Assembly (NCBI GenBank): GCA_023252235.1
Contig: JAHEXH010000004.1
Span: 1 to 52,816 of the forward strand
Length of the DNA: 52,816 bases
DNA from: Nitrosotalea sp.
GTDB lineage: Archaea > Thermoproteota > Nitrososphaeria > Nitrososphaerales > Nitrosopumilaceae
Reading direction: 5' to 3'
The notes below the pieces were generated by a model that did no database searches, was not told the origin of the DNA, and saw only the letters and a program-made list of their open reading frames with translations. A program made the position numbers and the translations under genes. This document shows positions 1-52,816 of the stretch, piece after piece; position 1 is the stretch's first letter; the number at the start of each line of letters is the position of its first letter.

Positions 1-61
1 TCTCTTTTTGTATTTCTCTTGGTTTGAATTCCTCTGGAAAGTGTTCAAGAACAGTAGTCAT
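1..61 (-). CDS. N-terminus of a probable helicase (partial, runs off left edge)
   Basis: Only the first 20 codons are inside the window. The reverse strand starts with ATG at 61-59 and reads MTTVLEHFPEEFKPRE, then continues open to the edge. A short N-terminus with the pattern FP..F.PR..Q resembles the start of archaeal XPD/Rad3/DinG superfamily 2 helicases, where a Q-motif-like 'PR..Q' precedes Walker A. This is inference from 20 residues; no Walker motif is visible here. The gene lies in the same direction as the glycosylase gene upstream of it, separated by about 150 bp. Confidence 0.4.
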   Translation of the reverse strand, partial: MTTVLEHFPEEFKPREIQKE

Positions 62-143
62 ATTAATTCAGGTTGATAAAACATTGAAAGAACAATACTT
101 AATCGCTTGTTTTGACAAATGACTCCACACTTAGTAAGAAATC

Positions 144-185
144 TTGTCAGTTTGATTGATTACAATTTTGATTCTAACCTGACAA
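144..185. terminator. Inverted repeat between the glycosylase and helicase-like genes
   Basis: The arms TTGTCAG (144-150) and CTGACAA (179-185) are perfect 7-bp complements around a 28-nt AT-rich loop. The repeat lies just after the stop of the minus-strand glycosylase gene, so it could help end that transcript. No long T-run follows it, so the terminator role is only inferred. Confidence 0.3.
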
Positions 186-214
186 ATATGATCATAATTC
201 AATCATGTAAACAA

Positions 215-823
215 TCATCCAATTTTATTGAATTTTTGTAGACTCTTCCAGAGATACCAAGTTGCAATAGTTCTGTACGGTTTCCATCTTTCACCTAATT
301 TTTCAGCCTCTTTTGGTTTTGGAATATCCTGCAAAGAAAATAGTATTTGAACTCCTTTTCTTAAACCAAGATCATCAACAGGAAAAACATCTTGCCTTCC
401 CAAGGAAAAAATAAGAAACATCTCAGCTGTCCATCTACCTATCCCTTTGACCTGAGTTAGATGAGCAATTACATCTTCATCATTCATTTTTGAAAGTGTT
501 TTCATGTTTAATTTTCCTTCTTCTACATGTCTTGCTAAATCCTTTAGATATTCGATCTTCATACCTGATAGGCCAGCTACACGAAGCTTTGATTTTCTTG
601 TAGCAAGAATTTCAGACGCAGTTGGAAATTTTGGATATAGTTGTTTGAATCTCTTAAAAATTGCTTCTGCTGCACTGGTTGCAATCTGTTGAGAAATTAT
701 TGATTCTACAAGAACAGAAAAATGGTGATTTCTCCTCTTTAATGTATAATCTCCAACACTATCGATGATGGCAGCTAATTCTGGATCTTTTTGAAGAAAT
801 GTTATTGCATTCTTGATTGTCAT
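215..823 (-). CDS. DNA-3-methyladenine glycosylase, AlkA-like (HhH-GPD)
   Basis: A 202-residue base-excision repair glycosylase that removes alkylated bases from DNA. The helix-hairpin-helix motif VKGIGRWTAE lies at residues 125-134. The following PVDD at 148-151 supplies the catalytic aspartate (D151), as in the AlkA/HhH-GPD superfamily. There are no C-terminal cysteines, so no Fe-S cluster as in endonuclease III. The protein covers the HhH-GPD core and lacks the extra N-terminal domain of E. coli AlkA, like other short archaeal and bacterial members. The ATG start sits next to the stop of the upstream CDF transporter gene (stop at 824), so the two are probably co-transcribed. The exact damage preference cannot be read from sequence. 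Confidence 0.85.
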   Translation of the reverse strand: MTIKNAITFLQKDPELAAIIDSVGDYTLKRRNHHFSVLVESIISQQIATSAAEAIFKRFKQLYPKFPTASEILATRKSKLRVAGLSGMKIEYLKDLARHVEEGKLNMKTLSKMNDEDVIAHLTQVKGIGRWTAEMFLIFSLGRQDVFPVDDLGLRKGVQILFSLQDIPKPKEAEKLGERWKPYRTIATWYLWKSLQKFNKIG

Positions 824-2182
824 CTAGCTTGGCTCTGGATGTATAGTGATTATGGCATTTTTTATCTGATTTTTTATCTTGTTTTCTATCTCTGAGACTA
901 TATCGTGAACCTCCTCAATAGTAAGATCTTTTTCAAATGAACAATCAATATCAATTTTGAATATATCCTGTAGATGTAATGTTATTACTCGACCAATTTT
1001 TTTTACCTTGGAATATTCTTTTATTATATTGGTAACTTGTTCTTCTATTGTGATATCCTCTATGGGAATGCTATTTGGAATTGAAACGTATGGTTCAAGA
1101 TGTATAGTGATATGATTTACATTCGCAACTGATTTTTTTATTTGAGATTCAATTTCATCTGATACTCCATGTGCATCTTCAAGTGACATGTTTCGATCAA
1201 CCATTACATGTAAGCTTATGAAGATCCCATTCTCTGCAGAAAAAGAGTTTACATTATGAATTCCTTTTACTCCTTTTACTGAAGTTGCAACATTGTTTAT
1301 GATGTAATCTGCCGGTACATCTTTCCAAGTTGGCTTGAAGTGAATAGTTACATTGGAATTTGCTATGGCATTTTTGATATTATTTTCTACATTCGCACTA
1401 ATTTTGTGGGCTTCTTCAAAACTTGAGGCAGCACTCAATGATATTGTAATTTCCGTAAAGATGTCACTACCTGATCTGCGTATCTGAACAGATTCTGTCT
1501 TCATTACTCCTGCTGTGTTGTTTACAATGTCTTGTACTCTTTTGACCATGTTTGCAGGAACTGCATCTGTTAGTTCAAGACCGCTTCTGTGAATTAGTTT
1601 CAAGCTCAGAGCAGCAAGCAAACCTCCAAGAATTAATGCTGCAATATAGTCACCCTGATAAAATCCCATGATTACAAACACAATTCCAACCAAGGCAACA
1701 GAAGTGGCACCCATATCCATGAGGGCATGGTAAAGGTCTACCCTGAGTGAGGAACCGTCTGTTTTCTCAAGGGCCCTTCTCAGAATTGCTATCCTGAAGA
1801 AAATGGATCCCAAGGTATAGACTGCCGCTATGATTGCAAGAATTCCGGGCAAAACCGTCGGTTTTGGTTCTTGGAATCTTGATATCGATTCATAAATGAA
1901 AAACGATGAGATGATGAGAATTATGATTCCTGCAACAAAACCTCCCATTGTTTCAATTTTCCCATGACCATAGGTGTGCTCCCTGTCCGGTGGTTTTGTA
2001 GACCATTTTGTGGCCACAAGTAAAACCATAGTTACAATAGAATCCAATATTGCATGAACACTGTCTGTGATAAGAGCTAGACTGTTAGAAGAAATTCCGA
2101 TCAAAAATTCTACTGCAAAAGCAGAAAGTATCACTGCAAGCGAAATCTTTAGTGCATTTGTCTTGATGTCTTGTACACTCAA
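824..2182 (-). CDS. Cation diffusion facilitator transporter with three tandem C-terminal domains
   Basis: A 452-residue CDF-family divalent-metal exporter. Residues 1-205 form the six-helix membrane domain. Transport-site motifs are H43-x3-D47 (HAILD) in helix 2 and H152-x3-D156 (HALMD) in helix 5, the pattern usual for zinc-type CDFs. Residues 210-452 contain three successive copies of the cytoplasmic dimerisation domain (ZT_dimer); the copies end in IHFKP, IHLEP and IHPEP. Ordinary CDF proteins have one copy and about 300 residues. The start codon overlaps the stop of the upstream kinase-like gene by 4 bp, so translation is probably coupled. Zinc is the most likely substrate, but manganese, iron or cobalt cannot be excluded. 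Confidence 0.88.
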   Translation of the reverse strand: MSVQDIKTNALKISLAVILSAFAVEFLIGISSNSLALITDSVHAILDSIVTMVLLVATKWSTKPPDREHTYGHGKIETMGGFVAGIIILIISSFFIYESISRFQEPKPTVLPGILAIIAAVYTLGSIFFRIAILRRALEKTDGSSLRVDLYHALMDMGATSVALVGIVFVIMGFYQGDYIAALILGGLLAALSLKLIHRSGLELTDAVPANMVKRVQDIVNNTAGVMKTESVQIRRSGSDIFTEITISLSAASSFEEAHKISANVENNIKNAIANSNVTIHFKPTWKDVPADYIINNVATSVKGVKGIHNVNSFSAENGIFISLHVMVDRNMSLEDAHGVSDEIESQIKKSVANVNHITIHLEPYVSIPNSIPIEDITIEEQVTNIIKEYSKVKKIGRVITLHLQDIFKIDIDCSFEKDLTIEEVHDIVSEIENKIKNQIKNAIITIHPEPS

Positions 2183-2946
2183 CTCTTGTACAACCCCAGC
2201 ATCTTTAATATCTCATCAAAATTCTCTCTTGACTGATCGTGCTTGTATTTTTTGAGAGGCTCTATCATTTTTTTCTTGTTTGGTATCTTTATGATGTTCT
2301 TAACTATGTTTGAAAGAGCAGAACCTATGAATATTGATTGAGTAGCTGATGTAACATTTGAAGTTCTTCTGTTTGTACTGGAACTTTCAAAATCAATTAT
2401 GCATGGAGATTTTCCAACAATGACGTGTTTGTGTATATAGCTCAACTCTCCATGATCAAGATGAATTTTATCCAAAGTATGACAGTCTTCTAGAACTTGT
2501 CTTACGACGGATTTTAGCTTTGCAGCACTCCCCCTACCCTTTAGCTCTCTTACCCAATCGGTTATTTTCTTGCCCTCTACATACTCCATGATTATGAAAT
2601 TCTTGCTACTATCTACCAGCTTTGGACCTACACTTACTTTGTTTGCAAGCTTTAGAAGTTTTGCTTCACTTTTCATCTCTGGTCTGCTAGAATCTATTCT
2701 GCGAATCTTCAGAGCTACATCTTTCTTGTGTAATCTTGACAAGACTACAACTCCTACGTAGCCTTTGCCCAGGACATGGATGTTATTCAGAATTGTCTCA
2801 CCTTGAAATGATACTCCTGTAATACCGAGTTTTTTTAGTTCAGAGAGTCTCTTTGTAAGTTCACCTTTTGTAGCCTTTGGATATCCTAAGATGAGAGAAT
2901 ACGGCTCTTTGACAAGATTACTTATTGGAACCAAAGATGAGTTCAT
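2179..2946 (-). CDS. Predicted protein kinase of the archaeal COG2112 family
   Basis: A 255-residue protein with a kinase fold. It has a glycine loop LGKGYVGVV (59-67), an ATP-anchoring Lys80 in ALK, a hinge-like MEYVEG (120-125), a catalytic-loop equivalent DHGELS (164-169) and a metal-binding equivalent IIDFES (183-188). The catalytic loop reads HGE rather than the HxD or HGD of canonical and RIO kinases, and this pattern with IDFES is typical of COG2112. About 50 residues precede the kinase core and may form a small helical domain. It overlaps cca upstream (29 bp) and the CDF transporter downstream (4 bp). Its substrate is unknown; activity despite the altered loop is inferred from family conservation. 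Confidence 0.75.
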   Translation of the reverse strand: MNSSLVPISNLVKEPYSLILGYPKATKGELTKRLSELKKLGITGVSFQGETILNNIHVLGKGYVGVVVLSRLHKKDVALKIRRIDSSRPEMKSEAKLLKLANKVSVGPKLVDSSKNFIIMEYVEGKKITDWVRELKGRGSAAKLKSVVRQVLEDCHTLDKIHLDHGELSYIHKHVIVGKSPCIIDFESSSTNRRTSNVTSATQSIFIGSALSNIVKNIIKIPNKKKMIEPLKKYKHDQSRENFDEILKMLGLYKS

Positions 2947-4252
2947 CGGTAGAGGTTAACTCTATCAGAGCCTTTTTAATGGATTTGCTTGTCACCTGCA
3001 AGCCTTCTATTACTTTGAAATCGCGTTTCATGTCGGGTATAATTCCACTTGGTATGCCAGCTTTTGAGAGATTTTTCTTCAGAAGTGACTGTAAGAATTT
3101 TTTTGCATCATAAAATTCTCTTTCCTGCAAGGACAAAATTCTTCCCTCATCATCAACCCATATTAGCTTGTTCTTGGAATTTCGTAAAATAAAGTTCTCT
3201 GATTCTGATTTCCTAAATACATCTGGACCATTTTTTAACATGATATTTCCAATCACTGGGGAATGTAACAAAAGGAGCATCGCAGCTTCTTCTGTTTCTT
3301 CATCTACTATGGCACTCTTCCGTAATATCTGAAATCCTCCAAGTTCAAGCTGACCTGCAAGTGCAGTAGATCCCCTTTTTACTTGGCCCCAAATTGTATC
3401 CGGACTTCTCCACTTGTAATTGAATTTCACAACGATGACATTTTTTAGATTATTTTTGTTTGGTAGAGATTTTTTACCGTTAAAAAATACAATAGATGGT
3501 TTTTTTAGAAAAGATCTTGCCGCAATTATGAATCTTCCAAAATTTTGTGCTGAAATTGCAGTACCTAGGTTTCTATTATTGTCAATAGGATCTATCAACA
3601 CTAAGGCAGACTCGAATTTTTTTGTAGGGTTTCCTATTACTTGCCCGCGAGTAAAATTTGCAGCGGCTTCTAGAACTTTGATGAAACTGCCATAATTGTA
3701 TATTAAAACCTCTGCTACATATCCACCAAATCCCTCCATGGCGATTTCTGCACCATAAATATTGATTCCTCCTAGAAACTTTTTGAGTAGTCTCACCTCA
3801 TTCTTTTTCTCAGCATCTAGTTTCTCAAGGATGAATCTAGTGTGAAATGATGATCTATCTGCAGCACTCTTCCATTGTCCTATCTCTACATCATAACAAG
3901 GAACAACATTTACTCTGGTTTTTTGTGCCTCTGCCTCTACGTAAGGATGCTCTGAATATCTAGTAAAAGGACTGAATTTTTTCATAGAAGCAAAACCTAT
4001 TTTCTTTCCAATCTCTTCAAATTGCTTTACTTCGGTCTCTTTTTTTATCTTGACAAAAATATCAAGATCCAGCTTGCCCTTGAGCCAGGTTCCCTTTGCA
4101 TAAGATCCACCAAGCTCAACTGATACAACCTCTGGATACTTGGCAGCCTCTTTCTTTACTAGATCAAGTAAATTATTTGCAAGCACTCTAATCTTCACTT
4201 CTTCTTGTTTTGTAGGAATTGTGATCTTCCTTGCCTGTTCTAAAACTTTCAT
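2918..4252 (-). CDS. cca: CCA-adding tRNA nucleotidyltransferase (archaeal class I)
   Basis: A 444-residue enzyme that builds or repairs the 3' CCA end of tRNAs using CTP and ATP. The nucleotidyltransferase signature is ELGGSYAKGTWLKGKLDLD near residues 46-64: GGS followed by the metal-binding DLD. The length matches archaeal class I CCA enzymes (about 440-460 residues). The start overlaps the end of thpR by 4 bp, and the 3' end overlaps the kinase-like gene by 29 bp, so thpR-cca-kinase-CDF looks like one minus-strand operon. The neighbouring 2H phosphoesterase ThpR also acts on RNA ends, which fits a shared RNA-end role. Confidence 0.95.
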   Translation of the reverse strand: MKVLEQARKITIPTKQEEVKIRVLANNLLDLVKKEAAKYPEVVSVELGGSYAKGTWLKGKLDLDIFVKIKKETEVKQFEEIGKKIGFASMKKFSPFTRYSEHPYVEAEAQKTRVNVVPCYDVEIGQWKSAADRSSFHTRFILEKLDAEKKNEVRLLKKFLGGINIYGAEIAMEGFGGYVAEVLIYNYGSFIKVLEAAANFTRGQVIGNPTKKFESALVLIDPIDNNRNLGTAISAQNFGRFIIAARSFLKKPSIVFFNGKKSLPNKNNLKNVIVVKFNYKWRSPDTIWGQVKRGSTALAGQLELGGFQILRKSAIVDEETEEAAMLLLLHSPVIGNIMLKNGPDVFRKSESENFILRNSKNKLIWVDDEGRILSLQEREFYDAKKFLQSLLKKNLSKAGIPSGIIPDMKRDFKVIEGLQVTSKSIKKALIELTSTDELIFGSNK

Positions 4253-4785
4253 TGAGCTAAAATCACCTGTAGATCAGAGTATATGGGACCATTGGGAGTT
4301 AAGACGCTTTGCTTGAACTTTAACTCTGTTATCACATCTTTGCCAAAATCTACATCCTTGAATTTGTCTATTGTTTGTGAAATGTCTACCTTGTTTTTGA
4401 TTCTAAATATTGTAAGATGTGGCCTAAACGGTTTATCTGATCTAAATCCAAGCGGCTCTAATTTTTTTTCTACTTGAGATGCAAGCTCGATTAGCTTCTT
4501 TGCAGCTACATCGTCTACACCTATCCAAACCACTCTTGGAAATCTCGGATTTGGAAATGCTCCCATGTGGGTAAATTTTACTTCGATTGGCTGAAATGAA
4601 ATTGTAGACAATTCTTTTTTTATCTTTTCTGCAGCTTCTTCTGATATATCACCCAAAAATAATAATGTAAAATGTATGTTCTGTTTATTTACAGGAGTTG
4701 CCTTTATCTTAAAATCTGATTGGGTCTTGGCAATTGCGTTCAAGACCTTTTCATCATGAATCTCTAAAGCAACAAAAGTACGCAT
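4249..4785 (-). CDS. thpR: RNA 2',3'-cyclic phosphodiesterase (2H family)
   Basis: A 178-residue 2H phosphoesterase of the ThpR/LigT type, which opens 2',3'-cyclic phosphates on RNA to leave 2'-phosphates. Both catalytic HxT motifs are present: H38-F-T40 in HFTLLFLG and H123-L-T125 in HLTIF. The length is standard for the family. It is the first gene of the minus-strand operon with cca, and is divergent from the UPF0200 kinase-like gene. Pairing with cca is a recurrent archaeal arrangement as far as I know and supports an RNA-end-processing role. Confidence 0.93.
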   Translation of the reverse strand: MRTFVALEIHDEKVLNAIAKTQSDFKIKATPVNKQNIHFTLLFLGDISEEAAEKIKKELSTISFQPIEVKFTHMGAFPNPRFPRVVWIGVDDVAAKKLIELASQVEKKLEPLGFRSDKPFRPHLTIFRIKNKVDISQTIDKFKDVDFGKDVITELKFKQSVLTPNGPIYSDLQVILAQ

Positions 4786-4843
4786 TATTGGAATTCAGAT
4801 TATAGTATCTATAATGATTTCCGGTAGCTTCATAGACTGGAAG

Positions 4844-5407
4844 ATGAAGTTTGTGAGTGTGTCTAAACTCATTATATGTCTCACGGGGATGCCAGGTGCA
4901 GGAAAAACCACGATAGCTGAAGGTCTGAAATCAAAGGGTTTTGATAAAATTACAATGGGTGATGCAGTTAGGGCCGAAGCTGCACGAAGAAATATTGAAC
5001 CAAGCGGGGCTAATCTTGGAAAAATAATGATTGAACTACGAGAAAAGAATGGTCCGGGAGCTGTTGCAGAGCTTATACAAAATGATATTCAAAATTCAAA
5101 ATCTAATGTTGTTCTAGTTGATGGAGTAAGATCACTTTCAGAAGTCAATGTCTTGAAAAAAATTGGTACAGTCAAAGTTCTTGCCATACATGCATCTGGT
5201 GATACTAGATACAAGTTTCTTACAGGAAGGGGCAGATCTGATGCGCCATCTGATCGTGATGACTTTACAAAAAGAGATTCTAGAGAGATTGGAGTTGGTA
5301 TGAGCGAATCAATCGCTCTTGCAGACGAAACAATCTCTAACAACAATATGACAATTGAAGAGTTAGTTAACACTGCATATGATGTCATAAAAGGTTGGAT
5401 GAATTGA
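4844..5407 (+). CDS. UPF0200-family P-loop nucleoside kinase-like protein
   Basis: An AAA/adenylate-kinase-like P-loop protein of the archaeal UPF0200 family (related to dephospho-CoA kinase, COG0237). Walker A is GMPGAGKTT, near residue 15 of the chosen start. Later features are VLVDGVRS (Walker B region), an arginine-rich lid segment with GRGRSDAP, and a RDSREIG segment typical of the family. I chose the ATG at 4844 (MKFVSVSKL); an in-frame ATG at 4814 would add ten residues not typical of the family. The stop lies inside the next gene (UPF0201), a 13-bp overlap. The pair is conserved in many archaea; the substrate is not established. Confidence 0.8.
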   Translation: MKFVSVSKLIICLTGMPGAGKTTIAEGLKSKGFDKITMGDAVRAEAARRNIEPSGANLGKIMIELREKNGPGAVAELIQNDIQNSKSNVVLVDGVRSLSEVNVLKKIGTVKVLAIHASGDTRYKFLTGRGRSDAPSDRDDFTKRDSREIGVGMSESIALADETISNNNMTIEELVNTAYDVIKGWMN

Positions 5408-5817
5408 GAACTCCAAAAGTTGCTTGCAAGATTGAAGTCTATGCAGCAGTTAATCCCTCAGAAGATCCAGACAAGGTAAGGCTTGCAGTATCAAAAGTGT
5501 TTGAAAGTAATGATTATCAGTATAAAGAAGGAAGCATAAAGGCAACTTCAAACGAACTTGAATCCCTCTTGAAAATTCAGGAGACAATTAAAAAACATCG
5601 GGCTAATCGAGTCTACCGAAGGCAAATGCGCTATAATACAAAGGGAGATACCACTTGGTTCTATCTCAATAAGCAGGCAGCATTTGTGAATGTAATAGCA
5701 ATTTGTGAAGAAGCTGAAGAATCTGCAATGGGCCCCATCAAAGTAATCATTCATTCCAAGGATCTTGACAAAATATCTGATTGGCTAGCTCCTGAGACAA
5801 CGGAATTAACTGGATAA
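5395..5817 (+). CDS. UPF0201-family predicted RNA-binding protein
   Basis: A 140-residue archaeal protein of the UPF0201 family (COG1931), predicted to have an RNA-binding dsRBD-like/RL5-like fold. Visible features are the N-terminal VEVYAAVNPSEDP-like beta strand (here IEVYAAVNPSEDP), the RVYRRQM segment, and a C-terminal W-L-A-P motif. It overlaps the UPF0200 gene by 13 bp, so the two are translationally coupled; a TTG three codons in (5404) would reduce this overlap. The coupling suggests a shared but unknown RNA- or nucleotide-related job. Confidence 0.8.
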   Translation: MDELRTPKVACKIEVYAAVNPSEDPDKVRLAVSKVFESNDYQYKEGSIKATSNELESLLKIQETIKKHRANRVYRRQMRYNTKGDTTWFYLNKQAAFVNVIAICEEAEESAMGPIKVIIHSKDLDKISDWLAPETTELTG

Positions 5818-5885
5818 ATTTATCACACTTACTCAAATAGTATACATTTCTACTTTTTTATGAAAATCCTAAAACAAACAATCGT

Positions 5886-6746
5886 TTGATAGGTAAATTA
5901 ATCATAATTGGCATTATAGTGGTCACACTAGTTATTTTGATACCCAATTCATCAAAGCTTTTCCAAAATATGCCATCACTTGATACGGTCAAGGAAAAAA
6001 TTGATCATGCCACTAGCGACAAGTATGCCATCAATGCTTCCAAATCAGCAATAAAGGAGGTAAGTATGGGTGGAAAATTCCTAGATACAAATTCGTCCAC
6101 TGACTCCTCTTCAAGTGCAAACTTTACTATTTTGGATAATAATGCTCCAACTACTGTCTATCAGCTTCCTGCAAAATACGTAGATCAACAAAATTATACT
6201 GGTCAAGTTTTTGAAAAGACTGGTAACACATGTGAAATTTCCATCCCTGCAATGGCTCAAAGTGTAAATGGACAAAAGGAGATTACTCATGTAATTCAAC
6301 TTGGTCAATGTTCACTAAATGTTGGTGATCCTGTACAAGTCACAACACTTACAGCAAAACCTGATGCTCCAGCAGTAAATCCTTCAAATGGTTTGAAAAT
6401 AATTCCTTATTCCAGAGATCGTGGTACATCCTTACCAACTTTGCCAGATTACTATAGTGTAGTTCAGTTAAGTACGGTAAATCAAGGAAACAATGCAATG
6501 TTAAATTTTGATGATTCATCTGGGCAGACAAAATCAGTAACGGTTACAATGAGAAACAGTGATACTGTTTTATTCACTGGCACTTTTTATTCTTCAAAAT
6601 TCACAGCTGAAGTTAAAGATGTTCCAAACACGCCACACATAATTGAAATGACTATTAATAATGCAATTTATGGAACGTTGCATGCATCTGCATATGCTCC
6701 TTCAAACGCGCAAAACTCTACTATAACTGGCATATTATCAAAATAA
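5886..6746 (+). CDS. Membrane-anchored extracellular protein of unknown function
   Basis: A 286-residue protein with an N-terminal hydrophobic helix (IGKLIIIGIIVVTLVILI) and no clear cleavage site, so probably a type II anchor with the bulk outside. The rest is rich in Ser, Thr, Asn and beta-strand-like stretches. It has two cysteines (CEIS and QCSLNVG regions) that could form one disulfide. The start is a TTG at 5886; the nearest upstream ATG (5860) is closed by TGA. I recognise no domain. It stands alone, after UPF0201 and before a convergent intergenic region with a hairpin element. Confidence 0.6.
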   Translation: MIGKLIIIGIIVVTLVILIPNSSKLFQNMPSLDTVKEKIDHATSDKYAINASKSAIKEVSMGGKFLDTNSSTDSSSSANFTILDNNAPTTVYQLPAKYVDQQNYTGQVFEKTGNTCEISIPAMAQSVNGQKEITHVIQLGQCSLNVGDPVQVTTLTAKPDAPAVNPSNGLKIIPYSRDRGTSLPTLPDYYSVVQLSTVNQGNNAMLNFDDSSGQTKSVTVTMRNSDTVLFTGTFYSSKFTAEVKDVPNTPHIIEMTINNAIYGTLHASAYAPSNAQNSTITGILSK

Positions 6747-7089
6747 GTCAAAAAAGCAGATTTGGTATAACTTGAATGGAATTTAGAATTTTATAAAATA
6801 TGAAAAGGGTATAACGGCGTGACCCTGTATAGACAAAAGCATTCTCTTGTCATTCGTACAATTTTTTGTACTTAACTATATACTATTTTTCGCAGGGTCA
6901 CGCAAATTCATTTGTCATAATTTGCATCTTTCCGCATTGTTTCTTATATGTTATCATCTTATTTAATAATTTGTATGATTTATTTGATAAACATACTTGA
7001 ATTATTATAAATTATTATCACTCAGTAATGGATAATCAAGAGTTTCTCTCAACTTTATGAAATTAATCTGAAATTTACCTAGAAATTAT
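6747..7089. other. 343-bp convergent intergenic region with a structured element
   Basis: The region separates the plus-strand membrane-anchored protein from the minus-strand sirtuin. It holds a TATA-like TTTATAAAA at 6790-6798, the hairpin element at 6817-6903, and then very AT-rich sequence (6904-7089) in which I see no open frame or repeat. Confidence 0.5.
6817..6903 (+). ncRNA. Candidate structured RNA: 11-bp closing stem with two inner hairpins
   Basis: Arms GCGTGACCCTG (6817-6827) and CAGGGTCACGC (6893-6903) are perfect complements and GC-rich in an AT-rich background. Inside are two further perfect hairpins: GACAA (6832-6836) with TTGTC (6847-6851), and GTACAA (6856-6861) with TTGTAC (6866-6871) around TTTT. 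A TATA-like box at 6790-6798 is about 25 bp before the first arm, the spacing expected for an archaeal start site. Either a small RNA or a miniature inverted-repeat element would fit; I recognise no family. Confidence 0.45.
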
Positions 7090-7806
7090 CTATGATACTA
7101 TACTGACAAGCTCTGGAAGTGTCTTTGCAGCAGACGAGCGTAAAGAGACGTCCATGCTTTGCGACATTGGTGTTTGCTCTATATTTACTTCAATCATTGT
7201 TGCACCATTTTGTTTCGCATATACAGGCAAGAGATTAGCTGGTGATACAGCAAGTGAAGTTCCAACAATAATCATTACATCACAAGAACTAGCTTGTTCT
7301 ATTGCAGACTGCCATATGCCCTGTGAAAGCGGTTCCCCAAACCAAACAACATCTGGTCTCAACATATTTCCACACTTGCAAAGTGGAGGAAGTTGGGAAA
7401 AGCCAGTTGTTATCTTATCCTTAAAATCGCAAACAGTACATTTGATTGTAATTATACTTCCGTGAAGTTCGTAGACTTGTGTACTTCCTGCCCTCTGATG
7501 CAGTCCATCAATATTTTGAGTTAACACAAAAACCTGCTTGTATTTTTCAAGTTCTGCAATAGATAAATGCCCGGCATTTGGATTTGCTGCAAGTATGTTT
7601 CTTCTCCTTTCGTCATACCACTCCCAAACTAGTTTTGGGTTTTCATAGAATGCATCTATTGTTGCAAGCTTCATTGGATCATATTTTCTCCAAAGGCCAT
7701 CTTTTCCCCGAAATGTAGGAATGCCACTCTCTTGGGAAATTCCTGCTCCTGTAACAAATACAATTTTTTCTGCTTTCTTTAATCTGTCTGCTACTTGTTC
7801 AAACAT
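7090..7806 (-). CDS. cobB: NAD-dependent protein deacylase, sirtuin class III-like
   Basis: A 238-residue Sir2 protein. Motifs in order: GAGISQESGIPTFRG near 20-34 (NAD binding), TQNIDGLH near 97-104, the catalytic histidine in ELHGS, a zinc site (CTVC and CKC), and GTSLAVSPA near the C-terminus. The segment WYDERR contains the Tyr-x-x-Arg pair that in SIRT5/CobB-type enzymes recognises acidic acyl groups such as succinyl, so a desuccinylase activity is possible. The gene ends one base before the RNase Z gene and is likely co-transcribed. In archaea such enzymes deacylate chromatin proteins and metabolic enzymes. Confidence 0.92.
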   Translation of the reverse strand: MFEQVADRLKKAEKIVFVTGAGISQESGIPTFRGKDGLWRKYDPMKLATIDAFYENPKLVWEWYDERRRNILAANPNAGHLSIAELEKYKQVFVLTQNIDGLHQRAGSTQVYELHGSIITIKCTVCDFKDKITTGFSQLPPLCKCGNMLRPDVVWFGEPLSQGIWQSAIEQASSCDVMIIVGTSLAVSPANLLPVYAKQNGATMIEVNIEQTPMSQSMDVSLRSSAAKTLPELVSIVS

Positions 7807-7807
7807 T

Positions 7808-8707
7808 TCATTTGATATTTACTTCTAAAAGATCCTTTGCCGCAATTACTGAATCATGAATTGTATTTGCTTCCTTGACAAGATCTTCAACATCCTCATA
7901 TCTTGCTGAAAAATGTGTCAGGATCAAATTAGAAACTCTAGCTTTTTTTGCAAGTTCTGCAGCTTCCTTTGCAGTAGAATGATAGTTGTCTTTAGCTTTG
8001 TCTCTTAGCGTATCAGAATATGTGGAATCAAATGTCATGTAATCGCAATCTTTGAAGAATTCTTCAAGCTTTAGAGTGGGTCTTGTATCTCCTGATATGC
8101 CAATCTTTCTACCTTTTCGCTTTTCTCCCATGACATCTGAGGGTCTGATTGTCTTCTCTCCTACTTTTACTTCCTTGTCGTTTTGGAGTTCATGCCAGAG
8201 TTTTCCTTCTGGAATGCCCAGTTCCTTTGCCTTTTCTGGGTAAAACTTACCAGGCTTGTCTTTTTCAGTAAAGAGATAGGAATATGCTGGAATCGAGTGT
8301 TCTGCTTCGCAGACATTAATGCTATACGTAGAATCCTCAAAGACAAGCCCTTCCTTTATTCTAATTATTCTGACAGGAAAAGTCAGACCAAAATTTAGTA
8401 TCTTGAGATTTGCTGCAATAAATTCCTCAATTCCTGTTGGGCCATAGATATCAACAGATTCTGTTCTGTTTTGTAATGACATTGTTTGCAAGAGGCCCAA
8501 AATTCCAACACAATGATCTCCATGTAAATGAGTCACAAAGATCTTGATTTTTTTATTCCAGCCAAGCTTTGACTTTTGAAATGCAATTTGTGCGCCCTCT
8601 CCTGCATCAAACATCAGAATCTCTCTGTCTAGAACAAGGCAAATGCAGGTCATACCGCGTTCCGCAGTTGGCTGTGCGGCTGATGTTCCCAAAAATACTA
8701 GTTTCAT
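7808..8707 (-). CDS. rnz: Ribonuclease Z (tRNA 3' endonuclease)
   Basis: A 299-residue metallo-beta-lactamase-fold endonuclease that cuts 3' trailers from pre-tRNAs. The zinc signature THLHGDH is near residues 59-65. Further zinc ligands occur in [19 protein letters not shown] and ILTHFSARY, the ordered motifs of the short RNase Z/ElaC form. The length matches archaeal enzymes (about 300). The start overlaps the upstream tRNA methyltransferase gene by 4 bp. It lies in a run prs, trmG10-like, rnz, sirtuin, all on the minus strand, so tRNA maturation genes are grouped. Confidence 0.95.
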
Positions 8708-9639
8708 CTTACAGCAATAACCCTCGTCAGACTCTTATGCCTATAGATCTCGTATTTCTTTGCTTTGCTTATTTCTTCCACATCTAGACCTTTTTTGTAT
8801 ACTATTACAAGCTTTTTTCTCTTTGGCACTACTGAAACAAAATCCTTGATCAGTTTCTTTGGAGAGACAGATGACCTTGATGATATTCCATAAGGCAGAT
8901 CAGTTACTATTGCATCTATTTTGTTCTTGATATTTTGTATTTCATTATAGCTGGAATTTATCACCTTTGACTTGAATCCATTTACAGCAAGATTTTTTCT
9001 AGTGATATTGCACATTATTTTATCAAAATCAATTCCAACAGACTTTATTCCCATTGATTCCGCTTGTAGCAAAATTGTGCCAGTGCCACAAAAGGGATCA
9101 CAAAGTGTTTTTCCTTCTTTTAGCTGTGAAAGGTTTACTATACATCTGCTAAGCTTCAAGTCTAATTCATGGGAATGCTTGATTGCCTTTGTTGGCAGTT
9201 TTGGCTGTATGGTATAGTCTGCACAGCCAATATACTGTTCTGAATCTGTAATGATAAGATATACTGTAAGATGAGGGTTTGAAAGTGATACTTTGGAGCC
9301 CCATCTATTTTTCAGTACTTCTCCTGCCTGTCTTTCTAATGAAGACGAGCTTAGCTTTTTTGATGATAGATTTATTGTCCTACAAACAAACGACAGAGGT
9401 TTTGGTATGGGTGGATCAATCTTTGAGATATCATCAAAAGTATCTACTATATTTCCACAAGTTCTGACAAATGTTGCTCTGCTTGCAATTTTCTTCCATG
9501 GAGCTTTTGATTTTAGTATGACTAGTCTTGATTCTGATCTTGAATTTGTTTTAGGATCATAGCTTTTTGATATTGAAATAACTTCATCTCTTGCAAGATC
9601 TTCATATTGATTTTGTAGTACAAAGAAGCTTTGTAACAT
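8704..9639 (-). CDS. tRNA (guanine-N2) methyltransferase, THUMP-containing (Trm-G10 type)
   Basis: A 311-residue protein with an N-terminal THUMP-type RNA-binding region and a C-terminal SAM methyltransferase. The SAM-binding motif [17 protein letters not shown] is near 175-191; the catalytic DLPYG motif, typical of N2-guanine and N6-adenine methyltransferases, is near 246-250. This matches COG1041 archaeal enzymes that make m2G/m2,2G at position 10 of tRNA. It is coupled to rnz (4-bp overlap) and is directly followed upstream by the PRPP synthetase gene, whose stop is adjacent. Position 10 as the target is inferred from family. Confidence 0.88.
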
Positions 9640-10518
9640 TCAGACTAGGGCCTTTACAATTATTGGCGAAATGTCAACATTGTTTGTCTTGCACGGAATT
9701 GAATTTGTACTGACTATTTTTGTCACACCAGCTTTTTTGATCTTCTTCTCTGCATCTCCAATCAATAATGCATGCGTACAACAGGCATAGACCTTGCCAC
9801 ACTTTTGTTTTTTCAAATATTGTGCAGCCTTCATAATACTACCTCCAGTACTAATCATGTCATCGACCAAGATCAAGTCCCTTCCCTTCACCTCATGATG
9901 ATCTGTTGACTTGATTGTAACCTCACCAGTTTTTCTGTCTCTGTGTTTTTCTAGCGCAATAAAATCAACACCAAAAATATTTGCAAAGTTTCTTGCCCTT
10001 TCTATTCCTCCTTTGTCTGGTGAAACTATTAGAGGATCCTTGAGTCTTAATTTTTTAAAATATTTGACAAGCTCTCCTACTGCACTTACATTTGTTGCAG
10101 GGATTTGCAGATGGTCAAGAGCTATCATGCTATGTATGTCAACTACTATAATCTTGGAGGCTCCTGCCGCCTTGAACATTTTTGCAACAAGTTCCATTGT
10201 AATTACTTCGCCTGGGAGAAATGCTCTATCTTGTCTTGCATATCCAAGGTATGGAATCACTACAAAAACTTGGGAAGAATGTTTTCTTGCCTGTGAAACC
10301 AAAGCCAGTGCCCGAATTAGGTTGGAGTCAACTGGGGGATAAATCGATTGTACAACTATTACTTTTCCTTTTGGAATTCCTTCTAACGTAATCTTACTTT
10401 CCCCATCAGGAAAGACTCGTAGATCACATTTGATGAATTTTGATTTTAATTTTGAAGCTATCTTTTTTGCAAGATCTTCAGAAGAAGTACCGCCTATGAC
10501 ACTGAAACTAGCCAACAA
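9640..10518 (-). CDS. prs: Ribose-phosphate pyrophosphokinase (PRPP synthetase)
   Basis: A 292-residue enzyme making PRPP from ribose 5-phosphate and ATP, for nucleotide, histidine and tryptophan synthesis. Diagnostic parts: FPDGESKI near 38-45, QSIYPPVDSNLIRAL, the IPYLGYARQDRAF flexible segment, DIHS, SPDKGG, and the PRPP loop DDMISTGGS near 217-225. The short length without long insertions is typical of archaeal class III enzymes. It heads a minus-strand operon with the tRNA methyltransferase, RNase Z and sirtuin genes. An AT-rich TATA-like stretch lies about 25-35 bp upstream of the ATG. Confidence 0.95.
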   Translation of the reverse strand: MLASFSVIGGTSSEDLAKKIASKLKSKFIKCDLRVFPDGESKITLEGIPKGKVIVVQSIYPPVDSNLIRALALVSQARKHSSQVFVVIPYLGYARQDRAFLPGEVITMELVAKMFKAAGASKIIVVDIHSMIALDHLQIPATNVSAVGELVKYFKKLRLKDPLIVSPDKGGIERARNFANIFGVDFIALEKHRDRKTGEVTIKSTDHHEVKGRDLILVDDMISTGGSIMKAAQYLKKQKCGKVYACCTHALLIGDAEKKIKKAGVTKIVSTNSIPCKTNNVDISPIIVKALV

Positions 10519-10706
10519 GACTCATCGAGCAGTGAGTTATTCTTAAGTTTTGAGTGGAGATCTGAACAACTGATTGTTATAGCCTTGTGAATTTCACATT
10601 TTCCCTACTCAATTCCCTTGAGAATCTGCTCCAGTTGGTTTAGTTCCCCATTAAAACATGATAGACTGATTTTAGTTCGAGTCAGGGGGTAAGTGTCGAT
10701 ATAGGT

Positions 10707-11162
10707 TCAATTTTTGGATCCAAATTCACTTATCTTCCTTTTTATTTTTAGTCTCGCCATATCTGTCAATTCCCACGTTTGTTCACCATTTTCTTTTTTG
10801 ACCTTACGAAACATTTTATCTTCTTTCACTAATCTATTATTGAAATTCCCTCCAGTACTAGGAAGCCAACTTGGATTAAGTGAAAAACCTGTTTCAGAAC
10901 ATACATTCAAAAATTCTTTTATTGACATAATTTGCTTTGTACTAAAATACCACAATGTTGGAAAGCGAAAACGTTCATCCATTTTAATAACATCATCAAT
11001 GATTTTTTCTGGCACCTGAATCTTAATGTAAAAGTTACTATCAGTGTTTTGTGACTGTTGATAAATAGGTGACATGATTTGTTTGAGAGATTTGATTTCA
11101 TTCTCCAATGTAAGAATTTTATTTTCTAAACTCTCAAATTTTTCTTGTATCTCTTGATCCAT
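10707..11162 (-). CDS. Hypothetical coiled-coil / winged-helix-like protein
   Basis: A 151-residue protein I do not recognise. Residues 1-35 form an amphipathic coiled coil (EKFESLENKILTLENEIKSL). The C-terminal half (about 75-150) has alternating helices and a short basic wing-like segment ending in LTDMARLKIKRKI, which looks like a winged helix. It is the last gene of a four-gene minus-strand block (10707-12991) that differs from the housekeeping surroundings. A DNA-binding accessory role is inference only. Confidence 0.55.
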   Translation of the reverse strand: MDQEIQEKFESLENKILTLENEIKSLKQIMSPIYQQSQNTDSNFYIKIQVPEKIIDDVIKMDERFRFPTLWYFSTKQIMSIKEFLNVCSETGFSLNPSWLPSTGGNFNNRLVKEDKMFRKVKKENGEQTWELTDMARLKIKRKISEFGSKN

Positions 11163-11212
11163 GGATAATCAGTTCTTAGTTATACTCCACTTATTAGAAT
11201 TTGTGAAAGGAT

Positions 11213-11911
11213 TCATTTTTTTGTATGAATTTGCTTAATCAGAGTTATTGCAGCAGTAATACCTAATTTTGCAATTTCTGGATCTCGTTGAAATTGTTCT
11301 AATGGTGGATGAGCACCACCTGCACCTATATCAGAGACTAGAAATCCAACTTGCTTTAGTTTGTCAGTAATCAATTTATTTTCAATTGCCCAATGATGTA
11401 ATTTACCTATCCCCATGTATGATTTTGCACGAATAGTTGATTTACAATGTTTACATATTACATCCTCTAGAGGATCGGTCTTCATCATAGATCGATATGC
11501 TTCAACGAGACATCCTTCATATGCACGTCTACATAAAACCAAACTAGAGAGATAGCATCCATTATCAAAATCTCTTATTGCTTCTTCAAGATCTAGGCGT
11601 TGTTCATTCATTGGAATTTCTTTTGGGATTTCAAGGCTTTTTTCAGAATTTTTTAAATCATGAAACTCAATTTCTAAATCGGGCCAGAAGAATTCCAATT
11701 TTGATATTGCATCTAGTTTCTCATCATGTTTTTTATTTGAAATCACAGTATCAATAAGTGGGTCTAATTGTACTATTTTATTGTGTAATGTGTCCTTCTT
11801 TATTTGCTTAGTTTTTGCTTTGAAAAATTTGTAATTACGATTAAGATTTTTTACTTCTTTTTCATATAATTTTTTGTAATGTTGATTTGATTTATATTTT
11901 TGAAGATTCAT
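11213..11911 (-). CDS. Hypothetical protein with DUF4145-like C-terminal region
   Basis: A 232-residue protein. The N-terminal third is very basic and helical (repeated Lys and Asn), possibly a coiled coil. From about residue 105 it has a helical domain (ICxRRAYEGCL-like segment, here LCRRAYEGCLVEAYR), a CKHC pair, a conserved-looking GIGKLHHWAI, and an HPPLEQF segment. This arrangement resembles DUF4145/HEPN-like domains often found in defence and mobile genes; that match is by eye and not certain. It stands between two other unknown genes of the accessory block. Confidence 0.55.
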   Translation of the reverse strand: MNLQKYKSNQHYKKLYEKEVKNLNRNYKFFKAKTKQIKKDTLHNKIVQLDPLIDTVISNKKHDEKLDAISKLEFFWPDLEIEFHDLKNSEKSLEIPKEIPMNEQRLDLEEAIRDFDNGCYLSSLVLCRRAYEGCLVEAYRSMMKTDPLEDVICKHCKSTIRAKSYMGIGKLHHWAIENKLITDKLKQVGFLVSDIGAGGAHPPLEQFQRDPEIAKLGITAAITLIKQIHTKK

Positions 11912-11967
11912 TATGGCATCCTTGATCTTTGAAATATCATTGAATAATGTGTTTAACAGATCTAATG

Positions 11968-12618
11968 TTATGTGAGATCTTCTCCCTTCGCTAATTTTCT
12001 AATTGTTTCAAATGCTGAAATGCGTCCTTTATCTGTTGTAAGCCTGTATTCTTGTGCACTAGGACGTTTTAGGAATAAATCTGAATTTTTTTTCATGTTT
12101 GCGGCCAGATTATGTCCCGGATTTTTAATTCCTATCTCACGGAAACAATTTGTCAACATGTCAGATTGAACCCATTCTTGACCAAAGACAACTTCATGTA
12201 CAGCCAAAATGCATTGTGCTGCAATAATCATCTTCTTAGGATTTGTTCCTTCAATAGGGTGCACTATCTCGACTTTTTTGTCCCGGATTAAGAATACATT
12301 TTTGAATTCCTCTACAGTAATTCTACATTTTGTAGTAAGTTCAAGAATGCCTACTGGTTGTGTACCTACTGGTTGTGTACCTACTGGTTGTGTACCTACT
12401 GGTTGTGTACCTACTGGTTGTGTACCTACTGGTTGTGTACCTTGAGACAAGTATCGTACCGAATTAACTATGTGATCCTCTAGTAACTTTTCTAAAATAA
12501 TTTTGAATGTCTCAAATTTGTGCAGCTCTTCTTCGTCATTTACTACTTCATGAGCGATTTGAATAATTTCTTTTATTTTTTCTTTGTTCATAACATTCTC
12601 ATTTAAAATAAGCATCAA
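11968..12618 (-). CDS. HTH-like protein with six in-frame GTQPV repeats
   Basis: A 216-residue protein. Residues about 1-60 are helical, then come six tandem GTQPV pentapeptides encoded by a perfect 15-bp DNA repeat, then a domain (about 95-216) with the look of a winged helix ending in a wing (RLTTDKGRI). The ORF begins MMLILNENVMNKEKIKEI; an ATG at codon 10 (MNKEKIKEI) may be the real start, which would remove most of the 20-bp overlap with the upstream HTH gene. The repeat acts as a Pro/Gly-rich linker and its copy number may vary between strains. No known family. Confidence 0.6.
   Translation of the reverse strand: MMLILNENVMNKEKIKEIIQIAHEVVNDEEELHKFETFKIILEKLLEDHIVNSVRYLSQGTQPVGTQPVGTQPVGTQPVGTQPVGTQPVGILELTTKCRITVEEFKNVFLIRDKKVEIVHPIEGTNPKKMIIAAQCILAVHEVVFGQEWVQSDMLTNCFREIGIKNPGHNLAANMKKNSDLFLKRPSAQEYRLTTDKGRISAFETIRKLAKGEDLT
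12350..12439. repeat. Six perfect 15-bp tandem repeats inside a coding region
   Basis: The unit CCTACTGGTTGTGTA starts at 12350, 12365, 12380, 12395, 12410 and 12425. All six copies are identical. Because 15 is divisible by three, gain or loss of units changes only the number of GTQPV pentapeptides on the minus strand. Confidence 0.95.
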
Positions 12619-12991
12619 AAATATCCTTAATTCTATGATAAGCTATAGCATATTTCCTCGTAGTTAGTTGTATGACAAATCCTTTTTTTGTAAGGTCTTT
12701 TATGGGTCCTGATAAAGCTGTCTTTGGTCTACCAAGTTCTTTTGCTATTTCAGTGACACCAAGAGAATGATCTTCTAATATTCCAAGTTTTGATGCAAAA
12801 TACCTTCCTGAAAGTAGTGCACATATTCTTTGTGCATCAATTAATTCGCCAAAATTTTTAAAAATTATCTTTCCTGAGGATTTCTCTATTACAAAAATCT
12901 CTTTTGCCTTTTCAACTAAAGAAACTAGTTCTTTCACTACGTCTTTCTCGTCCACGAGAAGTTTTTTTAGAATTTCTTGCTCATCTGTCAT
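12599..12991 (-). CDS. Helix-turn-helix transcriptional regulator
   Basis: A 130-residue protein with a winged-helix-like DNA-binding core in its C-terminal half: LGVTEIAKELGRPKTALSGP (about 78-97) reads as helix-turn-helix, followed by a wing FVIQLTTRKYAI. The first 60 residues are helical with a beta hairpin (IVIEKSSGKIIFKN-like; here FVIEKSSGKIIF). The gene heads the four-gene minus-strand accessory block and overlaps the next gene by 20 bp. The promoter side is very AT-rich. Its operator and regulon are unknown. Confidence 0.7.
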   Translation of the reverse strand: MTDEQEILKKLLVDEKDVVKELVSLVEKAKEIFVIEKSSGKIIFKNFGELIDAQRICALLSGRYFASKLGILEDHSLGVTEIAKELGRPKTALSGPIKDLTKKGFVIQLTTRKYAIAYHRIKDIFDAYFK

Positions 12992-13095
12992 TTTTTCATC
13001 TTTGTATAAATTTGCAATTTTTACAGAATTTACAAAAATTCTATATTTTTCATACTTTATATATATTGTGGATGATATCTTCCTTCAAATTGTTA

Positions 13096-14418
13096 CTATA
13101 CTCCAACATACTTTTTCCAGTTAGTATCTATTTCTGATTTAGCCAATACAGCCATAGGATCAGAGCCTGGATGCTTGTATAATGAACTTTGTACAAGTTT
13201 TTCATGATCTGCTTTTTCTTCTTGTACCATTATCCATGCGCCCTTGTTTACTATACTCCCAAGTATTCCAGGCGCCATGGTAAGTCTGTATCTGGTTCCA
13301 TATCCGTATCTGCCCTTTGAAGCAGTCTGTGATACAGCAATTCCGGTATTCTCAATCTCCGTTAAGAGTTCAGAAATTCTTCTATACGTTAACGGTTTTA
13401 CTTCTTTTGGCAATAATTTTCTATATTGATTATAAATTGTAGAAGTCGAGTGCCAAACTTCTTCTGTCAAGTAACTCACTCTAGCTAAACTTACACAAAC
13501 TAATTTGAATTGAGGTGTTGCTGATGAAATTATCTTTACTATTCTATTATTTTGAAGATCATACGATGCCTTGTCAATATGTAACTGTGATATTTTTTCT
13601 TCATTTTTAGCAGCAATTTCAGCCGCAGTTCTTAACAGATCAATTGCACGTCTTGCATCTCCATGTCCATGTGAACTAATCTCTGCACAATATTCAACCA
13701 CGGATTTATCCACCATGTTAGTGAGAGCTTTTTTTATCCTTTCAGATATGATCTTGACTACATCTTCTTTTGAATATGGCTCGAAAAATACATCAGATGA
13801 ACCGATTCTTGATCGTACCCTATCATCAAGTTCGTATTCAGACAAGGCATTATTTGATACACAAATGATGCTCATCATCAATCCTTTCTTCTTGAGATGC
13901 TCCTCTAGAACCAAGAGCTTGTAGACAAAATCAGATGGTCTTTCCCTCTTGTTGTAAAATAACACATCAAACTCATCTAAAACTAAAACAAGGAAATTTT
14001 TGCCCTCTCTTGTCAATTTGGAAATGATTGCTTCTTTGATCTTTGATATTGCCATGTTAATTCCATGAGAATTTTTTAGACTAGGTTCACCTAGCTCACC
14101 CAAAATGAGATTTGTAGAACCAAAAATGGTCTTGACTGTACGCAGGTTTACTATACATGGTGATACTCCCTCAAGGTTTTCACAAACAAATCTTGTAATG
14201 GTGGACTTTCCTGAACCACTTCTGCCGTAAACTGATACAAGTGGTACGACAAATCCTCTCTTATAACTAAGAAGAAAAGTTATCAATTCCTCAACCTGCT
14301 TTTCTCGTCCTATGATCTTCTCCGAATAAGAAAGCGTGTCTAGGAAGGATTTTTTGTTAAAGAACTTTTCTTTTTGTTCTACTTTTCTTACTATATCACC
14401 CAATGTTTTTTTATTCAA
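13096..14418 (-). CDS. Orc1/Cdc6-type replication initiator
   Basis: A 440-residue AAA+ initiator that marks replication origins and helps load MCM. Walker A is GRSGSGKST near 65-73, Walker B LVLDEFDVLF near 145-154, sensor 1 CVSNN, and sensor 2 HGDARRAIDLL near 249-259. A C-terminal winged helix (about 330-410) includes the wing GYGTRYRLT. The start is TTG at 14418, consistent with the N-terminus MNKKTLGDIV. An ORB-like element lies 20 bp upstream of the start, so the origin is probably next to the gene, as in other archaea. Confidence 0.95.
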   Translation of the reverse strand: MNKKTLGDIVRKVEQKEKFFNKKSFLDTLSYSEKIIGREKQVEELITFLLSYKRGFVVPLVSVYGRSGSGKSTITRFVCENLEGVSPCIVNLRTVKTIFGSTNLILGELGEPSLKNSHGINMAISKIKEAIISKLTREGKNFLVLVLDEFDVLFYNKRERPSDFVYKLLVLEEHLKKKGLMMSIICVSNNALSEYELDDRVRSRIGSSDVFFEPYSKEDVVKIISERIKKALTNMVDKSVVEYCAEISSHGHGDARRAIDLLRTAAEIAAKNEEKISQLHIDKASYDLQNNRIVKIISSATPQFKLVCVSLARVSYLTEEVWHSTSTIYNQYRKLLPKEVKPLTYRRISELLTEIENTGIAVSQTASKGRYGYGTRYRLTMAPGILGSIVNKGAWIMVQEEKADHEKLVQSSLYKHPGSDPMAVLAKSEIDTNWKKYVGV

Positions 14419-14437
14419 ATTTTATGTCCGGATAAAA

Positions 14438-14452
14438 TTTCCACTGGAAACG
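14438..14452 (+). promoter_or_regulatory. ORB-like origin recognition element upstream of orc1/cdc6
   Basis: The sequence TTTCCACTGGAAACG matches the core of archaeal origin recognition boxes (TTCCA-N-TGGAAAC). It sits between the divergent orc1/cdc6 and BtuF-like genes, 20 bp from the initiator start codon, in AT-rich DNA. Only one clear copy is visible, whereas well-studied origins have several, so the assignment as an origin is probable but not certain. Confidence 0.65.
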
Positions 14453-14510
14453 CATAATAAAATAACAGGTTATTACCAAATACCCTTCGTTATAAACAGA
14501 TTTTAAAGAA

Positions 14511-14521
14511 TGTACAGTACA
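14511..14521. promoter_or_regulatory. Palindrome at the expected transcription start of the BtuF-like gene
   Basis: TGTACAGTACA (arms TGTAC/GTACA around a central A) lies 10 bp before the ATG at 14532. A TATA-like TTATAAAC at 14490-14497 places the start site near 14515-14522, inside the palindrome. A repressor bound here would block transcription; this is inference. Confidence 0.4.
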
Positions 14522-14531
14522 TCTTGGTATA

Positions 14532-15455
14532 ATGGTATACAGAATTGTATCCTTTCTCCCAAGTGCAACTGAAGTGTTATACGAACTGGGTGTACAAGAC
14601 CAAGTACAAGCCGTAACACATGAATGCAATTATCCTGCAGAGGCAAAATCAAAACCCAAAGTAATTCATGCATCATTTGATCCAAATAAAATGTCTAGCC
14701 ACGAAATTGATAATACAGTAGTGGAACTAGTAAAATCAGGACAAGACATCTACATCCTAGACGAGCAAGTTCTAAAAAATGCAAACCCAGATCTTATTGT
14801 AGCACAAGGAATATGCGAAGTATGTTCACCTTATACAAGAGAAATTAACAGAGCAGTAACATTACTTGGAGGAAAACCCGAAGTCCTAATTCTAGACCCA
14901 AGAAATCTTGATGACATACTACAAAATGTAATCGAAGTAGGAAAAAAGGTAGGAAGACAAGAAAAGGCAATAGACTTTGTGGAAAAGTTGCAAAAGAGAA
15001 TCAACTACATAAAAAATACAGCAAAAATTTCAAGACCCAAGGTACTCTGCATAGAATGGCTAGACCCATTATACACAGCAGGCCACTGGGTTCCCCAAAT
15101 GGTGGATATGGCAGGCGGTACAAACGGAATTAGTTCAACAGGGGACAAGTCAAGAAGGATGGAACTTGACGAGATTGTACAATTTGATCCTGATATCATA
15201 GTACTAATGCCGTGTGGATTTGACATGCGAAGAACCATTCTTGAATATGACAAACTGCTTGAAAACATACAGTGGAGATCACTAAAACCAGTAAGACAAG
15301 GACAGGTCTATGCAGTAAACGCAAATGAATATTTTTCAAAACCAGGTCCAAGGACTGTAACAGGTCTTGAGATTCTAGCCAAGATTATACACCCTGATAC
15401 ATTTCGGGATGTACAAATTCCAAAAGAATCTATTCAAAAAATTGATTCTGAATAA
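14532..15455 (+). CDS. BtuF-like cobalamin/iron-chelate binding protein, no signal peptide
   Basis: A 307-residue protein with the two-lobed periplasmic-binding fold of COG0614. Typical parts are RIVSFLPSATEVLYELG at the start, a long helix linking the lobes (residues about 110-150), and IVLMPCGFD and IHPDTF in the C-lobe. The N-terminus begins directly with the first beta strand; there is no signal peptide or lipobox, so it should be cytoplasmic. No ABC permease or ATPase gene is nearby. Thaumarchaea make cobalamin, and cbi genes lie later in this window, so intracellular corrinoid binding is plausible but unproven. Confidence 0.8.
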   Translation: MVYRIVSFLPSATEVLYELGVQDQVQAVTHECNYPAEAKSKPKVIHASFDPNKMSSHEIDNTVVELVKSGQDIYILDEQVLKNANPDLIVAQGICEVCSPYTREINRAVTLLGGKPEVLILDPRNLDDILQNVIEVGKKVGRQEKAIDFVEKLQKRINYIKNTAKISRPKVLCIEWLDPLYTAGHWVPQMVDMAGGTNGISSTGDKSRRMELDEIVQFDPDIIVLMPCGFDMRRTILEYDKLLENIQWRSLKPVRQGQVYAVNANEYFSKPGPRTVTGLEILAKIIHPDTFRDVQIPKESIQKIDSE

Positions 15456-15463
15456 CAAAACGG

Positions 15464-15500
15464 TTGCATCCTCATAGGGTAGGATATGATGAGGATGCAA
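15464..15500 (+). terminator. 12-bp perfect hairpin after the BtuF-like gene
   Basis: TTGCATCCTCAT (15464-15475) and ATGAGGATGCAA (15489-15500) are perfect complements around a 13-nt loop, starting 9 bp after the stop codon. This is strong for an archaeal 3' end, where T-runs rather than hairpins normally terminate. It may stabilise the mRNA or be a processing or protein-binding site. Confidence 0.5.
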
Positions 15501-15680
15501 GCTATTATGTTTGGTAATTGTATATGCCTTGATTTATTTAAGATCTAACTTTTACCTTCTTATTCTAAAATCCTAGAACCAGTTGTATCTATCCAGCCTA
15601 AAATGTACCTCAAAAGACTATCATTATTGAAATAGTACAATACAAATAATTTCAAATTAGGCCAAAGAATCTATTGTTCC

Positions 15681-16520
15681 ATGGACCTAGTCTTTTCTGA
15701 TATTCATGCTGATCTTAATGCACTTGATACCATAATTGATACTGTATCAAGTCAAGAATTTGTAAAAAAATATGGCGCTTTTTCCAGAATCATAAATCTA
15801 GGTGACTTGCTTGAACGAGGCATTTACCCAAGAGAAGTAATTTCAAAATTAAAAACACTACAAAAAAATTATCCAATTCATTCTGTTATAGGAAATCATG
15901 ATGAAGGATTCTTGAGCGGCAAAAAAGTTAGCGCAAGTTCCTTTGAAAGTATGGATGCACATCAAAGATTAACTGATGAAGATCTATCTTTTTTCAAACA
16001 AAATAAAGACGGAACATTTGGAGACTTGGAATATGTTGATACAAAAAATGGTCTATTTTGTGTTCATGGGGGACCACTTGACCCGCAAAAAATAACCCCT
16101 AAAAACGCCCAGGACGAAGCCTGGCTATACCAGAGAAACTGGCAAAGGCTAACTGATGAAGGATTTGAGTTTTTCAGCTACCATGGATATCATTATACAG
16201 CATCTTCTGCTTTTACTGAGGTCAAAAACCACGTTAAAGACCATGTTATTTTGTGTGGGCATCAACACATGGAAACGGCCATATCTCATCAAGATGGCAA
16301 GACAAGAGAAATCTACTCTAATCTAAAACCAAAACAAGAAAAAATATCAGGACATGTCTTGGAAAGCAAAGAGATTGAGATACAGAGTAAAACAGACTAT
16401 TTTATCAGACTAGGACTTGGTGGGCCTGCTGGATATTATGGAGTAGGAAAATCAGTTCCACACTTTGGTATAATACAGTATGATCCAAAAAAGGTAATCC
16501 TATTTAACGTAAATCCGTAA
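15681..16520 (+). CDS. Calcineurin-like metallophosphoesterase
   Basis: A 279-residue phosphoesterase with the complete dinuclear metal signature: SDIHAD (D7, H9), NLGDLLERG, GNHDEG near 74-79, VHGGP, and CGHQHMETA near the middle-to-C-terminal part. The family hydrolyses phosphomonoesters or diesters; the GD-LERG and GHQH layout resembles YfcE/serine-threonine-phosphatase-like archaeal proteins. It is followed 9 bp later by the hemerythrin gene on the same strand. The substrate cannot be read from sequence. Confidence 0.88.
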   Translation: MDLVFSDIHADLNALDTIIDTVSSQEFVKKYGAFSRIINLGDLLERGIYPREVISKLKTLQKNYPIHSVIGNHDEGFLSGKKVSASSFESMDAHQRLTDEDLSFFKQNKDGTFGDLEYVDTKNGLFCVHGGPLDPQKITPKNAQDEAWLYQRNWQRLTDEGFEFFSYHGYHYTASSAFTEVKNHVKDHVILCGHQHMETAISHQDGKTREIYSNLKPKQEKISGHVLESKEIEIQSKTDYFIRLGLGGPAGYYGVGKSVPHFGIIQYDPKKVILFNVNP

Positions 16521-16529
16521 GTATCATAA

Positions 16530-17063
16530 ATGAGTGAAGTACTGCGAAATGATCACAGGCAGATACGAAGATTAGAAAAAATAGTTGTCAGGTGTTATAC
16601 AAAACTCTATTCCGAAGAAGATATTCCATTTGATGACATTGAAAAAATGGTCTGGATCATGTCAGAGTTTTTGGATACAATACATTATTCCAGAGAAGAA
16701 GATCAATATTTCCCATGTGTTGCAAGTTATGATTCCCTAAAAGAAGAGATCCGAGCATTTATGATTGAACATGAATTTGGAAGAAGAATTGCAGCTAATG
16801 TCTCCAAGTACTTGCAAATGTGGAAGCAAGGACAAGATCAAAGAGAACCAGTTGCAAGGTATCTAAAGACATATGCAATATATCTTGACGATCATTTGTC
16901 CAAAGAAGACAAGTTCTTTGATACCGCACAAAACGAAATCCTGTCAAAAGAAGAGGAGCAAATGCTGTATGAAGAATTTCGTGCAGTCACTGCAGTCTTG
17001 ACAAAATTTGATGAGATGGTTCATTTGATTGATTATCTAGAGACTACGCCCTGGATGAACTAG
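16530..17063 (+). CDS. Hemerythrin HHE domain protein
   Basis: A 177-residue four-helix protein with the ligands of a diiron hemerythrin site: H9 (NDHRQ), H52 and E56 (HYSREE), H81 (EHEFGRR), and H122 with E126 (HLSKED). Such proteins bind oxygen, nitric oxide or iron, and bacterial homologues take part in Fe-S repair. In an ammonia oxidiser that makes NO, an NO- or O2-related role is reasonable but unproven. It is coupled to the upstream phosphoesterase gene by 9-bp spacing. Confidence 0.88.
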   Translation: MSEVLRNDHRQIRRLEKIVVRCYTKLYSEEDIPFDDIEKMVWIMSEFLDTIHYSREEDQYFPCVASYDSLKEEIRAFMIEHEFGRRIAANVSKYLQMWKQGQDQREPVARYLKTYAIYLDDHLSKEDKFFDTAQNEILSKEEEQMLYEEFRAVTAVLTKFDEMVHLIDYLETTPWMN

Positions 17064-17196
17064 TTCTCAAAGACTGATCTTACTCTGGGATAAACAGAGA
17101 CTTCAATCTCTTGTATAGTTACTTGTTGCATGTCTGTGTATACAAGGCACAATTATTATATAATATTACCATAGTATGATAACTAAACATACTAAC

Positions 17197-17940
17197 ATGA
17201 CTAATATAGTAAACCTTCGAGTACATGTAGCCCCTGTAGGCTTTGAGATAGACAGGATTGCAATTCCAGCCAAACAGATGAAGGCAGACAGGGTGTGGCT
17301 TCTAATGCATGCAGAGCCATCAAAGGACAGAGCTCAAGTTTTCATGGAAAAAATCAAGGCTCAGCTAAAAAAAGAAAAGATCGAAGTACAAATTGCACAC
17401 TCTAACAGATTTGATCTTTTCAAGATCTTAAGAGCTCTAAAAGAAATTGTACAAAAAGAGGAAGGCAATGATATTTTTGTAAATTGTTCTTCAGGATCAA
17501 AAATTCAGGCAATAGCATGCATGATGGCATGCATGATGTTTCAGGGAAAGACAAAACTTACACCATATTATGCAGAGCCAGAAAGTTATTCCAGCGTAAA
17601 AGGGGAACAACTATCATCAGGTCTCAAGTCAGTTGTCAAGTTACCGGCCTATGAAATCCACACCCCAAAACCAGTTCTAGTACAAGCCCTGAAAATTATA
17701 CAAGAAAATGGGGGAAAGATCACTAAAAAAGAAATGGCAAAGATTGCTTATGAAAAAAAGATTATTGTAGTTAATGCAAGGGAAGAGAACTTTCAGCAAG
17801 CCAGATTTGCAAGTCTTGACAAAAACATAATCCAGCCGCTTCTAAACGAATGGAAGTTTATAGAAGTTGAAAGGGTCGGAAGGACTAGGTGGATTAAAAC
17901 GACACCTGAGGGCTTGGGGGCAGTAGAGTTTCTTGGCTAG
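17197..17940 (+). CDS. HFX_2341-like protein: CARF-like domain plus winged helix
   Basis: A protein of about 247 residues from the chosen start. The N-terminal half opens LRVHVAPVGFEIDRI and contains NCSSGSKIQAIA, which corresponds to the nucleotide-facing motif of CARF-like Rossmann domains. The C-terminal part (about 165-247) reads as a winged helix with ITKKEMAKIAYEKK as the recognition region and TPEGLGAVEFL at the end. It matches the DUF6293/HFX_2341 family. I place the start at ATG 17197: a TATA-like TTATATAAT near 17154-17162 would put the transcript start close to the upstream ATG at 17176. No CRISPR array or cas gene is nearby. Confidence 0.7.
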   Translation: MTNIVNLRVHVAPVGFEIDRIAIPAKQMKADRVWLLMHAEPSKDRAQVFMEKIKAQLKKEKIEVQIAHSNRFDLFKILRALKEIVQKEEGNDIFVNCSSGSKIQAIACMMACMMFQGKTKLTPYYAEPESYSSVKGEQLSSGLKSVVKLPAYEIHTPKPVLVQALKIIQENGGKITKKEMAKIAYEKKIIVVNAREENFQQARFASLDKNIIQPLLNEWKFIEVERVGRTRWIKTTPEGLGAVEFLG

Positions 17941-18155
17941 CCGCGTGTGGTAAGTTCAGGTTTGAGGGTCCAGGCAATGCCCATTGCAATAAATGGTATG
18001 GAAATCAAGGCAGCTATCTCCAAATAGGTTTTGAATTGTTCAGATTGCTGTGGACTGGGATTAGACCATATGAAAGGTACTGGTAATGCAGCAGCAAACC
18101 AAATAATTGAAAGCATGATGATTATCTTAAGTGCGCTCTTCCTCTTTGGGGTCAC
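17937..18155 (-). CDS. Small membrane protein with two transmembrane helices
   Basis: A 72-residue protein with a basic N-terminus (TPKRKSALK) and two hydrophobic helices (about residues 10-29 and 45-62). The start is a GTG at 18155. It overlaps the end of the convergent CARF-like gene by 4 bp. I recognise no family; small two-helix proteins like this are common and poorly studied in thaumarchaea. Confidence 0.6.
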   Translation of the reverse strand: MTPKRKSALKIIIMLSIIWFAAALPVPFIWSNPSPQQSEQFKTYLEIAALISIPFIAMGIAWTLKPELTTRG

Positions 18156-18198
18156 GTTATAATCCTAGAATTAGGTTCTATTAATTTTATTAGTATAA

Positions 18199-18942
18199 TT
18201 ATTTCGTGATGATACCGCCATCTACAGGTAAAATTGCACCAGTAATCCATGACGAGTCTTCTGAGACAAGATAAAGTATGGCCTTTGCAACATCTTCTGG
18301 CATTCCTATTCTTCCAATTGGATGCTCTGCTATTGCCATCGCCCTATCAATTTCATTTCCAAGATATGGCTGTGTCATGTCGGTTTCCACAATTCCAGGG
18401 CAAACACAGTTTACACGTATTTTATATTTGGCATACTCTATTGCCCACGCCTTTGTAAGTAAGACCAATGCTCCCTTTGAGGCAGTGTATGCATCTGCCT
18501 CAAAATTCTCAAATGATTTCAGTCCTGCATCTGATGAAACATTAACAATGCAACCGCTTGTTTTCATCAAATGTGGTATTGCAGCTTTTGTGAAACGAAA
18601 CTGCCCAGTTAAATTAACATCAATTACTTCATTCCACTCCTCTTCTGAAATTTCATGTAGGGGTTTTACCTTGGGAAAAATACCTGCATTATTTACTAGA
18701 ATATCTATTTTGCCAAAATTTTCAAGAGTGTTTTTTACAACATTTTCTACATCTGCAGTCTTTCTAATATCACCTGCAATTGCTATGACATTTTTCATTT
18801 CTCTTGCTGCATTTTCAAGACATGTCTTATTCTTTGATGTAATTACAACATCTGCACCATGCTGTGCAAGTAACATTGCAGTAGCTTTTCCAATTCCCCT
18901 GCTGCCACCTGTGACAATTGCAACCTTACCAGAGAGTTTCAT
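18199..18942 (-). CDS. Short-chain dehydrogenase/reductase, FabG-like
   Basis: A 247-residue classical SDR. It has the NAD(P)-binding TGGSRGIGKA near 11-20, the structural NNAGI near 86-90, the catalytic Ser in NVSSD, and YTASK (Tyr and Lys) near 152-156. The C-terminal GG of PVDGGI matches 3-oxoacyl-ACP reductase/glucose dehydrogenase-type SDRs. Archaea lack standard fatty acid synthase, so the substrate is probably another carbonyl compound. It stands alone, with about 40 bp to the small membrane protein downstream. Confidence 0.85.
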   Translation of the reverse strand: MKLSGKVAIVTGGSRGIGKATAMLLAQHGADVVITSKNKTCLENAAREMKNVIAIAGDIRKTADVENVVKNTLENFGKIDILVNNAGIFPKVKPLHEISEEEWNEVIDVNLTGQFRFTKAAIPHLMKTSGCIVNVSSDAGLKSFENFEADAYTASKGALVLLTKAWAIEYAKYKIRVNCVCPGIVETDMTQPYLGNEIDRAMAIAEHPIGRIGMPEDVAKAILYLVSEDSSWITGAILPVDGGIITK

Positions 18943-19354
18943 CTAATCTGAATTTGTACATTGTACCAGATTAGTTTGTCGAAGATAAAATTCTAAAATC
19001 ATTCATTATTGACAGATCTTCAAAAAAGCATGTAATGTTGATACTGTGTTTGTAGCTTATACTGGAATTTTCTATAATATTTTAATAAAATATCATAAAA
19101 ACATGAAAAAATATACATGAAATCATAAATATGATGATGTATTATATCACATAATGCAGAATGATGCAAAATCTACTGCTTAAAAGCGCGTGGCTCCGTA
19201 GACTGAAATAATAGAATCCCACTTGGGTGGGATAAAAAGAGGAAATCTCTTAATTGTCCACGAACAAGGGCCACGCCCACTAAATTTCAAAATACTGTAG
19301 AGTAAAAATTAATTTTATAAAATTTTTAATTCAAATGATAATTTTACAAAAAAT
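18943..19354. other. 412-bp intergenic region with a structured element
   Basis: The region lies between the SDR gene and tfb, both on the minus strand. Its left half is nearly pure AT. At 19141-19148 there is a TATA-like ATTATATC, and at 19188-19276 a GC-rich hairpin element stands out. No coding frame is visible. Confidence 0.5.
19188..19276 (+). ncRNA. Candidate structured RNA with closing stem and inner hairpins
   Basis: Arms GCGTGGC (19188-19194) and GCCACGC (19270-19276) close the element; two further pairs (one GU) extend the stem to nine. Inside are ATCCCAC/GTGGGAT (19216-19222/19227-19233) with a TTGG loop, and AAGAG/CTCTT (19237-19241/19247-19251). A third small stem TTGT/ACAA lies at 19254-19267. 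A TATA-like box at 19141-19148 would start a transcript near 19170. It does not match tRNA (no T-loop). The first bases resemble those of the element at 6817 (GCGTG-[A/G]-C, then GTA..GAC). Confidence 0.45.
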
Positions 19355-20269
19355 CTAGAGCTTGAGAGATTCTTTCAAGCCCTTGTATCTATTTCTGATT
19401 GTTACTTCGGTTACTCCAGCAGCTTGGGCAACATCTTTTTGTGTTTTATTTTCACCATTCATGACACATGATAGGTATAATGCAGCAGCTGCAAGTCCCA
19501 TCGGATCCTTCCCTGCAGAAATTTCAATTTCTGCAGCATCTTTTAGAATCTGCAGAGCTCTTCTTTTTGTTTTCTCACTCAAGCCTGCTTTACTTGCAAT
19601 TCTTGCAACACATTTTATCGGATCAACAACTGGCATTTTCAAATCAAGCTCTCGTAACAAAAGTCTGTAACATCTTGCAACATCCTTTCGTTTTATGTTG
19701 ATTCCATTTGCAACGTCAGTAAGTGTTCTTGGAGTTTCAGTATCCCTACATGCCGCATACAATGCAGCAGCTACAAGTCCTGGAATTGATCTACCTCTTA
19801 CAAGGCCTTTGTCAAGTGCCTTTCTGTAAATGTAAGCAGTCTTTTCAATTACTGCATCAGATAATGCAAGCTTGTCTTTTAATCTGTCAAGCTCACTGAA
19901 AGCCTGTCTAAAGTTTCTATCTACTGGCTCATGAACTTGACTTCTACTATCCCAAGTCCTCAATCTCTCAATTGTACTTTTCATGGATGCAGAAAGTGGT
20001 TTTCCGGATGCATCTTTGTCAGCAGGGCCAATTATTGTTGCAAGTCCCATATCATGCATTGCAAGTGAAGTAGGAGTTCCAGTTCTACTTCGATCTTCAT
20101 GTTCTTCTTTAGAAAATGATCTCCATTCAGGACCGGATTCTTCTACACGCTCAGTAAGTACAAAACCACAACCTCCGCAAAACATTTCTCCTGTAGTGTT
20201 ATCGGTTACCATTGGACCTTTTCCACAACGAGGACAGCGTCCACCACCACCAAAAGATTCGCGAGCCAT
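19355..20269 (-). CDS. tfb: Transcription initiation factor TFB
   Basis: An archaeal TFIIB homologue of about 304 residues that bridges TBP on the promoter and RNA polymerase. The N-terminal zinc ribbon has CPRCGKG and CGGCG (about residues 12-32). The B-reader/linker region carries WRSF near 47. Two cyclin repeats follow (about 105-190 and 200-300), the second ending in the HTH-like VTEVTIRNRYKGL. I start at ATG 20269 (MARESFGGGG), because an in-frame ATG at 20299 would add a hydrophobic stretch not seen in TFBs and lies at the TATA-like sequence. Thaumarchaea often have several TFBs; this is one. Confidence 0.93.
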   Translation of the reverse strand: MARESFGGGGRCPRCGKGPMVTDNTTGEMFCGGCGFVLTERVEESGPEWRSFSKEEHEDRSRTGTPTSLAMHDMGLATIIGPADKDASGKPLSASMKSTIERLRTWDSRSQVHEPVDRNFRQAFSELDRLKDKLALSDAVIEKTAYIYRKALDKGLVRGRSIPGLVAAALYAACRDTETPRTLTDVANGINIKRKDVARCYRLLLRELDLKMPVVDPIKCVARIASKAGLSEKTKRRALQILKDAAEIEISAGKDPMGLAAAALYLSCVMNGENKTQKDVAQAAGVTEVTIRNRYKGLKESLKL

Positions 20270-20666
20270 ATAATATCTTATAAGAATTTCGGTTAACATA
20301 GATAAAAAGGTTTAACTATGAGGAGGAATTGTATAATTTATTAAAATTTAATTAGAATTTTATGGAAATTATAATATTTGTACTAATAATATATGAATAT
20401 TAGATTTTATGTATTGTATTCTTTTCAAAACAATTTATTTTTTATCAATGACTGTTCTGAATTTTGTTTAGTTGTTTCCTCTCATATGACGTTTTAATTT
20501 ATTTCAAAAATTACTACAAAATTATTTTTGAAAAAAATTACTACAAAATTATTTTTGAAAAAAATTACTACAAAATTATTTTTGAAAAAAATTACTACAA
20601 AATTATTTTAGCAGTCTGAAGCAAAACCTTAAATACATTTCTTTTGAAGAATCCGCATTAAATAAA
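20270..20666. other. Long AT-rich intergenic region upstream of tfb
   Basis: About 400 bp between the divergent tfb and zinc-finger microprotein genes. It holds the tfb promoter (TATA-like sequence just before 20299), an AT-rich stretch without frames, the four 27-bp tandem repeats (20510-20609), and a TATA-like TTAAATAC near 20629 serving the microprotein. Confidence 0.5.
20510..20609. repeat. Four tandem 27-bp AT-rich repeats
   Basis: Copies of a 27-bp unit beginning ATTACTACAAAATTATTT start at 20510, 20537, 20564 and 20591; the last is slightly shortened. They are non-coding, lie about 60 bp before the zinc-finger microprotein gene and 210 bp from the tfb start. They could be a strain-variable spacer or a binding platform. 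Confidence 0.92.
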
Positions 20667-20777
20667 ATGGAACAATGTCCACTTTGTTGTGAATCACAGG
20701 CGTCTAACCAAGCACTGGCGATTCACCTAAAGAAAATCCATCCACAGAGAAATACTGCAATTCAGATAATGCAATAA
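20667..20777 (+). CDS. C2H2 zinc-finger microprotein (36 residues)
   Basis: A short open frame ATG 20667 to TAA 20777. The protein reads MEQCPLCCESQASNQALAIH and then LKKIHPQRNTAIQIMQ. It forms one classical C2H2 finger: C-x2-C (C4, C7), the hydrophobic core residue near the helix, and H-x4-H (H20, H25). A TATA-like TTAAATAC near 20629 lies about 37 bp upstream of the ATG, fitting a leaderless or short-leader transcript. Archaeal single-finger proteins of this size are known as DNA- or protein-binding factors. It stands alone between tfb and cdvB. Confidence 0.72.
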   Translation: MEQCPLCCESQASNQALAIHLKKIHPQRNTAIQIMQ

Positions 20778-20863
20778 GTCTCTGTGCGGGGATTAAGCGT
20801 AGGATGTATCCAATCGAGGTTATCCACGAATTTTTGGTTTTTTATTAAAAATTGAAACAAAGC

Positions 20864-20909
20864 GTATGCTGAATTAAATGGGAGGTTTTGTCAGCTAAAT
20901 TTAGCATAC
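20864..20909. promoter_or_regulatory. cdvB upstream element: palindrome and inverted second half-site
   Basis: The perfect palindrome GCTAAATTTAGC occupies 20894-20905, 69 bp before the cdvB ATG at 20963. Its extension GTATGCTAAATTTAGC (minus strand, 20909-20894) is repeated in inverted orientation as GTATGCTGAATTAAAT at 20864-20879. A TATA-like ATTAAAAA at 20934-20941 is about 27 bp before the ATG. The palindrome therefore sits about 40 bp upstream of the TATA box. The same palindrome at the same distance precedes the second cdvB gene. Confidence 0.7.
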
Positions 20910-20962
20910 TGTGAACCGGATTTCACACCTGAAATTAAAAATCAACTTTTTTAGTGGTAACC

Positions 20963-21598
20963 ATGACAACATTTGCAAACAACTGGCAAAAGCCACAAAC
21001 ACCAAGCATTGGTGAAAAATTTAATGATGTAATAAAGCCAAAGGGTGCGTTAAAACCAAGACTTGAGACTGGCATAAAAAGACTACAGACTCAAATTGGA
21101 AAACTTGATGGAATGATTACAAAGCTAAAACAAAGAGATGAAAAACTATTCAAAAGAATTGTAGTTGCAACACAAAATCATGATATTGCTACAAGTAAGG
21201 TTTTATCAAAAGAATTATCTGAAGTTAGAAAAGTAACAAAGCTTTTAGGAAATGCTAGAATTGCTCTAGAACAGATTGAGCTTAGACTTAGCACATTCCA
21301 CGACCTAGGAGACACCGTGGTAACCATCATGCCAACAATAGGCCTGATGAAGAACCTAAGATCCTCGCTTATTAGATTCATGCCAGAAGCTGACCGTGAG
21401 CTAACTGGAATGACTGAGATGCTTGGTGGTCTTATGACAGATACATTCCACAGTGGTGACTTTGGAATTGACTCAGAGGCTACAAGTGAAGAATCAGAAA
21501 AGATTCTTCAAGAAGCTTCAGCAGTCGCAGAGGCAGCAATCAACGACAAACTGCCATCCATGCCTGCAAGTCAATCTTCCTCAGCCCGTTACGTCTAG
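20963..21598 (+). CDS. cdvB: CdvB, ESCRT-III-like cell-division protein
   Basis: A protein of about 211 residues of the archaeal ESCRT-III (CdvB) family that forms constricting filaments during division. It has the basic N-terminal helix region with the thaumarchaeal signature KPKGALKPRLE (about 27-37), then long charged helices (about 38-130), a linker, and an acidic C-terminal helix ending SSSARYV. I use ATG 20963 (MTTFANNWQKP); the GTG at 20954 would add three residues only. It closely matches the partial paralogue at 52616. The stop overlaps the convergent MFS gene by 4 bp. Confidence 0.92.
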   Translation: MTTFANNWQKPQTPSIGEKFNDVIKPKGALKPRLETGIKRLQTQIGKLDGMITKLKQRDEKLFKRIVVATQNHDIATSKVLSKELSEVRKVTKLLGNARIALEQIELRLSTFHDLGDTVVTIMPTIGLMKNLRSSLIRFMPEADRELTGMTEMLGGLMTDTFHSGDFGIDSEATSEESEKILQEASAVAEAAINDKLPSMPASQSSSARYV

Positions 21599-22860
21599 AC
21601 TATCTTGTGTGATAGTTTGTAGCGGAAGTACATCTGGAATAGAACTAGTGATATTACTAGTATAACTGAGGCAGAAAGAAACATAGTTGCATATCCTAGG
21701 AATTTTGTTAGCTCGCCTGTTACAAGTGAACCAACAAATATTCCTACTCCTGTTACTGCACTATTTACTCCAAGATATTTTCCTTCAAATCCCTGGGGGA
21801 TGCTCTTGAAAAATATCACTGAACTAGAAGTGCTGAAAATTGAAAATGCGATTACCATAAGACAAGCAGATGATATTGTCATTGGAAAACCCGAAGCTCC
21901 TGTCATGAAAAGTAATGAAATAGCAGGAATCATTACAGCCAAAATTCGTGGTACGTATGCCAATATTGTTGATCTTTCTTCTCCAAACTTTGATATTATT
22001 TTTGGAGCAATGAAAAAGACCAATAACATAGTAGCCATTTGAATCATGTAATTTAGAAATACATCTGAATTTGAAAAATTCTGATTTTTCAAAAATGGCG
22101 TCCATGCAGTAAAGTAAATGTTACTTCCAAAATAGAAAAAGAACGAAGCTAGATAAAATATGCCTATTTCATGACTAATCCTACCTTTGAATATTGTGAT
22201 TATATGTCTAAAATCATATGCTTCCAAGGCTTTTGGAAAGACAAAATGATGATTGCTAATTGAATAACGTAAACCGTGTAAAGAATGTGCAATACTGCTT
22301 CTTTCAAGATGGATTCCATCGCCTTTTACAGCCGTGCTCAAAACCATAGCCGCACCACTTGATGCAGCACATATTAGAAAATATGGCCTCAGATCAAAGT
22401 AAAAACTTCCGACTGTTCCGATTGCCATAGCTACTAGCATTCCAAGAGTGCTGATAATTGAGGTCCGTGCAAATAACCAACTCCAGAGATTCTTCTGTAC
22501 TGATTCCATTACAAGAAGTTGTGTCACTGGACTTCTTGCCACCAAGAAAAAACCAAGAACTGTTGCTAATCCATAAAGGATGTAAATTGAATTAGTAAGA
22601 TACATCCCAATACTACAAAGTAAAACAAAAAAGAATGAAAGAACAAGTATTGGTCTTTTAGCATGAAACCTGTCAATTATTCTGCCCCAAGCAAGTGATC
22701 CTATAGCTACAGATCCACTCTGGAGTGCGGCTATAATAGCTACCTCACCTATATCGCCTCCAAGAAAGATTACGTATAATGGAATTACTGTGCTTAATCC
22801 TTGAGCAGTAATCTGGGCTGGTAACAAATACCATATCCATCGTTTAGATTGAAGTTGCAT
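21595..22860 (-). CDS. Major facilitator superfamily transporter
   Basis: A 421-residue protein with twelve predicted membrane helices in two six-helix halves. The cytoplasmic loop between helices 2 and 3 reads WGRIIDRFHAKRPIL (about 58-72), the usual MFS signature G-x3-D-R-x-G/A-R-R. A large loop separates the halves (about 180-230). The substrate is unknown; multidrug or metabolite efflux are possible. It has its own TATA-like sequence near 22894-22900 on the minus strand and lies downstream of the structured RNA candidate, from which it is separated by a T-run. Confidence 0.85.
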   Translation of the reverse strand: MQLQSKRWIWYLLPAQITAQGLSTVIPLYVIFLGGDIGEVAIIAALQSGSVAIGSLAWGRIIDRFHAKRPILVLSFFFVLLCSIGMYLTNSIYILYGLATVLGFFLVARSPVTQLLVMESVQKNLWSWLFARTSIISTLGMLVAMAIGTVGSFYFDLRPYFLICAASSGAAMVLSTAVKGDGIHLERSSIAHSLHGLRYSISNHHFVFPKALEAYDFRHIITIFKGRISHEIGIFYLASFFFYFGSNIYFTAWTPFLKNQNFSNSDVFLNYMIQMATMLLVFFIAPKIISKFGEERSTILAYVPRILAVMIPAISLLFMTGASGFPMTISSACLMVIAFSIFSTSSSVIFFKSIPQGFEGKYLGVNSAVTGVGIFVGSLVTGELTKFLGYATMFLSASVILVISLVLFQMYFRYKLSHKIV

Positions 22861-23282
22861 CTTTCTAGATAATCCAAAGGCTAGACATTATTGTATAATG
22901 CATTTGAAAAATCTCCATAGTTTTGTCTAATCTTTGTTATGGGTGAAAAAATGCTATCATGCAGGAGTGTGGAGGCCACACATGGTGAGTGTGATACACT
23001 CAAAGCATTGATGACCTTTGTCATCATTTCCTTCGGGGGTACCTAGGGACTCGACGTGGAAGGATTGGACCTTCGCAGCATCCCATGTTACCTGCATGAT
23101 TCCTATCAGGGAGGATGTCCTTTGATAGGGACATATAGTACGTGAGTAAAATATTTAAAGTTTATGTATAATTTGTTAGTTAAAACTTTGAATTTATCCA
23201 AATAATCAAAGTTGTTACATGATTTTTGAAATATCTTAAAATTTCTATGAAAGCTTTTATGATACTGTGACGTAGTTTATTC
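22861..23282. other. 422-bp intergenic region dominated by a structured RNA candidate
   Basis: The region lies between the minus-strand MFS gene and the plus-strand 112-residue hypothetical gene. Its GC content is clearly higher than that of other spacers because of the RNA candidate at 22946-23128. The right part (23160-23282) is AT-rich promoter DNA for the hypothetical gene. Confidence 0.6.
22946..23128 (-). ncRNA. Candidate stand-alone structured RNA of about 180 nt
   Basis: A perfect 10-bp stem, ATCATGCAGG (22956-22965) with CCTGCATGAT (23091-23100), encloses four perfect hairpins: 22967-22972/22976-22981 (6 bp), 22987-22992/22996-23001 (6 bp), 23009-23015/23020-23026 (7 bp) and 23059-23063/23070-23074 (5 bp). 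Outside it, CCTATCA/TGATAGG pair (23102-23108/23123-23129). Transcription is likely on the minus strand: TTTAAATATTTT (about 23147-23159) sits about 26 bp before the outer hairpin, and six T follow the closing stem by 4 nt (22951-22946). It lacks the conserved motifs of RNase P RNA, SRP RNA, 5S rRNA and tRNA, so I cannot name it. Confidence 0.65.
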
Positions 23283-23621
23283 ATGAAAAAGGATGGGGAT
23301 GTATATCAGCTTATTTATGAATCAAACTTGGACAGCAAGTTGGAACAGATTCTAATTGGATTGGTAAAAGACAATCCTTCCCCAAAGATTGAATCAATAA
23401 TTCAAAAATTCCTCCTATACGTTCAACATTCCACAGAAAATTTCTGGACTACTTACTATAGTGCAAAAACATATGAGGAAAAACTGGATTGTTACTATCA
23501 GTATTCCAAGAACCAATGTCTTGCAACTGAAGTACTAGTAAGAGATCTTGGTTCATTATCCTCTGATGATGAAATAAAGGAAAATCTAGATGTACTAGTA
23601 AGAGAGAGTTTTACATTCTAG
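23283..23621 (+). CDS. Hypothetical helical protein
   Basis: A 112-residue protein, mainly alpha-helical and acidic, with two closely spaced aromatic patches (ENFWTTYYSA and CYYQYSKNQC). No signal peptide, membrane segment or known motif is visible. It overlaps the convergent coiled-coil gene by 4 bp. I do not recognise it; similar short proteins are lineage-specific in thaumarchaea. Confidence 0.55.
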   Translation: MKKDGDVYQLIYESNLDSKLEQILIGLVKDNPSPKIESIIQKFLLYVQHSTENFWTTYYSAKTYEEKLDCYYQYSKNQCLATEVLVRDLGSLSSDDEIKENLDVLVRESFTF

Positions 23622-24208
23622 GTTAGAGAAGATTCTGTCTTTGGTCGAGTCTCTTTGAATTTTGCAATCTTGTTACCTTCCTCGTTTACAACTTGATCAA
23701 TACTGATTAGCCTTTCCCGCAGATTAGTGATCATTGTTGCAACATCATCTGCTTCTTTCTCAACCTCGCCTCTTTTTTGTTGCAATGTCTTAATGCCCTG
23801 TTTTTCTTCTTCTATGTATTGACCTACTTTGACAAGTTTCTCCTTTAGATTTTTGATATCTACTGATTCATCTTCTATGCTTTTTTCTAGGTTAGTTCGC
23901 TTGTCTTTAAGGTCCTTAATCATTAGACCTACATAGTCAATTGCTTCTTCTAACTTAGTTCTCTTATCCATTAATGCCTTAATTCCTATATCCTCGCCTG
24001 ATGTACTCATACGAGTTTGTTGAATATGTTCCGGTATTTTTACTTGTTCTGAAGGGCGAAAATGGGATTCTTCCATGACTTCTGATGTTTTTGTAGTTGT
24101 ATCTGGTTCGTATTGGAAAGTCTTGCCTGATAAATCAGCCACATTATCTTTCGGTTCTGAAGAAATAGATTCAAACTCGTCTTTTTTCTTTCGGAACTTG
24201 TCAAACAT
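23618..24208 (-). CDS. Coiled-coil protein with repeated heptad blocks
   Basis: A 196-residue soluble protein. Residues 1-70 are polar and probably disordered. From about 75 to 190 it is a continuous coiled coil built of four blocks of about 28 residues, each with the pattern [I/V]-K-x-L-x-[D/E/Q]-K-[R/L] (e.g. IKALMDKRTKL, IKDLKDKRTNL, IKNLKEKLVKV, IKTLQQKRGEV). No membrane segment. A structural or scaffold role is likely; there is no direct evidence of function. Neighbours are two other lineage-specific genes. Confidence 0.6.
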   Translation of the reverse strand: MFDKFRKKKDEFESISSEPKDNVADLSGKTFQYEPDTTTKTSEVMEESHFRPSEQVKIPEHIQQTRMSTSGEDIGIKALMDKRTKLEEAIDYVGLMIKDLKDKRTNLEKSIEDESVDIKNLKEKLVKVGQYIEEEKQGIKTLQQKRGEVEKEADDVATMITNLRERLISIDQVVNEEGNKIAKFKETRPKTESSLT

Positions 24209-24359
24209 GTCGCTTATGGAAGTATGTTATTTTTAATATATAAAAAGTTAATAAATGAAAACTGTACCCTGGCTAAATCTTTACTCATTTTAAATCAAAA
24301 ACCCATAAAAATATTGGATTGAGATATATTTAGAGAACGAAATCTTTGGTTCAAGCCAT

Positions 24360-24737
24360 TTGAAAAATAACAAAGTCAATCTACTTCTAATAGTCGAGGA
24401 CATCATAGGATTAGATCCAATGATGCGATTTGCAGCAATAATAGATCTAAAGGGCAACATATCTGAAGCTATAATGAAGGAAGGCAAGACCTCATTAAAG
24501 TCACAAAAGGAAGAAGAACACTTCTGTAAGCAGGTTGCCATGAGAAGGAAAATTAGACAACAGTTCGACAAGAGTCTTGGACCTGTAAACTATGTACATA
24601 TTGAACGTCAAAAGATTACTCAGATTGTCATCTATCCTAAACGTAAGACTGTCTATGTTACAATGGAACCAAATATGGATATAAAACGAAAGCTGGAAAT
24701 TGTAGAACTAATCAAAAAGAAAACTACGAAATTATAA
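24360..24737 (+). CDS. DUF6659-like thaumarchaeal protein
   Basis: A 125-residue protein starting at TTG 24360. The order LDPMMRFAAIIDLKGNI (about 18-34), a helix with a CKQVAMRRKI segment, and a beta strand ITQIVIYP followed by KRKTVYVTMEP fits the thaumarchaeal DUF6659 family as I know it, which has a roadblock/profilin-like alpha-beta layout. Many paralogues exist per thaumarchaeal genome; the function is unknown. It has no partner genes here. Confidence 0.6.
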   Translation: MKNNKVNLLLIVEDIIGLDPMMRFAAIIDLKGNISEAIMKEGKTSLKSQKEEEHFCKQVAMRRKIRQQFDKSLGPVNYVHIERQKITQIVIYPKRKTVYVTMEPNMDIKRKLEIVELIKKKTTKL

Positions 24738-24914
24738 AAAATTAAGGCAAATGAAATTTTTCCAAGTTATTAGATTTATTCTGTTGCTGGCTGGATCCCT
24801 TCGTCTACATCTCCAGTAGCAATGCGTCCACCTACTAGTGTGATTTTTATTTTTTTTACCGTATAAAATCTCTACTTGATTATCTTCCCCCGCTTCTCAA
24901 TAATTGAAAAATTA

Positions 24915-24961
24915 GCTGTTTCCACGTCTGAAACAGCCGTTCCGCTATGTGTTCCGCTATG
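24915..24961. promoter_or_regulatory. Inverted repeat plus direct repeats upstream of the winged-helix gene
   Basis: GCTGTTTC (24915-24922) and GAAACAGC (24930-24937) form a perfect 8-bp inverted repeat. Immediately after come two direct copies of GTTCCGCTATG (24939-24949 and 24951-24961), spaced 12 bp start to start. They end about 45 bp before the start of the winged-helix gene at 25008, so they may be operator sites, possibly autoregulatory. Confidence 0.5.
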
Positions 24962-25007
24962 GAATTTCATGCTGTCCCTGATAAAACATTGATTCCATAA
25001 CATATCC

Positions 25008-25295
25008 ATGTCAAAACAACAATACAGGTCAGAAATGGGCATCATTGCCGATATTCTTGGTGTAACTATGGATGGCGGAACACAAGGAGTAATTGTATCT
25101 GCCATATCCCGAAGGGCAAATCTATCACATTATGCTGTGCTTGAGAAATGCCAGAAATTGATAGATGCAGGATTGGTAGAATCAATGAAAGCTGAAAGAA
25201 ACAGGCTATTTAGAGTTACAGAGAAGGGAATAAGATTCTTCCAAGAATTCCAAAGATTCCAAGGTGTGATGCAGGGATTCAACCTCAGGTATTAG
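25008..25295 (+). CDS. Small winged-helix DNA-binding protein
   Basis: A 95-residue protein with the archaeal winged-helix fold of the COG3432 type. The first helices carry MGIIADILGV, the recognition region ISRRANLSHYAVLEKCQKL (about 36-54), then GLV and a wing RNRLFRVTEKG (about 69-79). The family regulates transcription in archaea. The next gene follows 2 bp later in this annotation's longest frame (25298), or about 90 bp later from the more likely start at 25385, so co-transcription is likely. Unusual repeats upstream could be its operator. Confidence 0.78.
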   Translation: MSKQQYRSEMGIIADILGVTMDGGTQGVIVSAISRRANLSHYAVLEKCQKLIDAGLVESMKAERNRLFRVTEKGIRFFQEFQRFQGVMQGFNLRY

Positions 25296-25384
25296 CAATG
25301 CCTCAGGAATACCAAGTGATTGAGGTACAGGAAGTATTACCGGAAGGAATGCTTTTTGTAAGGATCAATTGTATTCTCACAACA

Positions 25385-26500
25385 ATGGTTAGAGCCCCAG
25401 TTATAGTGGCATGCTTTGTTTTACTTGCTCTCTCTTCCTTTGTCCAGTATGCTATAGGTAGCCAAAAAGTTCTTGATCTTACAATATATGCAGATGGCAC
25501 TACTCATATTTTTTATCAAACTGATGTGGATTCACAATCCCCTGATTTTACTCTGAATCTATATGGTAAGAGTATTGAAAATCTTGTTGTACAAGATGAA
25601 AATGGAACATTACTTTCAAGTAAAGTAAATGAAAATGCTGTAACAGTCGAAACTCTAGGATCTTCTGCTATTAAGGTAGATTATGATACCCAGGATTTAA
25701 TCTCAAAGAATGGAAAGACTTGGACTTTTCATGTAGATTCACCTATTGATTATTCTATACTTTTACCAAAAAACACAGTAATTGTGGGAATGAATGCCTC
25801 TCCATTAAACATGCAAGTAATTGACGATCAATCTCTTATATCATTACCAAGCGGTTCATCAGAAATTAATTATGTTTTTGGTATATTTGGAACAAGTCAG
25901 ACTGCTAATTTAGCAATTCAAAAAGCTGAAAATTTTATTAGCGCTATAAACTCTACAGGTGTAAAAACTCCTATGGCACTGGCAAAACTTGATGAGGCTA
26001 AATTAAATTTCAATCAGGGAAAATATTCTGATGCTGAATCCCTTGCCAACTCCGCAAAGAATCTTGCCCTTCAAGAACAACAAACTAGTGGTAATTCCAT
26101 ACCGAAGAGTTCGTCTGATAGTTTACCAATTTCTCTTTTGATTGTAGTGAGCATTATTGTAGCAGGAACAACTGTATTCATAATCATGAAAAAAACAAGA
26201 TCCTCAAACATGATTATGTCTTCAAATAAAATTCCAAATAATAATTACATTTCTCCAGACAAGGAAACAATTTACAAACTCAAACCCGAATTACGTCAAG
26301 ATGACAAGGATATTGTAGCATTTATTTCTGAAAAAGGAGGTCAAGTATACGAAAGTGAATTACGCAAGAAATTCCTGATGCCACGTACAACAATGTGGCG
26401 TGCTGTAAAACGACTTGAAAGAGAAGATATTGTTGAAATAGAAAAAGTTGATCAACAAAATCTCATTAAACTTCGAAAAATTGAGGAGGATCAGAAATGA
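25385..26500 (+). CDS. Membrane-tethered winged-helix regulator with extracellular domain
   Basis: A protein of about 371 residues from ATG 25385. A signal peptide (VRAPVIVACFVLLALSSFV) leads to an extracellular beta-rich domain (about 30-175) and a helical part (about 180-235), then one membrane helix (LPISLLIVVSIIVAGTTVFI) and a cytoplasmic winged helix (about 320-365; ESELRKKFLMPRTTMWRAVK is the recognition region). This is the layout of COG2512 membrane-bound regulators. The long frame back to 25298 adds 29 residues before the signal peptide and overlaps the promoter side. It overlaps the next secreted-protein gene by 4 bp, so the two are coupled. Confidence 0.82.
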   Translation: MVRAPVIVACFVLLALSSFVQYAIGSQKVLDLTIYADGTTHIFYQTDVDSQSPDFTLNLYGKSIENLVVQDENGTLLSSKVNENAVTVETLGSSAIKVDYDTQDLISKNGKTWTFHVDSPIDYSILLPKNTVIVGMNASPLNMQVIDDQSLISLPSGSSEINYVFGIFGTSQTANLAIQKAENFISAINSTGVKTPMALAKLDEAKLNFNQGKYSDAESLANSAKNLALQEQQTSGNSIPKSSSDSLPISLLIVVSIIVAGTTVFIIMKKTRSSNMIMSSNKIPNNNYISPDKETIYKLKPELRQDDKDIVAFISEKGGQVYESELRKKFLMPRTTMWRAVKRLEREDIVEIEKVDQQNLIKLRKIEEDQK

Positions 26501-27678
26501 AGGTTTTAGCAATTATTCTATTGGTTCTAGTTGGAACATTAATGTTGAATGGACCGATTCAATCCTATGCCGATCCCCAACTTGATACATTGGTGAATAT
26601 TGCTATGCAAGCAAGAAATAATCTAAACATCAACATATCGCAAATTACTAATATTCCTATTGAAATTATCCAAATATACAAACAAGGATCTGATGAAACA
26701 GACGCCTTAACTAAAGCTGTAAATCAGCAGAATGTCACATCAGCACGACAACATTTCCTTTCTGCCATGAAATTCTTCAAATCCACAAATGACAAGATCA
26801 ATTCTCTTAATACAACAGAAGCAAATGATCAACAACGAACAAATGTAATGAAATTGCAAAGTGAAATTACAAGAATAGAAAAGATTGGAGAACGATTAAG
26901 AACTATAGCAATAACAAACCATGCAGATTTTAACTTTACACAATTTGATCAATCAATTCAGAAAGCAAAACAAGATCTTGACAATGGTAAAGTTGATGAT
27001 GCATTAAAATCAATTCAGATTTCAAATCAGTTTATGATTGATGCTCATCATTCTCTTGCAACAATTGCGGAGAAAAGAACCACTGATAGAGCCAAAGATT
27101 TCACCGAGAAGCAAATTGAAACACTTAACAAAACAGGAGATCTTAATATCTCTAAAAATCCAGTGATACAAACTCCAAGAATTGCCTCCATGCCTGTTAC
27201 TAGTAATAATGTGACATCTGAGGAAAACCCGATGGAAATGATTGCAAAAATAAGAAAACTCATCTCAGAAGGTAATGTTGATGAAGCTTTGAAAGTGATG
27301 AAATCACTTAAGACATATCAAAATGAAAAATCAAAAACTAGTGAAAGTTTACCACAAACCACACCACAAATTAGTACAAATATGCAAAATAATACTGAAG
27401 TAACTGTAAATCCTGACGCAATCACTCCGCCATCAAATATTACAATATCTAATCCTATCAAGCCCGATTCATCTTATTCTGATCATAGTAGGACAAACAG
27501 TGATGGTATAGAAACTAACAAAACAGAATCTAAAGTAATACCTCATGGAAATATTGACACAGAGCAACAAAGCAAAGTCAAAAAGGACAACAATCCTGAA
27601 AAAAAATATTTTGAAAAACAACAAAGTGAAAAAAGAAACCACAAAGATAACTCTCAATCTGAAAACGACCATGAATAA
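26497..27678 (+). CDS. Secreted helical protein coupled to the membrane regulator
   Basis: A 393-residue exported protein. The signal peptide (KVLAIILLVLVGTLMLNGPI) is cleaved near SYA-DPQ at about residue 26. Residues about 27-200 are helical and TPR-like, with repeated segments such as FLSAMKFFKSTNDKIN and ALKSIQISNQFMI. Residues 240-270 have another helical repeat, and the last 110 residues are low-complexity, rich in Asn, Ser, Lys and Glu. No domain is recognised. The 4-bp overlap with the membrane regulator suggests that it is a ligand, inhibitor or partner of that receptor outside the cell. Confidence 0.65.
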   Translation: MKVLAIILLVLVGTLMLNGPIQSYADPQLDTLVNIAMQARNNLNINISQITNIPIEIIQIYKQGSDETDALTKAVNQQNVTSARQHFLSAMKFFKSTNDKINSLNTTEANDQQRTNVMKLQSEITRIEKIGERLRTIAITNHADFNFTQFDQSIQKAKQDLDNGKVDDALKSIQISNQFMIDAHHSLATIAEKRTTDRAKDFTEKQIETLNKTGDLNISKNPVIQTPRIASMPVTSNNVTSEENPMEMIAKIRKLISEGNVDEALKVMKSLKTYQNEKSKTSESLPQTTPQISTNMQNNTEVTVNPDAITPPSNITISNPIKPDSSYSDHSRTNSDGIETNKTESKVIPHGNIDTEQQSKVKKDNNPEKKYFEKQQSEKRNHKDNSQSENDHE

Positions 27679-27746
27679 ATCTCAGATATGAATTTGGCTC
27701 AAAGATTACATAAAATTCATATAGATTTTTACTAGAATCAAAAGAT

Positions 27747-27944
27747 ATGACTTCAAAGCAAATTTCTGCAGGCGTGGGAATCCCAATGATCGTAGTTGGT
27801 ATCATACTTGCTTTCCTTTTAGCACCTATACAGGCTGATCTGAAAGATACAGTGGAATTTGTAGGAAGTCTTATTGGAATACTCGGTGTCATAATTTTCA
27901 TAGCAGGGTTATTTTCAAGGAAAGTACCTCAAATTACATCCTAA
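27747..27944 (+). CDS. Small membrane protein with two helices
   Basis: A 65-residue protein with two hydrophobic helices (about 9-27 and 36-56), a short acidic loop between them and a basic C-terminal tail. It resembles other small two-helix thaumarchaeal proteins, without a named family. It ends 4 bp inside the convergent NHL protein gene. Confidence 0.6.
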   Translation: MTSKQISAGVGIPMIVVGIILAFLLAPIQADLKDTVEFVGSLIGILGVIIFIAGLFSRKVPQITS

Positions 27945-30403
27945 ATTTTTATAATTTCTATTGAGAGAAGATATTCAATAGACCTGAAGAAGGTCTGATC
28001 ATCAATCTTATCTGTAGCCCATAACTGTGCATTTTTCTTTACCCACTCAGGAATTTTTACTGAATCTTCTGATGTTAGTGGTATACGATCAATTTTACCT
28101 GCAGACCATAACTGTATGTCTTTCTTTAACTGTTCAACTTTTGCTGAAGAATTTTCTGGAATGGAATCATATCCTGATGTTGGTGGTATTTGGATTAATC
28201 CTTGTTTTATGATATATTTTACAGCAAGGGCAAAATCTGATTTATCTAATGCTCCTTCTGACCACCATATGGCATTTTTCTTTACCCAATTCGGTAATAC
28301 GACACCTCCACCAGGATTATTCATTACAAATTTCTGTACTGTACCTTGATTTTTATCAACTACGTAAAAGTTGTTTAAAGTGTCTATTGCAAGACCTGCA
28401 GGAGCATCAAGTTCTCCCTCTCCAATTTCAGATCCCCAACTGAAAATAAAGTTTCCATTAGGATCAAATTTCTGTATTAGATGAGATCCCGAATCTGCCA
28501 CATATAGATAATTACTCGCATCAACTACAATTGCAGATGGTTGGTTGAATCTACCATTCTCTGTTCCATTAGAGCCATAGGAATTTATGAAATTTCCTAT
28601 GCTAGAATATTTTAGAATTTTATTATTAGTTGAGATGACATAAAAATTATTGTTGGAATCAAATGTTATGGCTTTCATACCCAAACTTCCTATCTCTTTT
28701 CCTTCTGCTAATGCTGGATGAATCTCATCTTTATAGCTACCAAGAGGATCAAATACTTGAATCACATTTCGTTCAGAATCTGCAACAAAAAGATTTCCAT
28801 ATTTATCAGAACTCATAGAAACTGGAGTGTGAAACATTCCGCTCTGATCTCCATATGTACCCCAAGAATAAACAAAATTTCCATTTTTATCAAATATCTG
28901 AATTCTTGAATTCCCTGTATCTAATACGTAAACATATTTTTCATTAACAAAAACTCCTAAGGGATGTCTGAATTCGCCTTTTGATGAACCAAGAGTTCCA
29001 AATGTAAGACGCAAATTACCTTTAGAATCAAATTTCTTTATTTGGGAATTCCCAGAGTCTGCTACGTAAATATTGTTGTCTGAATCAATAGCGATATCTG
29101 TTGGAAAACTGAATTTTGAATTAATACTAGAAGGATATTTTGGTATAATAAATTGTCCTGAATTCAGTAACTCGTTATCTTCTCTAATTTCTCCCCCAAC
29201 ATAAAATGTTGAAGATTTCACTATGCCTTCATAATTTACGTAGAATTGCCATCTTCCTACCTGATCATTTGTAGCTATCTTGTGAGGTATAATTACATCA
29301 TTTAGGGAAACTGGAATGGAAATTAGTCCATGACTTGTTCCTTGAGGGTCAGTTGTCCATGAAGTTATTGAATTTGCAATGATATCTGATGTGTATACTC
29401 TAGCTTCAACTATCTCACCTTTTCTATAATTCCATTTGTTAAGATATACATCCAGATCAATCTTTGGTAATTCATTATTGTTGACAACAACTTTGAAAGT
29501 TCCAGTATTCTTTACTCCTGCATACTGGACATTGAATTTGTAAACTCCTATTTTTTTAGTTATGTCTTTTAATGATAATTTACTATATGCAGAATTTACA
29601 GGAAATTTTATGCTAGTTGTATTTCCTGATGGATCTGTTATTGTTATAACTCCAGTAGATTCCTTGACTCTTGTAACAAGAAGATCTAGCACAACATCAT
29701 CCCCTGGATAATACGTGGATGCCTTAGATTGTACTGATACCTCCATTAACTTTCGTATATCGCCTAAAAGAAATGGTATGTTAACAATTGAATTGAAGTA
29801 TTGAATTTTTAGGTTGTATAATCCATTTAGATTGTATTTAGCTAGTTGAATCATTGGAAAATGATATACTGTACTAGGTTGAGTTGCCTTAATCTCAATC
29901 TCCTTAACAAATACTGTTTTTCCAGCCTTGTCATAAAAATTCAGATAAAAATACTGTGCAAACTTAGCATCAGGAACATAATATGATGTTGTGATGTTTA
30001 TCTTCATTATATCAGGTTCATGGTATAGTGATTTGTCTGTGAATACTGCCAAATTAAGAGAATTGACTTTGAAATGAACCGTTTGATTACTATCTTCATA
30101 TAGGTAACTAATAGACCATGGTCCAAATTCATTATCAAATGCATCTCGTATAATTTGGTGAACTGTTTTTTCTGCCTTTACTTGCTGATCAACTGTTCCA
30201 GATATTATCGAATTATCTGGTCTATGAGCTACCCATTTTATGGGACCGCCATTATATCCATGAATTGCAAGATTTACCTTTATCCAATCGTTTGGACCAA
30301 ATTCTTGTTGTTGAGGAATAGCATTTATTGTTAAGGCACTTGCATTTTGACAAGTGACAAAAGCCAAGATTGCAATCAGCAATATGGAAATTAGTCTTTT
30401 CAC
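27941..30403 (-). CDS. Secreted NHL-repeat beta-propeller protein
   Basis: An 820-residue exported protein. The signal peptide (RLISILLIAILAFVTC) is followed by several beta-sandwich-like domains (about 30-410), then an NHL-repeat propeller (about 425-690) with recurring units such as NIYVADSGNSQIKKFDSKGN and YLYVADSGSHLIQKFDPNGN. The C-terminus has two copies of a W-x-K-K-N-A-x-x-W helical motif (IPEWVKKNAQLWATDKID is the last) found in many thaumarchaeal secreted proteins. It is divergent from queE. A role in cell-surface binding or adhesion is inferred from the fold only. Confidence 0.85.
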   Translation of the reverse strand: MKRLISILLIAILAFVTCQNASALTINAIPQQQEFGPNDWIKVNLAIHGYNGGPIKWVAHRPDNSIISGTVDQQVKAEKTVHQIIRDAFDNEFGPWSISYLYEDSNQTVHFKVNSLNLAVFTDKSLYHEPDIMKINITTSYYVPDAKFAQYFYLNFYDKAGKTVFVKEIEIKATQPSTVYHFPMIQLAKYNLNGLYNLKIQYFNSIVNIPFLLGDIRKLMEVSVQSKASTYYPGDDVVLDLLVTRVKESTGVITITDPSGNTTSIKFPVNSAYSKLSLKDITKKIGVYKFNVQYAGVKNTGTFKVVVNNNELPKIDLDVYLNKWNYRKGEIVEARVYTSDIIANSITSWTTDPQGTSHGLISIPVSLNDVIIPHKIATNDQVGRWQFYVNYEGIVKSSTFYVGGEIREDNELLNSGQFIIPKYPSSINSKFSFPTDIAIDSDNNIYVADSGNSQIKKFDSKGNLRLTFGTLGSSKGEFRHPLGVFVNEKYVYVLDTGNSRIQIFDKNGNFVYSWGTYGDQSGMFHTPVSMSSDKYGNLFVADSERNVIQVFDPLGSYKDEIHPALAEGKEIGSLGMKAITFDSNNNFYVISTNNKILKYSSIGNFINSYGSNGTENGRFNQPSAIVVDASNYLYVADSGSHLIQKFDPNGNFIFSWGSEIGEGELDAPAGLAIDTLNNFYVVDKNQGTVQKFVMNNPGGGVVLPNWVKKNAIWWSEGALDKSDFALAVKYIIKQGLIQIPPTSGYDSIPENSSAKVEQLKKDIQLWSAGKIDRIPLTSEDSVKIPEWVKKNAQLWATDKIDDQTFFRSIEYLLSIEIIKI

Positions 30404-30501
30404 TACTGATTATCAATCTTTAATGAGTTAATTACTTTGGCAAAAAATCATTCATAAGAAGATCCAATTAAATAAATAATGAACAGGTACAGATCGAATA
30501 C

Positions 30502-31215
30502 TTGAACGTAAGACTTTATGAAATATTCACATCTGTCGAAGGAGAAGGAATCTTGTATGGTACCAAAACTCTATTTGTGAGGTTATCCGGTTGTCCTTTC
30601 AAGTGCTTTTATTGTGATACCAAAGATGCACTCCCAATGAATTCAGGAAAAGAATATTCAATTAGTAAAGCAAAAGAGATAATCAAGAAGAGTCTAAAGA
30701 AAAATACGTACAAGGTCAATTTTACAGGTGGGGATCCGCTGGCTCAATCTAATGCAGTAGCAGAATTAGCAAAATTTGTTCAAGGAAAAAAAATTCCTAC
30801 ATATTTAGAATCATCCTGTTATGATTCCTCAAAGTTTTCACAAGTTCTTCCTTATATGGATTTTATAAAAATTGAATTCAAAACTCCGGAATCTGGTTTT
30901 GTTGATACCAAACATTATTCTAAACTTTTAGAAAATGAACTTGAGTGTCTTAGAATAGCTAAAAAATCAAAAAAAATCGCGTACATCAAAGTAGTAATAA
31001 GTTCAAAGACTCAGCTGAGTTCATTTAAGCAACTTCTTAGAAAAATATTCAAAATTATATCCAAGACAGAACTTGCAGGATTTATAATACAGCCTACGTA
31101 TGGTATATCAGAGCCTAGTTTGGAACAACTATTCAGCTTTTATGATGCAGTTTATACTTACTATGATCAAGTTAGAATAGTACCACAGCTACACAAGTTC
31201 ATAGGTGCACCATGA
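30502..31215 (+). CDS. queE: 7-carboxy-7-deazaguanine synthase QueE (radical SAM)
   Basis: A 237-residue radical SAM enzyme that converts 6-carboxytetrahydropterin to 7-carboxy-7-deazaguanine on the way to preQ0 and archaeosine. The cluster motif is C31-x3-C35-x2-C38 (GCPFKCFYCDT). The N-terminal YEIFTSVEGEG and the NFTGGDPL segment near 75-82 match QueE. The start is TTG 30502. It overlaps the FolE-type gene by 4 bp; queC is close by on the other strand. Together they supply most of the preQ0 pathway. Confidence 0.9.
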   Translation: MNVRLYEIFTSVEGEGILYGTKTLFVRLSGCPFKCFYCDTKDALPMNSGKEYSISKAKEIIKKSLKKNTYKVNFTGGDPLAQSNAVAELAKFVQGKKIPTYLESSCYDSSKFSQVLPYMDFIKIEFKTPESGFVDTKHYSKLLENELECLRIAKKSKKIAYIKVVISSKTQLSSFKQLLRKIFKIISKTELAGFIIQPTYGISEPSLEQLFSFYDAVYTYYDQVRIVPQLHKFIGAP

Positions 31216-31775
31216 TGAATAAAGATAGAGTAAAACGACTAGTCAGAGAAATAATTGCAGAGATAGGTGAAGATCCAACAAGAGAAGGTCTAGTAGATAC
31301 ACCAAGCAGAATAGCCGATATGTATGAAGAAATCTTCAAGGGATACGAAGGAGAGTCAGAACTATCCGTAAAATTTTCTGAGGATTCTGATATTGTAATT
31401 GCAAAAGATATCCAATTTTATTCTATGTGTGAGCATCACATGTTGCCATTCTACGGAAAAATAAGTGTGGCATATGCACCAGACGGTAAAGTATTTGGAA
31501 TATCCAAATTGGTGCGCCTTGTGGAGAAATATTCTGCTAGATTGCAAATACAAGAGCGAATTACAAAAAATATAGCTGATGAACTATACTCTGAAGGAGT
31601 CAAAGGTGTAATTGTAATTGCAGAAGGTGAACATCTCTGTATGAAAATGCGAGGAGTAAGAAATGATGCTATAGTGACAACAATAGCGTCAAGAGGAATT
31701 TATGATAAAAAAGAAGCTAGATCAGACGTTCTTAATTTAATATACAGTGGAAAATCCAAGCCAAATGTTATCTAA
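31212..31775 (+). CDS. folE: GTP cyclohydrolase I (FolE type)
   Basis: A 187-residue enzyme producing 7,8-dihydroneopterin triphosphate from GTP. It has the DPTREGLVDTPSRIADMYEE entry motif (about 20-39), the zinc-binding SMCEHHMLPF near 71-80, GKVFGISKL, and EGEHLCMKMRG with the second cysteine. These are FolE type, unlike the MptA enzyme of many archaea. Translational overlap with queE ties its product to preQ0/archaeosine synthesis. Confidence 0.93.
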   Translation: MMNKDRVKRLVREIIAEIGEDPTREGLVDTPSRIADMYEEIFKGYEGESELSVKFSEDSDIVIAKDIQFYSMCEHHMLPFYGKISVAYAPDGKVFGISKLVRLVEKYSARLQIQERITKNIADELYSEGVKGVIVIAEGEHLCMKMRGVRNDAIVTTIASRGIYDKKEARSDVLNLIYSGKSKPNVI

Positions 31776-31814
31776 TCTAAAAAATTAAATAATAACATCT
31801 AATGCAGCACAGAT

Positions 31815-32069
31815 GTGGGAGCACACAACAACATACATGTTCCAAAAGAGTCTTGGCCTGCCTTTATGTGGTATGCCATAGAATTTTTCATCGCACTTGG
31901 AGCTGGACTAGGAATTTCCCTGAATTCCATGGACTATCTCAAGAAAATGGGTTTTAATGATTCCATGACAACATGGGCATTTTGGGGAATCGTAGGTGTT
32001 GTGTTTCTAGTCTATTATCTAATTATAAGACCTATCATACTTAAAAAACCAATATTATCTAAAATTTAG
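31815..32069 (+). CDS. Small membrane protein with two helices
   Basis: An 84-residue protein with two membrane helices (about 18-37 and 52-71) and a basic C-terminal tail. The start is GTG 31815. It ends 4 bp inside the convergent queC gene. Unknown family; its aromatic-rich first helix (WPAFMWYAIEFF) hints at a subunit-like membrane protein, but I cannot name it. Confidence 0.6.
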   Translation: MGAHNNIHVPKESWPAFMWYAIEFFIALGAGLGISLNSMDYLKKMGFNDSMTTWAFWGIVGVVFLVYYLIIRPIILKKPILSKI

Positions 32070-32743
32070 AATCTTGTTGAATATTTGGTTTTATCCAAAA
32101 TCTTGGACTGACTAAATGCCAATTTTCTGTTGTTACAAGACTCACATTTTCCACAATGAATCTTGGTGCTTCCATAACAACTCCAACTTTTAAAAATATG
32201 CTCACCCAACTCTTCATATCCAGTCTTTAGAAGATCGCTCTTTGAAAGATTGTCCATGAATGGACTCCATATTCTTACCTTCTTTCTAAGACCCAGTTTT
32301 ATTCCATCGGTCTCTCCTTCATTCAAGGCCTTTGAAAGCAATCTTGCAAATGCCGGCCTACAGTCAGGATATCTCATATCTCCCAAATGGGCGCCATACG
32401 CAACAAGTTCAGCTTTTTTTGAAAATGCCCAAGCAGAAGCTATGCTAAGAAATATGGCATTTCTTATTGGAGCAACTATTGAATAATCAAATTTTGAAGG
32501 AATTTCTATTTTAGAATTAGTTAGGGCATTTGTTTTTTCATACAAATCTTTCATAAATCCTATGTCTACTACTTTGTGCTCTCTAAATTTTAGTAATTTC
32601 GAAAACTGTTGCGCAACTTTTACTTCCTTACCTGCTTTCTGACCATAAGAGAAAGTTATTCCATAAAGATCATATTGTTTTCTAAGATATGTAGCAGTAC
32701 ATACTGAATCCAAACCTCCGCTAAACACTATAACAGCTTTCAA
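32066..32743 (-). CDS. queC: 7-cyano-7-deazaguanine synthase QueC
   Basis: A 225-residue ATP-dependent enzyme converting 7-carboxy-7-deazaguanine to preQ0. The PP-loop is SGGLDS at 8-13. The C-terminal zinc site has CYGSTKIHCGKCESC. It complements queE and the FolE-type cyclohydrolase on the opposite strand. In archaea preQ0 is exchanged into tRNA position 15 and converted to archaeosine. The 6-carboxytetrahydropterin synthase (QueD) needed between FolE and QueE is not in this window. Confidence 0.94.
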   Translation of the reverse strand: MKAVIVFSGGLDSVCTATYLRKQYDLYGITFSYGQKAGKEVKVAQQFSKLLKFREHKVVDIGFMKDLYEKTNALTNSKIEIPSKFDYSIVAPIRNAIFLSIASAWAFSKKAELVAYGAHLGDMRYPDCRPAFARLLSKALNEGETDGIKLGLRKKVRIWSPFMDNLSKSDLLKTGYEELGEHIFKSWSCYGSTKIHCGKCESCNNRKLAFSQSKILDKTKYSTRF

Positions 32744-32781
32744 TTCGAAAACATTCCAATTAGACCAAATAAAATGTTTGA

Positions 32782-33609
32782 CTAGGCAATAGAGAGTAAT
32801 ACTGCTCCCGACAAAATCATGATAGATCCCATAATAACTCTGAGTATACTTCGCTTGTGAACTATTTCCTTAAAATACAAAACTCCCCAAGATACAGCAA
32901 AAAGTGTAGCTGTCTGAGAAATAGGATATGCAACAGTAATCCCTATCGAGGCTATTGCTATCAATACTGATAAACTTCCTAAATTAAATAAACTCCCAGA
33001 AACTATCCCAGCTATAACCTCTTTCTTAATCCATCTTCGTGATAGAAACAATAGAGGTACTCCAATTACAAAAATGGATAAGCTGGATGAAAAAAATCCT
33101 GATTGAAGAGTATGCGTTGCCTGCATTGGTATTACATACGAACCTCCTACAATACCTGAGGCTGCAGCAACAAAGTATCCTTTTCGTTGAACAACTGAGG
33201 CCTTTGCAGCACTTGCGACAAATGGTAAACCTGCTAATAGTAAACCAATTGCACCAATAGCTAATATCATGTAATTGAATTTCTCTTCAAAGAACAAAAC
33301 TCCCCAAAGGAATGAAACCAAAATACTAAAACCTGCCAGAAATGGAGAAGTTCTCGAAAGCCCTATTAATCTAACAGAATAAAGCGCAAGGATATTTCCT
33401 GCAGTCCATATTGCTCCGCTAAGAAGACCGCTAGGTAAAATCTCAAATCCCCAAAAAAAAGCAATTGGTATTGCAAAAAGAAGAACTCCTACTCCAGTAG
33501 ATCCTTGCAGCTGCCAAATGTCTGCAACGTTAACCTTTCTGACTGGAACAAAGAAAGTACCCCAACTAATAGCTGAACCAATAGCTGAAATCAAGCCAGA
33601 TGGATTCAA
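32782..33609 (-). CDS. DMT-superfamily membrane transporter (10 helices)
   Basis: A 275-residue membrane protein with ten predicted helices in two related halves. Motifs such as FLAGFSILVSFLWGVLFFEE (about 90-109) and SVLIAIASIGITVAYPI fit the drug/metabolite transporter superfamily, near the GRP/GlcU-RhaT and EamA groups. Substrate unknown. The gene has its own promoter and sits between queC and a divergent crotonase. Confidence 0.82.
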   Translation of the reverse strand: MNPSGLISAIGSAISWGTFFVPVRKVNVADIWQLQGSTGVGVLLFAIPIAFFWGFEILPSGLLSGAIWTAGNILALYSVRLIGLSRTSPFLAGFSILVSFLWGVLFFEEKFNYMILAIGAIGLLLAGLPFVASAAKASVVQRKGYFVAAASGIVGGSYVIPMQATHTLQSGFFSSSLSIFVIGVPLLFLSRRWIKKEVIAGIVSGSLFNLGSLSVLIAIASIGITVAYPISQTATLFAVSWGVLYFKEIVHKRSILRVIMGSIMILSGAVLLSIA

Positions 33610-33701
33610 AGTTGGTTTGACTGTAAGAATAGTAGTATAACTCGGTTTCTATTCCAAATGTATACTCTAAAGTTTAATTTCTGCCAAAATATTTTTCTTA
33701 T

Positions 33702-34454
33702 ATGAAATATCTGAAGGTTGAACGAGAAGAAGAAGTTGTTCAAATTACAATCAACAGACAAGATAAACTAAATGCAATGAATCTAGATGTCATGGATGAA
33801 TTTATTTCGCTACTAGACAACTTGGAAAAAGATTCTTCACGAGTAATTATTATCACTGGTGATGGCCCAAAAGCTTTCTCAGCTGGTGCAGATATTGAAT
33901 ACATGAGTAATATTGGACCAACAGAGGCAGAAAAATATGCACTCCGAGGACATGAAGTCCTGAATAGAATTGAAAAATTAGAAAAACCTGTAATTGCTGC
34001 AGTTAATGGCTATGCACTGGGAGGGGGATGTGAACTTGCACTCTCATGTGATATCAGATTTGCTTCACCTAATGCACAACTTGGTCAACCTGAGGTTACA
34101 TTGGGTATCTGTCCAGGCTGGGGAGGCACACAAAGACTATTGCGAATTATAGGCCCGGCAAGAGCTAAAGATCTCATATTTTCTGGTAGAAGAATTATGG
34201 CAGAAGAAGCATTTTCAATGGGTCTGATAAATAAGATATTTCCTTCTGAAAGTTTACTTTCTGAAACTAAAGCATATGCAAAAATATTATCAAAAAACAG
34301 TAGTTTTGCAATAGGGATTTCTAAGATGCTTGTAAACAGAGGAACCGATACTAATCTTGACACTGGGTTGAAACTTGAAATATATTCATGGGCCGTATGT
34401 TTCTCAACTAAAGAGAGAGAAGAGCGAATGCGTAAATTCGTTGAAAAGAAATAA
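33702..34454 (+). CDS. Enoyl-CoA hydratase / crotonase-family enzyme
   Basis: A 250-residue crotonase. Both catalytic glutamates are present: E111 in GGGCELAL and E131 in GQPEV, so it should hydrate or dehydrate rather than only isomerise. The oxyanion-hole segments FSAGADIEYM and GYALGGG are intact. In Nitrosopumilus a protein of this family acts as 3-hydroxypropionyl-CoA dehydratase and crotonyl-CoA hydratase in the 3-hydroxypropionate/4-hydroxybutyrate CO2-fixation cycle; this gene is a good candidate ortholog. The end abuts the convergent homoserine kinase gene. Confidence 0.88.
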   Translation: MKYLKVEREEEVVQITINRQDKLNAMNLDVMDEFISLLDNLEKDSSRVIIITGDGPKAFSAGADIEYMSNIGPTEAEKYALRGHEVLNRIEKLEKPVIAAVNGYALGGGCELALSCDIRFASPNAQLGQPEVTLGICPGWGGTQRLLRIIGPARAKDLIFSGRRIMAEEAFSMGLINKIFPSESLLSETKAYAKILSKNSSFAIGISKMLVNRGTDTNLDTGLKLEIYSWAVCFSTKEREERMRKFVEKK

Positions 34455-35369
34455 CTATAATACAAAAGCGCCTTTACTTGGCTTACAAATTATTGTGGTA
34501 CATTTTGTATCAGCTGATGCAAATCCCTTTTCCATTGCTTTACAGATCTTATTATGATCTGCAGATCTTGATGTAAACGAAATTACTGATGGCCCAGCAC
34601 CGCTTATGGTGACACCTAATGCCCCTGCACGAAGAGCATTTGTTTTAACTCTATCAAAACCCGGAATCAAATGCTTCCTTGCGGGTTCAACAATTATGTC
34701 TTTTATTGAGTGACCTATTAATTCCACATCTTTCTTGATAAATCCTGCAGTTATTGCAGAAGCGTTGGAAAGATTCTTCACATGATCTGATAGTTTTACT
34801 TGCTGAGGTAATACTCCTCTGGATACCTCTGTCTTTTTTTTCGGAACAATAATTTTTGGTATTGCTACACATAAAACCAAATCCTTTGGAGGTTCTATTC
34901 TTATCACATCAAGCGGATCTGTCCTTACTATTACAAATCCGCCAAGAACTGATGCACTAACATTATCATAATGAATAGATCCAGCACTAGCTCTCTCCCC
35001 CATCCCGGCAAATTTTACCAAAGTATTTTGATCAAGATCAAGACCAAATAATGCATTAAAGGCAATTGCGGCAGCCGCAGCTGATGCTGCACTACTACCC
35101 ATTCCAAATCCTGCCGGAACTCCTTTCTTAATTTTAATCCGAAGTCCAGATTTTATCTTAAATTCTTTTGCCATTTCTTTGATTACCAATCCTGCAGAAT
35201 TTTTCTCTGGTTCAAGAGGAATAGACTCCTGACTCTCAATGACGATTTTACTTCCTTCCTTTACTAACTGAATTTCATCATAATATGCATCAAGAGCCAA
35301 GCCAAATACATCAAAACCAGGACCTAAGTTAGCAGTAGAACAGGGAGCTCTTACAATTACGCTTTGCAT
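34455..35369 (-). CDS. thrB: Homoserine kinase (GHMP family)
   Basis: A 304-residue GHMP kinase phosphorylating homoserine in threonine synthesis. The start motif APCSTANLGPGFDVFGLAL (residues 8-26), the ATP loop PAGFGMGSSAASAAAAA (about 85-101) and the C-terminal GVTISGAGPSVISF (about 250-263) are all present, in the order of ThrB. The ATG touches the stop of the GPN-loop GTPase gene (1-bp overlap), so the pair is co-transcribed. Confidence 0.93.
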   Translation of the reverse strand: MQSVIVRAPCSTANLGPGFDVFGLALDAYYDEIQLVKEGSKIVIESQESIPLEPEKNSAGLVIKEMAKEFKIKSGLRIKIKKGVPAGFGMGSSAASAAAAAIAFNALFGLDLDQNTLVKFAGMGERASAGSIHYDNVSASVLGGFVIVRTDPLDVIRIEPPKDLVLCVAIPKIIVPKKKTEVSRGVLPQQVKLSDHVKNLSNASAITAGFIKKDVELIGHSIKDIIVEPARKHLIPGFDRVKTNALRAGALGVTISGAGPSVISFTSRSADHNKICKAMEKGFASADTKCTTIICKPSKGAFVL

Positions 35370-36127
35370 TAGTCTTCGACCTCTTCCCCTAAATTGAGTA
35401 CGCGACTTAGCGCAGCTTGAAGATTAACCATCCCTTCTCCAGTGGCACTAGAAATAGGAATCATTCCTTGAGCAAATCCTCCTAAATTCAAACTTCTGAG
35501 AATGTTAGTTGCAAGAGTATAGTTTTCACCATCAGCATCTTTAGCAAGAGCATCTTCAAGACTTGCCATATTTGTTGACCATTTTAGTATGTCTTTAATC
35601 TTATCTTCAATAAGATCTGTTTTTGTTAGAACATTTATCTGCGATAAACCAAGTCTTAATTTTACTGAAGTAGCAAGTAATGCAATTGATACAAAATTGG
35701 TTGGTGATGTAATCAATGATCCATCATGAAGAAATATTGATGCTTTCTCTTCCATATTCAAGTTTTGTATGAGGAAAGGCCCACTAGCTCTATAGGCAAA
35801 CAACTCAATCTGGCCAGGCGTATCCACTATAAGATAATCCGGATTTACATTATCTATTTCATTTTGTAGATTATCTATTTTTGATGCAATAAGATCATTT
35901 GCCATAATCATGGATCCATTTGGTCCAAGATCATATTGTTTCATAATTGATACAATGTCAATATAGTCTCTAACATCTATGTCACATGTATATGGTAAAT
36001 TCTCTACACCTGGATCTAAGTTTAGCATTCCAACAAAGGCACCATTTCTAGAATAATAGTCAAGAATTTTAGAAGCTAATAATGACTTTCCAGATCCTGC
36101 AGTTCCAACTATGAAAATTGCCTTCAT
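35369..36127 (-). CDS. GPN-loop GTPase
   Basis: A 252-residue P-loop GTPase of the GPN family (COG1100/COG... archaeal ATP-binding protein). Walker A is GTAGSGKS (8-15), the diagnostic GPN motif is GPN at 68-70 within DLGPNGSM, the switch has DTPGQIE, and the base-recognition motif is TKTD. Eukaryotic homologues help assemble RNA polymerase II; the archaeal protein is a homodimer of unknown exact role. It precedes homoserine kinase with a 1-bp overlap. Confidence 0.9.
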   Translation of the reverse strand: MKAIFIVGTAGSGKSLLASKILDYYSRNGAFVGMLNLDPGVENLPYTCDIDVRDYIDIVSIMKQYDLGPNGSMIMANDLIASKIDNLQNEIDNVNPDYLIVDTPGQIELFAYRASGPFLIQNLNMEEKASIFLHDGSLITSPTNFVSIALLATSVKLRLGLSQINVLTKTDLIEDKIKDILKWSTNMASLEDALAKDADGENYTLATNILRSLNLGGFAQGMIPISSATGEGMVNLQAALSRVLNLGEEVED

Positions 36128-36185
36128 TTTTCTGATAATTTATTTTATGTTGAGCTTATATTTCCATCCATGAGTAAGGCAGGCA

Positions 36186-37202
36186 ATGAATTGGAAACTC
36201 CTTGCCATTCCTGTTAGTGTAGTCCCATTTCTTATCATTGCTGCTACATTTAATGTAAGTTTAGAGAATATTCTTGCAATAGGTGTCATACCTTTTGTGG
36301 GTGCCTCGGTAGCTATGGCGGGTAAGTTGTTCACTCAAGGACTAAAGTTCAATTATCTTGTAAAGAAATTTCTGGGTCCTGTGGATGTAAATTGGAGGAC
36401 AATTTCTGTAAGAGTAGGCAGTGAATTTGTCACATCTACTACTCCCTCTTTTGTAGGAGGTGAATTAGTAAGAATAATGTGGTTAGGTAAGAAGGGTGTT
36501 CCAATTGGAAAAGCATCATGGGTAACAATAATCGAAATTGTAACTGAGGTACTAGTTTCGGGAGTATTTGCAATTGCTGCTGCAGTAATTTCATTTGTAA
36601 ATGGTGCTTATGCTATAGGGATTACAATACTTGCAATTAGTATTCCTATCACAGGACTCTGGTCTGTATTATTCTTTTTATCATCAAAAAGAACATTTCA
36701 GGTACCTGGTTGGGTTTTTAGAATTGCTACAAGGATAGGAAAAGAGCGTTCACTGAAATATATCGACAAAACCAATCTTTGGATGAAAGAAATTTGTGAC
36801 ATGAGCAGGCAAACTCTTCATACCAAGGAAATCAAAAAAGCATTTGTAGTATCAATAATTATTTCTGTATTTACATGGTCACTTTATGGTCTTTCTTTTA
36901 TGATAATTGCAAATGGTGCAGGTTTTGTGATAGACTTTTTCCATTCTCTCATGGCCACGATGGCATCAATTGCAGTTGGTAATCTACCAATTACCATTGG
37001 TGGGTCTGGTCTAACCGAATTTTCAATTTGGGCATATTTGGGACACTTGAATAGCTTGACATTTGAGGCTGCCAAGAATAGCCTTCAATGGAATATAGTA
37101 ATCGGATGGAGAATAGCTACTTATCATGTTGGTCTTGTGATAAGCTGGATATTTCTCATGAAAGTAGTCTATCCAAGCATAAAAAAGACCAAGACTGTAT
37201 AG
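36186..37202 (+). CDS. UPF0104/lysylphosphatidylglycerol-synthase-type membrane protein
   Basis: A 338-residue protein with about eight membrane helices. Characteristic parts are SVRVGSEFVTSTTPSFVGGE (about 75-95), where G-x-E and PS-GGE conserved residues match the flippase-like domain (UPF0104/COG0392), and GNLPITIGGSGLTEFSI near 265-281. No synthase domain is attached. Likely involved in lipid or glycolipid handling in the membrane. The divergent GPN gene is 58 bp away. Confidence 0.82.
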   Translation: MNWKLLAIPVSVVPFLIIAATFNVSLENILAIGVIPFVGASVAMAGKLFTQGLKFNYLVKKFLGPVDVNWRTISVRVGSEFVTSTTPSFVGGELVRIMWLGKKGVPIGKASWVTIIEIVTEVLVSGVFAIAAAVISFVNGAYAIGITILAISIPITGLWSVLFFLSSKRTFQVPGWVFRIATRIGKERSLKYIDKTNLWMKEICDMSRQTLHTKEIKKAFVVSIIISVFTWSLYGLSFMIIANGAGFVIDFFHSLMATMASIAVGNLPITIGGSGLTEFSIWAYLGHLNSLTFEAAKNSLQWNIVIGWRIATYHVGLVISWIFLMKVVYPSIKKTKTV

Positions 37203-37238
37203 AAAGCACTTTATTTTCAAACTTTTAATTTTTGATTA

Positions 37239-38036
37239 TTGGACTATTCAGGTAAAGTAGTTGTCATTACAGGTGCATCAAGCGGGATTGGTGAACAATC
37301 TGCTGAAGAATTTGCAAAACTACATGCTAATATAATACTCATATCTAGAAATGAAGAAAATTTACAGAAAGTAGCTACAAAATTATCAAAATACAAAACC
37401 ACAGTTTTTGTTTATGCATGTGATGTCTCTAAAAAAGACCAAGTAGATACAATGGGAAAAATTATCATTGAAAAGTTTGGTACGGTTGATGTACTTGTAA
37501 ATAATGCTGGCTTTGGAATACACAATACTGTAAATGAAACAAAAATAGAAGAAATGGAATCACAAATGATGACAAATTTTTTTGGAATGATGTATTGCAC
37601 TAAGGCATTTCTGCCAAAAATGCTAGAACAAAGATCTGGACATGTTGTTAATGTGGCATCTGTGGCAGGTAATATCGGAATTCCTGGAATGGCATCTTAT
37701 TGTGCTTCTAAATTTGCTATGCTTGGATTCTCAGAATCATTATTTCATGAACTAAAGGACACAGGAGTAGGAATAACTGTAGTAAGTCCAATAATGGTAA
37801 GAACTAATTTTTTTAATCACGAGTCTTTTGGTAAGATGCCAAGATATTCATCTACTTCACTTAGTTCAAAGACTGTAGCAAATGCAGTTGTAAGGGCTGC
37901 ATCATCTCATAGACTTGAGATTGTTGTTCCTCAATTTGTAAGATTTGCAATATGGATAAAGCAGACTTTACCTTATTTAATAAACCCAATAATTGGTGGA
38001 ATCTTTAGAAAATCAATGAAATCTAAAATGAATTAA
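37239..38036 (+). CDS. Short-chain dehydrogenase/reductase
   Basis: A 265-residue classical SDR: TGASSGIGE near 10-18, NNAGFGI near 90-96, Ser in NVASVAG, and YCASKFAML (Tyr and Lys) near 156-164. The C-terminal hydrophobic stretch (about 235-255) suggests membrane association, as in DltE/YqjQ-like members. The start is TTG 37239, since no in-frame ATG precedes the nucleotide-binding motif. Substrate unknown. It follows the flippase-like gene by 36 bp on the same strand. Confidence 0.85.
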   Translation: MDYSGKVVVITGASSGIGEQSAEEFAKLHANIILISRNEENLQKVATKLSKYKTTVFVYACDVSKKDQVDTMGKIIIEKFGTVDVLVNNAGFGIHNTVNETKIEEMESQMMTNFFGMMYCTKAFLPKMLEQRSGHVVNVASVAGNIGIPGMASYCASKFAMLGFSESLFHELKDTGVGITVVSPIMVRTNFFNHESFGKMPRYSSTSLSSKTVANAVVRAASSHRLEIVVPQFVRFAIWIKQTLPYLINPIIGGIFRKSMKSKMN

Positions 38037-38047
38037 AAAAATAATGT

Positions 38048-38449
38048 TTATTCTTCTTCTGATTCATCCACATCTGCAGAATCCGAATCAACATCCATTA
38101 GTTCAAGTTTTGTAAGTTCGAACTGGTAAATTGCATCCATCTCAATCTCCATCTCTTTTTTCAGAAATTCGATGACTGTTTTACTCAAAGGAGCCTTGTA
38201 CAAATTTATTGTAAATTCATAAACAGTTCCCTTCATAAGGTCTGAAGATTTTACCTTCTTTGGTAAATTCATTCCTTCTATGATCTTTCTTCCGTCTTCA
38301 ACAGCTTCGTAAAGCTGAGCATCTATTCTCATATCTTTATCATAAATTTCAAGTATGTATCCAGTTCTTGTAAAGGATTCTGGTTTACCAAACTTTGCAT
38401 TCTTAATTTCTTCTTGTATAGACTTTGGAATTTCTTTTTCTTTTCCCAT
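38048..38449 (-). CDS. Hypothetical acidic-tailed protein
   Basis: A 133-residue soluble protein. The middle part alternates strands and helices, with the segments TRTGYILEIYDKDMRID and LMKGTVYEFTI. The last 16 residues are almost all Asp, Glu and Ser. No known domain. It ends 11 bp after the convergent SDR and begins 17 bp after the zinc-ribbon gene stops, so those two probably form a transcript. It may be an archaeal lineage-specific adaptor; function unknown. Confidence 0.6.
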   Translation of the reverse strand: MGKEKEIPKSIQEEIKNAKFGKPESFTRTGYILEIYDKDMRIDAQLYEAVEDGRKIIEGMNLPKKVKSSDLMKGTVYEFTINLYKAPLSKTVIEFLKKEMEIEMDAIYQFELTKLELMDVDSDSADVDESEEE

Positions 38450-38466
38450 TGTAATTCACTTTGTTA

Positions 38467-38688
38467 CTAACCTTGTTTATCTTTCTTACTTGCTGTCCAC
38501 CAATCACGATATTCATCATGTTTATCTTCACGTGTTTTTTCTCGTTTGTTTAATCTATATCTGATGTCACTTACCTGTTCTCTAGTAGCAAACAAGCCAC
38601 ATTTTTTGCAAATAAAGTGTTTCGTGTTAGCATCGAATTTCATTTCTACTACTACTTCTTTGGCTGCACATTCGGGACATTCAGTCAA
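38467..38688 (-). CDS. Zinc-ribbon protein
   Basis: A 73-residue protein with one zinc ribbon: CPEC near residues 4-7 and CKKC near 27-30, followed by a basic-acidic helical tail rich in Arg, Lys and Asp. Such small ribbon proteins act as transcription or ribosome-associated factors in archaea. It is the first gene of a short transcript with the acidic-tailed protein and has a hairpin element upstream. Confidence 0.7.
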   Translation of the reverse strand: MTECPECAAKEVVVEMKFDANTKHFICKKCGLFATREQVSDIRYRLNKREKTREDKHDEYRDWWTASKKDKQG

Positions 38689-38733
38689 TGACGGCGATCA
38701 TCAAAGTTATCCATAAAAGCTTTTGGTAAGTTT

Positions 38734-38798
38734 CTGGTACGCGGTCTATGTCTTCATCCCAAAAGGTCAGTTCGCCCATCTAAAATGCCGCGTACCAG
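38734..38798 (-). ncRNA. Candidate hairpin RNA or leader upstream of the zinc-ribbon gene
   Basis: CTGGTACGCGG (38734-38744) and CCGCGTACCAG (38788-38798) are perfect 11-bp complements around 43 nt. TATA-like sequences on the minus strand (about 38805-38830) place a start site near the outer arm, 46 bp before the zinc-ribbon ATG. The loop contains CTGA and GATGA (minus strand), which resemble D'/C' boxes of a box C/D RNA, but no complete C and D boxes were found. It may also act as a transcript end for the glycosyltransferase gene that stops at 38834. Confidence 0.45.
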
Positions 38799-38833
38799 TG
38801 CTTTATGTTATAATTAAAAAATTATAATTCTTT

Positions 38834-40066
38834 CTAGTCTTCTAGCATCTCGGAGATTATCTTGAATGTATTTTTTGTACCATCTGTGTTGTAGTTTCTT
38901 GAAAATTCCAAAAGATTTTCTTGATACTTGTTGTAATTGCAATTTATTTGGTGAACCGCTTTAACAGTCTGTTTGACTGTTGTAGCTAAAATCCCGAGAT
39001 TCTTGTCTTGCGCCCATTTTATCTGATTGGTATGTTCATCATAGACAGGTATTCCTATGATTGGCTTTGCTTTTCCTCCTAGTATCTCTCCCATTGCTGT
39101 GTGAGACCCATTTATGACTGCATATTTGCATGAATTCAAGACAGTCTCCTTTTCCTGTTCTGATAGAAATCCAATATCAATTCGGATCCAATCTATTTTT
39201 TTTTCTAAAGCTTCTGAGATCGAATATGTTTTTCCATCCTTTCCCAGAACTTTGTCTAATGATGGATCATTATTTGCATGTGAAATAATTCTTCTTTCAT
39301 CAACCATTTCAGGACTATGAAAAGTTTTTTCATAATTTTCTAGGGTTATTTTCTTTGTTGATTTGTTGCCTGTTATCATCCAATATCCAAAACTATCTAC
39401 ATTTTCAATTAATTTTTCTGTATCAGATTTAGGTTTAGAATATGTTATTCCATCATTTGAAAAATGACCAGTATACACAACTTTTTCCTTTAACTTGTCA
39501 GGAAAGTTAAGATTGTATTCACATATTGTATAAGGCGGTGGGGAATCTGCAACTACTATCTTTGTTGCTTTTTCAATGTTTTTTGATACATATGTGACTC
39601 CTGGATAAAGATAAAATCTGGAAGCCCATAGTTTTGGTCTAAACTGATTTGTAATAAAAATACATTTAACATTTCTTCTTTGTGCGATTGCATTTGATCC
39701 TACATCACCATCATTTATGACAAGATCAAATTTCTGACTATTGTAAAGTCTTCCTTCATTTCTTAGGTAATTAGTTACAACTGAGAGAAGTGGAGGTCTA
39801 CCATATATTGGTAAGAGAAAATTAAGTGAAGACAAAGCAATACTAGGACCTTTCCTACCGTCTATTGGAGTTGGCATCTCTATATTGTGAATTTTATCTT
39901 TTTTCTGAGGAAATTTTTCTAGTAATTTTTGATAAATTTCACCACTGCTTGTGTAATGCATTTCAACATTATCCTTCATTATATCATTAATCGTCTTGTC
40001 TAGATTCATCATTCTTGTAAAATGACCATTTCCCCAAGGATAGATGAATCCCCCTACCTTTTTCAT
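38834..40066 (-). CDS. UDP-glycosyltransferase-like protein
   Basis: A 410-residue GT-B-fold protein. The N-terminus YPWGNGHFTRMMNLDK (about 9-24) is the sugar-transferase entry seen in MurG/UGT-like (COG1819/GT28) enzymes, and the C-terminal half carries NGSHTAMGEILGGKAKPIIG (about 322-341), the nucleotide-sugar-binding region. The protein has no signal peptide or obvious membrane helix. The donor and acceptor are unknown; archaeal cell-envelope lipids or glycoproteins are likely. It lies next to the THUMP/ThiI-like gene on the same strand. Confidence 0.78.
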   Translation of the reverse strand: MKKVGGFIYPWGNGHFTRMMNLDKTINDIMKDNVEMHYTSSGEIYQKLLEKFPQKKDKIHNIEMPTPIDGRKGPSIALSSLNFLLPIYGRPPLLSVVTNYLRNEGRLYNSQKFDLVINDGDVGSNAIAQRRNVKCIFITNQFRPKLWASRFYLYPGVTYVSKNIEKATKIVVADSPPPYTICEYNLNFPDKLKEKVVYTGHFSNDGITYSKPKSDTEKLIENVDSFGYWMITGNKSTKKITLENYEKTFHSPEMVDERRIISHANNDPSLDKVLGKDGKTYSISEALEKKIDWIRIDIGFLSEQEKETVLNSCKYAVINGSHTAMGEILGGKAKPIIGIPVYDEHTNQIKWAQDKNLGILATTVKQTVKAVHQINCNYNKYQENLLEFSRNYNTDGTKNTFKIISEMLED

Positions 40067-40097
40067 ATACGGGAGTAAATTTGACCTGTTTAAATTC

Positions 40098-41222
40098 TCA
40101 ATGATTTGATTTTAATAAATCGATTATATCGTGTACATTTTTTGGACCAACAGTAATTGGGATACATTTGAGAGTTTTTAGTGCATCTTTTGCATACCTT
40201 GATGATTCAGACTTTGAGATTTTCTTATCGCTGAGACGTTTTCTACATAGATCTTCTAATTTTGAGATGTATTTTTCAAGCCCTATTTCTTTTGCATTTT
40301 CTAAAATCCCAGAATCTATGCCAGAAAGAGAAAACCATGGAGTTATCTTATTTTGAAATGCCAAATCTGAGTTGTATTCGCAAAATGATGCTGGAAAGAT
40401 CATGGGAGATATTCCTAAAGAAATTCTCCTAATCTTTTCCTTTAATGCTATTGATATCATAATCTGGGTTATTGTAATAATTGTAGTCAATATGCTCGAA
40501 GATCTACTTATCTTACATACTTGAAGAATAATATTTTTTTTGATGAGTCGCGGTAATATTTTATTTATCATTTTGGCCAATTTGAGTAAATCTGATTCAT
40601 TACGATAACAAACTAGTATTTTTACATCGAAACCCATCTTTATGGTCTGAAGACAAGATATTGCAGAGAGCTCGTCATGGATGCAACATAGAATTTTTTC
40701 TTTTTGTGAGTTATATGAAAGACCACTTAATCCCTTGTCTACGAAAATGCAAACATATGCAAAGGAATCTGTCAAGTACACATATACCAGTCTATCATAG
40801 TTTGATTCTGAGCCAGGTTTTGCCTCAATAGATGTGCTCTTATCTACCAAAGCACTGGTTGCTGCAATCTCTAAATCCTTTGCTAGGAATTTCTTTGTTT
40901 TTCCATCTATCTTGATGTAAAACCTTTCTCCTTTCAAAAGTAGACTCAAGGCAGTATTTGTAATAATAGATAAAACAGAATCAAAATCACTATCTACTTC
41001 TTTTGCAATTGCTATTTGCTCTATCCCAAATAACATGTTTACTGTAGATGATGCAAGTACTGGATCAGTTGCTTCTACAACAATTACTGATTCATTTTTT
41101 CTTATGTCATTATATTGTTGATTTCCTAGTTTTAGAATTTTTGAGATGTTTGATGCTAGGTTATTTATTTTATTTAATGAATAAATTGATGGAAATACAA
41201 CAAGTACAGTTTTTTCTGACAT
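40098..41222 (-). CDS. ThiI-like THUMP protein without PP-loop motif
   Basis: A 374-residue homologue of tRNA 4-thiouridine synthase ThiI (COG0301). Residues about 60-160 are a THUMP-type RNA-binding region. The following block EKILCCIHDELSAISCL (175-191) aligns in length with the ThiI PP-loop segment but IHDELS (181-186) stands where SGGxDS is expected. The later part also lacks a clear catalytic Cys region. It should therefore bind tRNA but not thiolate it, unless the chemistry changed. It is divergent from cysH. Confidence 0.7.
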   Translation of the reverse strand: MSEKTVLVVFPSIYSLNKINNLASNISKILKLGNQQYNDIRKNESVIVVEATDPVLASSTVNMLFGIEQIAIAKEVDSDFDSVLSIITNTALSLLLKGERFYIKIDGKTKKFLAKDLEIAATSALVDKSTSIEAKPGSESNYDRLVYVYLTDSFAYVCIFVDKGLSGLSYNSQKEKILCCIHDELSAISCLQTIKMGFDVKILVCYRNESDLLKLAKMINKILPRLIKKNIILQVCKISRSSSILTTIITITQIMISIALKEKIRRISLGISPMIFPASFCEYNSDLAFQNKITPWFSLSGIDSGILENAKEIGLEKYISKLEDLCRKRLSDKKISKSESSRYAKDALKTLKCIPITVGPKNVHDIIDLLKSNH

Positions 41223-41309
41223 TCTGTTTTCATTGTTTTATCTTATTTATAACTCTAGAATGAATATCTCACCTAAATAATTATATGACGAATAGGGGCA
41301 AATTTTATC

Positions 41310-42029
41310 ATGTCAAAGTTTACTGCTGAACAAATACAGCAGTTAAATGAAAAACTGAAAACTCCTCAAGAAGTTCTGAAATGGTCACTAGATAATCTTC
41401 ATCCTAGAATAGCCATGGCATCAAGCTTTGGTGCAGAAGATGTAGTTGTAATTGATATGATGATGAAAATAAATCCAAAAGCTAGAATCTTTACTCTTGA
41501 TACAGGTAGACTTAATCAAGAAACATATGATGTTATGGATGAGATACGCAAAAAATACAACATGAACATAGAAGTAATGTTTCCCGATCAAAATGAGGTA
41601 GAACAAATGGTGCGTGTAAATGGAATGAATTTATTCTATCATAGTGCCGGTAATCGAAAACTTTGCTGTGGTATACGAAAGGTCCATCCGCTCAATAGGA
41701 TGCTATCTACATTAAATGGATGGATTACAGGATTGAGAGCAGATCAGACTGAAGTAAGATTGAAAGCAAATAGAATCGAGGTTGATGAACAGCATAACGG
41801 TATAATCAAGATAAATCCTATAATAGAATGGACCTGGGAACAAACCTGGGATTATATCAAGAAAAATGATATTCCATATAACAAGTTACATGATCATGGA
41901 TTTCCAAGCATTGGATGTGAACCATGTACACGTGCAATCAAACCTGGAGAGCCTTTGCGGGCTGGACGTTGGTGGTGGGAATCAGATTCACAAAAAGAAT
42001 GTGGATTGCATGCTGACCACGGTAAGTGA
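41310..42029 (+). CDS. cysH: Assimilatory adenylyl-sulfate (APS/PAPS) reductase
   Basis: A 239-residue reductase turning activated sulfate into sulfite. The [4Fe-4S] ligands typical of APS-type enzymes are all present: C119-C120 (KLCCGIR) and C203-x2-C206 (GCEPC). The nucleophilic C231 lies in the conserved ECGLH at the C-terminus. The SSFGAEDVV P-loop-like motif binds the adenylyl phosphate. It is followed after 5 bp by sulfate adenylyltransferase, forming an assimilation operon for cysteine synthesis. Confidence 0.94.
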   Translation: MSKFTAEQIQQLNEKLKTPQEVLKWSLDNLHPRIAMASSFGAEDVVVIDMMMKINPKARIFTLDTGRLNQETYDVMDEIRKKYNMNIEVMFPDQNEVEQMVRVNGMNLFYHSAGNRKLCCGIRKVHPLNRMLSTLNGWITGLRADQTEVRLKANRIEVDEQHNGIIKINPIIEWTWEQTWDYIKKNDIPYNKLHDHGFPSIGCEPCTRAIKPGEPLRAGRWWWESDSQKECGLHADHGK

Positions 42030-42034
42030 TATAA

Positions 42035-43174
42035 TTGACAAGTATTGGTATAGCAAAACCGCATGGTGGTAAACTAGTAAGTAGAATTACAAAAAAAGAT
42101 CCAAGTGAATTATTTTCAATTTCTATTGGTACTGATCTTGCAAATGATGTGGAAAATATATCTGATGGAATTTTTAGTCCACTTGAAGGATTCCTAATAC
42201 AAGAGGACTTTGAGAAAGTAATCACTGGAGGTAGATTGGCAAATGACCTGCCGTGGACAGTTCCAATTGTACTTGATGTTGATAAGGAAACAGCTGCAAA
42301 GATGAAGGATGCAGGAGATGTTGCCCTAAATGTGGACGGGAAAAATTTTGCTATTTTACATGTAGATGATGTTTATAATTTTGATAAAAACACCGTTACA
42401 AATGGGGTCTATGGAACATCTGATTCAAAGCATCCTGGTGTAGCAAAAACTATGAGCATGAAAGAATTTCTGGTCGGAGGAAAAATCGATTATGTAAAAA
42501 GACCAGATGATACCCCGATTAGAAGATATAGAAAAACCCCTGTGGAAACAAGAAATTTCTTTCAAAATACTGGATGGAAAACGATTGTGGCGTTTCAAAC
42601 AAGAAATGTTCCACACGTAGCACACGAGATGCTTCAAAAAGCATCTCTTAACACACACGATGGATTATTTGTAAATCCTCTTGTTGGAAAGAAAAAATCA
42701 GGAGATTACAAAGATGAGGTAATAGTTGCTACTTACGAATCTTTGATTGAACATTATTATCCTAAAAATAGATGTTATCTTGGTACTTTACATACTGAGA
42801 TGAGATATGCAGGACCCAAAGAAGCAATACATCATGCAATAATGAGAAAAAACTTTGGATGTACTCATATTATAATTGGACGGGATCATGCAGGTGTAGG
42901 TACATACTATGATCCATTTGCTGCACATAAGATATTTGATCTATATCCTGACATTGGCATAGAACCAATTTTCTTTCCGGCATTTTTCTATTGTAGAAAA
43001 TGTTTGTCGTTTGCAAGTGAACGCAATTGTCCACATGGACAAGAATACCAAGAAAGTCTTAGTGGAACTAAACTCAGGGCAATGATTCTTGATAAACAAA
43101 ATCCATCTGAATATATGATAAGACCTGAGGTTTCGAAAGTACTAATGAAATGGGATAACCCATTTGTTGACTAG
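42035..43174 (+). CDS. sat: Sulfate adenylyltransferase (ATP sulfurylase)
   Basis: A 379-residue ATP sulfurylase producing APS from sulfate and ATP, immediately upstream in the pathway of the cysH product. It has the substrate-binding [10 protein letters not shown] (about 190-199, the QTRN-xH-xxH motif), GRDHAGVG near 288-295, and a CRKC-type zinc site (FYCRKC) near the C-terminus. The length is that of the bacterial/archaeal homo-oligomeric form without an APS kinase domain. The start is TTG 42035, 5 bp after cysH. Confidence 0.94.
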
Positions 43175-43186
43175 ATTTTTATTGAA

Positions 43187-43876
43187 ATGAATTTAGCTCA
43201 TATTGTGCGATTCTTGTTAGTTGCTCTTTTGTTGGCAAGCTCATTCTTGCCAGTATATGCACAAGAATCTACAATGAATAAATCTGAGCGTTATGATTTT
43301 GTTGAAGTGCCATTTGATGCATTTAATGTTGTAAGCAAAAATTCTACAGTTTACAAGCTTGATCATGAACATGTGACTAACTGGCAAGTTGAGATAGAGA
43401 ACAAACTAAAATATGTAAATCCTAATTCAACTGCAGTTATAAGATTATACGAAGATCTAAGCAAACCAAAATTCATTGAAATTGGCATGGGTGCTGCTCC
43501 TAACTATCGTTTCTGGGTTGCAGTCAATACTCCAGAAGATGGATATTTCATAATACAAGATGACAATAAACTTGGATGGACACCTGACAAATATGTCACC
43601 GCAACTCACTCTAGTAATGGTGGCCTGACAGTAAGTGTAGGCCAAAAGGTAGCTGTTACAAATTTGGATATTGCAGGTTTTACAGTTAGAGAATTTACTG
43701 TACATGGGATTAATTCACAATATGATCCTCTCCCAGTTAATGCTGGTAAGATGACAGTAAGTTTTGTTTCGGGAAATCCTCAGGAGAATCCTATATTCTA
43801 TATGCCAATGATCGTCTTGGCAGGTTCAGTAGCTGTAATTATAATATTGTTGAAAACTAAAAAACGAACTACCTAG
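43187..43876 (+). CDS. Membrane-anchored extracellular protein of unknown function
   Basis: A 229-residue exported protein. The signal peptide (LVALLLASSFLPVYA) is followed by a beta-rich extracellular domain (about 30-195) and a C-terminal membrane helix (PMIVLAGSVAVIIILL) with a basic tail, so it is anchored with the bulk outside. No family recognised. It follows sat by 12 bp on the same strand and could be co-transcribed with the sulfate operon, without obvious functional link. It overlaps the convergent nth gene by 8 bp. Confidence 0.65.
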   Translation: MNLAHIVRFLLVALLLASSFLPVYAQESTMNKSERYDFVEVPFDAFNVVSKNSTVYKLDHEHVTNWQVEIENKLKYVNPNSTAVIRLYEDLSKPKFIEIGMGAAPNYRFWVAVNTPEDGYFIIQDDNKLGWTPDKYVTATHSSNGGLTVSVGQKVAVTNLDIAGFTVREFTVHGINSQYDPLPVNAGKMTVSFVSGNPQENPIFYMPMIVLAGSVAVIIILLKTKKRTT

Positions 43877-44522
43877 TTTTGTAATAGTTGCACACTTTTT
43901 TAATCTGACAGACCGAACACATTGGTGAAATTGGCTTACAAATATTCTGACCGTACATGACAAAAGTATCGTTTATCCTAATCCAATATTCTCTTGGGAT
44001 CTTTTTCATTAATTCAATCTCTGTCTTTTCTGGAGTTTTCGTTTTGACTAGTCCAAGACGATTGGAAATCCTATGAACATGTGTATCAACAGGAATTGCA
44101 GGTTCATCAAAAGCATAAACTAAAACACAATTGGCAGTCTTTCTTCCTACTCCTGGAAGACCAAGCAGTTCTTCCATAGTTTTTGGAACTAGACCTGAAT
44201 ATTTTGAATCTATAATTGATGCCACTTTAATTATTCTCTTTGCCTTGACATGGTAGAAACCGGTTCTCTTGATTATTTTTTCGACATCCGATAGTTTTGC
44301 GTGTGCAAGTGATCTTGCTGTCCTGTATTTTGAAAATAATTCTCTGACTACAGCTGAAGTACTTTCATCTCTTGTCCTCGCAGAAAGTATTGTTCCGATT
44401 AAAATGCTTAGAGGACTACCATTTTCAGCCTCACGCAGTTCTCTGAGTGCAGTCATACGAGGCGGTTTAACATTATTCATAGTTGTAATCATTCCATCTA
44501 GAATTCTTCTAATCTTATCCAA
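43869..44522 (-). CDS. nth: Endonuclease III
   Basis: A 217-residue base-excision repair glycosylase/AP lyase for oxidised pyrimidines. It carries the HhH motif LPGVGRKTA with the catalytic Lys, VDTHVHR with the catalytic Asp, and the C-terminal [4Fe-4S] ligands CKPISPMC...C..C (spacing C-x6-C-x2-C-x5-C). The start is TTG 44522. Standard length for archaeal Nth. Confidence 0.95.
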   Translation of the reverse strand: MDKIRRILDGMITTMNNVKPPRMTALRELREAENGSPLSILIGTILSARTRDESTSAVVRELFSKYRTARSLAHAKLSDVEKIIKRTGFYHVKAKRIIKVASIIDSKYSGLVPKTMEELLGLPGVGRKTANCVLVYAFDEPAIPVDTHVHRISNRLGLVKTKTPEKTEIELMKKIPREYWIRINDTFVMYGQNICKPISPMCSVCQIKKVCNYYKTR

Positions 44523-44576
44523 CTGATTCTATAATTGACCACACAAGTATTATATCTGTTATAACAAAGCCGTGTA

Positions 44577-45731
44577 TTGGAATTAACAAAAGAAGAAGAA
44601 GATGCACTAGATGGAAAGCAAGGAGAAACTCTTGCTCTTGCATACAGAACACTTGTAGCTATTGGAGAAGCATCAGGTTCTGATAGGCTAATTCCAATAG
44701 AATGGGCACATCTATCAGGAGTTAATTATAATACAATAGGTGATGCAGGAAAAGATTTTCTCTCAAATCTAAGCCGTGATGCTAAATTCAAGGTAAAGAC
44801 AACAGTCAATCCGATGGGATTTGATTTTGATTCGGTTTCACGTTATAATTTAGATGACAAATTCATAGAAAATCAGAGAAGCATAAAAAACTCGTATGAA
44901 AAGATGGGTGCTATTCCATCTTATTCTTGTATTCCATATGAGATATTTGATGTACCAAAACAAGGCACTCATGTTTCATTTGCAGAAAGTAACGCTGCAA
45001 TTTATGCAAATTCATTTTCTGGACTTGTAACAAACAAAGAAGGTGCATTTAGTGCACTTGCAAGTGCGCTTACAGGTAAAAGTCCATGCTCTGATCTAAG
45101 AGATGACGAGGTAAGAAAACCAAACCTGACAATTCGTATGAAAGTTGAATCTCCCAATGAATTGACTTATGGTATGCTTGGATATTTTGCAGGAAAAGTT
45201 GCAGGTAGCTCAGTTGCACTATCTGGAGTAAATGACCTTGATAGACGCAGCTGTAAATCCCTATGTGCAGGAATGGGTACATCTGGAGCTTGTGGTATGT
45301 TCACATTTGGAGAAGCAGAAGGTGAGAAGATGGATTTTGATAAAAAAGAAATGCAAAAAATTCATGATGAGCTTAACACCTCTGAGAGTGGAGATTTAAT
45401 TACACTTGGTAGTCCTCAACTTGGACTTGAAGAGGTTGGTGACCTAGCAGCAATGCTCAAGGGAAGATCATTTAAAAAACGTTGTATGATATTTTGCCCA
45501 AGTGCAATTAAAGGACAAATACGAGACTTGGGTTATAGAAAAGAAATAGAACATGCTGGAGGAGAATTCTTGTTTGATTGCTGTACTTGTCTATCTCCCC
45601 TAGTTGATAACAAAGAGGTAGATTCTGTTGTCACAAATAGTGTAAAGGGTGCGTACTATCTGAGAACTTCAAACAAAGTAGATGTAAATCTAAAGAGTCT
45701 CGGAAGAATAGTAGAAGAGGAAACAAAATGA
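44577..45731 (+). CDS. Phosphomevalonate dehydratase large subunit (aconitase X)
   Basis: A 384-residue aconitase X catalytic subunit (formerly DUF521). In archaea this protein and its small partner dehydrate 5-phosphomevalonate in the archaeal mevalonate pathway for isoprenoid lipids. Visible features include the SGVNYNTIGDAG region (about 48-59), SNAAIYANS, and cysteine-containing segments (SCIPYE, FDCCTC) that fit Fe-S cluster binding. The start is TTG 44577. It is coupled to the small subunit by a 4-bp overlap. Confidence 0.9.
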   Translation: MELTKEEEDALDGKQGETLALAYRTLVAIGEASGSDRLIPIEWAHLSGVNYNTIGDAGKDFLSNLSRDAKFKVKTTVNPMGFDFDSVSRYNLDDKFIENQRSIKNSYEKMGAIPSYSCIPYEIFDVPKQGTHVSFAESNAAIYANSFSGLVTNKEGAFSALASALTGKSPCSDLRDDEVRKPNLTIRMKVESPNELTYGMLGYFAGKVAGSSVALSGVNDLDRRSCKSLCAGMGTSGACGMFTFGEAEGEKMDFDKKEMQKIHDELNTSESGDLITLGSPQLGLEEVGDLAAMLKGRSFKKRCMIFCPSAIKGQIRDLGYRKEIEHAGGEFLFDCCTCLSPLVDNKEVDSVVTNSVKGAYYLRTSNKVDVNLKSLGRIVEEETK

Positions 45732-46111
45732 ACGTGAAGGTAATTGTAAGAGGAAATGCAAAAGGTTCATTACTTGTAGCTAAAAACCCACTAAATTTTC
45801 TTGGAGGAATTGACAAGAAAACAGGAATGGTGCATGATAAAAATCATGATCTTTTTGGAAAATTTATTGGTGATAAAATTCTTGTATTTCCTTTTGGAAT
45901 AGGAAGTAGTGTTGGTGCATATACGATTTACTCTTTGAAATACAATCACTGCGCGCCATTAGCTATGATTTGTCTAAAGGCAGATCTGACAACGGCATCT
46001 GGATGTGCAATCTCAAATATTCCTCTGGTTGTTGCAAACAAAAATGATTATGATTCATTGCAAGAAGATAGGAAAATTGTACTTGATGCAATTGAAGGTA
46101 AAATATCATAA
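45728..46111 (+). CDS. Phosphomevalonate dehydratase small subunit (DUF126)
   Basis: A 127-residue swivel subunit (formerly DUF126) of archaeal phosphomevalonate dehydratase. Typical segments are NFLGGIDKKTGMVHDKNHDLFG (split here as NFLGGIDKKTG and HDKNHDLFG), followed by FPFGIGSSVGAYTIY. The 4-bp overlap with the large subunit shows that both are made together. It ends 6 bp inside the convergent AMMECR1 gene. Confidence 0.92.
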   Translation: MNVKVIVRGNAKGSLLVAKNPLNFLGGIDKKTGMVHDKNHDLFGKFIGDKILVFPFGIGSSVGAYTIYSLKYNHCAPLAMICLKADLTTASGCAISNIPLVVANKNDYDSLQEDRKIVLDAIEGKIS

Positions 46112-46705
46112 TTCTAATCTCTTGATTGACCCGTTTGGTTCTGTCTCTTTGAAAACAATTCCCTCAAACTTTAAAATTATTGTACTTTTTCGTTTCCAGT
46201 AATTAGAAGGAACTCCAGCTTTTTCACAGGTATGACCAAGAAATTCTTCCTCATTCCAGCCATATTCCACAGGAACCTGAGGCAAAAGTAACCCTGCCCC
46301 AAACTCCCATTTTACAATAAGACCGTCTCTTCCTATCTTTATCTTTCTAGGATATTCTGATGGATCATTGACTTTAATCTCAACAGGTGGGGTTAATGCT
46401 GTTACTTCAAATGTAATTTCATTTAATTCCTCATGTACTACTGGAGGAAAACGAGGATCTTCTGTGGCTGATGCCATGGCAGCGTCCACAAGAGACTGAT
46501 ACAATATTCTATCTGGAGTTGGAAATCCTATACATCCTCTTAGATTTTCTTCCTTGTTTAGCGTAACAAAGACTCCTGATTTGTATGAAAACTTGGATTT
46601 TATTTCGTTTGATAGTTCAATTCTGTTTCCTTTCATGAGATATTCTGTAACAGCTAGACGAGCAGTTTTTACTAATATTTGGCCGTCTTCATCTGATAAA
46701 CTCAA
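46106..46705 (-). CDS. AMMECR1-domain protein
   Basis: A 199-residue protein with the AMMECR1 core, centred on NLRGCIGFP (about 53-61), the family signature. Other typical pieces are RFPPVVHEE and GLIVKWEFGAGLLLPQV (about 135-151). The family occurs in archaea and eukaryotes and its activity remains unknown; co-occurrence with radical SAM and MEMO-type genes is common elsewhere. It overlaps the Mut7-C gene by 4 bp. Confidence 0.9.
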   Translation of the reverse strand: MSLSDEDGQILVKTARLAVTEYLMKGNRIELSNEIKSKFSYKSGVFVTLNKEENLRGCIGFPTPDRILYQSLVDAAMASATEDPRFPPVVHEELNEITFEVTALTPPVEIKVNDPSEYPRKIKIGRDGLIVKWEFGAGLLLPQVPVEYGWNEEEFLGHTCEKAGVPSNYWKRKSTIILKFEGIVFKETEPNGSIKRLEL

Positions 46706-47190
46706 TTTATTCTATCATTTAGCTTAGTTGCAAATTCCTGAAGTTTTTCAAAATGAGTTCCTTCCCAGTATACCTTTTTACAAGAATCGCACATCCAAAA
46801 CTTTCTCTCTCGTTCTAATACTCCTTCTGGAATTTTTCCTATGATTCTATACTTTTCTACTACTTCCAACTTTCCATTGCAAACAATACAGCGAGAATTG
46901 TCTGTATCTACCACAAATCTATCAAGTTTAATTTTTACATTTATTTGTAAAATTTGTTCTAACTCATCGCTCCCTCTGATTAAAACAAAACTCACATTTT
47001 GCTTTTCAGCAATTTTGGTAAGTTGTTCATCTTTTGTCAAAATTATACGTTTCTCATTTTTTGCTATTGAGATTATTTTATCATCCTCAATTGATGAAAA
47101 GTACTTTGAATCATACCCTAGAATTCTTAATTTTTTTGCTAAATTACCTAACATTGCATCTACTACAAAACTTGGTTTTTGAATACTCAA
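46702..47190 (-). CDS. Mut7-C RNase-domain protein with zinc ribbon
   Basis: A 162-residue protein of the Mut7-C family: a PIN-like fold with D11 in VVDAMLGNLAKKLR and the ILTKD segment (about 50-54), then a zinc ribbon CIVC near 98-101 and CDSC near 132-135. Such proteins are predicted RNases. The start is TTG 47190, overlapping the end of the rqcH frame by 4 bp. This overlap makes the rqcH downstream frame, not the amber codon, the natural end of that gene. A role in ribosome-associated RNA quality control is suggested by the context. Confidence 0.85.
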   Translation of the reverse strand: MSIQKPSFVVDAMLGNLAKKLRILGYDSKYFSSIEDDKIISIAKNEKRIILTKDEQLTKIAEKQNVSFVLIRGSDELEQILQINVKIKLDRFVVDTDNSRCIVCNGKLEVVEKYRIIGKIPEGVLERERKFWMCDSCKKVYWEGTHFEKLQEFATKLNDRIN

Positions 47191-49118
47191 TTGTATGCCT
47201 CACCCTCACCAGATTCTACTATATGACTATCTCCTGCCGGAAGTACTCGTGTGAAATCATCCATGGAGATTGCCCTCACTATCTCCTCTTTTTCTTTAAA
47301 TTTCATAAATTCAAGTTTTACTTTCTTTGCAAGCTCTGCCATGTCTACTCCAGATGGTTCTATTATTACATAATAGATGCAATGTTTCTTAATTGCTACT
47401 GGCGGTCCACACATTAGTAGATAACTTTCATCTTTTTCATACAAGCCAATAGCTAATTGTAATGTGCTAACCTGAACAAAATTTTTAGATCCTTCAATGA
47501 CAAATGATCCCTTTGCAATAAACTGTCCACTTGGAGCAGCGGTCTTTATCTGATCTGGTGTTACCTAATATGCATTTAATCCATAAATGCCTGCCCTCCA
47601 CGCTCTACTGAAACATACTGTGGCCTGTGAAACTTCTTTTATGCTTGAAATATCCTCCTCTGTACTTTCTCTTAAAAGGAAAAACGGAGAACCAACAATT
47701 TCTGCATGAAACACTCTATCATTTTTGTTAAGATGTTTTCTTATTACAGCTGAGTTTGATGAAGCATCACGCCCTCCTATCGCTAAACGACCATCTGATG
47801 TAGTGAACCATCTATATCTCTCAAACCACTCTTTCTTCTTTTGAACTGCAAACACGATAGAATCTTGTGCAATACTTGCTTGTTTTTTGACAAGATCAAG
47901 ATTTTTTTCAGTTTTCTTTTTTTCTAAATTAATTGTATCAGTTGCTCTCATCTGTTTTTTTGATTCGTTAAATAATGTTGAAGCAATTGCTTGGATTGAT
48001 GAGTGTGGATCTAATTTTATTTTCTCTCCATTGATATTAATTAAAAAAACTCCGCTCTCTCTTGCTAGATGTGAGTTATACTTGCCTAATACTGGATGAA
48101 TTTTTGGGTCTTCAATTGACGCCACACCGGTGGATGCTATCTCAAGAAGAGCCTTTGCTACACTAGATATTGAACTTGATCTCTCTTTTACTAATAAAAT
48201 TGCCTTGTTTTGTTCTTCCAGCTTATGCTCAAGCTCTGTAATTTTCTGGTTTGCAGTAGTGGATTGGGATGCTTTGCCATGTTCCAGAAGATTTTCTGAA
48301 AAAAGTGAATCTAATCCCTCCATGAAACTTGTTACTTTGACTGCATTTCTTCCTTCCATATTTCCAAGAGCTATCGGTATAACATCTGCATTTTTCACAT
48401 CGCGTATTATGTGGGAATCATGATTTCCTGTAATTACTTTTTCAATTAGATCTTTTATTGCCTTGAAGATATCATCGATTTCTTTATCTGATAAAGTATT
48501 TCCTAATCTATCTGGGTCCAAATTGGTCATTCGGATAATCTCTTCTGTATATTTTCCTGGTAATCCTAATGTTCTTCCTATCCATCTTACAACTGGTGTA
48601 GAACTTGTTTTGATCTCCTCGATATTCTCTTTGGTAACTTCTAAAATGTTTAATCCAGAAGAAGGTGGCGGAACATAATTCAGTCCAACTCCCAGTTTTC
48701 TGTGCCTTACATCAATTGAATGCAATAGGGAAAGAATCTTCATTTCTTTATTGCACAATATGATATTGCCATCTCCAAAAAATTCTCCAACCAGGATAAA
48801 TTCTTGGTCAAATCCTGAAAATGTAACATATACAATTCTCTCACTTCCAAGTTGTTTGATCTCTACTATTTTACTACGCAAAAGATCATTTCTTAATCGC
48901 TTTATCAGCCTGTTCTCCTCCATTTGATTTATCTTTACATTAGTTATCCATAAACCAAAAGTTGAGAACATGATAAGCAAATCTGGTTTGTCTGGATGAT
49001 GTAACTTGAAAAGAAGACTGTTACGACTTACACCGTAAATATTGCTTACATAATAGTCCTTTACTTGCTTATTCATTTCTGTAATCAGATAACGCAGTTC
49101 TATACCTGCAAGTGTCAT
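47187..49118 (-). pseudogene. rqcH: rqcH/NFACT gene interrupted by an in-frame amber codon
   Basis: NFACT proteins (RqcH, Tae2/NEMF) add C-terminal alanine tails to stalled nascent chains on split 60S/50S subunits. The first open frame (49118-47565, 517 residues) has the NFACT-N domain (about 1-160), helix-hairpin-helix (about 170-200), a coiled coil (about 285-330 and 380-415) and NFACT-R with SRAWRAGIYGLNAY at the end. The expected sequence continues W-VTPDQI and KGSFVIEG. Here the codon for that W is TAG (47565-47567, minus strand). The frame stays open for 125 further codons to 47187. TGG to TAG is a single G-to-A change. The whole frame would be 643 residues, the usual archaeal length. 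Confidence 0.88.
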
Positions 49119-49215
49119 AATTCCTAATTTCTGTTCCCATTGATTATACCTTTACTATTACAATCGTAACCAAACATTTTAAACGGGATTAAACCGAGTT
49201 ATTTTGAAAATTTAG

Positions 49216-49623
49216 TTGGCAAGACATCCAAAGAAAAAGGGAGACGAAAAACCCGATACTAATGATGGTACTAAAGATAATACTGCAGGTTCATCTAGTC
49301 AAACTGAAGAATCAAAGGTAAAGCGTGGACTAGATAAATTATTCTGGCTAAGAGTAGGTTTGGGAGTATTAGCAGGAGCACTTTCTGCATTAATGGGATA
49401 CTCCATGCAATCTCACAAAGGATTCTTGGGTCTTGGAATCATGATAATTCTGTTTATTGTTTCAATTGGAATAGCAAAATCTATGAAGATTCCAATTCTT
49501 CCAACAGAAAAAAAGAAACTTATCACAACAGGTTATGGAAGCTATATTCTTATGTTCATTTTCACTTGGATTCTAGTAACTACTATAACTCATCCATCTG
49601 TGGGAATAACATCCGTTAAGTAG
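49216..49623 (+). CDS. EMC6-like membrane protein (three helices)
   Basis: A 135-residue protein. A polar, charged N-terminus (about 1-40) precedes three membrane helices (about 45-62, 70-90, 105-128). The first helix (RVGLGVLAGALSALMG), the second after a short loop, and the third with the preceding ITTGYGSYILMFIFTWIL resemble EMC6, a subunit of the ER membrane insertase; the spacing of Arg, Gly and the T-x-G in helix 3 fits. Start TTG 49216. This assignment is by eye and should be tested. Confidence 0.5.
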   Translation: MARHPKKKGDEKPDTNDGTKDNTAGSSSQTEESKVKRGLDKLFWLRVGLGVLAGALSALMGYSMQSHKGFLGLGIMIILFIVSIGIAKSMKIPILPTEKKKLITTGYGSYILMFIFTWILVTTITHPSVGITSVK

Positions 49624-49654
49624 TTCTAAATATTGATAAAAATTTAGTAAACTT

Positions 49655-50245
49655 ATGTGGAAACATAGCACACCAGGAATTCCAGATGATCTTTTTGACA
49701 GAGTAGAAGATGTACCAATTACAAAGGAAGAAGTACGTGTAATCCAAATCAGCAAAGCACGACTCTCACTTGGACAGACAGTATATGACGTTGGATGTGG
49801 AAGTGGATCAATATCCATAGAAGCATCACATCAAGTAGGATCTACGGGAAAAGTTTTTTCAATAGATGTTGATCCAAATGCTGTAGAGCTTACAAAGAGA
49901 AACTTGAACAAATTTCAAGTTTCTAACGTATCTGTCATATTGGGAAATGCAATGCAAAAAATTAATGAATTACCTATTGCTGATGCTATCTTTATTGGTG
50001 GTACAGGTGGAGAAACATCAGAAATAGTAAAACTGTGCGAAGCAAAGCTAAAACAAGGAGGCAGAATAGTGATTGGAACTATTCTTATTGAGACTCTATA
50101 TTCTGTACTAAACACCATTGAAAAACTAAAGTTCTCATCAATTGATATAATTCAAGTAACCATATCTAAGAGCAAAAAAACTTCTACAGGTACCATGTTT
50201 CTTGCAAGAAATCCTGTTACTATAATTTCTGCAACAAAAATCTAG
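49655..50245 (+). CDS. cbiT: Cobalt-precorrin-6B C15-methyltransferase CbiT
   Basis: A 196-residue SAM methyltransferase of the anaerobic cobalamin pathway (C15 methylation and decarboxylation of precorrin-6). It begins with HSTPGIPDDLFDR (about 4-16), then the SAM motif VYDVGCGSGSISIEA (about 44-58) and FIGGTGGE near 110-117. It is followed by cbiL and cbiF on the same strand, so this is part of a corrin-ring operon. Confidence 0.92.
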   Translation: MWKHSTPGIPDDLFDRVEDVPITKEEVRVIQISKARLSLGQTVYDVGCGSGSISIEASHQVGSTGKVFSIDVDPNAVELTKRNLNKFQVSNVSVILGNAMQKINELPIADAIFIGGTGGETSEIVKLCEAKLKQGGRIVIGTILIETLYSVLNTIEKLKFSSIDIIQVTISKSKKTSTGTMFLARNPVTIISATKI

Positions 50246-50276
50246 ATTTTAATTAGGTACATGGAAGTTTTTTGAT

Positions 50277-50999
50277 ATGGGAGAAATAACGTGTGTAGGA
50301 TGTGGACCTGGTGATCCTGAATTACTTACAGTTAAAGCAGTAAAATCTATCAAAAATGCTGATGTGATAATGTGTCCCACTTCTAAGGAGGGAAAGGACA
50401 GTATTGCTTATTCTATAATATCTACACTTGTTGATGAAACAAAAAAACCCGAGATAATTAATCTTGTCTTTCCAATGGTAAAAGACAAAGAAATTCTTGA
50501 AGATACCTGGGAAAGAAATGCAAGAATAATTGCAGAAGTAGTTAGAACTGGAAAAAATGTTGTTTATCTTACAGTTGGAGATCCTTCACTTTACAGTACA
50601 TGGATCTATGTTCAACGAGAACTAAAATCAAAATATTCTGACATCAAAATTAATGTAATTCCAGGAATAGTCTCAATGTTTGCGTTTGCATCAAAAGTTG
50701 GTATCAGCATTGCAGAAGGTAATGAAACTATGGCAGTAATACCAGCATGTTATGATCTTGGAAGAGTAAAGGAGACTGCAAAAAATTGTGATACTATGAT
50801 ATTTCTAAAAGATGGAAGATATTTTGATCAAGTAATAGCACTACTTAGAGAGGCTGGTTTTCCAGACACATCACTTTTTGCTATAGCACAAGATGTAGGA
50901 ACAGATCAAGAAATTGTCAGAAAGCTAACATTGGGAGAAGTTACCAAAGATACTTTTACAACCAAATATTTTTCCATAATGGTGGTCAAGCGTGCATAA
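50277..50999 (+). CDS. cbiL: Cobalt-precorrin-2 C20-methyltransferase CbiL
   Basis: A 240-residue tetrapyrrole SAM methyltransferase. N-terminal GCGPGDPELLTVKA (about 8-21), VYLTVGDPSLYST (about 95-107) and IPGI followed by VSMFA are the usual family motifs; the IADVIMCP-type segment (here NADVIMCPTS) suits the C20 enzyme. It methylates C20 of cobalt-precorrin-2. It follows cbiT by 31 bp and overlaps cbiF by 8 bp. Confidence 0.9.
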   Translation: MGEITCVGCGPGDPELLTVKAVKSIKNADVIMCPTSKEGKDSIAYSIISTLVDETKKPEIINLVFPMVKDKEILEDTWERNARIIAEVVRTGKNVVYLTVGDPSLYSTWIYVQRELKSKYSDIKINVIPGIVSMFAFASKVGISIAEGNETMAVIPACYDLGRVKETAKNCDTMIFLKDGRYFDQVIALLREAGFPDTSLFAIAQDVGTDQEIVRKLTLGEVTKDTFTTKYFSIMVVKRA

Positions 51000-51759
51000 A
51001 GTATACTTTGTAGGATGTGGTCCTGGTGACCCAGAATTAATTACAGTAAAGGCCAAGAAACTAATTCAAAAAGCAGATGTAGTAGTCTACTCTGGTTCAC
51101 TTATTCCGCTAGAAATTATCAAACTGTGTAAGAAAGCACAATTACATGATGCCGCAAAATTAGTAAGAGAAGACATCTTTAAAATTCTAAAAGATAATGC
51201 ACTCAAAGGAAAACTTGTTGTTAGATTACATGATGGAGATCCAAGCATTTACGGAGCAATAAGGGAGCAAACAGATAATCTCAAAAAAGAAGGAGTAGCC
51301 TATGAAGTAGTTCCTGGAATAACATCCTTTTTGGCTTCAGCTGCTGCACTTGGATGTGAACTTACATTACCGGGTGTCACTCAAACAATTATTGTAACAA
51401 GGGCTGAATCTAGAACTAAAGTACCAAAACAAGAACAAATATCAGAACTTGCAAAACACAAAGCCACTTTAATTTTCTATCTTAGTATCCATTTAATCCC
51501 AAACATTGTAAAAGAAGCAATCAAGGGAGGTTATCCAAAATCAACACCTGTTGGAGTAGTTTATCGAGCAAGCTGGAAGGATGAAAAAATAATCATGGGG
51601 ACTCTACAGGATATTGCAAAAAAAATAAGAGATGAAAAAATAACAAGAACTGCAATCATAATAATCGGAGATGTTGTTAATCCGAAATCCTATGAATATT
51701 CAAAATTATATGATAAAACATTCACTCATGGGTATAGAAAAGCTCAAGTTAAATCATAA
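50992..51759 (+). CDS. cbiF: Cobalt-precorrin-4 C11-methyltransferase CbiF
   Basis: A 255-residue tetrapyrrole methyltransferase acting at C11. Motifs are GCGPGDPELITVKA (about 8-21), YSGSLIP, RLHDGDPSIYGAI (about 80-92) and VPGITSFLA; the HDGDPSIYGA segment distinguishes C11 enzymes. The GTG start at 50992 overlaps cbiL. It overlaps the convergent racemase-like gene by 6 bp. Confidence 0.93.
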   Translation: MHKVYFVGCGPGDPELITVKAKKLIQKADVVVYSGSLIPLEIIKLCKKAQLHDAAKLVREDIFKILKDNALKGKLVVRLHDGDPSIYGAIREQTDNLKKEGVAYEVVPGITSFLASAAALGCELTLPGVTQTIIVTRAESRTKVPKQEQISELAKHKATLIFYLSIHLIPNIVKEAIKGGYPKSTPVGVVYRASWKDEKIIMGTLQDIAKKIRDEKITRTAIIIIGDVVNPKSYEYSKLYDKTFTHGYRKAQVKS

Positions 51760-52509
51760 TGAATTGACTTTATTCTTAATTCCAATTTTTAACAACTGTT
51801 CATGAAAAGTCTTGACATTGCCTGATGCATAAATTTTAAGTATACTTTTTTTTGATTTTTTATGTTTTAATATTTTTGAAACTTGTTGTACCACTGAATT
51901 TGCTGGATCTAGAAATAATACATTAGGAAATAATTCCTTTAAAATTGGTAAAAGAAATGGAAGGTGAGTACTTGATAGTGTAAATACATCAATATTTTTT
52001 TCTAAATATGGAGAAATAATTTTTTTAATAATCTTTTTTGATATTTGTCTTTGAGAAATGAATTTTCCAGATTCAACAAGATCAACAAGTGGAGTAGCAT
52101 TAATTTTTGTAATTCGAATTTTGGAAGAAATATTTTTGTTAATATAATTATCAAGAGTTTTACTTTCTACAACAGATTTTGTTGCAAGTATTCCAATTTG
52201 TCCAGATTTTGTTTTAAATGAAGCCTCCTTTAGTGGGGGGAATACTCCAATGATTGTGTTCTTTTTTTCTATATCAAGTAAAAGCGATGGAGTGTTTGAA
52301 CCAACTACAATAACATCGGGGTTAAATTTTTCTTGTAATTTTGAGATTGTCGATTTTATTATTTTGCCTAACTGATGTACAGTCTTGGTACCATAAGGGT
52401 AGTTTACTTGATCTGCAAAATAGATAATTTCTGCAGTGACTTTTTTTCGTAGTGGCTTTATCACTGACAAAGAACCAAGGCCTGAATCAAAGACAATTAT
52501 CCTTGGCAT
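51754..52509 (-). CDS. Glutamate-racemase homologue lacking both catalytic cysteines
   Basis: A 251-residue protein of the Asp/Glu racemase family with MurI-like features: FDSGLGSLSV (D8, S9) and NYPYGTK (36-42). The two catalytic motifs are changed: VGSNTPS (69-75) has Ser71 where MurI has Cys in ACNT, and LSSTHLP (178-184) has Ser180 where MurI has Cys in GCTHYP. Codons are TCA and AGT, so this is not a sequencing ambiguity of one base. A racemase needing two cysteines should be inactive. Thaumarchaea lack peptidoglycan. It may have another catalytic or binding role. Confidence 0.85.
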   Translation of the reverse strand: MPRIIVFDSGLGSLSVIKPLRKKVTAEIIYFADQVNYPYGTKTVHQLGKIIKSTISKLQEKFNPDVIVVGSNTPSLLLDIEKKNTIIGVFPPLKEASFKTKSGQIGILATKSVVESKTLDNYINKNISSKIRITKINATPLVDLVESGKFISQRQISKKIIKKIISPYLEKNIDVFTLSSTHLPFLLPILKELFPNVLFLDPANSVVQQVSKILKHKKSKKSILKIYASGNVKTFHEQLLKIGIKNKVNSL

Positions 52510-52546
52510 GATCTGGAAATAATAAAGTCTGATTTACATTTTGTGA

Positions 52547-52558
52547 GCTAAATTTAGC
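52547..52558. promoter_or_regulatory. Second copy of the cdvB upstream palindrome
   Basis: GCTAAATTTAGC, identical to 20894-20905, starts exactly 69 bp before the ATG of the cdvB paralogue at 52616. The following bases (CTAGTGT) resemble ATACTGT in the other copy. Further downstream both regions share an ATTAA-[A/G]-AA-x-CAACTTTT block near the expected TATA/start region. Confidence 0.7.
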
Positions 52559-52615
52559 CTAGTGTTGAGGAATGTATACACCTTCCATTAAGAAGCAACT
52601 TTTGGACTACCCCGC

Positions 52616-52816
52616 ATGACCGGCTTCGATAAGACCTGGACTCGACCGGAGTCTGTAGGTATATCAGAAAAATTACGTGAAACTGTAAAACCACAAGGTG
52701 CACTCAAACCTAGGATAGAGAGCGCCGTGAACAAATTACAGGGTCAAATATCGAAGATGGATTCTATGTTGGGCAAGCTGAGAGAAAGAGATGCTCAGTT
52801 GTTCAAGAGAATCGTA
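52616..52816 (+). CDS. CdvB-like ESCRT-III protein (partial, runs off right edge)
   Basis: Sixty-seven codons are in the window, from ATG 52616. The protein begins MTGFDKTWTRPE and contains ETVKPQGALKPRIE and KLRERDAQLFKRIV, matching the first CdvB (VIKPKGALKPRLE, KLKQRDEKLFKRIV). It is therefore a second CdvB paralogue of the ESCRT-III division machinery. The rest lies outside the window. Its upstream palindrome matches that of the other cdvB at the same spacing. Confidence 0.92.
   Translation, partial: MTGFDKTWTRPESVGISEKLRETVKPQGALKPRIESAVNKLQGQISKMDSMLGKLRERDAQLFKRIV

Follow-up and report, generated by a model that had tools for sequence, protein, structure and literature searches.

The palindrome GCTAAATTTAGC, which occurs twice in the window (the whole stretch of 52,816 nucleotides from Nitrosotalea sp. 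analyzed here), is one part of a 56-bp composite promoter conserved before two genes, cdvB1 and cdvB2. The original prediction had read it as a cell-division regulatory site for ESCRT-III genes, and this reading was strongly supported by the frequency of the site and by its conservation at cdv genes, with two corrections: the composite promoter is the unit, and it belongs to cdvB1 and cdvB2 only. From the sequence comparisons described below, we regard it as fairly probable that the site serves as the operator within a dedicated promoter, through which a dimeric protein would co-regulate cdvB1 and cdvB2 in the Nitrosotalea/Nitrosarchaeum/Nitrosopumilus family.

The two genes are both cdvB relatives by sequence comparison, and their loci are 31 kb apart. 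The first, cdvB1 (20963-21598, + strand), belongs to the ESCRT-III/Snf7 family, its product giving a Snf7/ESCRT-III match just under the Pfam cut-off, and is probably the counterpart of Nmar_0029. In the case of cdvB2, the 5' part (52616-52816, +) is present before the gene runs off the window, and the probable counterpart is Nmar_0061. As had been predicted, the copies of GCTAAATTTAGC at 20894-20905 and 52547-52558 both start 69 bp before the cdvB ATG (20963 and 52616, respectively), and no third copy was found when the window was scanned at 0 or 1 mismatch. At 2 mismatches, two sites were found in the window, which is the chance level. A divergent Asp/Glu racemase-like gene (51754-52509, −), itself below the Pfam cut-off, starts 38 bp from the cdvB2 palindrome, so this copy could act in both directions. 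The racemase-like gene apparently occupies the same place opposite cdvB2 in several relatives, and the palindrome may therefore belong to a promoter that works in both directions.

As a first-order Markov model gave an expectation of 0.006 copies of GCTAAATTTAGC per window, and the two window copies were the only exact ones in the 713 kb available from the source genome (54% complete), a chance repeat was ruled out. Elsewhere in these 713 kb, one copy with a single mismatch was found (L003). Across 28 Nitrosotalea genomes, 32 exact palindromes were detected, while the reversed control gave none. According to the cdvB gene coordinates, 30 of these 32 sit 69–71 bp 5' of cdvB1 or cdvB2, and the other two (L112 and L172) resemble coding DNA. 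Thus, random frequency in the genome, which the original prediction had named as the outcome that would speak against the site, was not observed. Moreover, the longer exact TGTTAGCTAAATTTA was located at cdvB1 or cdvB2 in all 22 sites found among 36 genomes, and a relative with GC-rich DNA (G133, L009) retains the motif unaltered.

The anatomy of the 56-bp unit was derived from the cdvB1 and cdvB2 upstream sequences of many genera. It begins with TTTGTTAGCTAAATTTA (element 1), continues with a related element 2 two helical turns on, and ends with the TATA box ATTAA, which lies 40 bp from the palindrome start and is followed by the ATG approximately 29 bp further. In the cdvB1 promoter of the window, element 1 (TTTGTCAGCTAAATTTAGC, 20887-20905, +) holds the palindrome, element 2 (20910-20927, +) is a dyad of the form TGTGAA-N6-TTCACA in a direct-repeat register 21 bp after element 1, and the TATA box ATTAAAAA (20934-20941, +) keeps the same distances to the palindrome start (40 bp) and to the ATG (29 bp). 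The corresponding parts of the cdvB2 promoter are element 1 TTTGTGAGCTAAATTTAGC (52540-52558, +), element 2 TGTTGAGGAATGTATACA (52563-52580, +), and a TATA box core ATTAA (52587-52591, +). The similar palindrome flank and the shared block near the TATA region, both pointed out in the original prediction, are real and belong to this conserved promoter. Element 1 has dyad symmetry (p about 0.003), and its likeness to element 2 is that of a direct repeat with an offset of 21 bp (p<0.002 for cdvB1; pooled p 0.036).

Element 1 was found in 108 of the 121 cdvB1/cdvB2 promoters checked in the family. The palindrome position was 68–70 bp before the ATG in 104 of these 108, and the TATA box stood at exactly +40 in 101, a fixed position relative to TATA and start as expected of an operator. 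Because the TATA box is approximately 29 bp before the ATG, the mRNA would be leaderless or nearly leaderless. The same TATA placement puts the element upstream of the transcript, and a role at the RNA level is therefore unlikely. Within the genus Nitrosotalea, pairwise identity rises from approximately 0.3, the background level seen upstream of -90, to 0.87–0.98 at about -77, and remains high down to the TATA region. For cdvB2, the block at -70 showed a family-wide identity of 0.78, equal to the conservation at the gene start. Conservation across species with such sharp boundaries is likewise expected of an operator. The inverted half copy predicted at 20864-20879 (GTATGCTGAATTAAAT, +) does exist, 12 of its 16 bases being the reverse complement of 20894-20909, but its identity within the genus is at background (approximately 0.3), and this imperfect copy would at most be a feature of a close subclade.

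Perfect symmetry of the site appears dispensable, since only 24 of the 48 Nitrosotalea promoters tested carry the perfect palindrome. Outside the Nitrosotalea-like genera, the palindrome is often imperfect; in genomes that we provisionally label Nitrosopumilus-like (as with Nitrososphaera-like and the other labels given to numbered genera), the site reads TTTGTTAGCTAAATTTAGTC or TTAGTTAGTAAAATTTAATG. The perfect palindrome is thus the Nitrosotalea-type version of a partly asymmetric site.

The distribution of the element was determined using a sequence-only profile, built from 59 promoters and run over whole genomes. In a scan of 50 genomes, nearly every family genome gave one or two strong matches, located at cdvB1 and/or cdvB2, and all other matches were at E >= 1e-3 or weaker, barring a few partial matches at the cdvB1 promoters themselves. 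In a wider draw, a match at E <= 1e-6 was obtained in 111 of the 121 family genomes, which represent 21 of the 22 genera, with a maximum of three per genome, only some of these matches being individually assigned to genes. A strong match was absent from genus g8 and several g2 genomes, and a comparison of upstream sequences showed that element 1 is absent at cdvB1 of g2. In the related family of Nitrososphaera-like genomes, the cdvB2 ortholog is preceded by a shortened form, TTAGCTAAGCTTATGGTTTACCGGATTACACACCCGCAATTAATA, and the whole-genome profile scan found no element in the more distant families sampled. Such a non-random frequency, together with a location before the target genes, is what an operator should show. 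Weak profile matches at positions 16-49 or 21-49 (L187-L191) had resembled other promoters; those examined appear to be coding or unrelated DNA and were set aside. No cdvB homologs were found in viral contigs.

A scan upstream of the cdv genes, as the original prediction had proposed, upheld conservation before cdvB1 and cdvB2 but did not extend to the rest of the set: whole-genome scans detected no full copy of it at either cdvA or cdvC, and a role as an element general to cell division was rejected on this ground. In most genera, the other cdvB paralogs are also without the element and carry other conserved promoters. For its part, cdvA owns a different, deeply conserved promoter, AATCTTACyAAAACTrGAAAcCTTgTTAACACTTTGyyGrTTATA, which in Nitrosotalea is preceded by TTAGCTAAAA, approximately 50 bp before the cdvA TATA.

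Considering these features, a mechanism can be proposed. A dimeric DNA-binding protein would most likely occupy element 1 (TTTGTTAGCTAAATTTA, with the dyad-symmetric core CTAAATTTAG), and a second copy of the same protein would probably sit on element 2, which follows after two helical turns and faces the same side of the DNA. These tandem sites lie directly upstream of BRE/TATA, with the palindrome start a constant 40 bp from the TATA box, and the bound protein, as an activator or a repressor, would control the recruitment of TBP/TFB to the leaderless start. Two division proteins could thereby be switched together, presumably at division. What the comparisons show is the sequence, its spacing, its conservation and its confinement to cdvB1 and cdvB2; protein binding, activation as against repression, and cell-cycle timing are inferred from the DNA. 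No regulator gene was found whose own promoter holds the complete element.

A second conserved box was observed at the third and fourth cdvB paralogs. This box, hereafter box II, is the palindrome GTNAC-N4-GTNAC, located at about -67 to -85 and usually accompanied by an extra GTNAC 11 bp upstream. It was present in 21 of 47 cdvB3/cdvB4-type promoters vs 0.09 expected, and a search of 44 whole genomes with the triple GTNAC form returned mostly cdvB-family genes. In Nitrosotalea, box II lies at -66 to -69 before cdvB4 in all but one readable promoter, the exception having it at -29 with an uncertain start codon. Box II before cdvB3/cdvB4-type genes occurs in many lineages of the class. In g7 (Nitrosopumilus-like) and g3, cdvB3 has an element-1-like site such as TTCTGTTAGTGTAATTTTGTATACTGTGGATCA approximately 57 bp before the ATG, replacing box II.

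The gene divergent from cdvB4 encodes a TrmB-family protein, in which the winged-helix domain PF01978 is above the cut-off (E 6.8e-17); Pfam matched only this HTH domain. A close ortholog is present in most genomes of the class searched. In the main cdv cluster, the TrmB-family gene is followed, in the opposite orientation, by cdvB4, a small gene, and cdvC (MIT and AAA domains); in deeper lineages the TrmB-family gene is divergent from a main cdvB, and in two Nitrososphaeraceae-like genomes it is directly divergent from cdvC. The small uncharacterized gene between cdvB4 and cdvC has a weak EzrA match, below the cut-off. As box II lies between the TrmB-family gene and the cdv cluster in 20 of 30 loci vs 0.08 in shuffles, counts that come from loci related by descent and are not independent events, this protein is the best candidate regulator for box II and the best cdv regulator candidate found here.

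The same TrmB-family protein could also bind the cdvB1/cdvB2 site, so that one regulator would serve four cdvB genes through two operator forms. This is a more specific version of the operator explanation and is compatible with it, but we consider it rather unlikely. The class-wide conservation of the TrmB-family gene beside a cdv gene, with box II between them, is consistent with such a reading, and three further likenesses point the same way: in 15 of 18 family loci, the core of element 1, AGCTAAATT, recurs in the upstream region of the TrmB-family gene; element 2 is similar to box II but for a spacer widened by 2 bp (GTNA-N8-TNAC vs GTNA-N6-TNAC); and the element-1-like site of g7 cdvB3 takes a place similar to that of the box II it stands in for. 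However, element 1 is without the GTNAC half-sites of box II, and the AGCTAAATT match was spotted post hoc among family promoters that are not independent. In its widest form, one autoregulated TrmB-family protein would control all Nitrososphaeria ESCRT-III genes, acting on cdvB3 and the cdvB4-type genes through the GTNAC box and on cdvB1 and cdvB2 through the TTTGTTAGCTAAATTTA tandem site; this proposal is tentative and likewise rather unlikely.

Elements 1 and 2 could instead be upstream activating sequences of a strong constitutive promoter, raising the basal transcription of the genes for two abundant ESCRT-III proteins irrespective of cell cycle or growth condition. The fixed spacing directly upstream of BRE/TATA would also suit contact with a general activator. 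However, a general element would be expected before many genes, and this one was observed before only two per genome, which makes a constitutive promoter improbable.

A zinc-finger microprotein (MEQCPLCCESQASNQALAIHLKKIHPQRNTAIQIMQ, 36 aa, single C2H2), encoded directly upstream of cdvB1 (20667-20777, +), was considered as the regulator or a cofactor. Many genera keep it at this position before cdvB1; its amino-acid sequence is conserved, and close relatives differ in it mainly by synonymous changes. However, its tie to cdvB1 is one of adjacency, and it was undetected in most g7, g9, and g12 genomes examined, where cdvB2 keeps element 1. As its distribution mismatches that of the element, it was rejected as the regulator, and even a part in the regulation seems very unlikely. 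Close by on the upstream side of the zinc-finger gene and cdvB1, a TFB (TFIIB-like) transcription factor gene (19355-20299, −) is transcribed away from both.

Since cdvB1 and cdvB2 are paralogs (about 50-58% identical), their promoters were inherited with the duplicated genes, so part of the likeness is descent and the sequences are not independent; that the likeness is inherited and non-functional is nevertheless barely credible, because identity in the DNA immediately upstream is no higher than background, whereas the element hardly varies within the genus and is conserved over the family, which argues that selection maintains it.

The operator reading was compared with known archaeal systems. 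In Sulfolobales, aCcr1 is an RHH repressor of cdvA, with targets that include cdvA, cran1, segAB, and others (PMC12796447, PMC7617429). Like the present site, the aCcr1 box acts in cis at the promoter of an archaeal ESCRT/Cdv division gene, but in their targets the two differ: those of aCcr1 include cdvA, whereas cdvB1 and cdvB2 are the only genes with the present site. The full element was not seen before cdvA in the whole-genome scans, although the Nitrosotalea cdvA upstream DNA does contain TTAGCTAAAA. The RHH proteins CdrS and SegB also represent known archaeal division-gene regulation (PMC12284271). SegB sites are 13-bp palindromes, TCTAGA-S-TCTAGA, and the chromosome of S. solfataricus was reported to have 46 of them, most lying within genes (PMC12284271). 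They resemble the present site in their palindromic form and in being used upstream of genes as well, in their case the cassette of SegB itself, where one is centered at -59 (PMC12284271), but differ in sequence and in number, with 46 mostly intragenic sites vs two promoter sites here; by inspection, TCTAGA-S-TCTAGA is absent from the aligned cdvB1/cdvB2 promoters. The candidate at the cdv cluster is a member of the TrmB family (PF01978; TrmB and TrmBL2 structures 3qph and 5bpd), in which structures have been solved for TrmB, described as a global regulator, and for TrmBL2; the papers searched gave no link of the family to division. At the cdv cluster, the site beside the TrmB-family gene is box II and not the reported palindrome. 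No description of a thaumarchaeal cdvB promoter element or of a TrmB–cdv link was found in the open-licence literature searched.

Ammonia-oxidizing archaea divide with an ESCRT-III system. Control of the ordered cell cycle of TACK archaea has been called unclear in a review (PMC7617429). A family-wide two-gene operator, along with box II and the candidate regulator gene linked to it, would open division control to binding and reporter experiments. Moreover, the four cdvB paralogs would fall into two co-regulated pairs, which predicts the subunits that act together. As the strictly conserved cdvB1/cdvB2 promoter, a putative switch, was found essentially nowhere else in ammonia-oxidizing archaeal genomes, division control in these abundant organisms becomes directly testable. 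If the one-regulator proposal is true, a TrmB-family protein would be the master division regulator of ammonia-oxidizing archaea, undescribed in the literature searched.
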